A stretch of 45,505 nt of DNA. Source: Clostridia bacterium. GTDB lineage: Bacteria; Bacillota; Clostridia; Christensenellales; Aristaeellaceae. The DNA lies in the NCBI GenBank assembly GCA_017523615.1, contig JAFWWK010000134.1, positions 1-45,505 on the forward strand. Direction: 5' to 3'. The number at the start of each line of letters is the position of its first letter. Position 1 is the stretch's first letter. Below the pieces are notes generated by a model that saw nothing but the letters and a program-made list of their open reading frames with translations, had not been told where the DNA came from and made no database searches. The translations under genes were made by a program, and so were the position numbers. Shown here piece by piece: positions 1 to 45,505 of the stretch.

Positions 1-1
1 C

Positions 2-643
2 AAGGTCATTTCCGAGAGGTACCTCGGCACAGACGGCCAGCCGGCGCTGAGCAAGAACAAATATTCCGGTATCGACCGGAGATATAACGACAAGGGGCAG
101 GTCGTTTACGAAAAATGGTACGGCGCCGACGGCGCTCCCGTAAATCCCTCCGGCAACACCTTTGTCGCCCAGGAGATCTCATACAACGAGGACGGCAAGG
201 CTTCGGAATACCGTTACCTCGATGAGAACGACCAGCCTGTAAAATGTTCCGCGGGATATGAGATCCAGGGACGCGCCTATGACGAATACGGCAACGTAAG
301 CGAATTCGCTTACCGCGACGCGGACGGCAATCCTGTGATATGCTCTTCCGGCTACGCCTACCTGTACCGAGAATACGACGAGCAGAAGCATATCGTACGC
401 CAGGTATTCTATGGAACGGATCACACTCCCATTGAACACAAAAACGGCTACGCCGGATATACCCAGACCTTTACCGAAAGCGGTAAAGTCCATGTGATCA
501 CCTATTTTGATGCAGAGGGCGAAATCACGGATATCAAAGACGGGTATTCAAAAGTAGAATACATATACAATGGTGAAGACACTCTCCTCAAGGTCGTCTA
601 TACAAACCTGGAAGGGGAGACCGTCAAGGAAGAAAACAAATGA
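2..643 (+). CDS. Tandem 32-residue repeat protein, C-terminal part (5' end outside window)
   Basis: The frame is open from base 2 to a TGA at 641-643, giving 213 residues with no start in the window. It is made of six 32-33-residue repeats plus a partial seventh. Units begin with an aromatic residue near residues 7, 40, 72, 104, 136, 168 and 200. The unit pattern is Y-x-x-x-D/E-G-x-P-V, then a GY pair, then Y-D/N-x-x-G about 18 residues later. This looks like the RHS/YwqK-like YD-type repeats of surface proteins in Clostridia, often attached to a separate N-terminal domain that is not visible here. No cell-wall anchor or transmembrane segment ends the protein. Its function is unknown. A strong terminator follows the stop at once. 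Confidence 0.75.
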   Translation, partial: KVISERYLGTDGQPALSKNKYSGIDRRYNDKGQVVYEKWYGADGAPVNPSGNTFVAQEISYNEDGKASEYRYLDENDQPVKCSAGYEIQGRAYDEYGNVSEFAYRDADGNPVICSSGYAYLYREYDEQKHIVRQVFYGTDHTPIEHKNGYAGYTQTFTESGKVHVITYFDAEGEITDIKDGYSKVEYIYNGEDTLLKVVYTNLEGETVKEENK

Positions 644-655
644 TCTCCTTCTCCA

Positions 656-689
656 GGGGCCTGATCTACCGGTCAGGCCCCGGTTTTTT
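656..689 (+). terminator. Rho-independent terminator of the repeat protein
   Basis: A 9-bp perfect stem (656-664 with 673-681, arm GGGGCCTGA) with an 8-nt loop is followed by a run of six T at 684-689. It starts 13 bases after the stop codon. Confidence 0.9.
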
Positions 690-731
690 ATCCCCATATG
701 ACCAAATTTGTCGGATTTGGCTGATTTGGCA

Positions 732-760
732 TTGAATTGCACCGGTTTTCATGTTATTAT
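732..760 (+). promoter_or_regulatory. Sigma-A-type promoter of the sugar kinase
   Basis: TTGAAT at 732-737, a 17-bp spacer, and TATTAT at 755-760 with an extended TG one base before the -10. Transcription would start near 767, which rules out a start codon upstream of that point. CCAAAT/ATTTGG half-sites at 702-729 just upstream might be regulatory, but this is speculative. Confidence 0.65.
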
Positions 761-812
761 ATGTATGTTCCAATCAAAATACATGGTCTGCCAATCAAGG
801 AGGAAAAAGCCC

Positions 813-1910
813 ATGGACATGAATCTGCGCCCCGCAAATGAATGTAAGTTCGATGCCGTCAGCCTTGGCGAAATCATGCTCCGCCTGGATCCCGGCGAGG
901 GACGTATCCGTACTGCCCGTTCCTTCCGAGCCTGGGAAGGCGGCGGCGAATATAACGTGATCCGCGGTCTGCGCAAATGCTTCGGCCTTAGGACCGCCGT
1001 GATTACCGCCTTCGCCGAAAACGAAGTCGGCTACCTGATGGAAGACTTTATTATGCAGGGCGGCGTTGACACCTCGCTGATCAAATGGATGAAGACCGAC
1101 GGTATCGGACGTATCTGCCGCAATGGCCTCAACTTCACCGAACGCGGTTTCGGCATCCGCGGCGCCGTGGGATGCTCCGACCGGGCGAACACAGCCATCT
1201 CCAAATGCCGTCCCGAGGATTTCGATTTTGACTACATTTTCGGCACCCTTGGCGTCCGCTGGCTGCACACCGGCGGTATCTACGCCGCCCTTTCCGAGGA
1301 AGCGTCGGAAACTGCCATCGCCGCCATCAAGACCGCCAAAAAGTATGGTACCGTGGTTTCCTACGACCTCAACTACCGGCCCTCCATGTGGAGCGCTATT
1401 GGCGGCCAAAAGAAAGCCCAGGAAGTCAATCGTGAGATCGCCAAATATGTGGACGTCATGATCGGCAACGAAGAAGACTTTACCGCCTGCCTCGGTTTCC
1501 AGATCGAAGGCAATGACGCCAACCTGAAGGAACTGAATATCGAAGGCTACAAAAAGATGATCAACGAGGCGGCCAAGACCTATCCCAACTTCAAGGTAGT
1601 CGCCACCACTCTCCGCACCGTCAAAACAGCCACCGTCAACGACTGGAAAGCGCTCTGCTGGGCCGACGGCGAGATCTATCTTTCCAAGGCCTATGACGGG
1701 CTCGAGATCATGGACCGTGTCGGCGGCGGCGATTCCTTCGCTTCCGGCCTCGTTTATGGTCTGATCTCCACCGGCGACCCCGAAAAGGCAGTCAATTACG
1801 GCGCTGCCCACGGTGCCCTGGCCATGACCACCCCCGGCGATACCTCCATGGCCCATAAAAACGAAGTCGAAGCCATCATGGGAGGAGCAGGCGCCCGCGT
1901 CAAGAGGTAA
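813..1910 (+). CDS. PfkB-family sugar kinase, probably 2-keto-3-deoxygluconate kinase
   Basis: A 365-residue ribokinase/PfkB-fold kinase that would phosphorylate a sugar or sugar acid with ATP in the cytoplasm. The N-terminal substrate/lid glycine motif GGGEYN is at residues 43-48. The PfkB signature GGGDSFASG is at 304-312, with Asp307 as the catalytic base. The sequence style (SLGEIMLRLDP at the start, DLNYRPSMW in the middle) resembles KdgK proteins of Clostridia, so 2-keto-3-deoxygluconate from pectin or uronate breakdown is the likely substrate. Fructokinase or another acid-sugar kinase remains possible. The ATG at 813 is chosen because AAGGAGG lies 9 bases upstream (797-803) and the promoter overlaps any earlier start. 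It appears monocistronic, with a weak terminator behind it. Pectin enzymes elsewhere in the window fit this role. Confidence 0.85.
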   Translation: MDMNLRPANECKFDAVSLGEIMLRLDPGEGRIRTARSFRAWEGGGEYNVIRGLRKCFGLRTAVITAFAENEVGYLMEDFIMQGGVDTSLIKWMKTDGIGRICRNGLNFTERGFGIRGAVGCSDRANTAISKCRPEDFDFDYIFGTLGVRWLHTGGIYAALSEEASETAIAAIKTAKKYGTVVSYDLNYRPSMWSAIGGQKKAQEVNREIAKYVDVMIGNEEDFTACLGFQIEGNDANLKELNIEGYKKMINEAAKTYPNFKVVATTLRTVKTATVNDWKALCWADGEIYLSKAYDGLEIMDRVGGGDSFASGLVYGLISTGDPEKAVNYGAAHGALAMTTPGDTSMAHKNEVEAIMGGAGARVKR

Positions 1911-1934
1911 AAAAATCCCACACTCATTCCTACA

Positions 1935-1962
1935 GGCACTGTCCTTGCGGCAGTGCCCTTTT
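1935..1962 (+). terminator. Weak Rho-independent terminator after the sugar kinase
   Basis: A 7-bp stem GGCACTG (1935-1941) pairs with CAGTGCC (1951-1957) around a 9-nt loop, followed by only four T. Confidence 0.6.
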
Positions 1963-2000
1963 CAGGTCCGTTTACGCCTGAACAAGACGCGCTGAAACGG

Positions 2001-2012
2001 ATACCATGGTAT
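2001..2012. promoter_or_regulatory. Perfect 12-bp palindrome upstream of the amidohydrolase
   Basis: ATACCATGGTAT is a perfect inverted repeat about 55 bp before the amidohydrolase start. It overlaps a possible -35 (ATGACA, 2011-2016) that would pair with CATAAA at 2034-2039. An operator role is only a guess, because one 12-bp palindrome can arise by chance. Confidence 0.3.
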
Positions 2013-2065
2013 GACAAGCAGTTCTTTATATTACATAAAAACAGCAAACGAAGGGGAGAAAAAAT

Positions 2066-3223
2066 ATGCTCATGATCCGAAACGGGCTTGTCAAAACCGT
2101 TTCCCACGGCGATATTCCCGGAGGCAGCGTTCTTATCGATCGCGGCAGGATCGCTGCCGTTGGCAGTGACCTTCCTGCGCCGGAGGGATGTGCGGTTTTC
2201 GACGCACAGGGAGGCTATATCACCCCCGGACTGATCGACGCCCACACCCACATCGGCCTTGATGAAAGCGCTGTCCGCTGGGAAGGCGCTGATTACAACG
2301 AGACCAGCGCGCCTGTGACCCCGCAAATGCGCGGGATCGACGGCCTGAACCCCATGGATCCGGCCTTCGCGGAAGCACGTCGCGGCGGCGTTACGACGGC
2401 TGTGACGGGCCCCGGATCCGCCAATGTTATCGGAGGCACATTCCTTGCGGTCAAGCTCCTCGGTAACCAGGTGGACAGCATGGTCCTTAAGGATCCCGTG
2501 GCAATGAAGGTCGCCTTTGGCGAGAATCCGAAAGGCTGTTACGGGCAGAACGGGCGGAAGGAACCGGTAACCAGGATGGCCATCGCCGCCCTGCTCAGAG
2601 AGACCCTTTGGAAAACCCGGAATTACGCCCGGGAAATCGAAAAATCGGAAATGGAGAACGATGGGAAACGCCCCTATGATTTTGAGCTTGAGGCGATGCT
2701 TCCCGTCATCCGGAAGGAGATCCCCCTCAAAGCCCATGCCCACCGTGCCGACGATATCCTGACGGTCCTGAGGATCGCCGATGAATTTGGTGTGGATGTG
2801 ACCCTGGACCACTGCACTGAAGGGCACCTGATCACGGAACGGCTGATCAAAGCGGGGCGGCCGGTGCTGGTCGGGCCGACCCTCGGCGGGAAGAGTAAAT
2901 TTGAACTGAAAAACAAATCCTTCGAGACCGCCGGGATCCTTGCGAAAGCCGGGCTCACGGTATGCATCATCACCGACGCGCCGGTCATCCCGCTGGAGCA
3001 TCTGTCCCTTGCCGCCGGCCTGGCAGTCCGCGCGGGCATGGAGGAAGAGGACGCATGGAAAGCCATCACCCTGAACCCGGCAAAGGTCGCGGGCATCGAA
3101 ACACGCGTCGGATCCCTGGATGTAGGTAAGGACGCCGATATAGCCGTCTTTTCTTCCAATCCCCTCAGGGATATCCAGGCACGCGCCATTCAGGTTTTCA
3201 TAGACGGCAAGCCGACGCTGTGA
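2066..3223 (+). CDS. Metal-dependent amidohydrolase
   Basis: A 385-residue TIM-barrel amidohydrolase of the imidazolonepropionase/dihydroorotase superfamily, a predicted cytoplasmic enzyme cleaving C-N bonds. The short N-terminal beta-sandwich is followed by the metal motif H60-x-H62 in DAHTHIG. Further likely ligands are His224/His226, His249/His254 and the late catalytic Asp304 (IITDAP). The C-terminal KDADIAVFSSNPL strand is typical of the family. The exact substrate cannot be read from the sequence; many close relatives are annotated only as amidohydrolase. AAGGGGAG at 2051-2058 lies 7 bases before the ATG; an in-frame ATG two codons later is an alternative. It shares direction with the kinase but is separated from it by a terminator. 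Confidence 0.85.
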   Translation: MLMIRNGLVKTVSHGDIPGGSVLIDRGRIAAVGSDLPAPEGCAVFDAQGGYITPGLIDAHTHIGLDESAVRWEGADYNETSAPVTPQMRGIDGLNPMDPAFAEARRGGVTTAVTGPGSANVIGGTFLAVKLLGNQVDSMVLKDPVAMKVAFGENPKGCYGQNGRKEPVTRMAIAALLRETLWKTRNYAREIEKSEMENDGKRPYDFELEAMLPVIRKEIPLKAHAHRADDILTVLRIADEFGVDVTLDHCTEGHLITERLIKAGRPVLVGPTLGGKSKFELKNKSFETAGILAKAGLTVCIITDAPVIPLEHLSLAAGLAVRAGMEEEDAWKAITLNPAKVAGIETRVGSLDVGKDADIAVFSSNPLRDIQARAIQVFIDGKPTL

Positions 3224-3264
3224 CCTTTTTTATGCCGCTTCCGATAACGGAAAATAATCAGAGC

Positions 3265-3299
3265 GAGTCCCGGATCAGGCGCCGGGACTCTGCATTTTT
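3265..3299. terminator. Bidirectional terminator between amidohydrolase and recombinase
   Basis: A 9-bp perfect stem GAGTCCCGG (3265-3273) pairs with CCGGGACTC (3282-3290). A T5 run follows on the plus strand and a TTATTTT stretch on the minus strand. It lies between two convergent genes and could serve both. Confidence 0.8.
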
Positions 3300-3306
3300 C
3301 ACTTTT

Positions 3307-4415
3307 TTATTTACGTTTCGGATCCACCCATGTGACCCGCATCGCGGCGGCGCGGCGCTTGTCCTCATCCGCGGCGGCATAATGCTTTCTGGTGGTGTTT
3401 ACATTGGAATGCCCCAGGGAGGAAGCCACCAGATAAATGTCACCTGTCTCGCGGTAAAGATTGGTGCCGAAAGTGGAACGCAGCTTATGGGGGCTGAGCC
3501 TGTCCTTCAGGGGAGCCGCAGCCGAAGCGTATTTTTTGACCAGGTCCTGCAATGCCCTGGCGCTTATGCGCTTCTTCTGCAGCGAAAGAAAAAGCGCGTT
3601 TTCATGGCCTTCTGCTGCATTGATCGTGTTTCTTTGTGCCAGGTAGTCTTCCAGCGCTTCCTTTACACCATCGTTGAAATACAGGATCACCCGGTTCCCA
3701 CCCTTTCGCGTGACGGCAAAAGCGCTGTTGTCGATATCCACGTCGTCAAGATCCATCCCGATCAGTTCGCTGGCGCGGATCCCGGTGCCTACCAACATAC
3801 ACAATATAGCCAAATCCCTGACCCGTGTGTTTTCCGCGTATTTTTTTTGCCTTTCACCCAGGCCTTCGCCGGTCTCTGCGGCTTCCAACATGCGGGAAAC
3901 TTCGTTCCTGTCCAGGTAGATGATCGGTTTTTCATGAAGCTTGGGCATTTTCAGCTTTTCGGTTACATTTTCCGGAATGATCTCATGGGTGTACAGGTAT
4001 TTGAAAAATGATCTGACGGCCGACAGCTTGCGCGCGATGGCTGCCTCGTCATTCACCGTCAGACGCACGTCGTCGCAGTCCTCGTCAAACAATTCTCTTC
4101 CGTTGTAATCCGGCTTGACATACTGCCTGAGGTAATCCTGATAACGCTCCAGTTCCCTCAGGGTAATGCGGGCAAGATCCTCCGCGGTAAAGGCACTGGG
4201 GTCCAGGGACGCAAAAGCCGGTTCCTCCAGGGTGAGAAAATAAAAAAAAGTCCTCAGGTCGTGTACGTACGCAAGCCGTGTAAGCACCGACGTCGTCGAA
4301 GAAACGGAAAGGATATAATCACCGCACAGGGGGGGAGGGAACGAAGCACTTCCCGGATCTGTGCGGTCGTTTTTTGTTTTTTCATCTGGTAATAATCCGT
4401 TTTTCTTCCTGCCAT
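3307..4415 (-). CDS. XerC/D-like tyrosine recombinase with a frameshift at a C7 tract
   Basis: The main open frame (GTG at 4287 down to 3307, 326 codons) holds an N-terminal SAM-like core-binding domain and a complete catalytic domain. Counting from that GTG, the catalytic residues are Arg171 (GTGIRASEL), Lys195, His267-x-x-Arg270, His293 and Tyr303. The natural start is not the GTG. A promoter, GGAGG (4423-4427) and an ATG at 4415 open a different frame (MAGRKTDYYQMKK...) that runs into a run of seven C on the coding strand (4329-4335). One extra C would join the two frames into a normal protein of about 369 residues. As assembled the gene is broken, or it is a slippage on/off switch, or the run is miscounted. 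It may act in chromosome-dimer resolution or site-specific inversion; no target sites were seen. Confidence 0.8.
4329..4335 (-). other. C7 homopolymer at the recombinase frameshift
   Basis: Seven consecutive G on the plus strand (C on the coding strand) sit exactly where the frame carrying the start codon and ribosome binding site must pass into the frame carrying the catalytic domain. Eight would restore a continuous reading frame. Confidence 0.8.
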
Positions 4416-4433
4416 GGCCATTCCTCCGGAAGA

Positions 4434-4463
4434 AGTATATGCCGAAAAGACGTGTTCTGTCAA
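4434..4463 (-). promoter_or_regulatory. Promoter of the tyrosine recombinase
   Basis: On the minus strand TTGACA (4463-4458), an 18-bp spacer and TATACT (4439-4434). The start point would be near 4427, leaving a very short leader that begins at the GGAGG of the ATG at 4415. This supports the longer, frameshifted gene model. Confidence 0.75.
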
Positions 4464-4760
4464 GTAAACGCAGCTTTCATTCCCGCGGAGTCCGGATACA
4501 CTTGCCCGGAAGAGAGAACACCTCTCCGCGGATCTTTTCCATGCAATCATGCCGCAGCCACTTGAAAAATCCCCGTTCTGTGTGTGATATCATCTTACTT
4601 AAATGATGAAAGTATGGCACTGCAATGCTCTGTATCGCCCCTTTGATCCTCACGGATCCATTGCGATCTCCCACGGGAGAAGTGCGTTTTTTTACACCGC
4701 TGCGATGAATCGGCTGTGCGGATCCGGCGCGTTTCTCCCGGAGGCTTACAATAAATTGAA
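4464..4760. other. Intergenic stretch with no recognisable gene
   Basis: Between the recombinase promoter and the MFS remnant. Short open frames here lack ribosome binding sites and recognisable protein features. No RNA gene or repeat was seen. Confidence 0.5.
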
Positions 4761-5177
4761 ATGAGATTTTTTGTGCTCTTATATAAAAAACAGCTGAATA
4801 AGCTGTACTGCTTCAACGCCCTAGGAATATGTCCATTGCCGGCGCCGACTGGGTGCTGTTGCTGGTATCGCGGGGATATACTCTTGTCCAGGTCGGCCTG
4901 GCCGAAACATACTTTCATCTGGGAAGCATCTGCGCCGAGATCACATCGGGAATATTCGCGGATGTGGCGGGCCAAAAAAAGAGCCTGGCGTTTTCCTGCG
5001 CCGCGGGAATGATTTTGGCGCTGGTCATGGCCCTTCGGAATTCCTTTACCGGAGCATGCGTTTCTATTGGGTTCAGTGCCTTGTCCGTACAACCTGTCCT
5101 CCGGTATTGACAACGCTCTTGCCTATGAATCCCTGGCGGAAAAACGGCAGGATAAGCTATACCCATCTTCCCTGTGA
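4761..5177 (+). pseudogene. Decayed N-terminal fragment of an MFS transporter
   Basis: Three frames must be joined to read a transporter. The first (from ATG 4761) gives a start-like segment ending FNALGI. The second (from about 4826) gives GADWVLLLVSRGYTLVQVGLAE followed by ITSGIFADVAGQKKSLAFS, the loop 2-3 D-x-x-G-x-K/R-K motif of the major facilitator superfamily. The third (from 5088) gives YNLSSGIDNALAYESLAEKRQDK and hits TGA at 5175. At least two indels separate them, one of them an extra base near 5087. Only about 135 of roughly 400 residues remain; the rest of the gene is absent. No function is expected. Confidence 0.75.
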
Positions 5178-5304
5178 AGAGTATGGGATCAGAACATGGA
5201 TCACAGGACATTTACCTTTTAGTTCTTTCCCGTCATATCCCGGTTCCTTGATCTCATTGATCATGCCCTGTGGGGTCGGATTCGTGTTTTTTTCCGGTTT
5301 TGCC

Positions 5305-5333
5305 TTTACAAATCCGCAGCACTGTGCTATAAT
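5305..5333 (+). promoter_or_regulatory. Promoter of tRNA-Ala
   Basis: TTTACA (5305-5310), a 17-bp spacer, and a perfect TATAAT (5328-5333), 11 bp before the mature tRNA 5' end. Confidence 0.8.
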
Positions 5334-5344
5334 CCCTTTTGTAA

Positions 5345-5417
5345 GGGGCATTAGCGCAGCTGGTAGCGCGCCACAATGGCATTGTGGAGGCCATCGGTTC
5401 GACTCCGATATGCTCCA
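5345..5417 (+). tRNA. tRNA-Ala, anticodon GGC
   Basis: 73 nt folding into a complete cloverleaf. The acceptor stem GGGGCAT/ATGCTCC contains the G3-U70 wobble that identifies alanine tRNAs. The D arm is GCGC/GCGC. The anticodon stem CCACA/TGTGG holds loop ATGGCAT with anticodon GGC, reading GCC codons. The variable loop has 5 nt, and the T arm is ATCGG/CCGAT with loop TTCGACT. The discriminator is A and the CCA end is not encoded. It has its own promoter and terminator, so it is a single-gene transcript. Confidence 0.95.
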
Positions 5418-5425
5418 TTCTTTTG

Positions 5426-5451
5426 ACCTCGTCTTTTGACGAGGTTTTTTT
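5426..5451 (+). terminator. Terminator of tRNA-Ala
   Basis: A 7-bp perfect stem CCTCGTC (5427-5433) with GACGAGG (5438-5444), a TTTT loop, then seven T (5445-5451). Confidence 0.9.
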
Positions 5452-5499
5452 GATAGGATCGAACAGCTCTGATTTGGAGCGGCGGAATTGGGGACACGG

Positions 5500-5528
5500 T
5501 TGACAAACCATTGATACGGTTATATAAA
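5500..5528 (+). promoter_or_regulatory. Promoter of the GH16 glucanase
   Basis: TTGACA (5500-5505), a 17-bp spacer, and TATAAA (5523-5528), about 110 bp before the start codon. It implies a leader of about 105 nt with no obvious strong fold. Confidence 0.65.
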
Positions 5529-5641
5529 TGTATTGGAAGGTTCATCCGCAGCCCTTGGAGACGCTCTGCCAAATCACATTCATTCTGCTCAGTAAACGGT
5601 ATAAGTGAGACAAAACAACATATTTGAAATGGGGGAGAATA

Positions 5642-6511
5642 ATGAAATTCGATCTGATGGGAAAACCGACGGCCATCCTGCTTGCCCTGTTGTTTGTATG
5701 GAGCCTCATCCCGGTATCCCTCGCTGAAAATGTCGATCCGGAATATGATATCAGCAGCCTCAGCTACGAACTGGTCTGGGCGGACGAGTTTGACACGGAC
5801 GGCCTTCCCGATCCGTCCCGGTGGGCCTTCAACACCGGTGGCGGGGGATGGGGCAACGGCGAACTGCAGTACTATATGCCCAAGGGAAACGCGTCGATCG
5901 AAAATGGCGTACTGATCATCGAAGCCAGAAAGGAAAAACGCGGCAACTGCAGTTACTCATCCGCGCGCATGCTTACCCGCAACGTCGTAGACTGGCTGTA
6001 CTGCAAAATTGAAGTCCGCGCGAAGCTCCCTTCCGGCAAAGGCACCTGGCCCGCGATCTGGATGCTGCCGACTGATTTCGCGTACGGCGACTGGCCTTCT
6101 TCCGGCGAAATCGACATCATGGAGCACGTGGGGTATGATCCCGATGTGATCGTGCAGAGCATCCACACCAAAAAGACACACGGAGGCTCCGCCATCAACC
6201 ACAGCGCTATCGTTCCCGGGGTGCGGGAAGAATTCCATACCTACGGCATGGAATGGCTTCCGGACCGGATCATCTTCTCTGTCGACGGGGAAGAAACTTA
6301 TGTGTATGAAAAACCGGAAACCGCCGAAGGAGACCTCCAAACCGATGTATGGCCTTTTGATCAGCGAATGCACCTGATCCTGAATCTCGCCTTCGGCGGT
6401 ACATGGGGCGGGGCCATGGGAATTGACGAAGGATGCCTTCCCGTAAGGTTCGAAGTAGACTATGTGCGGGTATACCAAAGCCCGGAGATCATAGCTCTGA
6501 CCGGTCAATAA
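5642..6511 (+). CDS. Secreted GH16 beta-glucanase (laminarinase/licheninase type)
   Basis: A 289-residue exported endo-beta-glucanase that would cut beta-1,3 or mixed-linkage beta-glucans outside the cell. Residues 1-28 form a signal peptide (hydrophobic core LLALLFVW, cleavage probable after VSLA). The rest is one GH16 jelly-roll domain opening with LVWADEFD. The active site is GEIDIMEHVG, with Glu156 as nucleophile, Asp158 and Glu161 as acid/base. The extra Met before the last Glu (ExDxxE) is the beta-bulge form found in laminarinases and bacterial mixed-linkage glucanases. There is no carbohydrate-binding module or anchor. The ATG at 5642 follows GGGGGAG (5631-5637); an upstream in-frame TTG at 5624 has no ribosome binding site. 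Confidence 0.9.
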   Translation: MKFDLMGKPTAILLALLFVWSLIPVSLAENVDPEYDISSLSYELVWADEFDTDGLPDPSRWAFNTGGGGWGNGELQYYMPKGNASIENGVLIIEARKEKRGNCSYSSARMLTRNVVDWLYCKIEVRAKLPSGKGTWPAIWMLPTDFAYGDWPSSGEIDIMEHVGYDPDVIVQSIHTKKTHGGSAINHSAIVPGVREEFHTYGMEWLPDRIIFSVDGEETYVYEKPETAEGDLQTDVWPFDQRMHLILNLAFGGTWGGAMGIDEGCLPVRFEVDYVRVYQSPEIIALTGQ

Positions 6512-6762
6512 CGTCCTGCGCAGTAATAGTGCGATACAGAGCAGGATCGCCTGCGCAAAATTGATCAACCCCCGGCACAGCGTATCTTACCACATGTCGC
6601 CTGGCAAACTGTTTGACCTGTCGCGGGCTGAATTATTTGACGTACCAAACAGATTGATCATCCCAGCCGGCGAGGAAATCGTTCTGGAATGACCGGATAA
6701 GCAGCATGATCCGTCGTCAGTTTATTTCTTTCATCATAATCAATTTGAGGGATCATATATAT

Positions 6763-7521
6763 ATGAATATATGGGTAAAAAGCAATTTTTCTGTTTCCCA
6801 TACGGACGGAAGCACAGTACGCGGAATCCATTTCAAATATCAATCGGAGGGAAAACGCCCCGCAGTGATCGTTTGTCATGGATTTAACGGATGCTATTCG
6901 GGGATGCTTGATCGCGGAGAAGCCTTCAGCGCAGCGGGGATCGACTGCTGGCTGTTCGATTTCCGCGGCGGTGGTGAACATACGACCAGCGACGGAAAAT
7001 TATCTGAAATGATGACCACGGAAACAGAATGCGCAGACCTGAAACTGGTTATAAATTACGTCCTCTCACAGCCAGAAACCGACGAGCGCCGGCTGTTCCT
7101 CCAGGGAGAAAGCCAGGGGGGACTCATCTGTACCCTTGTAACCGAGGAAATACCTGCTGTGATCCGCGGTCTGTTCCTCTGGTATCCTGCCCTTTTGATT
7201 CCCGAAGCATCCCGGGAACGCCTGCAAAAAGGCTTGAGGGAGGTATTCGGGATCCGGCTGTCCCCGGATTTTGACCGGATCGCGGCGGAGCTCGATCCAT
7301 GGACAAAAATGAAGGATTATCATGGAACCGTGCTCCTGATCCATGGCGACAGCGATCCTGTAGTGCCTTTGGAATGTTCAAAAAAGGCCATGTCCCTCTT
7401 ACCGAACGCCAGGCTGAAGGTCATTCCCGGCGCCGGGCATGGATTTGGCGGAATTGACCTGCAAAATGCAATACTATGGTCTGTTTCAGTAGCAATTGAT
7501 ATAGACAGTGGTCTATTTTAA
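6763..7521 (+). CDS. Alpha/beta-hydrolase (esterase-like)
   Basis: A 252-residue single-domain cytoplasmic alpha/beta hydrolase. The oxyanion strand is VIVCHGFNG. The nucleophile elbow is GESQGG with Ser117. The acid is in HGDSDPVVP and the catalytic His in GAGHGFGG. It resembles S9/BAAT-like and feruloyl-esterase-like hydrolases of Clostridia; the substrate is unknown. The neighbouring glucanase suggests removal of ester groups from plant glycans, but this is only inferred from context. The start at 6763 is preferred over upstream starts because GAGGGA lies 10 bases before it. The tail after the catalytic His is short. Structured repeat copy A follows 36 bp after the stop. Confidence 0.75.
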   Translation: MNIWVKSNFSVSHTDGSTVRGIHFKYQSEGKRPAVIVCHGFNGCYSGMLDRGEAFSAAGIDCWLFDFRGGGEHTTSDGKLSEMMTTETECADLKLVINYVLSQPETDERRLFLQGESQGGLICTLVTEEIPAVIRGLFLWYPALLIPEASRERLQKGLREVFGIRLSPDFDRIAAELDPWTKMKDYHGTVLLIHGDSDPVVPLECSKKAMSLLPNARLKVIPGAGHGFGGIDLQNAILWSVSVAIDIDSGLF

Positions 7522-7557
7522 CCATAGTTTGTTCCTCTTTTCCCGTTCCGCCTTTTC

Positions 7558-7708
7558 ATATTGATCTCATTTTAAACAGCTAATGCTGTTATAAATAGCG
7601 TCGAAGGCGCGTATGAGATCGCAATGGGACGTCATGCAGCGCATTGCGCTGCATGGAGCGTGCAAAGCACGCGGCATCTCAATTTGGCTAAAACAATTTG
7701 ATTAGTAT
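7558..7708. repeat. Structured dispersed repeat, copy A (151 bp)
   Basis: Closely related to 23031-23180. Hairpins: AACAGC/GCTGTT (7575-7590), GCGTC/GGCGC with GAA loop (7598-7610), ATGCAGCGC/GCGCTGCAT (7634-7654, perfect) and GCGTGC/GCACGC (7658-7672). GATCTCAT (7563-7570) pairs perfectly with ATGAGATC (7613-7620), enclosing the first two hairpins. The same middle segment can instead pair with ATCTCA at 7676-7681, enclosing the last two. The ends are near-inverted (ATATT...AGTAT). It has no open frame, so it resembles a REP/MITE-like non-autonomous element or a structured RNA. It lies between convergent genes. Confidence 0.8.
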
Positions 7709-7790
7709 CAATCCCGTAAAACCCGCCATTCATCTTTGATCCGCAGGACTTCCCTATATTCTGCAAAAGCTTATCACAGCCTGGATCCGG

Positions 7791-7827
7791 AAAAAATATC
7801 CGCCGGCAAGTCCAATTGCCAGCGGAT
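7791..7827 (-). terminator. Terminator of the superoxide reductase gene
   Basis: A 12-bp stem with one mismatch (7798-7809 with 7816-7827), 6-nt loop. On the minus strand it is followed by ATATTTTTT (T run at 7796-7791). It sits 23 bp after the stop codon. Confidence 0.8.
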
Positions 7828-7849
7828 CATGTTTGTTTGGCGAATATTA

Positions 7850-8224
7850 TCAGATCTCAGCCTGCCAGAGTCCATGCAGGTTGCAAAAAGCAAGGGCGGA
7901 AACCGCTTCATCGCCTTCGGTCAGGGCAAATACGGCTTTCGGGGCATCGCCGGGCTTCAGGGCTTTGCGCTGACGGCCTTCCTTTGTCTCAAGAACGATC
8001 CATTCGATAAAATGTTCCTGGGTCATCGGATGCGCAGCCGAGCCAACTTCCACAGTCACCTTAAGGCCTTCGGCTTTGATCACCGGCACATGCTTTTCCT
8101 TTGCTCCGTCGCTGGTACCGGGGACCATTTCTTTCATCGGTTCGCCGCAGCATTTGGTGGGACAGGCGCTGGATCTGATGATCGCGGCGATCTTGCCGCA
8201 GCCTTCGCAATAATAAAATTTCAT
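7850..8224 (-). CDS. Desulfoferrodoxin-type superoxide reductase
   Basis: A 124-residue two-iron superoxide reductase, reducing superoxide to peroxide in the cytoplasm using rubredoxin-like donors. The N-terminal desulforedoxin domain has Cys6, Cys9, Cys25 and Cys26 for the FeCys4 centre I. The C-terminal domain has the centre II ligands His45, His65, His71, Cys114 and His117 (CNLHGLW). Length and ligand spacing match the family. This points to a strict anaerobe with oxidative defence. The ATG at 8224 follows AAAGGAG by 8 bases. It has its own promoter overlapping the end of the upstream GH112 gene, and its own terminator, so it need not be co-expressed with the sugar operon. Confidence 0.93.
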   Translation of the reverse strand: MKFYYCEGCGKIAAIIRSSACPTKCCGEPMKEMVPGTSDGAKEKHVPVIKAEGLKVTVEVGSAAHPMTQEHFIEWIVLETKEGRQRKALKPGDAPKAVFALTEGDEAVSALAFCNLHGLWQAEI

Positions 8225-8305
8225 TTTCTCGTCTCCTTTCATTCCGCGCCCATCAGGCGCAGGTTTTCCCGATCGGCAGATCCGTTGGCACGGACTGGAA
8301 CCGGT

Positions 8306-8335
8306 ATTATAACCCAGCCTCTGAAGACAAATCAA
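8306..8335 (-). promoter_or_regulatory. Promoter of the superoxide reductase gene, overlapping the GH112 stop
   Basis: On the minus strand TTGATT (8335-8330), an 18-bp spacer, and TATAAT (8311-8306). The -10 contains the TAA stop of the GH112 gene. Confidence 0.65.
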
Positions 8336-10460
8336 GCGTTTTCATTCCGCTTCCTTCAAGCGCGACGGCATACGTTTTTCCTCCGAAAGCCACGTGCGCG
8401 GTAAGGGGATCGGGAGAGGAATTGACCACCGCAAGGATGTTTTCACCGGGATAATAAGCGCATTCCGTCCGCGGATCGTCCGTCTGGGGGAGATTCAGCG
8501 TCCTGCCGTTTGTGATGAGCCTGTCCAGCAGGGCGGTATTTGCAGGGCTATAGGAATAGCCAGCCAGATAAACGCCCATGCCCTTGCCGAATGGATGGCA
8601 GGTGATCACAGGTCTGCCATCCTCCTGCCACAGGATCTGCACTTCGGGATCGACGATCCTCACCGGAACGGTTTTGCCGAGGCCCTTTTCATCCGGACGG
8701 ATACCGGGTATTTCGGTCAACGGCACGTCGAAAGAGCCGTGACAGGAATAAGCCGCGTCGTCCCTGTCGACACCCAGCACATTGGCCAGGCGGAAGGATC
8801 GGAACCCATCCGGTGCGCAGGAGGGCTCGGCAATACCTATCACTGTCCCGCCCCGGAGCGCAAAGGCACTGACACTTTCAAGGATCTTTCCATCGCGCCA
8901 TGCATCTCCTCCGGACCACGCGGTGCCTTCCCATCCGCAGTTGATCAGAACGTCGATACCTTCCGGCACTCCTTCCCTGATGTCCTCAAACGAGAGGAAA
9001 CGGACATCATGGGGGAGACCGGACAAACTCTCGATGATATGGATCAGGGGATGCATATAGGTTTCGTGGAAATGACCGGATAATGTCCAGGAGCGAAGGC
9101 TGCCCCACGAGGTCACGATGCCGATCCCAATGCCGGAGCCCATGGGCTTCCCGGTATCGTGCAGCGCGGATATCTGCCGGAATTCGCAGAGGATCCGGTC
9201 CATAGCTTCGGTAAAATCGGGGTAGTCCGGCACCAGATGCAAATAACCTCCCAGGCCTGTGCGGTCGATCTTCTGCCGAAGCATCGCGCGGCGAACACGT
9301 ACCCAGTATTCCAGGGCGTCCCTGCCGGGTTTGCCGCCGGGGGAGAAGGTGGGAGCGCCGCCCAGGCCCACCGGGAACAGGTACGGATGAAAGCGGATCT
9401 CATGGGTCCTGGCCGGAACTCCGGCGCAAAGGCGCACCTCAAAGCCGGAAAAGACACATTTGATGATGCCGTCAAAGCCCATTTCCTCAAAATGTCCGTT
9501 CCATGGCTCCAGGCCGACCCAGCTGTCGTCATAGAATACATAGGCTTCCTTGCCGTATGCGTGGGTCATGTCGGTGAGGCTCCGCCCCAGTTTCCTGACG
9601 AAACGGCCCACAAAAGCCATCCAGTCTTTTTTGTGTTCCGTCGGAGGGACATGGGTGGCGTTGTATTTCCCCTTCCGGACAAAGTCCTCGGCAGTCAGGG
9701 CATAACCGTATTCCTTTTCAAAGTCTTTCAGGGCGGCGGGGCTGACGGTAAAATCATAGCTGGCCCAGTCAGTAAAAAGGTTGCGGTTCATCTCTGACGA
9801 ACCCCAGATCCACGTAAAATTGTAAAACAGTGAAGTGAACCGGACCACGTTGGTATCCGGATGCGCTTCCAGCCATTTTTTCATCCAGTCCATCAGGTAT
9901 TCCCGGGCCTGGAGGAGATAGGGGTCAAGCACCATCAGATGCTCCTTATCCCAATGGTTGGTCACATGATTGTACATCGAGATCTCTTCCCAGATACGCC
10001 AGGCAAGGAAGGAGACCGTATATTCTCGGAAGGGCACGGAAGGGAAAGCGACTTTCCCATCGGCATAAGACACCTTGTCCCTGTCCACCCTGATGTTCGC
10101 CGTGCGGTCCCACACTTCAAGGTACGCGAGAGCTTCCGGACTTTCGTTCACCTGAAACTGCTCTGAAAAGAAGCCGTCCATCAGGCCGATCTGTGTCCGA
10201 TCGGAAGAAGCTGTCACGGGAGGAGTGGAAAGAAACGACTGCTGCCTGCATTCCGGATGCTCTCGAAGGAAAGGATTGTGTTCCCGGATGGGGCAGAGAG
10301 TGGAATAGATCCTGTATCCCGAAGAAACGATCTCCGGGCTCAGCCTGGTGCCGTCGCTGTCACGGATCACATCGGCGTCCCAGCGCTTGGCCAGGTCCAG
10401 GGTCAGCTGCTCACATCCGCTCTCACCGGGAAGGGTAAAATGTCCTGTGCAAATCTTCAT
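8307..10460 (-). CDS. GH112 beta-galactoside phosphorylase (galacto-N-biose or galactosyl-rhamnose type)
   Basis: A 717-residue cytoplasmic inverting phosphorylase of family GH112, releasing alpha-galactose 1-phosphate from a beta-galactosyl disaccharide. The length and the EAYVFYDDSWVGLEPW segment (Asp311/Asp312, where the family's catalytic acid lies) are diagnostic. The TIM-barrel is followed by a Rossmann-like trimerisation domain (DVLINCGWEGTAWSGG) and a C-terminal beta domain. GH112 enzymes act on Gal-beta-1,3-HexNAc or Gal-beta-1,4-L-rhamnose. The GH105 gene directly upstream (3-bp gap) favours the rhamnose type, because galactose on O-4 of rhamnose is the side-chain linkage of rhamnogalacturonan-I. 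That choice is inference. It is the last sugar gene of the lpl operon. Confidence 0.88.
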   Translation of the reverse strand: MKICTGHFTLPGESGCEQLTLDLAKRWDADVIRDSDGTRLSPEIVSSGYRIYSTLCPIREHNPFLREHPECRQQSFLSTPPVTASSDRTQIGLMDGFFSEQFQVNESPEALAYLEVWDRTANIRVDRDKVSYADGKVAFPSVPFREYTVSFLAWRIWEEISMYNHVTNHWDKEHLMVLDPYLLQAREYLMDWMKKWLEAHPDTNVVRFTSLFYNFTWIWGSSEMNRNLFTDWASYDFTVSPAALKDFEKEYGYALTAEDFVRKGKYNATHVPPTEHKKDWMAFVGRFVRKLGRSLTDMTHAYGKEAYVFYDDSWVGLEPWNGHFEEMGFDGIIKCVFSGFEVRLCAGVPARTHEIRFHPYLFPVGLGGAPTFSPGGKPGRDALEYWVRVRRAMLRQKIDRTGLGGYLHLVPDYPDFTEAMDRILCEFRQISALHDTGKPMGSGIGIGIVTSWGSLRSWTLSGHFHETYMHPLIHIIESLSGLPHDVRFLSFEDIREGVPEGIDVLINCGWEGTAWSGGDAWRDGKILESVSAFALRGGTVIGIAEPSCAPDGFRSFRLANVLGVDRDDAAYSCHGSFDVPLTEIPGIRPDEKGLGKTVPVRIVDPEVQILWQEDGRPVITCHPFGKGMGVYLAGYSYSPANTALLDRLITNGRTLNLPQTDDPRTECAYYPGENILAVVNSSPDPLTAHVAFGGKTYAVALEGSGMKTLDLSSEAGL

Positions 10461-10463
10461 ACG

Positions 10464-11492
10464 TCATTCACCGGCTTTCAGCGCTTCCGCAAGGAAACAG
10501 AGTGCCAGTCCCTGGCCCCAGCCCTGAGTCCAGCGTCTTGAAATATTGCGGTACCCGTCCAGATCACGCATGACAGCGGTGCCGCCGGACACATTCAATA
10601 CCCTGCCGTCAGGCGTGATGTTTTCAAGGATCCCTTTCAGGGAAAGGGCGGCGTATTTGGTGTGGAGAGGATTTCCGCCCTCCAGCATGGCAGCGGCGAT
10701 ACCGCAGCTTGCGGACATTTCCTCATAGCTTTCCGGATCGTTCACGATGGTATGCCACAACCCGTTTTCGGTCTGCAGCGTTTTCAGGGCGCTCAGCTGC
10801 TCCCGAAGGGAGCCCTGCACATCCATGAATTCCGGGTACAGGTATGCTTCAGGCAGGACCCGGTGCACCATGCTCATGGTATAAGCCGCCCAAGCGTTGG
10901 CCCTGGCCCAGTAAAAGCCGGACATATGGTCCCCGGTCAGGTTGTTCCAGCCGTGGTACCAGAGGCCGGTGGATGGATCCTGCAGAAAATCGATGTGCCT
11001 CGCATACTGGTGAAGGGCGTCGTTGACCATATCCCGGTCCTTCAGAAGCACACCCAGGCGCAGGAGGAAGAAGCCTGCCATCATCAGCGTATCCGCCCAT
11101 GCCTGCTCCGGAAAGTCGTTATTGACAGACACAGTGTGCTGCAGGACATGGTCCGAAAAGCGCAGGGCATCGTTCGTAAGGTACGCTGCTTTTGATTTGG
11201 CGATTTCAAGGTATTTTTCCTCGCCGGTATGCTGGTAAAGCGAGATCAGGCAGTGCCCCATGGCGCAGGTATTCACTGTCCAATGTGGAAGGCCCAGGGA
11301 GATCAGCTCGTCCACCTTGGCCTGAAGCATCCTGAACCACTCGTCATTCCCGGCACATTCCGCCGCAAAGGCGATGCCGTGGTAAGCTACTCCGCAGGGC
11401 CAGTCCCAGGTAAGGTCCATCTGCAGTGTCTTTTTGACAACGCTGTCCATTATCTCAAGGACCTGTCCGCGGTCGATATCCAATCTGATCAT
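10464..11492 (-). CDS. GH105 unsaturated rhamnogalacturonyl hydrolase
   Basis: A 342-residue (alpha/alpha)6-barrel hydrolase of the GH105/YteR-YesR family, cytoplasmic. It hydrates the double bond left by a polysaccharide lyase and so frees unsaturated uronate from rhamnose or another sugar. The catalytic Asp134 is in AWADTLMMAGFFLLRLG, matching the general acid of YteR. Aromatic barrel residues WYHGWNN and FYWARANAW line the pocket, and the C-terminal WTQGWGQGLALCFLAEAL helix is typical. The start is set by AAAGGAG just after the T-tract of an internal terminator. It lies between the solute-binding protein and GH112, in a transport-plus-enzyme operon for pectin fragments. Confidence 0.88.
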   Translation of the reverse strand: MIRLDIDRGQVLEIMDSVVKKTLQMDLTWDWPCGVAYHGIAFAAECAGNDEWFRMLQAKVDELISLGLPHWTVNTCAMGHCLISLYQHTGEEKYLEIAKSKAAYLTNDALRFSDHVLQHTVSVNNDFPEQAWADTLMMAGFFLLRLGVLLKDRDMVNDALHQYARHIDFLQDPSTGLWYHGWNNLTGDHMSGFYWARANAWAAYTMSMVHRVLPEAYLYPEFMDVQGSLREQLSALKTLQTENGLWHTIVNDPESYEEMSASCGIAAAMLEGGNPLHTKYAALSLKGILENITPDGRVLNVSGGTAVMRDLDGYRNISRRWTQGWGQGLALCFLAEALKAGE

Positions 11493-11506
11493 GCGCTGTC
11501 TCCTTT

Positions 11507-11536
11507 AAAAAACCGCGCAGGGCTTGCGCCCTGCGC
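11507..11536 (-). terminator. Intra-operon terminator between the solute-binding protein and GH105 genes
   Basis: A 9-bp perfect stem GCGCAGGGC/GCCCTGCGC (11515-11523 with 11528-11536) with a 4-nt loop and a T6 tract on the minus strand (11512-11507). The GH105 ribosome binding site follows the tract directly. Partial read-through would make far more binding protein than enzyme. Confidence 0.85.
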
Positions 11537-11566
11537 AGTTGGGATAGGTTCACTCGTTCTGTAAGC

Positions 11567-13213
11567 TTATTCCGCGGGAACAACTTCCACGGCGGTCAGG
11601 TTCAGGGGATGCGTGGAGTTGCCAGCCTCCCAGGCGGCGGCGCGCTCGTCGATGATCTCCTGATAACCGGCTTCCAGGTATTCCTGCGCATACTGGGCAT
11701 ACAGCGCTTCGAATTCCTCAGGCTTGCACATGGTCAGGGCGTCGCGGTATTCCTTGTACTTGTTGGTCAGCACAGTCTGGTACTCGCTCTCGGCTTCCAT
11801 GCTGACGGAGAAGAGGGTGTTGGCGATGGCCCAGCCGGAATCACGGACAGCGACCTTGTCATAATACCATTTGATGATGTCCTGGGTGAAGTCCTGGGGC
11901 AGGTCATGGGGCAGGTTGTTGGCGATCACGTCTTCGATGGTGCCGGCCTGGCGCGCTTCGATGGTGATGCACCAGTAGTCCTTGTTGTTGTTGAAGCCCA
12001 TCTTGTAATCGCCGTTGTAGTTGCTGTCGCTCACGGGCAGACCGTTCTCGTCATAGTTGAAGTTCGCGCCTTCGACGCCCCACTGGAAAGCAAACAGGTT
12101 GTCTTCCTGGGTCAGCCATTCCATGTACATCCAGGCAGCCTTCATCTGGTCCGGGGTGGCGTCCTTGGAGAAGCCGATCATCATGCCGAAGGGATTGTCG
12201 GTGCGGTAGCCGGGAGTGGTGCCGCCCTCGGCGTCGATGGTGCCGACCACGGGAGCGATCGCCAGCTTGGCGCCGGGGTTCGCCTCGTAGAAGGCGGTCA
12301 GCCAGGGCATGTCAGCGGAAATGTAGCCGCCGTAGGAATAGGTGAGGCCGTTGATGAAATTGGTCTTTTCATCTTCGCCGTTGGTCAGGTAATATTCGGG
12401 GTTGGTGATGCCGGCATTGTAATCAGCGTTGGCCTGCTGAAGCAGGATCTTGTTGGGCGCCCAGCCCAGGGAAGGAATGTTGTAGTCGCCGTACATGGCC
12501 CACTCCTTCTCGTCCAGGGGCCAGGTGCGGAACTTGTAGTTCTGGTCGGAACCGACGCCGGTGATCATCGTGCCTCCGCCGGGATGTTCGGCAATGCCGG
12601 CTTCCATGATCTTCGTCATGGCATCCAGGTATTCGGCACGGGTGACAGGCACATGGTCATACCCGACGGCTTCCAGCCAGTCCATGCGGACGAAGTTCTG
12701 GAAGGTATAGGTGGTGTCGTAGTAGGGACGGTAAGCGGCCACAAAATAGGTATCGCCGTTGATCTGGGTGAAGGTCAGCTGGTTGTTTGCGACCATCCTG
12801 CCGTAGTAAGTGGGGGCGACAGCAGCGAAGTCTTCCATGTTGAAGGTGGTAAGATAGCCATCGGAAGCCCACTGGGTGACCTTGGGATAGTCATATTCCA
12901 TCAGGACGGTGGGCAGATCGTCCGCCGCGGCCAGCATGGAATACTTGGTCATTACGTCGGTGCGGGGAATGGCGACATAATTCACGGTGATGTTGTACTT
13001 GTCGCCGAAGTTCTCCTGGATCCACTTGGTCCAGTAGTTGTTCTCCACGTCGGGCACGCCGGCCTGGCCGCGATCATACACGGGAATGGTGATGGACACA
13101 TTCTCCGCGAAGGGCTCCCAGGCGGGAGCCGCCGCTTCTTCAGCCACGGCAGGCACCGCCGCGGGCAGCATCATGGCTGTCAGGGCAAGAGCAAGCGCTT
13201 TCTTGGTCTGCAT
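11567..13213 (-). CDS. Lpl/Ytc-type extracellular sugar-binding protein
   Basis: A 548-residue exported solute-binding protein of the large family-1 type (LplA/YtcQ), the receptor of a CUT1 oligosaccharide ABC importer. Residues 1-24 form a signal peptide (ALALALTAMMLPAAVPAVA). Unusually for a Gram-positive binding protein there is no lipobox cysteine, so cleavage by signal peptidase I after AVA is predicted and the anchoring is unclear. The mature part has the FGDKYNITVNYVAI start and the WLTQEDNLFAFQWGVEG segment seen in this family. It sits directly behind its two permease genes and before GH105/GH112, so a pectin-derived oligosaccharide is the likely ligand. A strong internal terminator follows it. 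Confidence 0.9.
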   Translation of the reverse strand: MQTKKALALALTAMMLPAAVPAVAEEAAAPAWEPFAENVSITIPVYDRGQAGVPDVENNYWTKWIQENFGDKYNITVNYVAIPRTDVMTKYSMLAAADDLPTVLMEYDYPKVTQWASDGYLTTFNMEDFAAVAPTYYGRMVANNQLTFTQINGDTYFVAAYRPYYDTTYTFQNFVRMDWLEAVGYDHVPVTRAEYLDAMTKIMEAGIAEHPGGGTMITGVGSDQNYKFRTWPLDEKEWAMYGDYNIPSLGWAPNKILLQQANADYNAGITNPEYYLTNGEDEKTNFINGLTYSYGGYISADMPWLTAFYEANPGAKLAIAPVVGTIDAEGGTTPGYRTDNPFGMMIGFSKDATPDQMKAAWMYMEWLTQEDNLFAFQWGVEGANFNYDENGLPVSDSNYNGDYKMGFNNNKDYWCITIEARQAGTIEDVIANNLPHDLPQDFTQDIIKWYYDKVAVRDSGWAIANTLFSVSMEAESEYQTVLTNKYKEYRDALTMCKPEEFEALYAQYAQEYLEAGYQEIIDERAAAWEAGNSTHPLNLTAVEVVPAE

Positions 13214-13277
13214 AGAATAGCCTCCTTTTTAATTCTATGGTTGACGCCGCCGCGATCAGACGGCGATCTCCATCGCG

Positions 13278-14198
13278 TTATCCCTTCACGGCGCCGATCA
13301 TGACGCCCTTGACGAAGTATTTCTGCAGGAAGGGGTAGATACAGATGATCGGAAGGGTCGCGAACATGATGCACGCGGCCTGCAGCACCTCCGGGGTGCT
13401 GGTCACCTCGATGGCCTCGGACAGCGTGGCCGTCTGCGCTTCGGAAGCGGACGCCACCAGCTGGTACAGTTTGTACTGGATCATCTTCAGCCCTTCAAGG
13501 GTGGTGTAGTATTTGTTGTCGGCATAGGCGTTCCAGCGGCCCACCGCGTAGAAAAGGGAAAGGGTGGCGATAATGGGCTTGGAAAGGGGCAGGACGATTT
13601 TGAAAAGGATCTGGAAATTCGTCGCGCCATCCAGGAAAGCCGCTTCCTCCAGGCTGTCGGGGATGGAGGACTGGAAAAAGCTCTTCATGATCAGCATGTT
13701 ATACGCACTGTAGATCAGGGGAAGGATCAGGACCCACATGTTGTTGTACAGACCCAAGTTTTTATACAGAAGGAACGTGGGGATCAGGCCTGCGCTGAAG
13801 TACATCGGGAACATCAGGATGAAGGTGAAAAATGTCCTGCCTTTCAGGCGCTTCTTGGACAGGGGATACGCCGCACAGGTGCAGACGATCATGCCAAGCA
13901 GCGTAAAGATGGCCACCACCATTACGCTGAAGCCGAAGGAACGCACCATGCTGCCGTCCTGGAAAATGGACTTGTAGGCTTCAAAATTGATGCCCTTTGG
14001 CCACAGGACAACGGATTTCTGCATGACCGCCGTATTGCTGGAAATGGATTTTGCAGCCAGGTGGATAAAGGGGAGGATACAGGTGAGGGAGAGGACGGTC
14101 AGGATGAAGATGATCAGGAAATCGATCACAGTGAATTTTTTTACGGCATGGGAACCGTCGGACACGGTGTCAAATTCTCTTTCTTTATTTTTTGCCAT
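13278..14198 (-). CDS. CUT1 sugar ABC transporter permease, LplC/YtcP type
   Basis: A 306-residue inner permease subunit with about six membrane segments. The cytoplasmic EAA loop (SLEEAAFLDGATNFQILFKIVLP) contacts the ATPase. The first hydrophobic segment begins near residue 25 after a polar MAKNKE leader. The ATG at 14198 follows AGGGGG about 8 bases upstream; the open frame extends further 5' but lies inside the preceding permease gene. It overlaps nothing and is 13 bp behind the partner permease. No ATPase gene is present in the cluster; as in other Lpl systems, a shared MsmX-type ATPase encoded elsewhere probably powers it. Confidence 0.9.
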   Translation of the reverse strand: MAKNKEREFDTVSDGSHAVKKFTVIDFLIIFILTVLSLTCILPFIHLAAKSISSNTAVMQKSVVLWPKGINFEAYKSIFQDGSMVRSFGFSVMVVAIFTLLGMIVCTCAAYPLSKKRLKGRTFFTFILMFPMYFSAGLIPTFLLYKNLGLYNNMWVLILPLIYSAYNMLIMKSFFQSSIPDSLEEAAFLDGATNFQILFKIVLPLSKPIIATLSLFYAVGRWNAYADNKYYTTLEGLKMIQYKLYQLVASASEAQTATLSEAIEVTSTPEVLQAACIMFATLPIICIYPFLQKYFVKGVMIGAVKG

Positions 14199-14211
14199 GT
14201 TCCGCACCCCC

Positions 14212-15186
14212 TTACAGAAGCCCGTCTTCGCCAAGGGCTTTGGCAAAGCGGTCGCTGAGGACCACCAGGAGCAGGCCGACAAGGGACTGGAAGAGTCCCA
14301 CCGCAGTCGCCATCGAAAACTTGGAATTGGCAAGGCCCTTTTCGTAGATGTAAATGGCCAGCTGGTACTGGAAATCCTTGACCTGCGTGTTTCCGAAAAC
14401 ATCCAGACGCTCGTAGTTTGACCCCATGATCTTGCCCAGGTTCATGATCAGGAGGATCACGATGGTGCCGCGGATCCCGGGAAGGGTGATGTGCCAGATC
14501 CGCTGCCAGCGGTTGGCGCCGTCGATCATGGCCGCCTCATACAGTTCGCCCGATATCCCGGTGATGGCCGCCAGGTAGATGATGGTGCCCCAGCCCATGC
14601 CCTGCCAAACGCCAATGAGCAGGTATGTGGCGGCCCAATGCCATTTTTCCGTCAGGAAGGGGATGCCGCTGTCGATCCATCCCCAGTTCATCATCAGGAT
14701 GTTGACGATGCCGGTGGTGGGTTTGAACAGCTGGTAGGCGACCGCGCCGATGATGACCCAGGAAAGGAAATGGGGGAGATACAGTACAGTCTGCGTCACC
14801 TTTTTGAAGCGGGGGAAACGCAGTTCATTGAGCATCAGGGCCAGGATGATGGGCATCGGGAAGGAAACGGCCAGATCCAGCAGGTTGAAGATCAGCGAGT
14901 TTTTCAGGGCGCGGATAAAATCCCTGTCCTTGAAGATCTTTTCAAAGGTCTGCCAGCCCACCCATTTGCTGCCTGCGTAGCCCTTGGCCGGCTTGTAGTC
15001 CATAAAGACCATCCGCAGACCGGGATACGCCGCGTAATTAAAGATGACGACCAGCGCGACGGGGATCAAAAGAAGAAGGTACAAATGCCAGTCCCGGCTC
15101 AGGGCCTTTTTCCATTCGTGCAGTTCGCGTTCCATCCGCGACTGCGTTTTTGCCGGCCCATTGATGGTTTTAGACGACTGAATCAT
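14212..15186 (-). CDS. CUT1 sugar ABC transporter permease, LplB type
   Basis: A 324-residue permease with about six membrane segments, first gene of the operon. It has the EAA loop LYEAAMIDGANRWQRIWHITLPGI and the LplB-style N-terminus (YLLLLIPVALVVIFNYAAYPGLRMVFMDYKP). The start at 15186 (MIQSSKT) is chosen for GGAGG 6 bases upstream; an in-frame ATG 12 codons earlier lacks a site. It forms the heterodimeric channel with the next gene product. Confidence 0.9.
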   Translation of the reverse strand: MIQSSKTINGPAKTQSRMERELHEWKKALSRDWHLYLLLLIPVALVVIFNYAAYPGLRMVFMDYKPAKGYAGSKWVGWQTFEKIFKDRDFIRALKNSLIFNLLDLAVSFPMPIILALMLNELRFPRFKKVTQTVLYLPHFLSWVIIGAVAYQLFKPTTGIVNILMMNWGWIDSGIPFLTEKWHWAATYLLIGVWQGMGWGTIIYLAAITGISGELYEAAMIDGANRWQRIWHITLPGIRGTIVILLIMNLGKIMGSNYERLDVFGNTQVKDFQYQLAIYIYEKGLANSKFSMATAVGLFQSLVGLLLVVLSDRFAKALGEDGLL

Positions 15187-15262
15187 AGAATCCCTCCAGT
15201 GCAAATGCTCCGCAAAAAACACGCCACACTGTACGAACGGCTTTAATTGGACCTTTTTTTAC

Positions 15263-15292
15263 ATTATACTCCGTTGTATCTCTAAAAAACAA
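15263..15292 (-). promoter_or_regulatory. Promoter of the lpl-GH105-GH112 operon
   Basis: On the minus strand TTGTTT (15292-15287), an 18-bp spacer and a perfect TATAAT (15268-15263), about 75 bp before the first gene. The -35 is weak, which fits an activator-dependent operon. Confidence 0.5.
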
Positions 15293-15414
15293 ACGATATA
15301 TGATCGTATTCTTCCCATTTTCAATCATTCTGGATCAGAATAACGATAACCCTTGTTTCTTTGTTCCTTTCCTTCCATAAAGCCTTCGGGTACTGTACAC
15401 GCTTGATCATGGCA

Positions 15415-15423
15415 TGGTATAAT
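15415..15423 (+). promoter_or_regulatory. Extended -10 promoter of the aldo/keto reductase
   Basis: TGGTATAAT, an extended -10 with a perfect TATAAT at 15418-15423. No good -35 is visible at 16-18 bp. Confidence 0.45.
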
Positions 15424-15481
15424 CATTATGAACAAACCGTTTACTTACATGCTCGGATACAGCTTTTAAACGGAGAAAACT

Positions 15482-16435
15482 ATGCTGACACACCGTCTGA
15501 ATGGCAGGGATGTAAGCGCGATCGGCCTGGGCACCGCGCATTACGGAGGCCTGATCCAAAAAAGCCTGGCATTCGACCAGATGGACGCCTACGTTGCAGC
15601 AGGGGGCAATCTGATCGACACGGCGAGGGTCTATGGCGATTTTGTTACCCCTAAGACAGGGGAAAGCGAAAAGATTGTCGGGCAGTGGATGGAGGAAAGG
15701 GGAAACAGGAAGAAGATATTCCTTTACACCAAGGGCGGCCATCCGCCGTTTGACTGCATGTCCAGGTCCCGGCTGAGCCCCCGGGAGATCAGCAGCGATC
15801 TGCATGAAAGCCTGGCGGACCTGAGATGCAATCATATTGACGTATATTTTCTCCATCGGGATGATGAAAGCAGGCCGGTGGAGGAGATCGTCGATACCCT
15901 TGAGGGCTTCGTCGCGGAAGGACTGATCAGGATGTATGGGGTCTCCAACTGGAAAACGGAAAGGATCCTTGAGGCAAACCGCTACGCCGGCTCCCGCGGG
16001 TACCATGGGATCGGTGCAAACCAGCCCCAGTTCTCTTTGATGAAGCCCAACTCCCTCGGCGATCCGACCCTTGTCAGGATGGACCGGGCCATGCACGATA
16101 TGCATTGCCGTCTTTCCATGCCGTGCTTCTGCTTTTCAAGCCAGGCGGAGGGTATCCTGTCCAAGAAGCTGTCCGGCATGCCCGTCAGAGGGGATCTGGA
16201 AAGCAAATATGCTTCGGAGGCCAACAGCGCCATCCTTGAAAAAATAAAGGCTTTGGCTGCGAAAGGGGTTCTGGACGCCGATGAAGCTTCCGTGGCGTTT
16301 TTGACCTGTCAGCCCTTCCCGTGCTTTGCACTGTGCGGCTCGTTTGGTCTGGACCGCATCCGCACCTGGGGTCGCCTTGGAAACGCCGGGCTGCCGGATG
16401 GGCTTGTCGATGAGCTAAACTCGCTTACGCTTTGA
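15482..16435 (+). CDS. Aldo/keto reductase
   Basis: A 317-residue NAD(P)H-dependent oxidoreductase with a TIM barrel of the AKR superfamily, cytoplasmic. The catalytic tetrad is complete: Asp46 and Tyr51 (LIDTARVYG), Lys84 (LYTKGG) and His125 (YFLHRDD). The cofactor-side GVSNW motif is present near residue 155. It resembles the YdjG/general sugar-ketone reductases often found in carbohydrate clusters; the substrate is not determinable. GGAG lies 8 bases before the ATG. It is divergent from the lpl operon, with about 295 bp between the start codons holding both promoters, and is followed by a perfect 16-bp hairpin. Confidence 0.88.
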   Translation: MLTHRLNGRDVSAIGLGTAHYGGLIQKSLAFDQMDAYVAAGGNLIDTARVYGDFVTPKTGESEKIVGQWMEERGNRKKIFLYTKGGHPPFDCMSRSRLSPREISSDLHESLADLRCNHIDVYFLHRDDESRPVEEIVDTLEGFVAEGLIRMYGVSNWKTERILEANRYAGSRGYHGIGANQPQFSLMKPNSLGDPTLVRMDRAMHDMHCRLSMPCFCFSSQAEGILSKKLSGMPVRGDLESKYASEANSAILEKIKALAAKGVLDADEASVAFLTCQPFPCFALCGSFGLDRIRTWGRLGNAGLPDGLVDELNSLTL

Positions 16436-16454
16436 AAGCAGGGGATAAACCATA

Positions 16455-16492
16455 ATAACTCTGCCGTAAATGTCACTTTACGGCAGAGTTAT
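16455..16492. terminator. Perfect 16-bp inverted repeat after the aldo/keto reductase
   Basis: ATAACTCTGCCGTAAA (16455-16470) pairs without mismatch with 16477-16492 around a 6-nt loop. Neither side has a poly-T run, so it may terminate weakly, protect the mRNA 3' end, or bind protein. Confidence 0.55.
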
Positions 16493-16596
16493 ATACACAA
16501 AAAGCGGGGGAAGGGGATGAAAATGTAAAAAATGCAGAAAGCCGATCCCTGAAGGATAATCCGCCTGAAAGATACTTTTATTCACGCGGGATCTCT

Positions 16597-16604
16597 GTTA
16601 TAAT
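16597..16604 (+). promoter_or_regulatory. Extended -10 promoter of the small lipoprotein
   Basis: Just before the gene, TG-T-TATAAT places TATAAT at 16599-16604. The -35 region (TTTTAT, 16576-16581) is weak. Confidence 0.5.
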
Positions 16605-16645
16605 ATATTTCGGAAAACAACTTCTTTTGAAAAGAGGATCCGGCC

Positions 16646-17038
16646 ATGAAAAAAGCGAGATTCCTGAAAAGCGCGGCGATCCTTGCCGTCTTTGTTCTTT
16701 CCGTCCTTGCCCTGACAGCCTGTGTTTCCACTCCTCCCATAGAAGCCACCTGGGCCCTCAGTTCCATCTCAGGAAACGGCAATATGAGCATGGAGCTTTC
16801 AAACACTCTTTCCGCCGCGAAATCCGCCGGCTTTGAGGTGAACATGACTTTCAGCGGCGGCAAAGGTTCCATTTCTGTCCAGGGCTTTGCGCCTCAGGCG
16901 TTTACCTACACTCTGAGCGGCAGCAAGATCACCATGGTCATCGACGGTATCTCATCCGTATGCACATGGACGGTTAGCGGGAATACACTGACCCTGGATT
17001 ACGCCGGTTCACACCTGGTGCTGACAAAGAAAAACTGA
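16646..17038 (+). CDS. Small predicted lipoprotein
   Basis: A 130-residue exported lipoprotein. The signal peptide has core ILAVFVLSVLALTAC, ending in a good lipobox (LTAC), so Cys26 would carry the lipid and tether it to the outer membrane face. The mature part (WALSSISGNG, then alternating beta strands with GGKGSISVQG and TWTVSGNTLTLDY) looks like a small lipocalin-like or DUF-type beta barrel as found in many Clostridia. Its function is unknown. GAGG lies about 10 bases before the ATG. It is monocistronic, with its own promoter and terminator. Confidence 0.75.
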   Translation: MKKARFLKSAAILAVFVLSVLALTACVSTPPIEATWALSSISGNGNMSMELSNTLSAAKSAGFEVNMTFSGGKGSISVQGFAPQAFTYTLSGSKITMVIDGISSVCTWTVSGNTLTLDYAGSHLVLTKKN

Positions 17039-17060
17039 TCCTTTCGCTTCAGGCGCGTCA

Positions 17061-17091
17061 AAAAAGCCGGAGAACGTACCTTCGGCTTTTT
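17061..17091. terminator. Terminator of the small lipoprotein, possibly bidirectional
   Basis: A stem of 7 bp (17066-17072 with 17080-17086, one G-T pair), preceded by an A run and followed by TTTTT. The flanking A and T runs let it act in both directions between convergent genes. Confidence 0.75.
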
Positions 17092-17167
17092 CGTTTTGCC
17101 CGAATGAATCAACGAATCTATGGGGTCATATTACCCCAATTAAGTAACAGGCCCGGCGTGTTTACCG

Positions 17168-18115
17168 TCAGTCGTCCTTCCAGACATGATCCCGGATCCT
17201 TTCGTATTCCTCAGGGGTGATCTTCAGTATGGTACCGTGTTTAAAACCGTACGGGAAGGAAAACGCGCTGTCTGATCGGGCGAATACACCGCTCTCGATG
17301 CCTTCCGAAACGAAAGGTACGTAGCCCTGTCCGGCGCCCCTGACCCCGTAATAGTCCACAAACAGGCACCAGCGTCCGTCGTCGAGCCTTACGGCGGTAG
17401 GCGCTTCATAAAGCCCCTGTGCGATGTTCGCCATGGATGTATCGAACGCCGGGATCCTCGTCCACGGCCCGCGGGTCGAGAGCGCGGAAAGCAGGATCAT
17501 GGTGGCGGGGTTTTTCTCGCTTTTCACGAAAAGATAGTATTTCCCGTCATAATAATATGCCGCCGAATCGATCACCGAGGAATCATCCTTGCGGTAAAAC
17601 AGTTCAGGCGCGGAAAAATGGACGAAATCCCGGGTCCTGCAGGCATAAATGGCCATATCCTTGAAATCGCTCTCCTGCCTGCTGGCGGAAAAATGGAGGA
17701 TGTACTCCTTTTCCTCTTCGTCAAACAGGATATCCGGCGCCCACAGGCACCCATAGCTTTCATCCCCGATGGGCTCCAGGACTTCTTCGGTCCAGTCCAC
17801 AAGGTTTTCCGAAACGAAATGGGCCAGGCATTTGCTGCCGCGGCGCTTGATCTCGTCCCAGGAACGGCAGTATTTTCCCCTCATGCCGTAGGAAAGGCTC
17901 AGGTCGGTGGCAAAAATGTGGAACATAGAGTCAAAGCGGCTGCGGACCACCGTCATGTCCCGTACGCCCTTGTCCCCGTAATAAGCCCACATTACCGGGC
18001 GGCCGCCGTTCACCGCTTCCCAGTGAAAAGCATCCCGGCTGAGAGCAAAATACACCTGCTCGCCGTCAGGAGTCGTTTTTTCCCGGAAATGAACAAACAG
18101 ATAACAGGTCTCCAT
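17168..18115 (-). CDS. GH43 glycosidase (arabinofuranosidase/xylosidase type)
   Basis: A 315-residue five-bladed beta-propeller enzyme of the GH43 superfamily, without signal peptide, so probably acting on imported oligosaccharides. Likely catalytic residues are Asp53 (GVRDM) as base, Asp183 (VIDSAAYYYDGKYYLF) as pKa modulator and Glu237 (LYEAPTAV) as acid. WAPDILFD near residue 128 is typical of the fold. Release of arabinose or xylose is the likely role; the subfamily is uncertain. The ATG at 18115 follows GGAGGGG by 5 bases. It is transcribed 30 bp behind a secreted LRR protein, an odd partner. Confidence 0.82.
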   Translation of the reverse strand: METCYLFVHFREKTTPDGEQVYFALSRDAFHWEAVNGGRPVMWAYYGDKGVRDMTVVRSRFDSMFHIFATDLSLSYGMRGKYCRSWDEIKRRGSKCLAHFVSENLVDWTEEVLEPIGDESYGCLWAPDILFDEEEKEYILHFSASRQESDFKDMAIYACRTRDFVHFSAPELFYRKDDSSVIDSAAYYYDGKYYLFVKSEKNPATMILLSALSTRGPWTRIPAFDTSMANIAQGLYEAPTAVRLDDGRWCLFVDYYGVRGAGQGYVPFVSEGIESGVFARSDSAFSFPYGFKHGTILKITPEEYERIRDHVWKDD

Positions 18116-18145
18116 GTGATCCCCTCCCGCTGTTGATCGCCTCAA

Positions 18146-19075
18146 TCAATCCAGAGGCGCACTTTCCTCGAATGGAATATAGACTCCGGTCTGGAACATC
18201 TGGTAGATGACATCGTAATGGGGTGTTTTTTTGCCGTCGCTTTCACCGTTGAAGGTCCTCCAGATCCCGCCGGTGCCGGAATTGCTCCAGTCAAAAGTAC
18301 AATTCGGCAGAGCATCTCGCAGCGCCGCTTTCACCGAGGAATCCACCCGGCTTTGATCCATCGAGGAGGACATATAATTGTATGCCCACAGTCGGCGCAA
18401 TGATTTGATCTGTCCGAGCAGCAGGATGTCCTGAATGCGGTTGTTGGGGATATTCAGGTCCATCAGGTTCGTACACGCGAGCAGCGGCTCCACAGAATTG
18501 ATGCGGTTGGAGAACGCCTCCAGGTATTCAAGCTTCGGGCAGTTCCCCAGCGCCATAATATCGGTAAGCTGGTTCCGGCCGATGATCAGCACCCGGAGGT
18601 CGGGCATGGATCTGAGGAAATCCAGCGTTGTCAGACCGTTGTGCCCCAAGTCCAGGGCCAGCATATGGCGGCAGTATTTAAGGCACGCGAAATCCTGGCT
18701 GGTATGGGCCGTGCTCCGGTTGTTGTGCAGGGTGGAAAAGACCGTCATGTCGGTCCGGATGACGTGGGGGCCCTTGTTGTTGCAATAGATGATAAAGGTC
18801 CATCCGAATTCCACGTTGGGGTAACGTGCCGAAAGTTCCTCCGCCCATGCCATATTCATGGTCGTCAGGTACATATCGCATTTTTCAAGGCATGGCAGCC
18901 GGTCCAGGAATTCCTCCAGTTTGGAAAGGCTTTTGACCTCAGTGGCTCCAAAGTCCACATAGGTCGCTTCACTGTAGGCCTTTACCCGGCCATCGTATAC
19001 CACTTCATCGTTTTCCGCGGCCGCGGCGGTCAGAAGCAGCAGCGAGAGGATAATTAGAAAAAACGCCTTTTTCAT
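18146..19075 (-). CDS. Secreted leucine-rich-repeat protein
   Basis: A 309-residue exported protein. Residues 1-20 form a signal peptide (FFLIILSLLLLTAAAA). A region of about 110 residues follows, then four to five 22-residue LRR units from about 133 to 235, with LDLGHN, LIIGRN, LEAFSN and LNIPNN as the turn motifs. The tail (to 309) has no recognised domain and no anchor. Such internalin-like arcs bind proteins or glycans; the ligand is unknown. The ATG at 19075 follows GGAGGA by 5 bases, and the upstream in-frame ATG lies in the promoter. It heads an operon with the GH43 gene. Confidence 0.75.
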   Translation of the reverse strand: MKKAFFLIILSLLLLTAAAAENDEVVYDGRVKAYSEATYVDFGATEVKSLSKLEEFLDRLPCLEKCDMYLTTMNMAWAEELSARYPNVEFGWTFIIYCNNKGPHVIRTDMTVFSTLHNNRSTAHTSQDFACLKYCRHMLALDLGHNGLTTLDFLRSMPDLRVLIIGRNQLTDIMALGNCPKLEYLEAFSNRINSVEPLLACTNLMDLNIPNNRIQDILLLGQIKSLRRLWAYNYMSSSMDQSRVDSSVKAALRDALPNCTFDWSNSGTGGIWRTFNGESDGKKTPHYDVIYQMFQTGVYIPFEESAPLD

Positions 19076-19105
19076 ATCGCTCCTCCGAATGGGGTTGATA
19101 TCCAT

Positions 19106-19134
19106 ATTATAACGAACAAAGACGGTGAACGCAA
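19106..19134 (-). promoter_or_regulatory. Promoter of the LRR-GH43 operon
   Basis: On the minus strand TTGCGT (19134-19129), a 17-bp spacer and TATAAT (19111-19106), about 30 bp before the start codon. Confidence 0.65.
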
Positions 19135-19144
19135 GATACGGCAT

Positions 19145-19173
19145 TTGCGTTCGGAGCCGGCTGCGGGTATAAT
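19145..19173 (+). promoter_or_regulatory. Promoter of the esterase gene
   Basis: TTGCGT (19145-19150), a 17-bp spacer and TATAAT (19168-19173). It is the plus-strand mirror of the LRR promoter, with the same -35 hexamer only 10 bp away. Confidence 0.55.
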
Positions 19174-19266
19174 CAGCTTAAGCAGGCCGACAGATCTTTG
19201 GATCGCCTGCGCCGTCATGAAAACTATCTTTGGCAGATCCGTTTTTGAACAGGAGGCATAAAAAGA

Positions 19267-20100
19267 ATGCAGTACCGCCAATTTAACGTCCGTGTTCCCG
19301 GCGCCGAATCGCCTTGCTCCCTGACACTCTACGGGCAGGACCTGGAGGAGCCCATCCGGAAAGGGCGCAGGTCCCCTGCCCTGCTCATATGCCCCGGCGG
19401 CGCCTATATGTATACTTCCCCGCGCGAGGCCGAACCCGTAGCCCTGGCGTTCCTGGCCCGGGGGTTCAACGTGTTCGTTCTCAGGTACCACTGCGCCCCG
19501 AAAGCGCGCTGGCCAGTGCCCCAGCTGGAAGCCGCCGAAGCGATCCGTATGATCCGTTCCCAAGCGAATGAGACCATGACCGACCCCGGGCGCGTCTTCA
19601 TCTCAGGCTTCTCTGCCGGCGGACATCTGGCGGCTTCCCTCGGCATCCTGTGGAAGAGGGCAGGCTGGGCGGAGACCCTGAAGGCGAAGGACGAGGAGGT
19701 CAGGCCGACGGGCATGATCCTTTGCTATCCAGTCATCACTTCCGGGGAAAAAGCCCACAGGGGATCCATCGAAAACCTGCTGGGCCCGGGACGAAAAGAT
19801 GTTTCCCCTTTCTCCGTTTCTCTTGAAAAGCAGGTCGGACCTGACTGCGTTCCCGCCTTCATCTGGCACACCCGCACCGACGGATCGGTTCCGGTGGAGA
19901 ACAGCCTTTACCTTGCCGCAGCGCTTGCGGAAAACGGCATCCCGTTTGAAATGCACGTTTTCCCCCACGGAGGCCACGGCCTAAGCCTCGCAAATTCCCT
20001 GACCGACTCCTCCGGGGACGGCGGCATGGTCGTCCCAGACTGCGCCGTGTGGCCCCAGATGGCCGCGGACTGGATGCTGGAGGAGAAATGGCGGTCGTGA
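19267..20100 (+). CDS. Alpha/beta-hydrolase of the acetyl-esterase (BD-FAE/Axe) type
   Basis: A 277-residue cytoplasmic esterase. The oxyanion motif is CPGGAY. The nucleophile is Ser116 in GFSAGGH. Asp205 (TRTDGSVPVENS) and His237 (HGGHG) complete the triad. This arrangement is typical of acetyl-xylan and feruloyl esterase-like enzymes of the BD-FAE clade, which remove acetyl or feruloyl groups from xylo-oligosaccharides. Adjacent GH43, and GH120 and GH51 further on, support a xylan role by context. AGGAGG lies 10 bases before the ATG. Confidence 0.8.
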   Translation: MQYRQFNVRVPGAESPCSLTLYGQDLEEPIRKGRRSPALLICPGGAYMYTSPREAEPVALAFLARGFNVFVLRYHCAPKARWPVPQLEAAEAIRMIRSQANETMTDPGRVFISGFSAGGHLAASLGILWKRAGWAETLKAKDEEVRPTGMILCYPVITSGEKAHRGSIENLLGPGRKDVSPFSVSLEKQVGPDCVPAFIWHTRTDGSVPVENSLYLAAALAENGIPFEMHVFPHGGHGLSLANSLTDSSGDGGMVVPDCAVWPQMAADWMLEEKWRS

Positions 20101-20118
20101 TTTTTTTGCGCGGTTTTT

Positions 20119-21033
20119 TCAGTCCTCCGTTTCCGGACGGCTTTCAGCCCGGGTCCAGCCTTCCAGTCTGAGAACGCTGTTCCTTTCTCCTTTATGCGCC
20201 GCCTTGGCGTTGTTCTTCCTGTATTCCCGGGGAGACATGCCGATCTCCTTCTGGAAATTGCGGTTGAATGACGATATGGAAGGGAGACCGACCGCTGCGG
20301 CGATATTCACTATCGAATCATTGCCTATGGAAAGCATCATGCATGCCTTCCTGATCCTCAGCTGGTTGAGGTATTTCAGCGGAGAAGTCCCCATGGTCTC
20401 CTGGAATGAACGCCGAAAATGGGCCGGACTCATCAGGCACAGTTCCGCCATCTGGTCCATGTTGAAATCACCGCTGTAATGGGTATCCATGTACCTGAGG
20501 ACCGGACGGATGTTGAAATTCGCTTCCGGCTGTTCCATTTGGCCGATCTCCCCCGCCAAGCGGCCGTATTCGATCTGGAGCGCTGAAAAATAAATACGGA
20601 TCAGGTCTGTGTCCAGCGTTTTTTTCATGCATTCATCCAGGATGCACTCACACAAAAAGCGTATCCGGTCGCTCCGGTCCCTTTCCAGGCGGATCCCCGG
20701 CATGAATCCGCTCTCCATGCGGCCGGTCATGCCTTCGATGTCCGCAAAGATATAACTCCACCGGCTCCTTGTTCCCGTATCCGAGCAGGTCGTATGCGGG
20801 ACCATTCTGGGAATAAGAAAAGCATCCCCCTCACCGAACGGGACCCTTTTCCCGTCGATCAGCATAAAACCGCTGTGCGAATGACAGAAACCGATCTCCA
20901 GGCAATTGTGAAAGTGCATTCTTTTGCTGAGAACATCGGATATGGTCCAGTCTCTGCCCGTAAACACTTTCAGGGGCAGTTCCTCCGGCAGGTCGTAATA
21001 CCGGTATTCGACCACTGGCTTTGACGACGCCAT
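20119..21033 (-). CDS. AraC-family transcriptional regulator
   Basis: A 304-residue DNA-binding regulator. The N-terminal part is a cupin-like sensing domain (HFHNCLEIGFCHSHSGFMLIDGK, FGEGDAFLIPRMVPH). The C-terminal part (about 195-290) has two helix-turn-helix motifs, including AVGLPSISSFNRNFQKEIGMSPREYRK. Such proteins usually sense sugars and activate nearby glycoside genes. The most likely targets are the GH43/esterase genes or the lpl operon, but this cannot be decided from sequence. GGAGGAACATGT-ATG sets the start. Its promoter lies back to back with that of the caspase-like gene. Confidence 0.9.
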   Translation of the reverse strand: MASSKPVVEYRYYDLPEELPLKVFTGRDWTISDVLSKRMHFHNCLEIGFCHSHSGFMLIDGKRVPFGEGDAFLIPRMVPHTTCSDTGTRSRWSYIFADIEGMTGRMESGFMPGIRLERDRSDRIRFLCECILDECMKKTLDTDLIRIYFSALQIEYGRLAGEIGQMEQPEANFNIRPVLRYMDTHYSGDFNMDQMAELCLMSPAHFRRSFQETMGTSPLKYLNQLRIRKACMMLSIGNDSIVNIAAAVGLPSISSFNRNFQKEIGMSPREYRKNNAKAAHKGERNSVLRLEGWTRAESRPETED

Positions 21034-21065
21034 ACATGTTCCTCCCGGTTCATTTATGCGGAACG

Positions 21066-21094
21066 ATTATACCATCCTGCGGGATCCAAGTCAA
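21066..21094 (-). promoter_or_regulatory. Promoter of the AraC-type regulator
   Basis: On the minus strand TTGACT (21094-21089), a 17-bp spacer and a perfect TATAAT (21071-21066), about 33 bp before the start codon. Confidence 0.75.
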
Positions 21095-21103
21095 AGCCGC
21101 CCC

Positions 21104-21132
21104 TTGTTCTGAGTTGGTTTTCCGGGTATAAT
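21104..21132 (+). promoter_or_regulatory. Promoter of the caspase-like gene
   Basis: TTGTTC (21104-21109), a 17-bp spacer and TATAAT (21127-21132). The -35 lies 9 bp from the -35 of the divergent regulator promoter. The leader is about 125 nt. Confidence 0.65.
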
Positions 21133-21263
21133 GAATGGGGTGAACGTATCTCTGCCGGTACGGACACCAGGTTCGTGCAGATAAAACCGCATGTACCGCG
21201 GCCTTTTGTGAAGATATGCTTTGAACCTTTCCGGCCTGAAGGGCTGAACGTTCGGGAGAAAAA

Positions 21264-22382
21264 ATGAAGCCTTTGATCCTTGCCATAACAATATTGTATA
21301 TTATTACGCTTACACCTTTGGCGGGAACGGAAGCCGTGTTCTGTATCGATGATTCCGCCTTTGAAAGCTGTTCCTTTGAAAGCGTGGTCCTGCCGCAGGG
21401 TACCCTTTCCCTTGGGATCCGCGCCTTTGCGGACAACGCGCACCTTGAAAAGATCGTGATCCCCTCCACGGTCTCCTCAATCGATCCTTCGGCTTTCGAC
21501 GGATGCCCGCGAGACCTTCTGATCGTTACCGAAGGCGGATATCCACTTTCCTGGGCCATCGGCAATACCTTTGACTACAGCAACGGCGGCCACGCCCGCG
21601 TCCTTGTAACGGTGGAAACTTACGAAGGAGACAACAGCCGCCAGACCCTGTCCGGCACAGCCACCGACGGCGCAGGGTATGTAAACATGTTTGCGGGATT
21701 CACGAGAACCGCCGGAGATGTCACGCTGGTCGAAAATCCCGGACGGGAAGAACTGCTTTCCCTGATCCCCTCGACTTTCGCAGGCGCCGGGGACTGCGAT
21801 ATCTCCGTTTTCGTTTTTCTCGGCCACGGCCTTCGGGACACCGACAGCGGCACCAGCCTGCTTGCCGCGTATTGTGATACGGAAGGGATCACTGCTTCGC
21901 AGCTTCAGGCCGCTTTCTCCGGCGTCGGCGGCAGGAAGGTGATCATCATCGACGCGTGCTACAGCGGCGGCCTCATCACCGACGAGACCGAACCTCAAAG
22001 CGAAGAGGAAACCTTGAAAGCGGCGGAGGAATTCACCCGGGATTTCACTGCCCCGTTTATGTTCCGGAGCCGTTCCGCCCTGACGGCCGGCGGATATTAT
22101 ATCATTACCGCCTGTAGTGCAGACCAGCAATCCTACGAGACCGTCTTTACCTGCGGCGGCGTTTCCACCGACGCCGGTTTTTTCAGCTATTATTTCAACC
22201 TGGGCTGTGGATGGAACGAGGTTTCACACACCGCGGACAGCCTGCGTGCCGATCGGGACCATAACGGCATCGTCACCCTGGATGAGATCGCCGTATATAC
22301 CTCGGGCCGCCTCCCTTCCCTGCAGACCGTGACCGTATATCCCGCCGGAGCGGACTGGTTCGGACTCTTCCGGAACGACTGA
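21264..22382 (+). CDS. Exported LRR/caspase-like cysteine peptidase with EF-hand loop
   Basis: A 372-residue protein. The signal peptide covers about residues 1-24. Residues 28-85 carry BspA-type LRR_5 motifs (CSFESVVLPQGTLSLGIRAFADNAHLEKIVIPSTV pattern). Residues 112-320 form a caspase-fold (peptidase C14/metacaspase-like) domain with the dyad His188 (FVFLGHG) and Cys232 (IIIDACYSGG). A perfect 12-residue EF-hand loop with Asp330, Asp332, Asn334, Gly335 and Glu341 follows, suggesting calcium dependence as in metacaspases. Relatives occur in surface-exposed proteins of gut Clostridia, with unknown targets. The ATG at 21264 follows CGGGAG by about 5 bases. The fusion of LRR, caspase domain and EF-hand is unusual enough to flag. 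Confidence 0.8.
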   Translation: MKPLILAITILYIITLTPLAGTEAVFCIDDSAFESCSFESVVLPQGTLSLGIRAFADNAHLEKIVIPSTVSSIDPSAFDGCPRDLLIVTEGGYPLSWAIGNTFDYSNGGHARVLVTVETYEGDNSRQTLSGTATDGAGYVNMFAGFTRTAGDVTLVENPGREELLSLIPSTFAGAGDCDISVFVFLGHGLRDTDSGTSLLAAYCDTEGITASQLQAAFSGVGGRKVIIIDACYSGGLITDETEPQSEEETLKAAEEFTRDFTAPFMFRSRSALTAGGYYIITACSADQQSYETVFTCGGVSTDAGFFSYYFNLGCGWNEVSHTADSLRADRDHNGIVTLDEIAVYTSGRLPSLQTVTVYPAGADWFGLFRND

Positions 22383-22412
22383 CCTATATTATTCGTTTTT
22401 TCCGTACAACAG

Positions 22413-22447
22413 CGGCCGGGGCTCAAAGCCCCGGCCGGAATATTTTA
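22413..22447. terminator. Bidirectional terminator between caspase-like and DUF6508-like genes
   Basis: An 11-bp perfect stem (22413-22423 with 22427-22437) with a CAA loop. TATTTTATAT follows on the plus strand and a GAAAAAACG-flanked stretch on the minus side. Confidence 0.8.
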
Positions 22448-22458
22448 TATCAGTGGGA

Positions 22459-22845
22459 TCAGGCATCCAGTTCTTCGAGACGCCTGAGCCAGGCAAGTAT
22501 CGACCCGTCGCTGAACAGCGTCATCAAAAAGCCTTCGGAAAACCTTTCAGCGCGAATGGCGGCAAAAATCATCGCAAGGATACATCTGGCATCGCAGACG
22601 GAAGTATCAGCCCGGTCAAGGGTGTCGGTAGACAGACCATATTCCGCCAGGATATCACGGTAATAATCCAGGCGCATTTCGGGATGGGAATTCAGCCAAT
22701 GATAGAATACGTCCACAAACCGATCGACGATGTGGGCGCCGATCTGATCCTTGTTCCAGCCTTCCAGCGTATTGCCGTCCTTTTTTTCAGCTATTTTTTC
22801 CGCCGCGGGAATAAAATCCGTCAGCGAGTGAAATTGAAGACCCAT
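22459..22845 (-). CDS. DUF6508-like protein of unknown function
   Basis: A 128-residue soluble protein, mostly helical. The second half CDARCILAMIFAAIRAERFSEGFL followed by DGSILAWLRRLEEL matches what I recall of the DUF6508 family; no function is known for it. No signal peptide or membrane segment is seen. The ATG at 22845 is preferred because AAAGGA lies 10 bases upstream. The open frame extends to 22926, but a promoter (-35 TTGCAA, -10 TATTAT) overlaps that part, so the longest start is ruled out; ATG 22878 remains possible. Confidence 0.7.
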   Translation of the reverse strand: MGLQFHSLTDFIPAAEKIAEKKDGNTLEGWNKDQIGAHIVDRFVDVFYHWLNSHPEMRLDYYRDILAEYGLSTDTLDRADTSVCDARCILAMIFAAIRAERFSEGFLMTLFSDGSILAWLRRLEELDA

Positions 22846-22897
22846 GGGCTTCTTATCCTTTCCTATGCGAAACGGCATGCAGTTTTTTCTTTTAACA

Positions 22898-22926
22898 ATA
22901 ATATCATTTTTGTATTCATTTTGCAA
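22898..22926 (-). promoter_or_regulatory. Promoter of the DUF6508-like gene
   Basis: On the minus strand TTGCAA (22926-22921), a 17-bp spacer and TATTAT (22903-22898). Confidence 0.65.
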
Positions 22927-22969
22927 GAATTATTTTTCCATTTCCCGGCCGATCATCATGCCCACCCTG

Positions 22970-23003
22970 AAAAAAACCCGGTCCCCGAAAACCGGGGACC
23001 GGG
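22970..23003 (-). terminator. Terminator of the amylosucrase-metF-GH120 operon
   Basis: An 11-bp perfect stem CCCGGTCCCCG/CGGGGACCGGG (22977-22987 with 22993-23003) with seven T on the minus strand (22976-22970). Structured repeat copy B sits between it and the GH120 stop codon. Confidence 0.9.
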
Positions 23004-23030
23004 CAGAAAGCGCATAAGAACGGATCGATC

Positions 23031-23180
23031 ATACTTGATCTCATTTTAAAACAGCCAATGCTGTTTTAATAGCGCCGAAGGCGCGTATGAGATCGCATGA
23101 GACGGAATGACGCGCTTTGCGCGGCATTAGCGTGCGAAGCACGCGGCATCTCAAATTGGCTAAACCAATTTGATGAGTAT
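23031..23180. repeat. Structured dispersed repeat, copy B (150 bp)
   Basis: Second copy of the element at 7558-7708, in the same orientation. It keeps AAACAGC/GCTGTTT, GCGCC/GGCGC with GAA loop, AATGaCGCGC/GCGCGgCATT (23106-23128, one mismatch), GCGTGC/GCACGC (23130-23144) and AAATTGG/CCAATTT near the 3' end. GATCTCAT near the 5' end and ATGAGATC in the middle pair perfectly; the later ATCTCA can compete. Ends are ATACT...AGTAT. It starts 6 bp after the GH120 stop, so it is transcribed (as the complement) in the 3' untranslated region of that operon. Confidence 0.8.
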
Positions 23181-23186
23181 CAGACG

Positions 23187-25175
23187 TCAAGACCACAACG
23201 GAAGGGTGGGATCGCCGTCAGCAAAGGGACCCGGCATGATCCTCAGTCCCCTGTGGCTTCCGAAATAATCGCTGTCGAACACGATGCCGGTACCGTCGCT
23301 GTTTTCAAAGCGCTCTTCAGGCTCAAAAGCCTTGCCGAGCACGTCCGAGGTAATGAGTCCGGCGCGGTATGCGCCGACCAGAGTGCAGACATTCGTATCC
23401 AGGAATGGCTTCCCGTCCTTTTCGGTCAGCTCCACACGGACCTCGGAACTGTCATCCCTGAGGAAGTCCTTTTCCTTTTCCCAGGGCTTTGCCCCTCCAA
23501 GGTAAACATTGCCCGCACACCAGACAGGCAGCTTGCTTTCATGCGCAGGCGCAAGGCCGCGCATATTGGGGGTGTCGTTGTCCATGTCAAACATGGCGAT
23601 CCATTCCTCCCAGGTGGGATAGCCGTCCATCACATGAGTGCCGCACTCGCGGTTTTCACTGAACGACTGGGAAGAATCGCTGTCCGAAAGGACAGTGACG
23701 TCTCCTGCGGGCCATTTCTGCACAAAGATGTTGTTATAGAAACGGTCGTCCCCGTGCAGGAAGGTCATAAAGCCCATGACTTCGGTATTATGGGGCATAT
23801 GGTAGGGAGTGTAACGGGGGCCGGTCCCGCCGCCCACCGCGGTAAAGGAACCGCAGATCAGGTTGTGCACCATGGCGACGCCCTGGCTGGAAAGCCGGAC
23901 CGATGCCTCGGAGAGCAGGATATTGTTGTCGATCAGGGTCGGCCCATGGGATACCTCCACAAAGATATCCTGGCTCATCATGCCGCCTTTCAGTATCTCG
24001 GCAAAGGGCGGGCGCTGGTTGTCGTGCAGGAGGTTCTGGGAGATCCTGGTCCCCTGAGCCTCCCAGTCGCACCAGATGCCCATGGTGCAGTGGTGGATGT
24101 GGTTGCGCCGCATCACCACGTCGATGGCCGCGTGCATCTTTATGCCGGAGATCTCGGCGCCGCCCAGCTCCATCATATTGTTGATGTGATGGATATGGTT
24201 GTCTTCGATCAGGGAAAAAACGCCGCCCATCCTTCCGATGATCCCGCCCTGCTCGCAGTGGTGTATATTGTTGCGGCGGATGATGTGGCTGCCGATACGG
24301 GAACGGGTCCAGCCGTGGAACTGGCCCCTGCAGACCGCGTCCCGTTCCATCTGAGTGGGACTCTTCACATGTTTGAAGGTAAAGTAATGATCGTTGTCGG
24401 GATCCAGATATTTGCCCAGAGAGATCCCGGCGCACTTGCTGCCATAGATCTCGCAGTCCTCGATGATCCATCCCCTGGACCAGTGGGGGCCGATCATGCC
24501 GTCCTGGAAGGCCGCGGGAGGCGCCCATGTGGTTGCCGCCTTGCAGATGACAAACCCGGAAACGGTGATGCAGTTCCGCCCCGTCTTCGAAGGGAAGAAG
24601 CATTCGCGGCGGACGTTGATCTCGACGTTTTCACAGTTGGGGTCCGCCCCCTGGAAATTGGCGTAGATCACGGTATGATCCCCGTCCTGCTCGGAGTACC
24701 ATTTATACACGGACTCCTCCGGCACCCAGGAGCATGGATACACCTGGCCTTTTTCGCATTCTTCCAGCGACGCGGCTTCATAAAGCATACGGTCATTGAG
24801 GTATACGCATCCCGTATGCTTCGTGCGGCCGGCAAAATACCAGTCCCCGTATACATAGGTGGTGTAGGGATTGTAGGAACCGAAAACCGAATTCGGTATT
24901 CTGACCCTCCAAAGGGAGCCGCGCAGGTTTTCCCAGTCCCTGACGGGTTCGGCGCCCGTGATCACCGCCCCAAGGGGCTTTTCACTGCGGTAGACGATCC
25001 GTTTATCGTCTTCCCCGCCGTTCACCGGATCCACGTATTCGCGGTACACGCCCGGTGCCACGATGACCTCGTCCCCGGGCATTGCCACCTTTGCCGCGTC
25101 ATTGATGCGCCGGTATGGCCTTTCTCTGGTACCGCAGCCGTCGCGGCCCGCAGCGGAATTGACATAAATGATCAT
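23187..25175 (-). CDS. GH120 beta-xylosidase (right-handed beta-helix)
   Basis: A 662-residue intracellular enzyme with no signal peptide, releasing xylose from xylo-oligosaccharides. The sequence closely follows the GH120 pattern known from Thermoanaerobacterium XylC: IYANFQGADPN, ENVEINVRR, HWSRGWIIEDCEIYG, KMHAAIDV. The likely nucleophile is Asp370 in CDWEAQGTRIS and the acid/base Glu407 in FVEVSHGP. Between them lies about 14 residues more than I recall in XylC (segment rich in PPFAEILKGGMM). Repeated NxIHH segments mark beta-helix turns. GGAGGAG lies about 8 bases before the ATG. It is the last gene of an operon with metF and amylosucrase. Confidence 0.88.
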   Translation of the reverse strand: MIIYVNSAAGRDGCGTRERPYRRINDAAKVAMPGDEVIVAPGVYREYVDPVNGGEDDKRIVYRSEKPLGAVITGAEPVRDWENLRGSLWRVRIPNSVFGSYNPYTTYVYGDWYFAGRTKHTGCVYLNDRMLYEAASLEECEKGQVYPCSWVPEESVYKWYSEQDGDHTVIYANFQGADPNCENVEINVRRECFFPSKTGRNCITVSGFVICKAATTWAPPAAFQDGMIGPHWSRGWIIEDCEIYGSKCAGISLGKYLDPDNDHYFTFKHVKSPTQMERDAVCRGQFHGWTRSRIGSHIIRRNNIHHCEQGGIIGRMGGVFSLIEDNHIHHINNMMELGGAEISGIKMHAAIDVVMRRNHIHHCTMGIWCDWEAQGTRISQNLLHDNQRPPFAEILKGGMMSQDIFVEVSHGPTLIDNNILLSEASVRLSSQGVAMVHNLICGSFTAVGGGTGPRYTPYHMPHNTEVMGFMTFLHGDDRFYNNIFVQKWPAGDVTVLSDSDSSQSFSENRECGTHVMDGYPTWEEWIAMFDMDNDTPNMRGLAPAHESKLPVWCAGNVYLGGAKPWEKEKDFLRDDSSEVRVELTEKDGKPFLDTNVCTLVGAYRAGLITSDVLGKAFEPEERFENSDGTGIVFDSDYFGSHRGLRIMPGPFADGDPTLPLWS

Positions 25176-25197
25176 AGGAAATCTCCTCCCTCCCGAT

Positions 25198-26061
25198 TCA
25201 GTCGGGGGCTATAATAGATGACAGGTTGCCAATGATCGCCCGCGTCACCTCGGGTTTGTTCATAGTGTACAGGTGTATGTTTGTGATCCCGTTGGCGATC
25301 AGATCCACGATCTGTCCTGTTGCGAAAGCGATGCCGGCCTGTGCCATGGACTCCGGGTCGCCGCCGAAACGGTCGGCGATAGCCGCGAATTTCGGCGGCA
25401 TGATGGAGCCGGAAAGTTTAACGGCCCGCTCTACCTGCCTGGCGTTGGTGATGGGCATGATCCCGGCACAAACGGGAACACGAATGCCCGCCTTGAGCAT
25501 TCGATAAAGGAAATTATAGAACAGCGCGTTGTCAAAGAACATCTGGGTCGTCAAAAAGTCTACGCCCGCGTTCACCTTGCGTTTGAGCATGTCCATATCC
25601 GCGTCCCGGGAAACGCTCTCCGGATGCTTTTCGGGATAACACGCTCCCCCAACGCAGAAATCCCCCCGGCCGCGGATGAATGACGCAAGGTCCGACGCGT
25701 GCTCAAAATCATGGCAGCGCTCTCCCTCAAGCGGCAGGTCTCCCCGGAGGGCAAGGACATTGCTCATGCCGGAGGACCGCATGCTGTCAAGGATCTCCGT
25801 CACGTGCCTGCGATCCGCCTGGACGCAGGTGATATGGCACAGGGGTTCGACGCCGCACTCAGCCACGGCCTTTGCCACCGCCAGGGTATATCCCGGGGTG
25901 GTTCCGCCCGCGCCGCAGGTGACCGACATATACGCCGGCCCCAGCCGGGCGATCTGCCTGGCTGTTTCACATGCGCCGGCAATGCCGTCAAAACGCTTCG
26001 GCGGGAAGACCTCACAGCTCAGGTGGACCCGTCCGTCACTAAGAAGATCCGATATCCGCAT
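25198..26061 (-). CDS. metF: 5,10-methylenetetrahydrofolate reductase
   Basis: A 287-residue flavin-dependent TIM-barrel enzyme reducing methylene-THF to methyl-THF for methionine synthesis or the methyl branch of one-carbon metabolism. Glu17 in SCEVFPPK is the conserved catalytic Glu. The NVLALRGD and TQMFFDN motifs are family hallmarks, with FCVGGACYPEKHPE between them. Length is normal. GAGGAAACAAT-ATG sets the start. It lies between a GH13 and a GH120 gene with 22-28-bp gaps, an unexpected place for a folate gene; no partner such as metH is nearby. Confidence 0.93.
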   Translation of the reverse strand: MRISDLLSDGRVHLSCEVFPPKRFDGIAGACETARQIARLGPAYMSVTCGAGGTTPGYTLAVAKAVAECGVEPLCHITCVQADRRHVTEILDSMRSSGMSNVLALRGDLPLEGERCHDFEHASDLASFIRGRGDFCVGGACYPEKHPESVSRDADMDMLKRKVNAGVDFLTTQMFFDNALFYNFLYRMLKAGIRVPVCAGIMPITNARQVERAVKLSGSIMPPKFAAIADRFGGDPESMAQAGIAFATGQIVDLIANGITNIHLYTMNKPEVTRAIIGNLSSIIAPD

Positions 26062-26089
26062 ATTGTTTCCTCAAATATTTTCTTTCGCG

Positions 26090-27994
26090 TCATGGTTTGA
26101 CTGCATCGGTCGAAGCATCCGATCGGGGCGCCGGCGCTTCCAGCCAGTCCTCCCGAGTCAGCAGCCAGATATAATCCCCGGGCAGCAGACGGACTTTCTT
26201 CAGTTCCTTTTCGCGGTCCGTCGAAAGGTCCAGGTATTTCCCGGCGTTTTTCAATACCACGGTCTCGTTTTCCCTGCCGAAATTGTAGAGAGCCACCAAT
26301 GTGCGGTCCCCATAGGCGCGGGTCATCCCAAAGACCCGGTCGCTCCTGGTCTCATAAAGATCCAGGACCGCGTCCGGAGAAAACACGTCGTACTCGTTGC
26401 GGATCTCCTGCATCCTGCGGATCGCGGAGAACATTTTGCCTTCAATGCTCCTGGCTTTTTTATGCAGTTTCGCCTTCTCCCAGTCCATGTCCCCCCGGTG
26501 CAGGTAGCGGCTGTCGGCTTTCTTCGCGGGATCGTCGTGATAGCTGTCGTCGTTCTCCGCGGCGATCTCATCCCCGTAATAAATGACGGGCAGGCCGCTC
26601 AGACCGAATATGAAAGCGTGGAGCATTCTGTCCAGGGTGAGCGCTCCCTCAACAGCGGCCTCGTCCCCGGCTTCCTTTGCACCGGTGACGCCGCACAATG
26701 ATGCCGCTGTTCCGCACAGGCGCGCGTCGCCCAGGCGGGGATCGTCGTTGTACAGTTCGCCCCTGGACAAACTGCCCGGCCATTTGCCGGTGAAATAGTC
26801 GTTCAGGTAACGCTTGTGCGGGACCTCCTGCCAGTTGAAGCAGCTTAGGAAGCCGTAATCCAAGCCCCAGCCGATATCGTCATGGCAGCGGATGTAGTTG
26901 AGGAAGGTGTTCTGCCTGGGCAGGGAAAACACCCGGGACATCTGGTGGCGCAAAAGGCGGACGTCGGTGGTGGCGACCGTATGCCACAGGGTGCACATGG
27001 TGGTCACATTATACAGCATATGACAGCCCGGACGGTCCTGCGTGCCGAAATAAGGCGTGACCCAGACCGGGTCCATGACCACCTCGCCCAGCAGGAGCAC
27101 CGCAGGGCAGACGATCTCGCAGGCCATCCGCATGATCCTGACCAGGGAATAGACCTGCTTCAGGTTGCGGCAGTTGGTGCCCAGCGCTTTCCAGATATAC
27201 GGGACTGCGTCCAGTCGGATGATATCGATGCCGCGATTGCACAAAAAGAGCATGTTGTCGGTCATGTCGTTGAAGACCACGGGATTGGCGTAATTCAGAT
27301 CCCACTGGTAGGAATAGAATGTGGTCATGACCACCTTGCCGGCTTCCGGACACCAGGTGAAATTTCCCGGAGCGGTGGTCGGGAAAACCTGCGGCATGGT
27401 CTGCTCGTATGCATTGGGGATATCCCATCCGTCATAGAAGAAATATCGGCTCTGGTATGCCCTGTCGCCGTCCCTTGCGCGCCTGGCCCATTCGTGGTCC
27501 TCGCTGGTATGGTTCATTACAAAATCAAGGCACAGTGACATCCCCCGCTCCCGGCATTCCCCCGCCAGGTGCTCCAGGTCCTCCATGGTCCCCAGTTCTT
27601 CCTGCACCTTCCTGTAATCACTGACGGCGTACCCGCCGTCGCTGCGCCCTTCGGGGCTTTCCAGGAGCGGCATCAGGTGAAGATAAGTGACCCCGAGGCC
27701 GGACAGGTAATCCAGCTTCTTTTCCACGCCCCTGATGGTGCCCGCAAAGGATTTGACGTAAAGCTGGTATCCCATCAGGCTCCTCTGGCGGTACCATTCC
27801 GGATCCCCGTCCCTGAGGCGGTCCATTTCCTTCAGTTCTTCGCTCCGCGCCTGATAAGCGCTGAAGAGCATGTCAACAAAATAATCCCACGCCCTCTGAT
27901 CGTTATGGTACAACTCGGCGTACAGCCATTTCATTTCCCGTTCATGGCGGAAAAAACGGCCGGCAAATTCAGCGTTCCATTTGCTCTGATCCAT
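26090..27994 (-). CDS. Amylosucrase (GH13 subfamily 4)
   Basis: A 634-residue cytoplasmic glucansucrase, moving glucose from sucrose onto an alpha-1,4-glucan and releasing fructose (a sucrose hydrolase would look similar). The N-terminal all-helical domain (residues 1-75) is characteristic of this subfamily. Barrel motifs: LDFVMNHTS, nucleophile Asp262 in GIDIIRLDAVPYIWK, acid/base Glu304 in LLGEVVM, and His371-Asp372 in IRCHDDIGW. The C-terminal beta domain is present. AAGGAG lies 7 bases before the ATG. It is the first gene of the operon with metF and GH120. Confidence 0.88.
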   Translation of the reverse strand: MDQSKWNAEFAGRFFRHEREMKWLYAELYHNDQRAWDYFVDMLFSAYQARSEELKEMDRLRDGDPEWYRQRSLMGYQLYVKSFAGTIRGVEKKLDYLSGLGVTYLHLMPLLESPEGRSDGGYAVSDYRKVQEELGTMEDLEHLAGECRERGMSLCLDFVMNHTSEDHEWARRARDGDRAYQSRYFFYDGWDIPNAYEQTMPQVFPTTAPGNFTWCPEAGKVVMTTFYSYQWDLNYANPVVFNDMTDNMLFLCNRGIDIIRLDAVPYIWKALGTNCRNLKQVYSLVRIMRMACEIVCPAVLLLGEVVMDPVWVTPYFGTQDRPGCHMLYNVTTMCTLWHTVATTDVRLLRHQMSRVFSLPRQNTFLNYIRCHDDIGWGLDYGFLSCFNWQEVPHKRYLNDYFTGKWPGSLSRGELYNDDPRLGDARLCGTAASLCGVTGAKEAGDEAAVEGALTLDRMLHAFIFGLSGLPVIYYGDEIAAENDDSYHDDPAKKADSRYLHRGDMDWEKAKLHKKARSIEGKMFSAIRRMQEIRNEYDVFSPDAVLDLYETRSDRVFGMTRAYGDRTLVALYNFGRENETVVLKNAGKYLDLSTDREKELKKVRLLPGDYIWLLTREDWLEAPAPRSDASTDAVKP

Positions 27995-28046
27995 GGCTTT
28001 CTCCTTTGCTGTCGGTTAGGAGCGATCATGCAGTTGTCATGCCAAG

Positions 28047-28075
28047 AGTGTATCATTTTTACCACCCTCCGTCAA
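28047..28075 (-). promoter_or_regulatory. Promoter of the amylosucrase-metF-GH120 operon
   Basis: On the minus strand TTGACG (28075-28070), a 17-bp spacer and TACACT (28052-28047), about 53 bp before the start codon. Confidence 0.65.
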
Positions 28076-28223
28076 GATAATTGACAGCCGGGAAACGCTG
28101 TTTTGACAGACCCATGAACCCCGGAATCCAAGGCCATGCGGCGTTTTTTCCCGCACCGTTTTTCAATGGTCGTGACAAATGGCTCCATATAATGTATGAT
28201 AGCGTTGATAGGAGGCGGAACCA

Positions 28224-29414
28224 ATGAAAAAAACACTGTTTCTTTTTACCTTCCTTGTGTTTCTCGCCCTGTCTGCTCCCGCGAACTGCGATGGGGATGA
28301 TCCCTGGGCCGCAGCGGGAAAACTGATCCGGGAAGGCAGATATGCCGAGGCGCTGGAGGCTTTCCGCGCTTTTGACGAATCAGACGCCGCTCTGCCCTAT
28401 ATCGAGGCGCTTTCCATATCGGAGCACGCCGAGATGTTGCGCCTGACGGATCGTACGGCCGGTTTCCTTTTCCACGGGGTCTGGGGATTCGTCACCTTTC
28501 CGGAGGAGAGCGACCCGGTATGCGTCGCGCCCAGGTGGACGAGCCTGAACGCACTAGCGGACAGTCTTTTCCTTACCGGGCAGGAATGGGACGGCGCAGT
28601 GCTCTACGGCATAGTGACCGAATATGCCCGCGTCCTTTATCCCTGCTCCTACAGCCGTATCCTTCTCTCCGGCAAGGACAGGCTGATCCTGTATACCGGC
28701 GCCCACGGGCCCGCACTGCTGGCGTCCGCCTCGGAATACCGCCTGTTGTCCCCGCCCTGTCTTGACATCACGGAGACCGGCACCTCCGCATTCGCTTTCA
28801 GGGACATGGAAAGCGGCCTGTGGGGTCTGATGGACCGGGACGGGCAAGTGCTTGCGGAGCCATTGTGGGATGAGATCGGCATGGGCGGAGACGGACTCTT
28901 CCCGGTGCTGAAAGATGGGCTGTGGGGGTATATCGACGCGTCCGGGAATGAAAAGATCCCCTTCCGCTTCCTGGAAGCCGGCGCTTTCCATAATGGCTGC
29001 GCCGATGTACGGGACGCAAGAAACGGCTGGCGCATCATATCGGCCGACGGGTCAGTCCTGTTTTTCAAGGACGACCTTGCGGAGTTCGACCCGGAAAACG
29101 GAGAATACAGCCCTTCCCCCGCAGCCGAAGAAAAGGACATGTCCGGCGAATACACCGTCCATGCCCTGGGATACAACGACTATGTATTTGTCACGGTCAT
29201 CCTCGGCCCGGACGGCCGGGTGCTGGAGATGAGCGTCGACGCCTCCTGCGAGGACAGGGACCGCGGCCGGCACGCCGAGGAGGTCGCCTTCACCGAGCGA
29301 TTTATCGGGAAGAAGGGACCTTTCATCCTTTGGGAAGACATCGACGGGATCACCGGCGCCACGGCGACGGTGAACGCCGTCCTGGAAGCGCTGAACAGCC
29401 TTTACGAAAAATGA
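28224..29414 (+). CDS. Exported WG-repeat protein with C-terminal FMN-binding domain
   Basis: A 396-residue protein with a signal peptide over about residues 1-22 (FLFTFLVFLALSAPA). A TPR-like helical pair (REGRYAEALEAFRAF) follows. The centre has WG/KWG repeats (GLWGLMDRDGQVLAEPLWDEI, then GLWGYIDASGNEKIPF). The end is an FMN-binding domain whose D374-G-I-T-G-A-T-A-T382 matches the ApbE flavinylation motif, so FMN would be linked to Thr382 outside the membrane. A role in extracytosolic electron transfer is plausible; the fusion with WG repeats is uncommon in my knowledge. AGGAGG lies 8 bases before the ATG, and TATAAT (28188-28193) precedes it. Its last 13 bp overlap the end of the convergent membrane-protein gene. 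Confidence 0.8.
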   Translation: MKKTLFLFTFLVFLALSAPANCDGDDPWAAAGKLIREGRYAEALEAFRAFDESDAALPYIEALSISEHAEMLRLTDRTAGFLFHGVWGFVTFPEESDPVCVAPRWTSLNALADSLFLTGQEWDGAVLYGIVTEYARVLYPCSYSRILLSGKDRLILYTGAHGPALLASASEYRLLSPPCLDITETGTSAFAFRDMESGLWGLMDRDGQVLAEPLWDEIGMGGDGLFPVLKDGLWGYIDASGNEKIPFRFLEAGAFHNGCADVRDARNGWRIISADGSVLFFKDDLAEFDPENGEYSPSPAAEEKDMSGEYTVHALGYNDYVFVTVILGPDGRVLEMSVDASCEDRDRGRHAEEVAFTERFIGKKGPFILWEDIDGITGATATVNAVLEALNSLYEK

Positions 29415-30052
29415 GCTTTCCCAGCCCCGCCAAAGCGGACCAGCAGGTACGAAAGCCCGCAGCTGATAAGGATGATCACGATAAACAGCGGCGCGAACCA
29501 TACCGGCCCCCAAGCGGCCAGGCCGTACCAGTCCATCTTCCGGCCTGCGGTGATGACCCCGTACATATAGTACACGGCGTACAGCGCCAGCGGGATGCTT
29601 CCCAGGTAAAAACACTTTCTGTCAAGACCCGTGGCGCGTCGGAAAAGCAGGAAAGTCAGCACAGCCAGGACCGGGGAAAGAAGATGCATATACAAACTGG
29701 GCCCGGTGAACATGTACCGGTAACCCATCGTCGGCCCAAGGAATGTCAAGACGACAAAGAAGGTCATGGCGACCGAGGAGGTCCCCGCCAGCCGGAACCA
29801 TCGGACCCATGCGGCCGCGGCATCCCGTTTCCCCAGGAATACCGGTATCAGGAACACAGCCTCGATAAGGGCGGCGATCCCGCAGATGATATTGGAATCC
29901 ACGGTAAAATACTTCAGGCTCCTGATCCCCGTATCTGTCAGGCGGCCGTCCGCGTCCCTGGCCAGGGCCATCGCCAGGAAGCTGCCGATGCACATCGCAC
30001 TCAGCAGAAGGTCCGCCAGGATCAGTATCAGTATACGGGGTCTGTTTTTCAT
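29402..30052 (-). CDS. Six- to seven-helix membrane protein (Pr6Pr/AIG1-like)
   Basis: A 216-residue integral membrane protein with about six hydrophobic helices and a short tail. The segment LKYFTVDSNIICGIAAL and the histidine in LYMHLLSPVLAVLTFLLF fit the Pr6Pr/FAR-17a type of small bacterial membrane proteins; the function is unknown. The start ATG at 30052 overlaps the stop of the MATE gene by 4 bp (ATGA), so translation is coupled. Its 3' end overlaps the WG/FMN gene tail to tail. Confidence 0.6.
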   Translation of the reverse strand: MKNRPRILILILADLLLSAMCIGSFLAMALARDADGRLTDTGIRSLKYFTVDSNIICGIAALIEAVFLIPVFLGKRDAAAAWVRWFRLAGTSSVAMTFFVVLTFLGPTMGYRYMFTGPSLYMHLLSPVLAVLTFLLFRRATGLDRKCFYLGSIPLALYAVYYMYGVITAGRKMDWYGLAAWGPVWFAPLFIVIILISCGLSYLLVRFGGAGKAHFS

Positions 30053-31392
30053 GGCGTCATCATCCTTTTTATATTGTTCCGATAGGCAAGGTACAGCAAA
30101 ACGAACGCTCCGAACCAGGCCATGACCTCTGCAAGGTAAAGTCCCCACTCGCCCATCAGCCCGGGGAGCAGAAGGACACAGGATACCCTCATCACAAATT
30201 CGATCACGCTGGAGGCAAAGGACGCGCTGACCTTTCCCAGCCCCTTCAAGGCGCTGCGGTAAACGAACAGCAGATACAAAGAGAACAGCGCCGCGCTCAT
30301 CACGATGACGAAACGGTAACCCACCGCAACGACTTCCTCGATCAAAATTTCAGCATCCACCATGAAAAGCCGGATCATCGGTTTCCCGGCGGCCAGCATC
30401 ACCGCGGCCATGGCCATGGCAAGCCCCACAGATGTCAGAGCGCTTTTCCTGACGCCCTCCCGGACACGGTCCATCCTGCCGGCGCCGAAATTTTGCCCGG
30501 TATAGGTGCCCACCGCGCCGCCCACCGCGTTCCCCACCGATTCCATCAGGGCCTGCAGGCGACCCGGGGCGTTGTATCCCGCCATAAAAACATATCCCCG
30601 AGCGTTTACGGCGCCGTTCACGATCAGTCCGCCGAAGGAAATGACCCAGACTTCAAAGGCGGAGGGCAGGCCGAGGGACAGGAGCTTTTTCATCTCTCCC
30701 GGGTCTTTTTTCATGTCCCGTCTGCCGACGCGCATACAGGCCACGCCCATCCATGCCCTCAGGCACACGGCCGCGCTGACCCCCTGGGACATGACCGTCG
30801 CCGCCGCTGCCCCGGCCGGCCCGAAACGCAGTACTGCGACAAATAACAGATCAAGGCACAGGTTGCACACTGAGGCGGCGATCACCGCGTTCAGCGGCGT
30901 ACGGGCGTCCCCCGCGGCCCTCAGGCAGGCTGCCGCCAGGTTATACGCCATGGCCAGAGGGATCCCGCCGAAGATGATCCTCAGGTAAACCTCTGTCAGG
31001 GCAAAGGTCTCTTTGGGGGTGTTCAGAAGCGCAAGGCAGGGCCTGAGCAGCGCCTGACTCAATATCAACAGCGCCAAGGAAAGATATACGCTCAGGATGA
31101 CGCTCTGGGCAACCGTCCTTCTCAGGCCTTCGCTGTCCCCAGCGCCAAAGAAATGGCTCATCCGGATGCCAAAGCCCATGGTCAGATTGATGACGGTACC
31201 CAGGCACATATAATCCAGCCATCCGGAAGAGGAGACCGCCGCGAGCGCCGCCACGCCCCCGGAGCGGCCGAGGATGACAAGATCGCACAGAGAATATAAT
31301 TGCTGCAGAAGGCTTCCCGCCGCAGCGGGAAGGGCAAAACGGACGATCAGCTTCAGGGGCCGGCCCGCCGTCATATCGACAGTCCGTGCCAT
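30049..31392 (-). CDS. MATE-family efflux transporter
   Basis: A 447-residue transporter with twelve predicted helices in two similar halves. The pattern GRPLKLIVRFALPAAAGSLLQQLYSLCDLVILGR at the start and GNAVGGAVGTYTGQNFGAG in the second half are characteristic of MATE proteins, which expel drugs or organic cations using a Na+ or H+ gradient. The substrate is unknown. It begins 3 bp after the CoA-transferase stop and overlaps the next gene, so it is the third gene of a four-gene operon. Confidence 0.92.
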   Translation of the reverse strand: MARTVDMTAGRPLKLIVRFALPAAAGSLLQQLYSLCDLVILGRSGGVAALAAVSSSGWLDYMCLGTVINLTMGFGIRMSHFFGAGDSEGLRRTVAQSVILSVYLSLALLILSQALLRPCLALLNTPKETFALTEVYLRIIFGGIPLAMAYNLAAACLRAAGDARTPLNAVIAASVCNLCLDLLFVAVLRFGPAGAAAATVMSQGVSAAVCLRAWMGVACMRVGRRDMKKDPGEMKKLLSLGLPSAFEVWVISFGGLIVNGAVNARGYVFMAGYNAPGRLQALMESVGNAVGGAVGTYTGQNFGAGRMDRVREGVRKSALTSVGLAMAMAAVMLAAGKPMIRLFMVDAEILIEEVVAVGYRFVIVMSAALFSLYLLFVYRSALKGLGKVSASFASSVIEFVMRVSCVLLLPGLMGEWGLYLAEVMAWFGAFVLLYLAYRNNIKRMMTP

Positions 31393-31395
31393 GGA

Positions 31396-32934
31396 TCACT
31401 TCTCCGCCGCTTTCAAAGCGTCGCTGATCTCCACAGGGAAGGGCAGCAGGTCCAGGATGTCCCGCCTGATATCCACCCCTGGATATACTTCCGAAAGCAT
31501 CAGGCCCTTTTCCGTAAGGACGAAAACGCACCTTTCGGTAACGTACATCACCCTTTGGCCGTTTTTGACCGCGCGGGACGCGGAAAAGCTGACCGAGCGG
31601 ACCTTATCCACAAACTTGGGGATATCCCCGTTTCGCAGGATCGTGACCTCGTCCTTTTTCCTTTCCATTTCCAGCCCGCGGGTGTTGAAGGTCAGACAGA
31701 AAACCACCGTGGGGGTCCTGGCCGTGATATTGGCAAAACCGCCGATGCCGGGATAGGTATCCGCCCCGCGGTGGGCGTTGACGTTGCCCTCCCGGTCCAC
31801 CTCAAACGCGCCCATGAAGCAGATGTTAAGCCCGCCGGAATTGTACAGGTCAAACTGGTTTCCCATATCGTACACCGACGCCGCGCCGATCATCGCGCCG
31901 AACACCGTTCCCGACGCCGGAAAGCCGCCGATGCCGCCGGATTCCACGGTCATGGTGATTTTTTCCAGTGTGCCGTATTTCCTGGCGTAGCGGCTGACCG
32001 TCTCGGGTATGCCGATGCCGATATTGACGATATCGCCCTCTTTCAGTTCCTTCGCGGCTCTGCGGCCGATGGTATTATAAGCGGGACTGGCTTTGGTCTT
32101 GGCCCCGGAAAGGTCGTCGATCATCTCCTGCCAGCCCTTCCATTCCTCATAGGGGATCTCAAAGGAACCGGTCAGCGCCTTGAAGGCCACGGGACGGGGC
32201 TCCGGTTCGGTCACCACGATCACATCCACAAGACACCCGGGGATGATCGTGTTCCTGGGGCGGGAAGGTGTGCCCACCAGCCGGTCCACCTGGACGATCA
32301 CCTTGCCGTGGTTGGCCTTGACGGCCTGGCAGATGGAAAGCGCGTCGCCGGACATATACATGTCGTCAAAGGAGATATTGCCGTAGCGGTCGGCCACGGT
32401 ACCCTTGATGAGCACCATGGTGATCTTCGGCAGCTGGTAATACAGGAACTCTTCGCCATCCACGGTCACGGGCTTTACCAGGCTGTCATCGCGGGAAATG
32501 CCGTTGATGCCCGGACCTTCGCGCCTGGGGTCAACAAAAATATCCAGTCCCACCTTACTAAGCGCCCCGGGAAGTCCCCCCGCCTGGGCGCGAATGGCGT
32601 GACTGATGCACCCGAGCGGCAGGTTATAGGCTTCAAATCGGTCTTCAAGGACGAGGTGTTTGGTGGAAGGCATAGCGCCGAAATGACCGCAGATCAGCTT
32701 TGATACCGCGCCTTCGCGGATATAGCCCTCGGCGTTGCGGTTCTCGTCCCATACACCGAAGCCGGCGCTGGAGATCAGCGTAAGGTTGTTAGGCTCACCC
32801 GTTTCGTGAAATCTCTGGTAAATGGCTTCGTGGAGCTCCACTGGGTTTTCGATCCCCACGAAGGAATTGACGCAGATGACCTCACCGTTTTGCACCAGTT
32901 CCGCCGCTTCTCGGCTTGACATGAATCTGTACAT
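31396..32934 (-). CDS. Acyl-CoA:acetate/propionate CoA-transferase (fused two-domain)
   Basis: A 512-residue family I CoA-transferase with both halves fused, moving CoA between short-chain acids such as acetate, propionate or lactate. The catalytic Glu331 lies in VESGGIGG, at the start of the second half (the family pattern E-x-G). The first half has GHFG and the GLDIFVDPRREGPGIN loop. The length is close to Clostridium propionate CoA-transferase (Pct) and E. coli YdiF. Direct substrate choice cannot be read. GGAAAGG sets the ATG. It lies between a U32 gene and a MATE gene, an unexpected pairing. Confidence 0.88.
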   Translation of the reverse strand: MYRFMSSREAAELVQNGEVICVNSFVGIENPVELHEAIYQRFHETGEPNNLTLISSAGFGVWDENRNAEGYIREGAVSKLICGHFGAMPSTKHLVLEDRFEAYNLPLGCISHAIRAQAGGLPGALSKVGLDIFVDPRREGPGINGISRDDSLVKPVTVDGEEFLYYQLPKITMVLIKGTVADRYGNISFDDMYMSGDALSICQAVKANHGKVIVQVDRLVGTPSRPRNTIIPGCLVDVIVVTEPEPRPVAFKALTGSFEIPYEEWKGWQEMIDDLSGAKTKASPAYNTIGRRAAKELKEGDIVNIGIGIPETVSRYARKYGTLEKITMTVESGGIGGFPASGTVFGAMIGAASVYDMGNQFDLYNSGGLNICFMGAFEVDREGNVNAHRGADTYPGIGGFANITARTPTVVFCLTFNTRGLEMERKKDEVTILRNGDIPKFVDKVRSVSFSASRAVKNGQRVMYVTERCVFVLTEKGLMLSEVYPGVDIRRDILDLLPFPVEISDALKAAEK

Positions 32935-32949
32935 CGTATTGCCTTTCCG

Positions 32950-34206
32950 TTACTTGTCGATCCGTCTCAGGATGTCTCCGGGCTCAAGGACGCCTTCCGC
33001 ACTTTTCCCGTCCGATGAAACAAATGTGACCCTCAGTTCCTCCAGGGGGCGCGGCGCGTTCCCCACCGGCGGCCCGTCTCCCACGCGGATCTCAGCCACC
33101 CTGAGGGGAATGTTCCGGCCGTCCCTTTTCATCGCCTCGATCTCTTCACCCACAAAAAACCGGTTCCGCTGGATAAATGAAGCCTCCGTACCGCGGACCT
33201 TTTCCACGATACCGATCCAAACAGCCCCGGACAGGTAATCTCCCGCAGCCCGGTTCATCCCCTCGTTCCCCGGTCTGCCGTAGTAAAAACCGGTATTGAA
33301 GGGCCTGTAGGTACATTTTCTGATCTCCCGAAGGTATTCCGGAATGTTCGACAAGTATTTTTCCTCGTTTTCAAACAGATCGTCCAGAGCAAGCCGGTAA
33401 GCCCTGGCGACAGTAGCGACGTAAAGGGGATTTTTCATTCTCCCTTCGATCTTCAGGCTGTCGATGCCTGCTTCGCAAAGGTCTTTCAGCCGATGGATCA
33501 TACACATATCCCCGGCGTCAAAGATGTAGGTGCCCCGATCGTTTTCCTCCAGGGGCAGATACTGCCCCAGCCGGGTCTCCTCGGCAACAGCGTATTTCCA
33601 GCGGCAGGGATGGCTGCATTCCCCCCTGTTGGCGTCCCTTCCCGCAAAATAATTGGACAAAAGACACCTTCCGCTGTAGCTCACGCACATGCTTCCATGT
33701 ACAAAAGCCTCAATTTCAAGACCATGGTCTGTTTTATTTCTGATCGAAGCGATCTCTTCCAGACTGAGTTCTCTTGCGCAGACTATCCGTTTGGCGCCCT
33801 GGCTGTGCCAGAAGCCGAAGGAAAGGTGATTTGTCAGGGATGCCTGGGTGGAGATATGGATCTCCTTGCCCGGACAGAATTCCCTGCAAAGCATGAACAT
33901 CCCGGGATCCGCGACCAGCACGGCATCGATATCCAGTCCGTTCAGTTCCTTAAAATATTCCGCGGCCTTTTCGATATCCGCTTCATGGGCAAGGATATTG
34001 GCAGCCACATGGATCCGCTTCCCATGCTGATGAGCATAGGCGCACCCCTCCGCCATCTGATCCCGGGTAAAATTCGCAGCCTTGGACCTGAGGCTGAAGG
34101 CTTCTCCTCCGATGTAGACCGCGTCGGCACCGTAATCAACGGCAACCCTTAGGACCTCCGGATCCCTAGCCGGGCAAAGCAGCTCCGGTTTCCTGCCCAA
34201 GCTCAT
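32950..34206 (-). CDS. Peptidase U32-family protein, TrhP/YegQ-like tRNA hydroxylation factor
   Basis: A 418-residue U32-family protein. The TIM-barrel start (PELLCPARDPEVLRVAVDYGADAVYIGG) and the signature EAFVHGSMCVSYSGRC followed by Cys-rich GECSHPCRWKY are diagnostic. In Bacillus and E. coli such proteins (TrhP/YegQ, YrrN/YrrO) take part in making 5-hydroxyuridine at tRNA position 34 rather than acting as peptidases, and the conserved cysteines may bind an iron-sulfur cluster. The C-terminal beta-barrel domain is present. GGAGG is at the usual distance from the ATG. It is the first gene of the operon. Confidence 0.88.
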   Translation of the reverse strand: MSLGRKPELLCPARDPEVLRVAVDYGADAVYIGGEAFSLRSKAANFTRDQMAEGCAYAHQHGKRIHVAANILAHEADIEKAAEYFKELNGLDIDAVLVADPGMFMLCREFCPGKEIHISTQASLTNHLSFGFWHSQGAKRIVCARELSLEEIASIRNKTDHGLEIEAFVHGSMCVSYSGRCLLSNYFAGRDANRGECSHPCRWKYAVAEETRLGQYLPLEENDRGTYIFDAGDMCMIHRLKDLCEAGIDSLKIEGRMKNPLYVATVARAYRLALDDLFENEEKYLSNIPEYLREIRKCTYRPFNTGFYYGRPGNEGMNRAAGDYLSGAVWIGIVEKVRGTEASFIQRNRFFVGEEIEAMKRDGRNIPLRVAEIRVGDGPPVGNAPRPLEELRVTFVSSDGKSAEGVLEPGDILRRIDK

Positions 34207-34258
34207 CCCTTACCTCCGAAACTTTCCCCCTGTGGGTGAAAGAAGTGCAATCCCAAAT

Positions 34259-34287
34259 ACTATACGTCATTATTTCTGAATTGAAAA
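34259..34287 (-). promoter_or_regulatory. Promoter of the U32-CoA-transferase-MATE operon
   Basis: On the minus strand TTTTCA (34287-34282), a 17-bp spacer and TATAGT (34264-34259), about 52 bp before the first gene. Confidence 0.5.
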
Positions 34288-34337
34288 GTTTTTTTATCGT
34301 CTTTCCATATCTTTCCGCAATAGCTTCATCCTTTCTG

Positions 34338-34366
34338 TTGACATCCCATCCCCCGATCCCTATACT
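34338..34366 (+). promoter_or_regulatory. Promoter of the AEC transporter
   Basis: TTGACA (34338-34343), a 17-bp spacer and TATACT (34361-34366), about 33 bp before the start codon. Confidence 0.7.
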
Positions 34367-34399
34367 TTATAATCGTCAGTTCGCAACAGGAGTATTTTT

Positions 34400-35314
34400 A
34401 TGACACCGATCCTTGTACGCGCCGGATGTTTCTGCGCGATCATCCTGCTGGGCCATGTGCTTCGCCGCGTGAATTATTTTAAGAAAGAAGATTTTGCGGT
34501 CCTCAGCAAGATCGTCATCCGCATCACCCTGACCTGCTCCATCGTCAACAGCTTCAACGGAAAGCACCTTGACGCCGCCATGCTCACCATGACGCTCTTC
34601 GGCTTCGGGTTCGGCCTCTCCCTGGCGACGCTCGCCTATTTCTTCAGCAGGAAGTCTTCTCCCGGCGTCCGGGCCTTCGCTTTGCTGAATACCACCGGCG
34701 TCAATATCGGCAATTTTGTGCTTCCTTTCGCTCAAAGCTTCCTTGGGGCCGAAGCGGTCATGGCCGTCAGCCTGTTCGACGTGGGTAACAGCTTTTTCTG
34801 CCTCGGCGGTGCCTACGGCCTGGCGCTTGCCGTGAGCCGCGGTGAAAAACATATCGACGTGCGCCCCATCTTTTCCGCCCTTTCAAAATCCGTCCCTTTC
34901 ATCACTTACATCCTGATGACCTTCCTTTGCGCCTTCGGGGTGAGCCTTCCCTGGCCCGTTGCGGAATTCACGGGCATCGTCGGGAACGCCAACGCTTTTC
35001 TGGCCATGCTGATGCTGGGCGTCGGTTTCCATATTTCCCCAGACAGGGAAAAGATCGGCCTGATCGTCAGGATCCTCTCGATCCGTTTTTCGCTTGGCAT
35101 CTGGCTTTCCCTGCTCTCCTGGTTTGTCCTGCCCCTCCCCTTTTCCCTGAGGCAGGCCCTGGCCATCCTGTTCCTTGGGCCCATCGCCTCTGCGGCGCCT
35201 GCTTTCACGGAGCAGATGAAGGGCGACCACGAACTCAGCAGCGCCGTCAATTCCCTGTCCATCGTTATCAGCGTGCTGCTTATCGTCGTCTGCCTGACTC
35301 AAGTCGCCGCGTAA
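34400..35314 (+). CDS. AEC-family (auxin efflux carrier) transporter
   Basis: A 304-residue membrane protein with about ten helices in two five-helix halves. The NTTGVNIGNFVLPFAQSFLG segment and the SAAPAFTEQM segment near the end match the unwound crossover helices of the AEC/BART superfamily. Bacterial members export organic acids such as malate or malonate, or amino acids. The substrate is unknown; a link to the fermentation enzyme (CoA-transferase) across the divergent promoter is only suggestive. AGGAG lies 7 bases before the ATG. Confidence 0.85.
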   Translation: MTPILVRAGCFCAIILLGHVLRRVNYFKKEDFAVLSKIVIRITLTCSIVNSFNGKHLDAAMLTMTLFGFGFGLSLATLAYFFSRKSSPGVRAFALLNTTGVNIGNFVLPFAQSFLGAEAVMAVSLFDVGNSFFCLGGAYGLALAVSRGEKHIDVRPIFSALSKSVPFITYILMTFLCAFGVSLPWPVAEFTGIVGNANAFLAMLMLGVGFHISPDREKIGLIVRILSIRFSLGIWLSLLSWFVLPLPFSLRQALAILFLGPIASAAPAFTEQMKGDHELSSAVNSLSIVISVLLIVVCLTQVAA

Positions 35315-35409
35315 ATAATTGTTTTCTGATTTCTATAGCGCCGTGGAGCGATTTATGATATGATTTCCGTATCGGAACACATTATCATCATCTTCAGGAG
35401 GCGTCGATC

Positions 35410-36876
35410 ATGGCCAAGATCATTCTGGACCCGTCCCGGAGCACCGGCATTGTCAGCAAAAACATCTACGGTCACTTTTCCGAGCATCTGGGCCGCTGTA
35501 TCTATCAGGGACTCTTTGTCGGGAAAGACAGCCCCATCCCCAATAAAAACGGCATGCGTGCAGACGTTGTGGACGCGCTGAAGAAGCTTGGCGTCCCCGT
35601 GCTCCGCTGGCCCGGCGGCTGCTTTGCCGACGAATACCACTGGGAAGACGGCATCGGCCCTCAGGAAAACCGCAAACGCATGGTGAACACCAACTGGGGC
35701 GGCGTGGTGGAGGACAATTCCTTCGGCACCCACGAATTTCTTGAGCTGTGCGCCCAGATCGGCTGTGAGCCGTATATCAACGGCAATGTCGGCAGCGGCA
35801 CCGTGCGGGAAATGGCCGAATGGGTGGAATACCTCAACAGTGACGGCGATTCCACGGTGGTACGCCGCCGCCGCGCCAACGGAAGGCATGACGCCTGGAA
35901 TGTGAAATATTTCTGCGTCGGGAACGAGAGCTGGGGCTGCGGCGGAAACATGCGTCCCGAATACTATGCCGACGAATACCGCCGTTATGCCACCTTCTGC
36001 CGCCAGTATGGGAAAAACAGGCTGTACAAGATCGCCTGCGGCCCCAGCTCCGACGATTATGAATGGACCCGGATCCTGATGGAACGGGCCGGAAAGTATA
36101 TGGACGGGCTGAGCCTCCATTATTACACCCTGTGCGGCGACTGGCAGACATCCAAGGGCTCCGCCACCAGGTTCACGGAGGAGGATTACTACCGCACCCT
36201 TTACCGCGCCGCCAAAATGGATGAACTGGTCAATCGCCACAGCGAGATCATGGACCGATACGACCCCGAAAAGAAGGTGGGGCTTATCGTGGACGAATGG
36301 GGCGCCTGGTACGACGTAGAGGAAGGGACCAACCCCGGATTCCTTTACCAGCAGAATACCATGCGCGACGCAATGGTGGCGGCCATCACCCTGAATATCT
36401 TCAACCGTCACTGCGACCGGGTAAAAATGGCCAACCTGGCCCAGACCGTAAATGTACTTCAGTCTGTTATTCTGACCGAGGGGGACAGGATGGTCCTGAC
36501 GCCCACCTATCACGTATTTGATCTTTACAGGGATCACATGGACGCACGGTCAGTGGAATGCAGGGTGGAATCCGAAAGCGTATGCGAAGGTGAATACGCC
36601 CAGCCCCAGGTAACGGCCTCCGCCTCCGAAAAAGACGGGATCGTCACCCTCACGCTTGCCAATCTTTCCGCCGCTGCCCCGGTCCGGGTCCAGGTGGACG
36701 GCGTCGGCGCCGCGGAATGCAGCGGCAGGGTGTTGACCGGCCCCATGGACAGCTTCAACGATTTCGGCTGTTCCATCCTTGAAACCCGTCCCCTGGACGG
36801 CATTGTCATTTCCGACGGCACTGTAGGAGTGACCCTGCCCGCCTGCTCCGTGGCTGCCCTGAGGATCAGGACATGA
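35410..36876 (+). CDS. abfA: GH51 alpha-L-arabinofuranosidase
   Basis: A 488-residue cytoplasmic exo-enzyme removing terminal alpha-L-arabinofuranose from arabinoxylan or arabinan oligomers. It starts with the GH51 barrel ([20 protein letters not shown]). The acid/base Glu173 is in [13 protein letters not shown] and the nucleophile Glu296 in [10 protein letters not shown]; the C-terminal all-beta domain follows. Length is normal for bacterial AbfA. AGGAGG lies 9 bases before the ATG. Its stop overlaps the start of the next small gene (ATGA), so the two are translated together. Confidence 0.93.
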
Positions 36877-37181
36877 CGGATACCCTGGACCTGAAAGAAC
36901 TGTCCGTATGGGCCTCCCGCCTTCCGATGTGCAGGAAATGCATGCTTGAGGACATGGAAAACGGGACGGACATCGCGGCTCTCCTTCAGCGCCTGACAGG
37001 ATCGATCCCGATGAAAGAACGGTCGGACAAAGAAGAAATAAACCGACGTCTGGATATTTGCAGGCAATGCGACCATCTATACAGCGGAACCTGCGTCCTT
37101 TGCGGCTGTTTTGTACAGCTCCGGGCGTCAAAAAAGCGCTCTGCCTGTCCGGACATCCCGGACAGGTGGGCCCGCTCCTGA
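36873..37181 (+). CDS. Small cysteine-rich (zinc-ribbon-like) protein, DUF6171-like
   Basis: A 102-residue cytoplasmic protein with a helical N-terminal half and four cysteine clusters: CRKC at 20-23, then CRQC, CVLCGC and a final Cys. The layout CxxC...CxxC...CxxCGC with an RAS motif resembles DUF6171 proteins of Clostridia as I recall them; no function is known. It probably binds zinc. Its start overlaps the arabinofuranosidase stop by 4 bp. Confidence 0.65.
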
Positions 37182-37273
37182 CCCACCGTTCTCTTTGGTG
37201 GATCTGCCTTTCTTCTGTTTGATTTTCTGGAATACACGCTGGATCCGTCATTCATTCTTCACCGGAGGTCATG

Positions 37274-38173
37274 ATGATCAACCGCAAGATCCGGTATTTC
37301 GTCACCTTGGCCGAATGCCTGTCTTTCACGCAGACAGCAGCCCAATATGATGTGTCGCAGACAGCCGTCAGCCAGTATATCTCCTCTCTGGAAGACAGGC
37401 TGAAAGTCCGTCTTTTCGAGCGCAGCCAGCGCCAGGTGACTCTGACCGAAGCAGGCGCGTATTATTATGCCCGCGTCAAAGCCATGCTCAGGACCTACGA
37501 TGAGACCCTGAACCATCTGCACACCTTGGCCCAGGGATATCGTGCCCGGCTGAAAGTCGGCGTAGGCATGTACGAATACTGCTCCACCGAGGGTTTCATC
37601 TCCCGTTTTCTTGCCCTCCATCCCGAGGTACGCCTGGATATTTTGCAGTATCCTTATTCAGCCCTGACTGAAAAGCTGAAAATGGGCGATGTGGATATCA
37701 TTATCTGTGACCGGCTGTGCGAAGATGCCTTTCCACACAATTACCTGATCTCCAGGACCCTTTTTTCGTCGCCCAATTACATCGTAGCCCATCCTGAAGT
37801 GGCAAAAAAATACGACGGCGACGTCAGGAAAATGCTTCGCAGCGAATGCCTGATCACCAACTGTGAAACCGATGGCCCCTCGTCTCTGCAGATGCTGAAT
37901 ATCCTGTTTATGGACGAGTTCGGCTTTGTCCCGGGCAATATATCCCAGACCAATTCCGTCAATGCCCAATTGATGATGGTCCGGGCCTGCCGCGGTGCTG
38001 CCATGGTCCCCGGATTTATCCTTTCGGTCTACGGTCAGGGACTGGTCCGGTTCGACCTGCCGGACAAAAGGCTGATCCGATACCAGCTCATGTACCTCAG
38101 GGACTGCAAAAATGACGCGGTCCCCCTCCTTTTCCATTTTGAGGAGGACCGCGGCCCAGACCCTGCCAGCTGA
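37274..38173 (+). CDS. LysR-family transcriptional regulator
   Basis: A 299-residue regulator. The N-terminal winged helix-turn-helix (FVTLAECLSFTQTAAQYDVSQTAVSQYISSLEDRL) is followed by the linker helix and a periplasmic-binding-like effector domain starting at KVGVGMYEYC. The effector is unknown. The ATG at 37274 is preferred because GGAGG (37264-37268) lies 5 bases before it; an in-frame ATG at 37271 is only 2 bases from it. It lies in the same direction as the arabinofuranosidase, about 90 bp downstream. No T-rich terminator follows; an AT-rich stretch (38173-38205) separates it from the convergent yolD gene. Confidence 0.9.
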   Translation: MINRKIRYFVTLAECLSFTQTAAQYDVSQTAVSQYISSLEDRLKVRLFERSQRQVTLTEAGAYYYARVKAMLRTYDETLNHLHTLAQGYRARLKVGVGMYEYCSTEGFISRFLALHPEVRLDILQYPYSALTEKLKMGDVDIIICDRLCEDAFPHNYLISRTLFSSPNYIVAHPEVAKKYDGDVRKMLRSECLITNCETDGPSSLQMLNILFMDEFGFVPGNISQTNSVNAQLMMVRACRGAAMVPGFILSVYGQGLVRFDLPDKRLIRYQLMYLRDCKNDAVPLLFHFEEDRGPDPAS

Positions 38174-38203
38174 TCCATATTAATATAATATCTTATTAAT
38201 TTA

Positions 38204-38629
38204 TTATTCTTCCTGCCCGTTCTTTTCCCCTCGCAAGATCTCGAGCCTGTAAACGTCGTCCAGGCTGATCTTTCTCCCGGAAAGGCGTACCGTCCGTTCC
38301 GCGGGATCGTATCCTGATGCGGTCCCGGTCACCCAAACGGTTTTCCCTTCCCCGCTTCCGGCCCGGCTTGGCACAAACAGCAGGACCCGGACGGCAGGAT
38401 GGGACGATATGACGCGCGCGAGTTCGTTTACGCGCGCGTTTTTTACGGCGTCCTCGTCCTCGCTCGGGGTACGCCTTTCCTCAAGGACCTCTTCCCTTTC
38501 CCGGATCTCATCGTCAAAGCCCCTCAGAGACGCGAAGGGCATGAACTGCTTCGCCCTGTCCGCCCGGGGCATACGGACATGAGATGATAAAGGCCGCTCA
38601 AGACCGATAATGTCGTCGTATCTTCCCAT
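38204..38629 (-). CDS. YolD-like protein
   Basis: A 141-residue protein. The N-terminal RMPRADRAKQFMPFASLRGFDDEIRERE matches the YolD motif (MxRxDRAxQFxPFxxLxGY). The C-terminal half is an OB/SH3-like beta segment. YolD proteins are almost always paired with a Y-family polymerase, of which they are thought to be the partner, as seen here. The ribosome binding site GGGGAGGAG lies inside the end of the polymerase gene, with one base between stop and ATG. Confidence 0.85.
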   Translation of the reverse strand: MGRYDDIIGLERPLSSHVRMPRADRAKQFMPFASLRGFDDEIREREEVLEERRTPSEDEDAVKNARVNELARVISSHPAVRVLLFVPSRAGSGEGKTVWVTGTASGYDPAERTVRLSGRKISLDDVYRLEILRGEKNGQEE

Positions 38630-38630
38630 T

Positions 38631-40070
38631 TTATTTCTCCTCCCCGGACTGATGACCGCCGATCTGCAGGCCGCGCTGGGCGCCGGTGGCCCCCTCCATC
38701 AGGTTTTTGCCGCGAAGGACCGCGTTTGGGCCGAACCGGGACCTTAATCCGATGACTGCCCGGTTCACTTTTTCTTCCTTCCCGGCCATTTCCTTTTCCC
38801 TTTCCAGTTCCTCGGCCGACGTAAACAGATCCATCTGCCTGAATATGGTTTTCTCCGCGTCCGCTTTTGCGATCCGGTCGAAAACGACGAAGAAGCGTCT
38901 TACCTTCAGTTCCCTGCGGATCGCGCGGTCGTAGGCCTTCATCGCAGCCTCGGTCAGCTTCCTTGCCGAATTGGAACGCACCGGAGCGCCGCCCATGTCC
39001 GTGATCTGAGCGGAAGCATGTGTCATTGCCGGCGCGAGGCGCCCGTAACGGTCCCTTTCCATGGGGCCGGTCCAGTTATCGGGCATCCCTTCCCGGTCGT
39101 AACCGATGGTCACGCCAACGCTGCCGCAGACAAGATCCCCGGAAAGCAGCTCATAGGACAGCCGTTCCGCCATTTCCCATACCACAAGACGTCCGGTCTC
39201 GGCATCATACGGGCTGGGAAGCACCTGTCCCACCGACAGGCTCCTGTCTTCGGGGCGATAGTTTTTGATATCTGCCATGGTGCAGCTTTCCTGTCCCCAG
39301 GCGTGATCGATCAGCAGCTCGGCGTCCACTCCAAGGTCAGTAAACAGCGATCCTTCATCATAAACGCTTCGGCGGCAGATATCCCCCATCGTGAGGATGC
39401 CCCGCTTTTCAAGTTTTCTCGCTGTGCCCGGCCCCACCCGCCAGAAATCGGTAATGGGCCTATGGTCCCACAGCTTTTCCCGGTAGGTCCGCTCGTCAAG
39501 CTCGGCGATGCGCATCCCGTTTTCGTCCGGTTCCTCATGCTTGGCCAGGATATCCATCGCCACCTTGCTCAGATACAGGTTTGTCCCGATCCCGGCGGTA
39601 GCAGTGATGCCCGTTTCGTCATACACGGCCCGGATCAGCATGGCGGTCAGCGCCCTGGCGCTCATGCCATACATTTTCAGGTAGCCCGTCAGGTCGGCCA
39701 TGACCTCGTCGACGGAGTAAACATGCATGTCTTCGCCGGAAAGGTACCTGAGATAGACCTTTTCATATATTCTGGTACTGTATTCGATGTATTTGCGCAT
39801 CCTTGGCGGGGCAATGATGTAATCCACCTTTTTCCCAGTACGCTTCTCTGTTTCGCGCACCTTCTGCGTCACCTCAAACAACCGGCACCGCCCACCCAGG
39901 CCAAGAGCCTTCATGGATGGAGACACGGCAAGACATATGGTCTTTTCGGTGCGGCTCTCGTCCGCGACCACCAGATTCGCAGTCAGGGGATCCAACCCCC
40001 GCTCGACGCATTCTACCGACGCGTAAAAGGATTTCAGATCGATAGAAGCGTATTTTTTTTCTTCAGGCAT
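38631..40070 (-). CDS. Y-family DNA polymerase (UvrX/YqjW-type)
   Basis: A translesion polymerase of the ImpB/MucB/SamB group, 479 residues from this start. The metal-binding residues are Asp11 (ASIDLKSFYASVE) and Asp121-Glu122 (YSVDEVMAD). A thumb with a helix-hairpin-helix (RVGPGTARKLEKRGILTMGDI) and a little-finger domain follow. It copies past DNA damage at the cost of errors. The start 40070 is chosen because the promoter's start point lies almost at the longer ATG (40094), which has no ribosome binding site, whereas GGGAG precedes 40070; the longer start remains possible. It is transcribed with yolD. Confidence 0.88.
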   Translation of the reverse strand: MPEEKKYASIDLKSFYASVECVERGLDPLTANLVVADESRTEKTICLAVSPSMKALGLGGRCRLFEVTQKVRETEKRTGKKVDYIIAPPRMRKYIEYSTRIYEKVYLRYLSGEDMHVYSVDEVMADLTGYLKMYGMSARALTAMLIRAVYDETGITATAGIGTNLYLSKVAMDILAKHEEPDENGMRIAELDERTYREKLWDHRPITDFWRVGPGTARKLEKRGILTMGDICRRSVYDEGSLFTDLGVDAELLIDHAWGQESCTMADIKNYRPEDRSLSVGQVLPSPYDAETGRLVVWEMAERLSYELLSGDLVCGSVGVTIGYDREGMPDNWTGPMERDRYGRLAPAMTHASAQITDMGGAPVRSNSARKLTEAAMKAYDRAIRRELKVRRFFVVFDRIAKADAEKTIFRQMDLFTSAEELEREKEMAGKEEKVNRAVIGLRSRFGPNAVLRGKNLMEGATGAQRGLQIGGHQSGEEK

Positions 40071-40102
40071 CCCCGGCGCGTCTCCCTTCTCCATGTGTTT
40101 AC

Positions 40103-40130
40103 ATTATAACTGCCGCTTCATCAAAGTCAA
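40103..40130 (-). promoter_or_regulatory. Promoter of the Y-polymerase-yolD operon
   Basis: On the minus strand TTGACT (40130-40125), a 16-bp spacer and TATAAT (40108-40103). No LexA-type box was seen nearby. Confidence 0.7.
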
Positions 40131-40180
40131 GGCAGCCGTCCCGCCCGAAAAAGCAGGCCATGATCGAAAAAACAAAAGAC

Positions 40181-40209
40181 TTGAGTTCCCACTCAGTCCA
40201 TGATAGGAT
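40181..40209 (+). promoter_or_regulatory. Possible promoter of the Crp/Fnr regulator
   Basis: TTGAGT (40181-40186), a 17-bp spacer and TAGGAT (40204-40209), about 115 bp before the TTG start. Confidence 0.45.
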
Positions 40210-40324
40210 AAAAAGCGTGTTTTTTTCCCCCTTCGGAAGACGTATAAAACGTCCGCAGGCGACGGGGCTAAAGCTATCAGCTGTCTTTCGCAAAGTGTTT
40301 ATCGAAGGAGGTCCAGGTCACAAA

Positions 40325-40987
40325 TTGGAACAGATCTCACAAGCTTACGCGCCGGAGATCGCTTCATGCCGCCTGTTCAGGGGGCTTGACAGGGATCAGA
40401 CAGTCCGGGCCCTCGCCCTCCTTGAGGCCGCAAAAGCGGATTATGCGCGGGGATCCTTCCTGCACAGCGCCGGCGAACCCCTGTCCCGCTTCGGTCTGGT
40501 GCTTTCCGGGCTCGTTCAGGTGCTGACCGACGATATCAACGGCAACCGCATGATCATGGCCAACGTCACCGCCGGGGGAACCTTCGGCGAATCCTTATGC
40601 TATTTAAAAGTGCAGGAGCCTGAGATCTACATCGTCGCGCAGCGGCCTTCCAAAGTCCTGTGGCTTTCGGCCGAGCCCTTTCGGCGGAAATCAGAAACAG
40701 AATTCGGTCTGGAAATGAAGGACCGGTTTATTTCGATGCTCGCGGAGCGTGCTCTTTCCATGAACACCCGTATCCAGATTCTCTCAAGACTGACTCTCCG
40801 GGATAAGCTGACCGCCCTTTTCACCGCATTTTCCCACCGGGACAAAACGACCGTCGTCCTTCCTTTTGACCGCGCGGACATGGCGGCCTACCTTGGCGCT
40901 GACCGCAGCGCCCTATCAAGGGAACTTTCCAGGATGAAGGCGGAGGGACTGATCGAATATCACAAGAACAGGTTCACCCTGCTGTGA
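40325..40987 (+). CDS. Crp/Fnr-family transcriptional regulator
   Basis: A 220-residue regulator in the standard Crp length. The N-terminal cyclic-nucleotide-binding-like beta barrel (GSFLHSAGEPLSRFGLVLSGLVQVL) is followed by the dimer helix and a C-terminal winged helix (DRADMAAYLGADRSALSRELSRMKAEGLIEYHKNRF). The cysteines do not form an Fnr iron-sulfur pattern, so oxygen sensing that way is unlikely. The start is TTG at 40325, 13 bases after AAGGAGG (40305-40311), and gives the family length; the upstream open frame (to 40160) has no site. It sits between the polymerase and the peptide-transport operon. Confidence 0.85.
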   Translation: MEQISQAYAPEIASCRLFRGLDRDQTVRALALLEAAKADYARGSFLHSAGEPLSRFGLVLSGLVQVLTDDINGNRMIMANVTAGGTFGESLCYLKVQEPEIYIVAQRPSKVLWLSAEPFRRKSETEFGLEMKDRFISMLAERALSMNTRIQILSRLTLRDKLTALFTAFSHRDKTTVVLPFDRADMAAYLGADRSALSRELSRMKAEGLIEYHKNRFTLL

Positions 40988-41066
40988 CCCGTTGTTTCCC
41001 TGTTCCCAGCGGGGTTCCGGAAACGGTATTTTTTTTGTATTTTTTTTGTATTATACGTTTTCGCCG

Positions 41067-41095
41067 TTTTTTACAGGCACACGGCATTGTATAAT
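41067..41095 (+). promoter_or_regulatory. Possible promoter of the opp operon
   Basis: TATAAT at 41090-41095, about 95 bp before the first gene, with a weak T-rich -35 (41067-41072) 17 bp upstream. The stretch from 40988 to 41190 has otherwise only T-rich runs and no gene. Confidence 0.4.
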
Positions 41096-41190
41096 AGCAC
41101 GGTTCGATCCCTGTTTTGTTTGGGGTACCGTATCCGGAAAAACAGGCGGCGTTCCTTTTTCCGCCGCCCGTCGACACGCGAGGTTGGCCT

Positions 41191-42120
41191 ATGAGCTCTA
41201 AAATGATGTTTTATGTCCTTAAAAGGGTCCTGCTGGCTGTAGTGACGATCTGGATCGTCATTACAGTGACTTTTTTTGTCATGCACGCCGTTCCCGGCGG
41301 CCCCTTCGTGGGTGAAAAAGCCATATCAAAAGAAGCTCAGGCTGCCCTGGAAGCCAAATACGGCCTGGACAAGCCCCTGATGGAACAGTATGTGACCTAC
41401 CTTAAGGACATCGTGACCCGCTTTGATTTCGGGCCTTCCCTCAAGCAGCGCGGACGTCAGGTGATCGACATCATTATGGATGGCATGAGGACCAGCGCCA
41501 AGCTGGGCATTATCGCCGCTTTTTCTGCCGGCATCGTCGGCATCGTCCTGGGGGCGGTCGCCGCCATCCGCCGCAACACTTTCGTCGACAAGGTGATCAT
41601 GGTCTTCACCACGGCTTTCGTATCAATGCCGTCCTTTATCATGGGCACGCTGTTGCTGATCCTGTTTTCCGTCCGGCTGGGATGGCTCCCGGCCAACGGC
41701 GCGGCCCAGGGCGGCCTGGTGCTACCCGTCATCACCCTGGCCCTCTATCCGATGAGCTACATCACGCGCCTGACCCGCTCCTCGATGCTGGACGTCCTGG
41801 GCCAGGATTACATCCGCACGGCCCGTTCCAAGGGCGTATCCAAACCGAAGATCATTTTCGGCCATGCCCTTAAAAATTCCCTGATCCCGGTCATCACCTA
41901 TTTCGGACCGATGCTGGCCTTCATCGTAACGGGCTCCATGGTAGTGGAGCAGATCTTTGCCGTACCGGGCATCGGGCGGCAGTTTGTATCCAGCATCACC
42001 AACCGCGATTACACCATGATCATGGGGACCACCATTTTCCTCGCTTCCCTGATCGTGATCATGAACCTTGTGAGCGACCTGCTTTACAAGGTCGTAGATC
42101 CCCGCATCGAATTTGACTGA
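41191..42120 (+). CDS. oppB: Oligopeptide/dipeptide ABC transporter permease, OppB/DppB type
   Basis: A 309-residue permease with about six helices. The N-terminal helix (YVLKRVLLAVVTIWIVITVTFFVMHAVPGGPF) and the cytoplasmic EAA-like loop YIRTARSKGVSKPKIIFGHALKNSLIPVI are typical of OppB. It forms the membrane channel with the next gene product. The ATG at 41191 follows GAGG by 9 bases; the upstream open frame starts inside the leader. Opp, Dpp and glutathione/nickel importers cannot be told apart here. Confidence 0.88.
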   Translation: MSSKMMFYVLKRVLLAVVTIWIVITVTFFVMHAVPGGPFVGEKAISKEAQAALEAKYGLDKPLMEQYVTYLKDIVTRFDFGPSLKQRGRQVIDIIMDGMRTSAKLGIIAAFSAGIVGIVLGAVAAIRRNTFVDKVIMVFTTAFVSMPSFIMGTLLLILFSVRLGWLPANGAAQGGLVLPVITLALYPMSYITRLTRSSMLDVLGQDYIRTARSKGVSKPKIIFGHALKNSLIPVITYFGPMLAFIVTGSMVVEQIFAVPGIGRQFVSSITNRDYTMIMGTTIFLASLIVIMNLVSDLLYKVVDPRIEFD

Positions 42121-42136
42121 CGGAGGCAGCAGCCCT

Positions 42137-43195
42137 ATGACCGATCTTCGCAAGCCCTTCTCCCTGCAGCTGGACCCGGACGCGTTCCGTCCCGCGACGA
42201 ACGAGGAAAAAGAATACATCTCTCGCATGCGTCCTTCCAGCACCTTTTTCCGTGACGGCTGCAAGCGCCTTGTCCGCAACAAGGTGGCTCTCGTTTCCCT
42301 AATCATCATTATCGTCGTCACCCTGTCCAGCATCATCCTTCCCTATGTGTGGCCCTATTCCTATGACAAAATGCTGGGCGTGCGTCCCGGGAAGCCGGTG
42401 GACAGCTCCTTCAACAACCTGGCGCCCTTTACCTTTGGCAAAACGGAGCTTAAAAACATCGAAAAGGGCGAAAAGGTCTTCCCCCATATTTTCGGCACCG
42501 ACGCCCACGGCCGTGATTATTTCATCCGGGTGGTCTACGGTACCAGGATCTCCCTGGCTGTCGGATTTTTCGCTTCGATCATCGTGCTGATCATCGGCAT
42601 GTCCATCGGCGCCGTCGCCGGATATTTCGGCGGCAAGGTGGACATCATCATCATGCGGGTGGTGGATATCATCTATTCCCTGCCGGATATGCTGGTCATC
42701 ATCCTGCTGTCGGTGGTCCTGGGAAAAACGCTCTCGGTGGAAAACACCATCTTTGAAAAGATCGGCTCCAACATCATATCGATGTTCATCGTCTTTGGCC
42801 TGCTTTACTGGGTCAGCATGGCCCGCCTCATCCGCGGACAGATCCTTTCCCTCAGGCAGCAGGAATACGTCCTGTCCGCCCAGGCCACAGGCGCCGGCGG
42901 CAGGTGGATCATCCGCAAACACCTTCTTCCCAACTGCATCTCGGTGATCATCATTTCCACCGCCCTGCAGATCCCCAACGCCATATTTACGGAAAGCTTC
43001 CTTTCCTTCCTGGGCCTGGGTGTCAACGCCCCGATGCCCTCCCTGGGTTCTCTGGCGTCGGACGCTCTGAACGGCATCACTTCCTATACATACCGGCTGA
43101 TCATCCCCGCGATGGTCATATGCCTGGTGGTGCTGTCCCTGAACCTGTTCGGCGACGGCCTTCGGGACGCTTTCGATCCCAAGCTCAACGCCTGA
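42137..43195 (+). CDS. oppC: Oligopeptide/dipeptide ABC transporter permease, OppC/DppC type
   Basis: A 352-residue permease, partner of OppB. A long polar N-terminus is followed by the first helix (VALVSLIIIIVVTLSSIILPYVW). The family-specific loop HIFGTDAHGRDYFIRVVYGTRISL and the EAA loop YVLSAQATGAGGRWIIRKHLLPN are present. The ATG at 42137 follows GGAGG by 10 bases and lies 16 bp after the oppB stop. Confidence 0.88.
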   Translation: MTDLRKPFSLQLDPDAFRPATNEEKEYISRMRPSSTFFRDGCKRLVRNKVALVSLIIIIVVTLSSIILPYVWPYSYDKMLGVRPGKPVDSSFNNLAPFTFGKTELKNIEKGEKVFPHIFGTDAHGRDYFIRVVYGTRISLAVGFFASIIVLIIGMSIGAVAGYFGGKVDIIIMRVVDIIYSLPDMLVIILLSVVLGKTLSVENTIFEKIGSNIISMFIVFGLLYWVSMARLIRGQILSLRQQEYVLSAQATGAGGRWIIRKHLLPNCISVIIISTALQIPNAIFTESFLSFLGLGVNAPMPSLGSLASDALNGITSYTYRLIIPAMVICLVVLSLNLFGDGLRDAFDPKLNA

Positions 43196-43230
43196 TATCC
43201 CCGAAATCTCTGAAAGGTCCATGATCGATT

Positions 43231-44235
43231 ATGGCATTGCTTGAAGTAAAAGACCTGCGCACCTCCTTTTTTACCGACGCCGGGGAAGTCAAGGCGGTAG
43301 ACGGCGTTTCCTTTGAACTGGACCGCGGACGCGTGCTGGGCATCGTAGGCGAATCCGGCTCCGGTAAATCTGTGACTGCCTATTCCATCATGCAGATCCT
43401 CGCCCCCACCGGCCGGATCGTCGGCGGAAGCATCCGCTTTGACGGGCAGGAGCTGATCGGCGCCGACGAAAACCACATGCGCAGGATCCGCGGCAACAAG
43501 ATCTCCATTATTTTTCAGGATCCGATGACCTCGCTTAACCCTACCTATACCATCGGCCACCAGCTGATGGAGGCGATCCTCCTGCATACCGGACGAAATA
43601 AGACGGAAGCCCGGGACAGGGCCCTGGAGATGCTGACTCTTGTCAACGTCAACGAACCTCACAAGCGCCTGAGGCAGTACCCCTTCGAGCTTTCCGGCGG
43701 CATGCGGCAGCGGGTCATGATCGCCATGGCCTTGGCCTGCGAGCCCGACATCCTGATCGCCGATGAACCGACCACCGCCCTGGACGTGACCATTCAGGCA
43801 CAGATCCTTGAATTGATGCAGGATCTGCAGAAAAAACTGGGCATGGCGATCATCATGATCACGCATGACCTTGGAGTGGTGGCCCAAATGTGCGACGAGG
43901 TGATCGTCATGTATGCCGGCGCTGTATGCGAACGCGGTACTGCCGACGAGATCTTTTATACCCCGGCCCATGAGTATACCAAGGGCCTGATGCGTTCCAT
44001 TCCCCGGGACGAAAATAACGGCCAGCGGCTCAAACCCATCACCGGCACGCCCATTGATCTTCTGAACATGCCCAAGGGCTGTCCGTTTGCCCCCCGCTGC
44101 GAAAACGCCATGAAAGTCTGCCTGACTCAGCGGCCCGGGATCCTGGATCTTGGCGGAAACCATATCTCCGCCTGCTGGATGAATTACAAAGAATCCGCCG
44201 CGGCGTGCGCGGCCCCGGAAGGGGATAAAGCATGA
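43231..44235 (+). CDS. oppD: Oligopeptide/dipeptide ABC transporter ATPase, OppD/DppD type
   Basis: A 334-residue ATPase that powers peptide import from the cytoplasmic side. Walker A GESGSGKS is at 40-47, the signature [15 protein letters not shown] near 160, Walker [13 protein letters not shown], then the H-loop THDLG. The C-terminal oligopeptide domain with [15 protein letters not shown] carries the Cys cluster that often binds an iron-sulfur cluster in Opp/Dpp ATPases. The ribosome binding site is weak (AAAGG, 13 bases upstream). Its stop overlaps the next start by 4 bp. Confidence 0.92.
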
Positions 44236-45221
44236 ATGTGAATCTTTCCAAAAAACAGGATCTGGTCGAGGTCCGCGGCCTGAAGGAATATTTTGATATC
44301 AACATGGGCTTTTTCCGCACCCGCCCCCTGAAGGCAGTGGACGATGTATCCTTCTCCATCCGCCGGGGCGAGACCCTCGGCCTGGTGGGCGAATCCGGAT
44401 GCGGCAAGACCACCGTGGGGCGCACCATACTGCACCTGTACAAGCCCACCGCAGGAACGGTGATCTATGACGGCATGGAGATCAAGGATTCCCGCTCGCT
44501 GAAGGAATTCCGCAAAAAGGCCACCATGGTGTTTCAGGACCCCTATTCCTCCCTGAACCCCAGGATGACCGTATCCGATATCGTTGCGGAACCCCTGGAT
44601 GTGCATCACCTGTACGGCAGCAAAAAGGAACGGGAGGAAAGGGTACTGGAGCTCCTCTCCCTGGTGGGCCTCAACAGCGAGCACGCTTCACGGTACGCCC
44701 ATGAATTTTCCGGCGGCCAGCGGCAGCGCATCGGCATCGCCCGGGCGCTGGCGGTCAACCCCGAATTTATCGTTTGCGACGAGCCTGTTTCCGCCCTGGA
44801 CGTATCCATTCAGGCGCAGGTCATCAACATGTTCGACGATCTCCAGGACCGCCTTGGACTCACCTACCTGTTCATCGCCCACGATCTTCTGGTCGTCCGC
44901 CATATCTCGGACCGGATCGCCGTGATGTACCTGGGCAAAATGGTGGAGCTGGCCTCCGCAGAGGAGATCTACCGCCGTCCGCTGCATCCCTATTCACAGT
45001 CGCTGCTCAGCGCGGTGCCCATGCCCGATCCCAGGACGGCCCGTGCCAATAAACGCATCGTCCTCACCGGCGACATTCCCAGTCCCCTGAACGCTCCTTC
45101 GGGATGCCCTTTCCGGACCCGCTGCCGTTTTGCCAAGGATCGCTGCGCCGAATCAATGCCCCCCTTTGAGGAAGTGGAAAAAGGGCACTTTGTTGCCTGC
45201 CACCGCATCGGGGAGATATGA
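44232..45221 (+). CDS. oppF: Oligopeptide/dipeptide ABC transporter ATPase, OppF/DppF type
   Basis: A 329-residue ATPase, partner of OppD. Walker A GESGCGKT is at 53-60, the signature [16 protein letters not shown], Walker [14 protein letters not shown], and the H-loop [12 protein letters not shown]. The C-terminal [15 protein letters not shown] cluster is present. Translation is coupled to oppD through an ATGA overlap. A palindrome and hairpin lie between this gene and the binding-protein gene. Confidence 0.93.
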
Positions 45222-45240
45222 TCCCCGACCCGTTTCAACA

Positions 45241-45258
45241 ATGCGCACGCGCATTTTT
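45241..45258 (+). terminator. Weak terminator-like hairpin between oppF and oppA
   Basis: ATGCG/CGCAT (45241-45254) with a 4-nt loop followed by five T. The stem is short, so at most it attenuates the transcript. Confidence 0.35.
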
Positions 45259-45276
45259 GAAAAATATATTTTTCAA
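45257..45276. promoter_or_regulatory. Perfect 20-bp palindrome just before the oppA ribosome binding site
   Basis: TTGAAAAATATATTTTTCAA is a perfect inverted repeat. It ends inside AAGGAGG (45275-45281). It could be a protein operator, or in RNA a hairpin (7-bp stem, 6-nt loop) that affects access to the ribosome binding site or mRNA cleavage before oppA. Confidence 0.5.
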
Positions 45277-45292
45277 GGAGGAACCCTATCCT

Positions 45293-45505
45293 ATGAAGAA
45301 GCTGCTTGCGCTCGTTCTGGCGCTGGTGATGGCTCTGTCCTGCGCCGCCATGGCGTCCGCTGAAGAAGGCAAGACCACCATCAATGTCTGCATCGCTTCC
45401 GAACCCGACACCCTCGACCCGGCCCTGAACTCCGCTGTCGACGGCGCCACCATGATCGCCCATCTGTTCACCGGCCTTGCCGCCTGGGAACAGGATGAAA
45501 ACGGC
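45293..45505 (+). CDS. oppA: Oligopeptide/dipeptide-binding protein, N-terminal part (runs off the window)
   Basis: 71 codons in frame to the window edge. A signal peptide with core ALVLALVMALSCAAMASA is followed by the mature start TTINVCIASEPDTLDPALNS, the characteristic EPxTLDP opening of family 5 (SBP_bac_5) peptide receptors. The Cys at residue 17 (MALSC) is not a convincing lipobox, so cleavage after ASA is also possible. AAGGAGG (45275-45281) lies 11 bases before the ATG. It completes the oppBCDF-A order. Confidence 0.85.
   Translation, partial: MKKLLALVLALVMALSCAAMASAEEGKTTINVCIASEPDTLDPALNSAVDGATMIAHLFTGLAAWEQDENG

Follow-up and report, generated by a model that had tools for sequence, protein, structure and literature searches.

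Two copies of a folded repeat in the window

The window, the whole stretch of 45,505 nucleotides analysed here, contains two copies of a repeat, with refined ends at 7559-7707 and 23032-23179, which display 87% identity over ~155 bases (blast, E 5.7e-45). An earlier note on this DNA had described two copies with the same order of hairpins, and both are present with the hairpins that it named. Copy 1 is flanked by convergent genes, encoding an alpha/beta hydrolase (stop at 7521) and a desulfoferrodoxin (7850-8335, minus strand), and copy 2 is located between the stop of a GH120-type gene (23187-25175, minus strand) and the start of a DUF6508 gene (22459-22926, minus strand). Elsewhere the window encodes a lacto-N-biose phosphorylase-type enzyme (8307-10460, minus strand; PF09508, PF17385, PF17386) and a protein comprising a BspA-type leucine-rich repeat and a caspase-like C14 domain (21264-22382, plus strand). 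The only match to Rfam in the window at gathering score is a tRNA.

The complete element is ~120-160 bp long and is organised, from left to right, as TNA, TAC-N, P1 5' arm, H1, TA, H2, GT, P1 3' arm, linker GCATGAGACG, H3, H4, H5, GTA, TNA. Helix P1 encloses hairpins H1 and H2; the arms of H1 are A-rich and T-rich, while H2 reads GCGC..GCGC. The features of the two copies are as follows.

7556-7558, no strand: left target-duplication arm of copy 1, TCA, direct repeat with 7708-7710
7559-7707, plus: element copy 1, subfamily A1, TAT...GTA (covariance model R1 match 7559-7707, 129.4 bits)
7563-7570, plus: copy 1 P1 5' arm, GATCTCAT, pairing with 7613-7620 in the fold and covarying across families
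7575-7590, plus: copy 1 hairpin H1 (fold)
7598-7610, plus: copy 1 hairpin H2, GCGTC GAA GGCGC (fold)
7613-7620, plus: copy 1 P1 3' arm, ATGAGATC (fold)
7621-7631, plus: copy 1 linker, GCAATGGGACG, family consensus GCATGAGACG (column identities in alignment A5)
7633-7655, plus: copy 1 hairpin H3 (fold)
7658-7672, plus: copy 1 hairpin H4 (fold)
7675-7703, plus: copy 1 terminal hairpin H5, worn, 3' arm short by two bases (alignment)
7708-7710, no strand: right target-duplication arm of copy 1, TCA (direct repeat)
23029-23031, no strand: left target-duplication arm of copy 2, TCA, direct repeat with 23180-23182
23032-23179, plus: element copy 2, A2-type third hairpin, TAC...GTA (R1 match 23033-23179, 164.3 bits; start set at TAC)
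23037-23044, plus: copy 2 P1 5' arm, GATCTCAT (fold)
23046-23069, plus: copy 2 hairpin H1 (fold)
23072-23084, plus: copy 2 hairpin H2, GCGCC GAA GGCGC (fold)
23087-23094, plus: copy 2 P1 3' arm, ATGAGATC (fold)
23095-23104, plus: copy 2 linker, GCATGAGACG, conserved across genera
23106-23126, plus: copy 2 hairpin H3, single internal mismatch (fold)
23128-23142, plus: copy 2 hairpin H4 (fold)
23145-23174, plus: copy 2 terminal hairpin H5, 3' arm short by two bases (alignment and fold)
23180-23182, no strand: right target-duplication arm of copy 2, TCA (direct repeat)

The terminal inverted repeats are short and degenerate, comprising TACT...AGTA and ~6 loosely alike inner bases, and would offer little to a usual transposase. 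No conserved reading frame was noticed in the elements. Within the genus, subfamilies are distinguished by entire stems: the H1 core is CAGC/GCTG, ATGA/TCAT or AGGC/GCCT, P1 is GATCTCAT/ATGAGATC or GATCCTG/CAGGATC, and H3 is absent from some copies.

Insertion sites, placement and spread

Seventy-two loci were examined for target duplications, and the 54 non-redundant copies with T.A beside both their TAC-like and GTA-like ends were kept (18 dropped); the list pools several genera and contains one likely orthologous insertion pair (L016, L043). The 3-bp TNA flanks are identical in 48 of these 54 copies, against a mean of 27.8 and a maximum of 40 when flanks were shuffled (20,000 trials). Without the T.A filter, identical flanks occur in 24 of 37 full-length copies compiled earlier. 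The duplicated triplets are TCA (35), TTA (11) and TGA (2), revealing an oriented target (TYA 46, TRA 2). Of the 48, 30 have G as the adjoining base on the H5 side, and the site on that side is mostly TCA-G or TTA-C. Flanks are unequal in the remaining 6 of 54, which include the otherwise perfect L048 (TTA/TGA). Four copies at different places, of which genome G004 contains three and G005 one, share every one of their 148 bases, suggesting recent movement; their flanks are equal in two, TTA/TGA in one and cut by a contig end in one. No base-exact empty site was found, the relatives of a phage-like carrier described below being too diverged between the genes, and two pairs of insertions that share an intergenic region in two species could not be resolved as empty sites. 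L028 (G000 contig 105) and L041 (G004 contig 69) adjoin one conserved gene in two species but point in opposite directions, through either separate insertions or an inversion.

Copies are mostly intergenic. Their placement was analysed with genes called by our own codon-usage method in loci of up to ~3 kb, rather than by a standard gene finder, and 59 copies were tabulated after one orthologue was dropped, 7 of them with a neighbour called on one side only. The H5 side faces a gene 3' end 46 times and a 5' end 10 times, and the P1 side 34 and 21 times, respectively (P 0.02). The 3' ends lie within 28 bases, small overlaps counted, in 24 of 46 cases on the H5 side but in only 1 of 34 on the P1 side (P 1e-6), and in 13 copies the duplication is itself a stop codon, invariably on the H5 side. 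A model of placement that incorporates the target preference seen here, applied to the 51 usable copies, predicts 10.8 stop-codon sites (11 observed) and 17.6 copies with a 3' end within 28 bases (20 observed), although this agreement is partly built in because the target weights were drawn from the same copies. Stop-codon targeting as a separate mechanism was rejected on this basis: insertions at stop codons follow from the oriented TYA target combined with intergenic placement, and apparent stop-codon targeting can thus arise from these two factors. Between co-directional neighbours, 15 of 20 copies have the upstream gene on their H5 side (P 0.04), a weak bias that is expected from an oriented target, and orientation was therefore dropped as a sign of RNA function.

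A blast search with copy 2 found 37 places in the window's own genome (G000), a 3.3 Mb draft in 280 contigs. The covariance search of this genome and its relatives that the earlier note had proposed was performed with R1, built from 31 copies that match by construction, and gave 37 matches in G000, 17 in G001, 9 in G005 and 5 in G004, with zero in G002 and G003, the remaining two of the six genomes of the genus. The search reached other genera and another family too. Searches spanning >40 genomes were run under stricter filters. Over 150 genomes of the family, R1 matched in six, comprising four of the genus, G014 (8 matches) and G124 (1 match, at a contig end), the latter two representing two other genera. 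Over 396 genomes of the order, R2 at E 0.01 also matched in six: the window's own, G325, which belongs to another family, G221 and G239, where matches are degenerate, and G232 and G408, whose matches appeared chance-like by eye and were rejected. G325 has 7 R2 matches, only 7 candidates being scored, and 46 places found by end pattern, which is not a copy number since the pattern matches both ends. Over 391 genomes of the class, R3 matched in two, the window's own and G682 (E 5e-4), the latter doubtful on reading. An exact core pattern searched in named genomes returned 6 stretches, five from RUG13460 and one from RGIG6770 (sheep rumen), a result that may omit records close to the window.

The copies in G014, G124 and G325 identified with covariance models display the same layout, in stems whose letters are largely different. 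Repeats of the small hairpin kind are usually reported genome by genome, whereas here one plan is traced across genera and families of one order; no description of such an element was found in the open-access literature, as judged by titles and abstract starts. Viral contigs searched with three patterns gave 0, 1 and 1 match, in one and the same contig, an IMG/VR phage-like contig that holds a copy between capsid-like and scaffold-like genes (roles judged by eye). The element is absent from that place in the 6 aligned relatives, of 52 relatives. The genus copy L041 gave no match to plasmid and phage records by distant blastn. The TNA duplications, the dispersed copies and the copy in a phage-like contig agree with a mobile element family, as the earlier note had suggested.

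Fold, covariation and decay

Predicted RNA folds of both strands of both window copies are more stable than shuffles (z -4.2, -4.1, -5.3 and -6.5), as are DNA folds of their plus strands (z -5.7 and -8.7). Across both strands of three copies, RNA folds are likewise below shuffles (z -4.1 to -7.5), and the DNA fold of L041 presents z-scores of -9.5 and -8.5 for its two strands. The third hairpin pairs in both window copies, as had been noticed, with one internal mismatch in copy 2 (A opposite G). The change from GCGTC to GCGCC in H2 corresponds to a G-T pair in copy 1, which is a minority state (UG in 2 of 31 aligned sequences). The middle segment ATGAGATC pairs perfectly with the 5' GATCTCAT, forming P1, and is also able to pair with the 3' ATCTCA. 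In full copies, ATCTCA is the 5' arm of terminal hairpin H5 (CATCTCAAATTGG / CCAATTTGAGATG), and its own partner is hidden in the window copies because both lack two bases of the H5 3' arm. The proposal of two mutually exclusive helices did not survive: the alternative helix presents 0 both-side changes and no measure above shuffles, while P1 and H5 covary. Although it is formable in many copies, with 82.8% of cells paired against 2-53% in slid controls, the competing helix was rejected as a selected alternative fold.

Covariation was measured in two alignments. In A1 (31 sequences, MAFFT), both-side changes occur at 17 of 51 pairs (12.8 when shuffled, with 6 of 500 shuffles attaining 17), 74 cells carry such changes (shuffled 28.3) and 88.8% of cells pair (slid partners 28.6-48.2%), while further pair types are no higher than in shuffles (46 and 44). 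In A5, which comprises 22 sequences from several genera and was aligned by model in a manner that favours structure, both-side change affects 45 of 51 pairs (shuffled 33.5) and 294 cells (shuffled 87), with a covariation of 0.639 against 0.179 for shuffles; the ten linker columns display identities of 0.59-0.95. The structure, which to the earlier note looked selected, is maintained across families by this measure.

Decay was scored against the best subfamily consensus in 62 of 63 distinct genus copies, one below the score cut being dropped. The 2787 scored pairs comprise 2521 intact, 244 one-sided, 10 compensated and 12 uncompensated double changes, with ~13 double changes expected if the two sides were independent and 284 pairs lost to gaps; some of the 10 compensated changes may derive from undefined source variants (L118, L119). 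Stem positions differ from the subfamily consensus at 5.2% and unpaired positions at 9.3%, which may reflect loop variants absent from the consensus or a degree of selection on single copies. The mostly uncompensated decay of single copies, taken with covariation across families, suggests that the source elements are where pairing is maintained. No signature of one RNA strand was seen, since G-T and A-C mismatches are about equal in the 62 copies (62 and 60, a test diluted by decayed copies), in A1 (43 and 54 with H1, 37 and 40 without) and across families (28 and 30 in 1065 cells); the tolerance of G-U above A-C that characterises a structured RNA is thus not displayed.

A putative MITE-like element and its mobilisation

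These properties are best explained by a non-autonomous, MITE-like DNA transposon inserting in oriented TYA sites, whose fold is maintained in the source elements, a reading that we consider probable. Each copy occupies an oriented TYA site, the three bases of which are duplicated around it, as the flanking sequences show. An enzyme acting in trans would join the TAC...GTA ends to the target, presumably through a 3-bp stagger, and the fixed length of the duplication makes a DDE-type transposase the simplest guess. Each end lies within a hairpin beside the joint, P1 on the left and H5 on the right, and the layout P1(H1,H2)-linker-H3-H4-H5 would be preserved in those source elements from which new copies arise. 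A folded single strand or cruciform probably takes part in recognition or mobilisation, after which inserted copies would drift, as those observed do, mostly between genes.

The copies are short and dispersed, with target duplications and terminal inverted repeats, as expected of MITEs. Bacterial MITEs (Correia/NEMIS, ERIC, RUP, RPE, CIR, YPAL) have been reviewed (PMC2229807), and they share with the element a size of ~100-200 bp, the lack of an encoded protein, a mostly intergenic location, strong base-pairing, terminal inverted repeats with TA near the ends and target duplications. The element is unlike known MITEs in its five hairpins and conserved linker, in a layout that extends over genera and families while stems are rewritten, and in its oriented TYA target.

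A more specific version of this reading, which we hold only tentatively, is that the enzyme recognises shape, binding a folded single strand (the P1 three-way junction, linker GCATGAGACG and H3-H5) and inserting it at oriented TYA, such that pairing and layout would be selected and stem letters replaceable. With this element it can be tested whether a mobile element must preserve its folding rather than its terminal sequence. With similarly limited probability, the repeat may instead be an ordinary MITE whose stems stay perfect through template-switch correction of imperfect palindromes, with the fold unselected. Pairs do change in blocks, subfamilies differing by whole stems, and the two strands fold alike with equal G-T and A-C mismatches, as a DNA process would give. 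However, resident copies display little correction (244 one-sided against 10 compensated changes), and the helix order and unpaired linker kept across genera and families are unexplained by correction alone.

The partner transposase was sought with end patterns and four families, PF01609, PF13586, PF01797 and PF00665, and no transposase with the element's ends was found in the loci fetched from these draft genomes. PF01609 genes, present in 3 of 6 genus genomes without the element's ends, are absent from G004, which has identical copies. PF13586 is present in 0 of 8 genomes or records, and rve (PF00665) in 4 of 9 genomes. PF13586 and PF01609 served as the test for an IS5-type transposase in carrier genomes; the IS1031 subgroup of the IS5 family has a TNA target and shares the 3-bp TNA duplication with the element, but its ends start differently.

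The distribution of PF01797 (Y1_Tnp) provides a lead: among nine draft genomes it is present in 6 of 7 carriers and in 0 of 2 non-carriers of the genus. It would fit a REPIN-like palindromic repeat moved by a RAYT, an IS200-like tyrosine transposase, which we regard as improbable. One RAYT-like Y1 gene (PF01797; G000 contig 135, 10617-10940, L261:1462-2199) is located ~2.4 kb from an element copy, and the L261 locus as fetched holds no copy. IS200/IS605-type enzymes make no target duplication, in contrast with the 3-bp duplications of the element. Moreover, R3 found no element in any of ten Y1 loci, searched together with flanks of up to 1.5 kb, no Y1 gene bordered by copies was found, and G014 has copies but no Y1 match (82% complete draft). 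The REP/BIME/REPIN repeats are likewise palindromic, intergenic and present in many copies, and known REPs form hairpins that carry a short unpaired tag, either GTAG or CGTC (PMC3733652); in reverse, the element's linker reads CGTCTCATGC. At 20-40 bp, REPs are 4-7 times shorter than the 120-160 bp element.

Mobilisation via an RNA copy, or guidance by the element's own RNA in a SINE-like or bridge-RNA-like manner, is very unlikely. The conserved unpaired linker, the stems covarying across the order and the 46:2 target orientation do recall RNA-programmed elements, and the IS110 bridge-RNA elements share a structured non-coding segment and an oriented target. In the element, however, the RNA-strand signature and an internal recombinase are lacking, and the middle base of TNA varies between copies and is duplicated within each copy, fitting staggered cutting better. 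Lastly, a host-used structured RNA or 3'-UTR regulator dispersed by chance, which the strong covariation across families and the gene 3' ends close to the H5 side might favour, is highly improbable given the uncompensated decay of single copies without G-T excess, a 3'-end pattern matched by target preference and intergenic placement (20 against 17.6, with weights from the same copies), the copies missing from two of six genus genomes and the lack of an Rfam match at threshold.

Two variants of the element were also observed. Palindromes of 55 bases, near-perfect, at L079:119-179 (G003 contig 34) and L183 (G325 contig 154) correspond to the left end of the element alone; when four loci were compared with Rfam under an E limit of 1, 4 matches were obtained, all sub-threshold, and two were to miRNA models on the L079 palindrome. 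In G325, a second recurring module (ACTACGCTCCGCTTCGTTGAAACGCCCTTCGAAG...) is located within the H1-H2 region of copies L162, L181, L184, L187 and L191, as if elements enlarge by taking in further hairpins.
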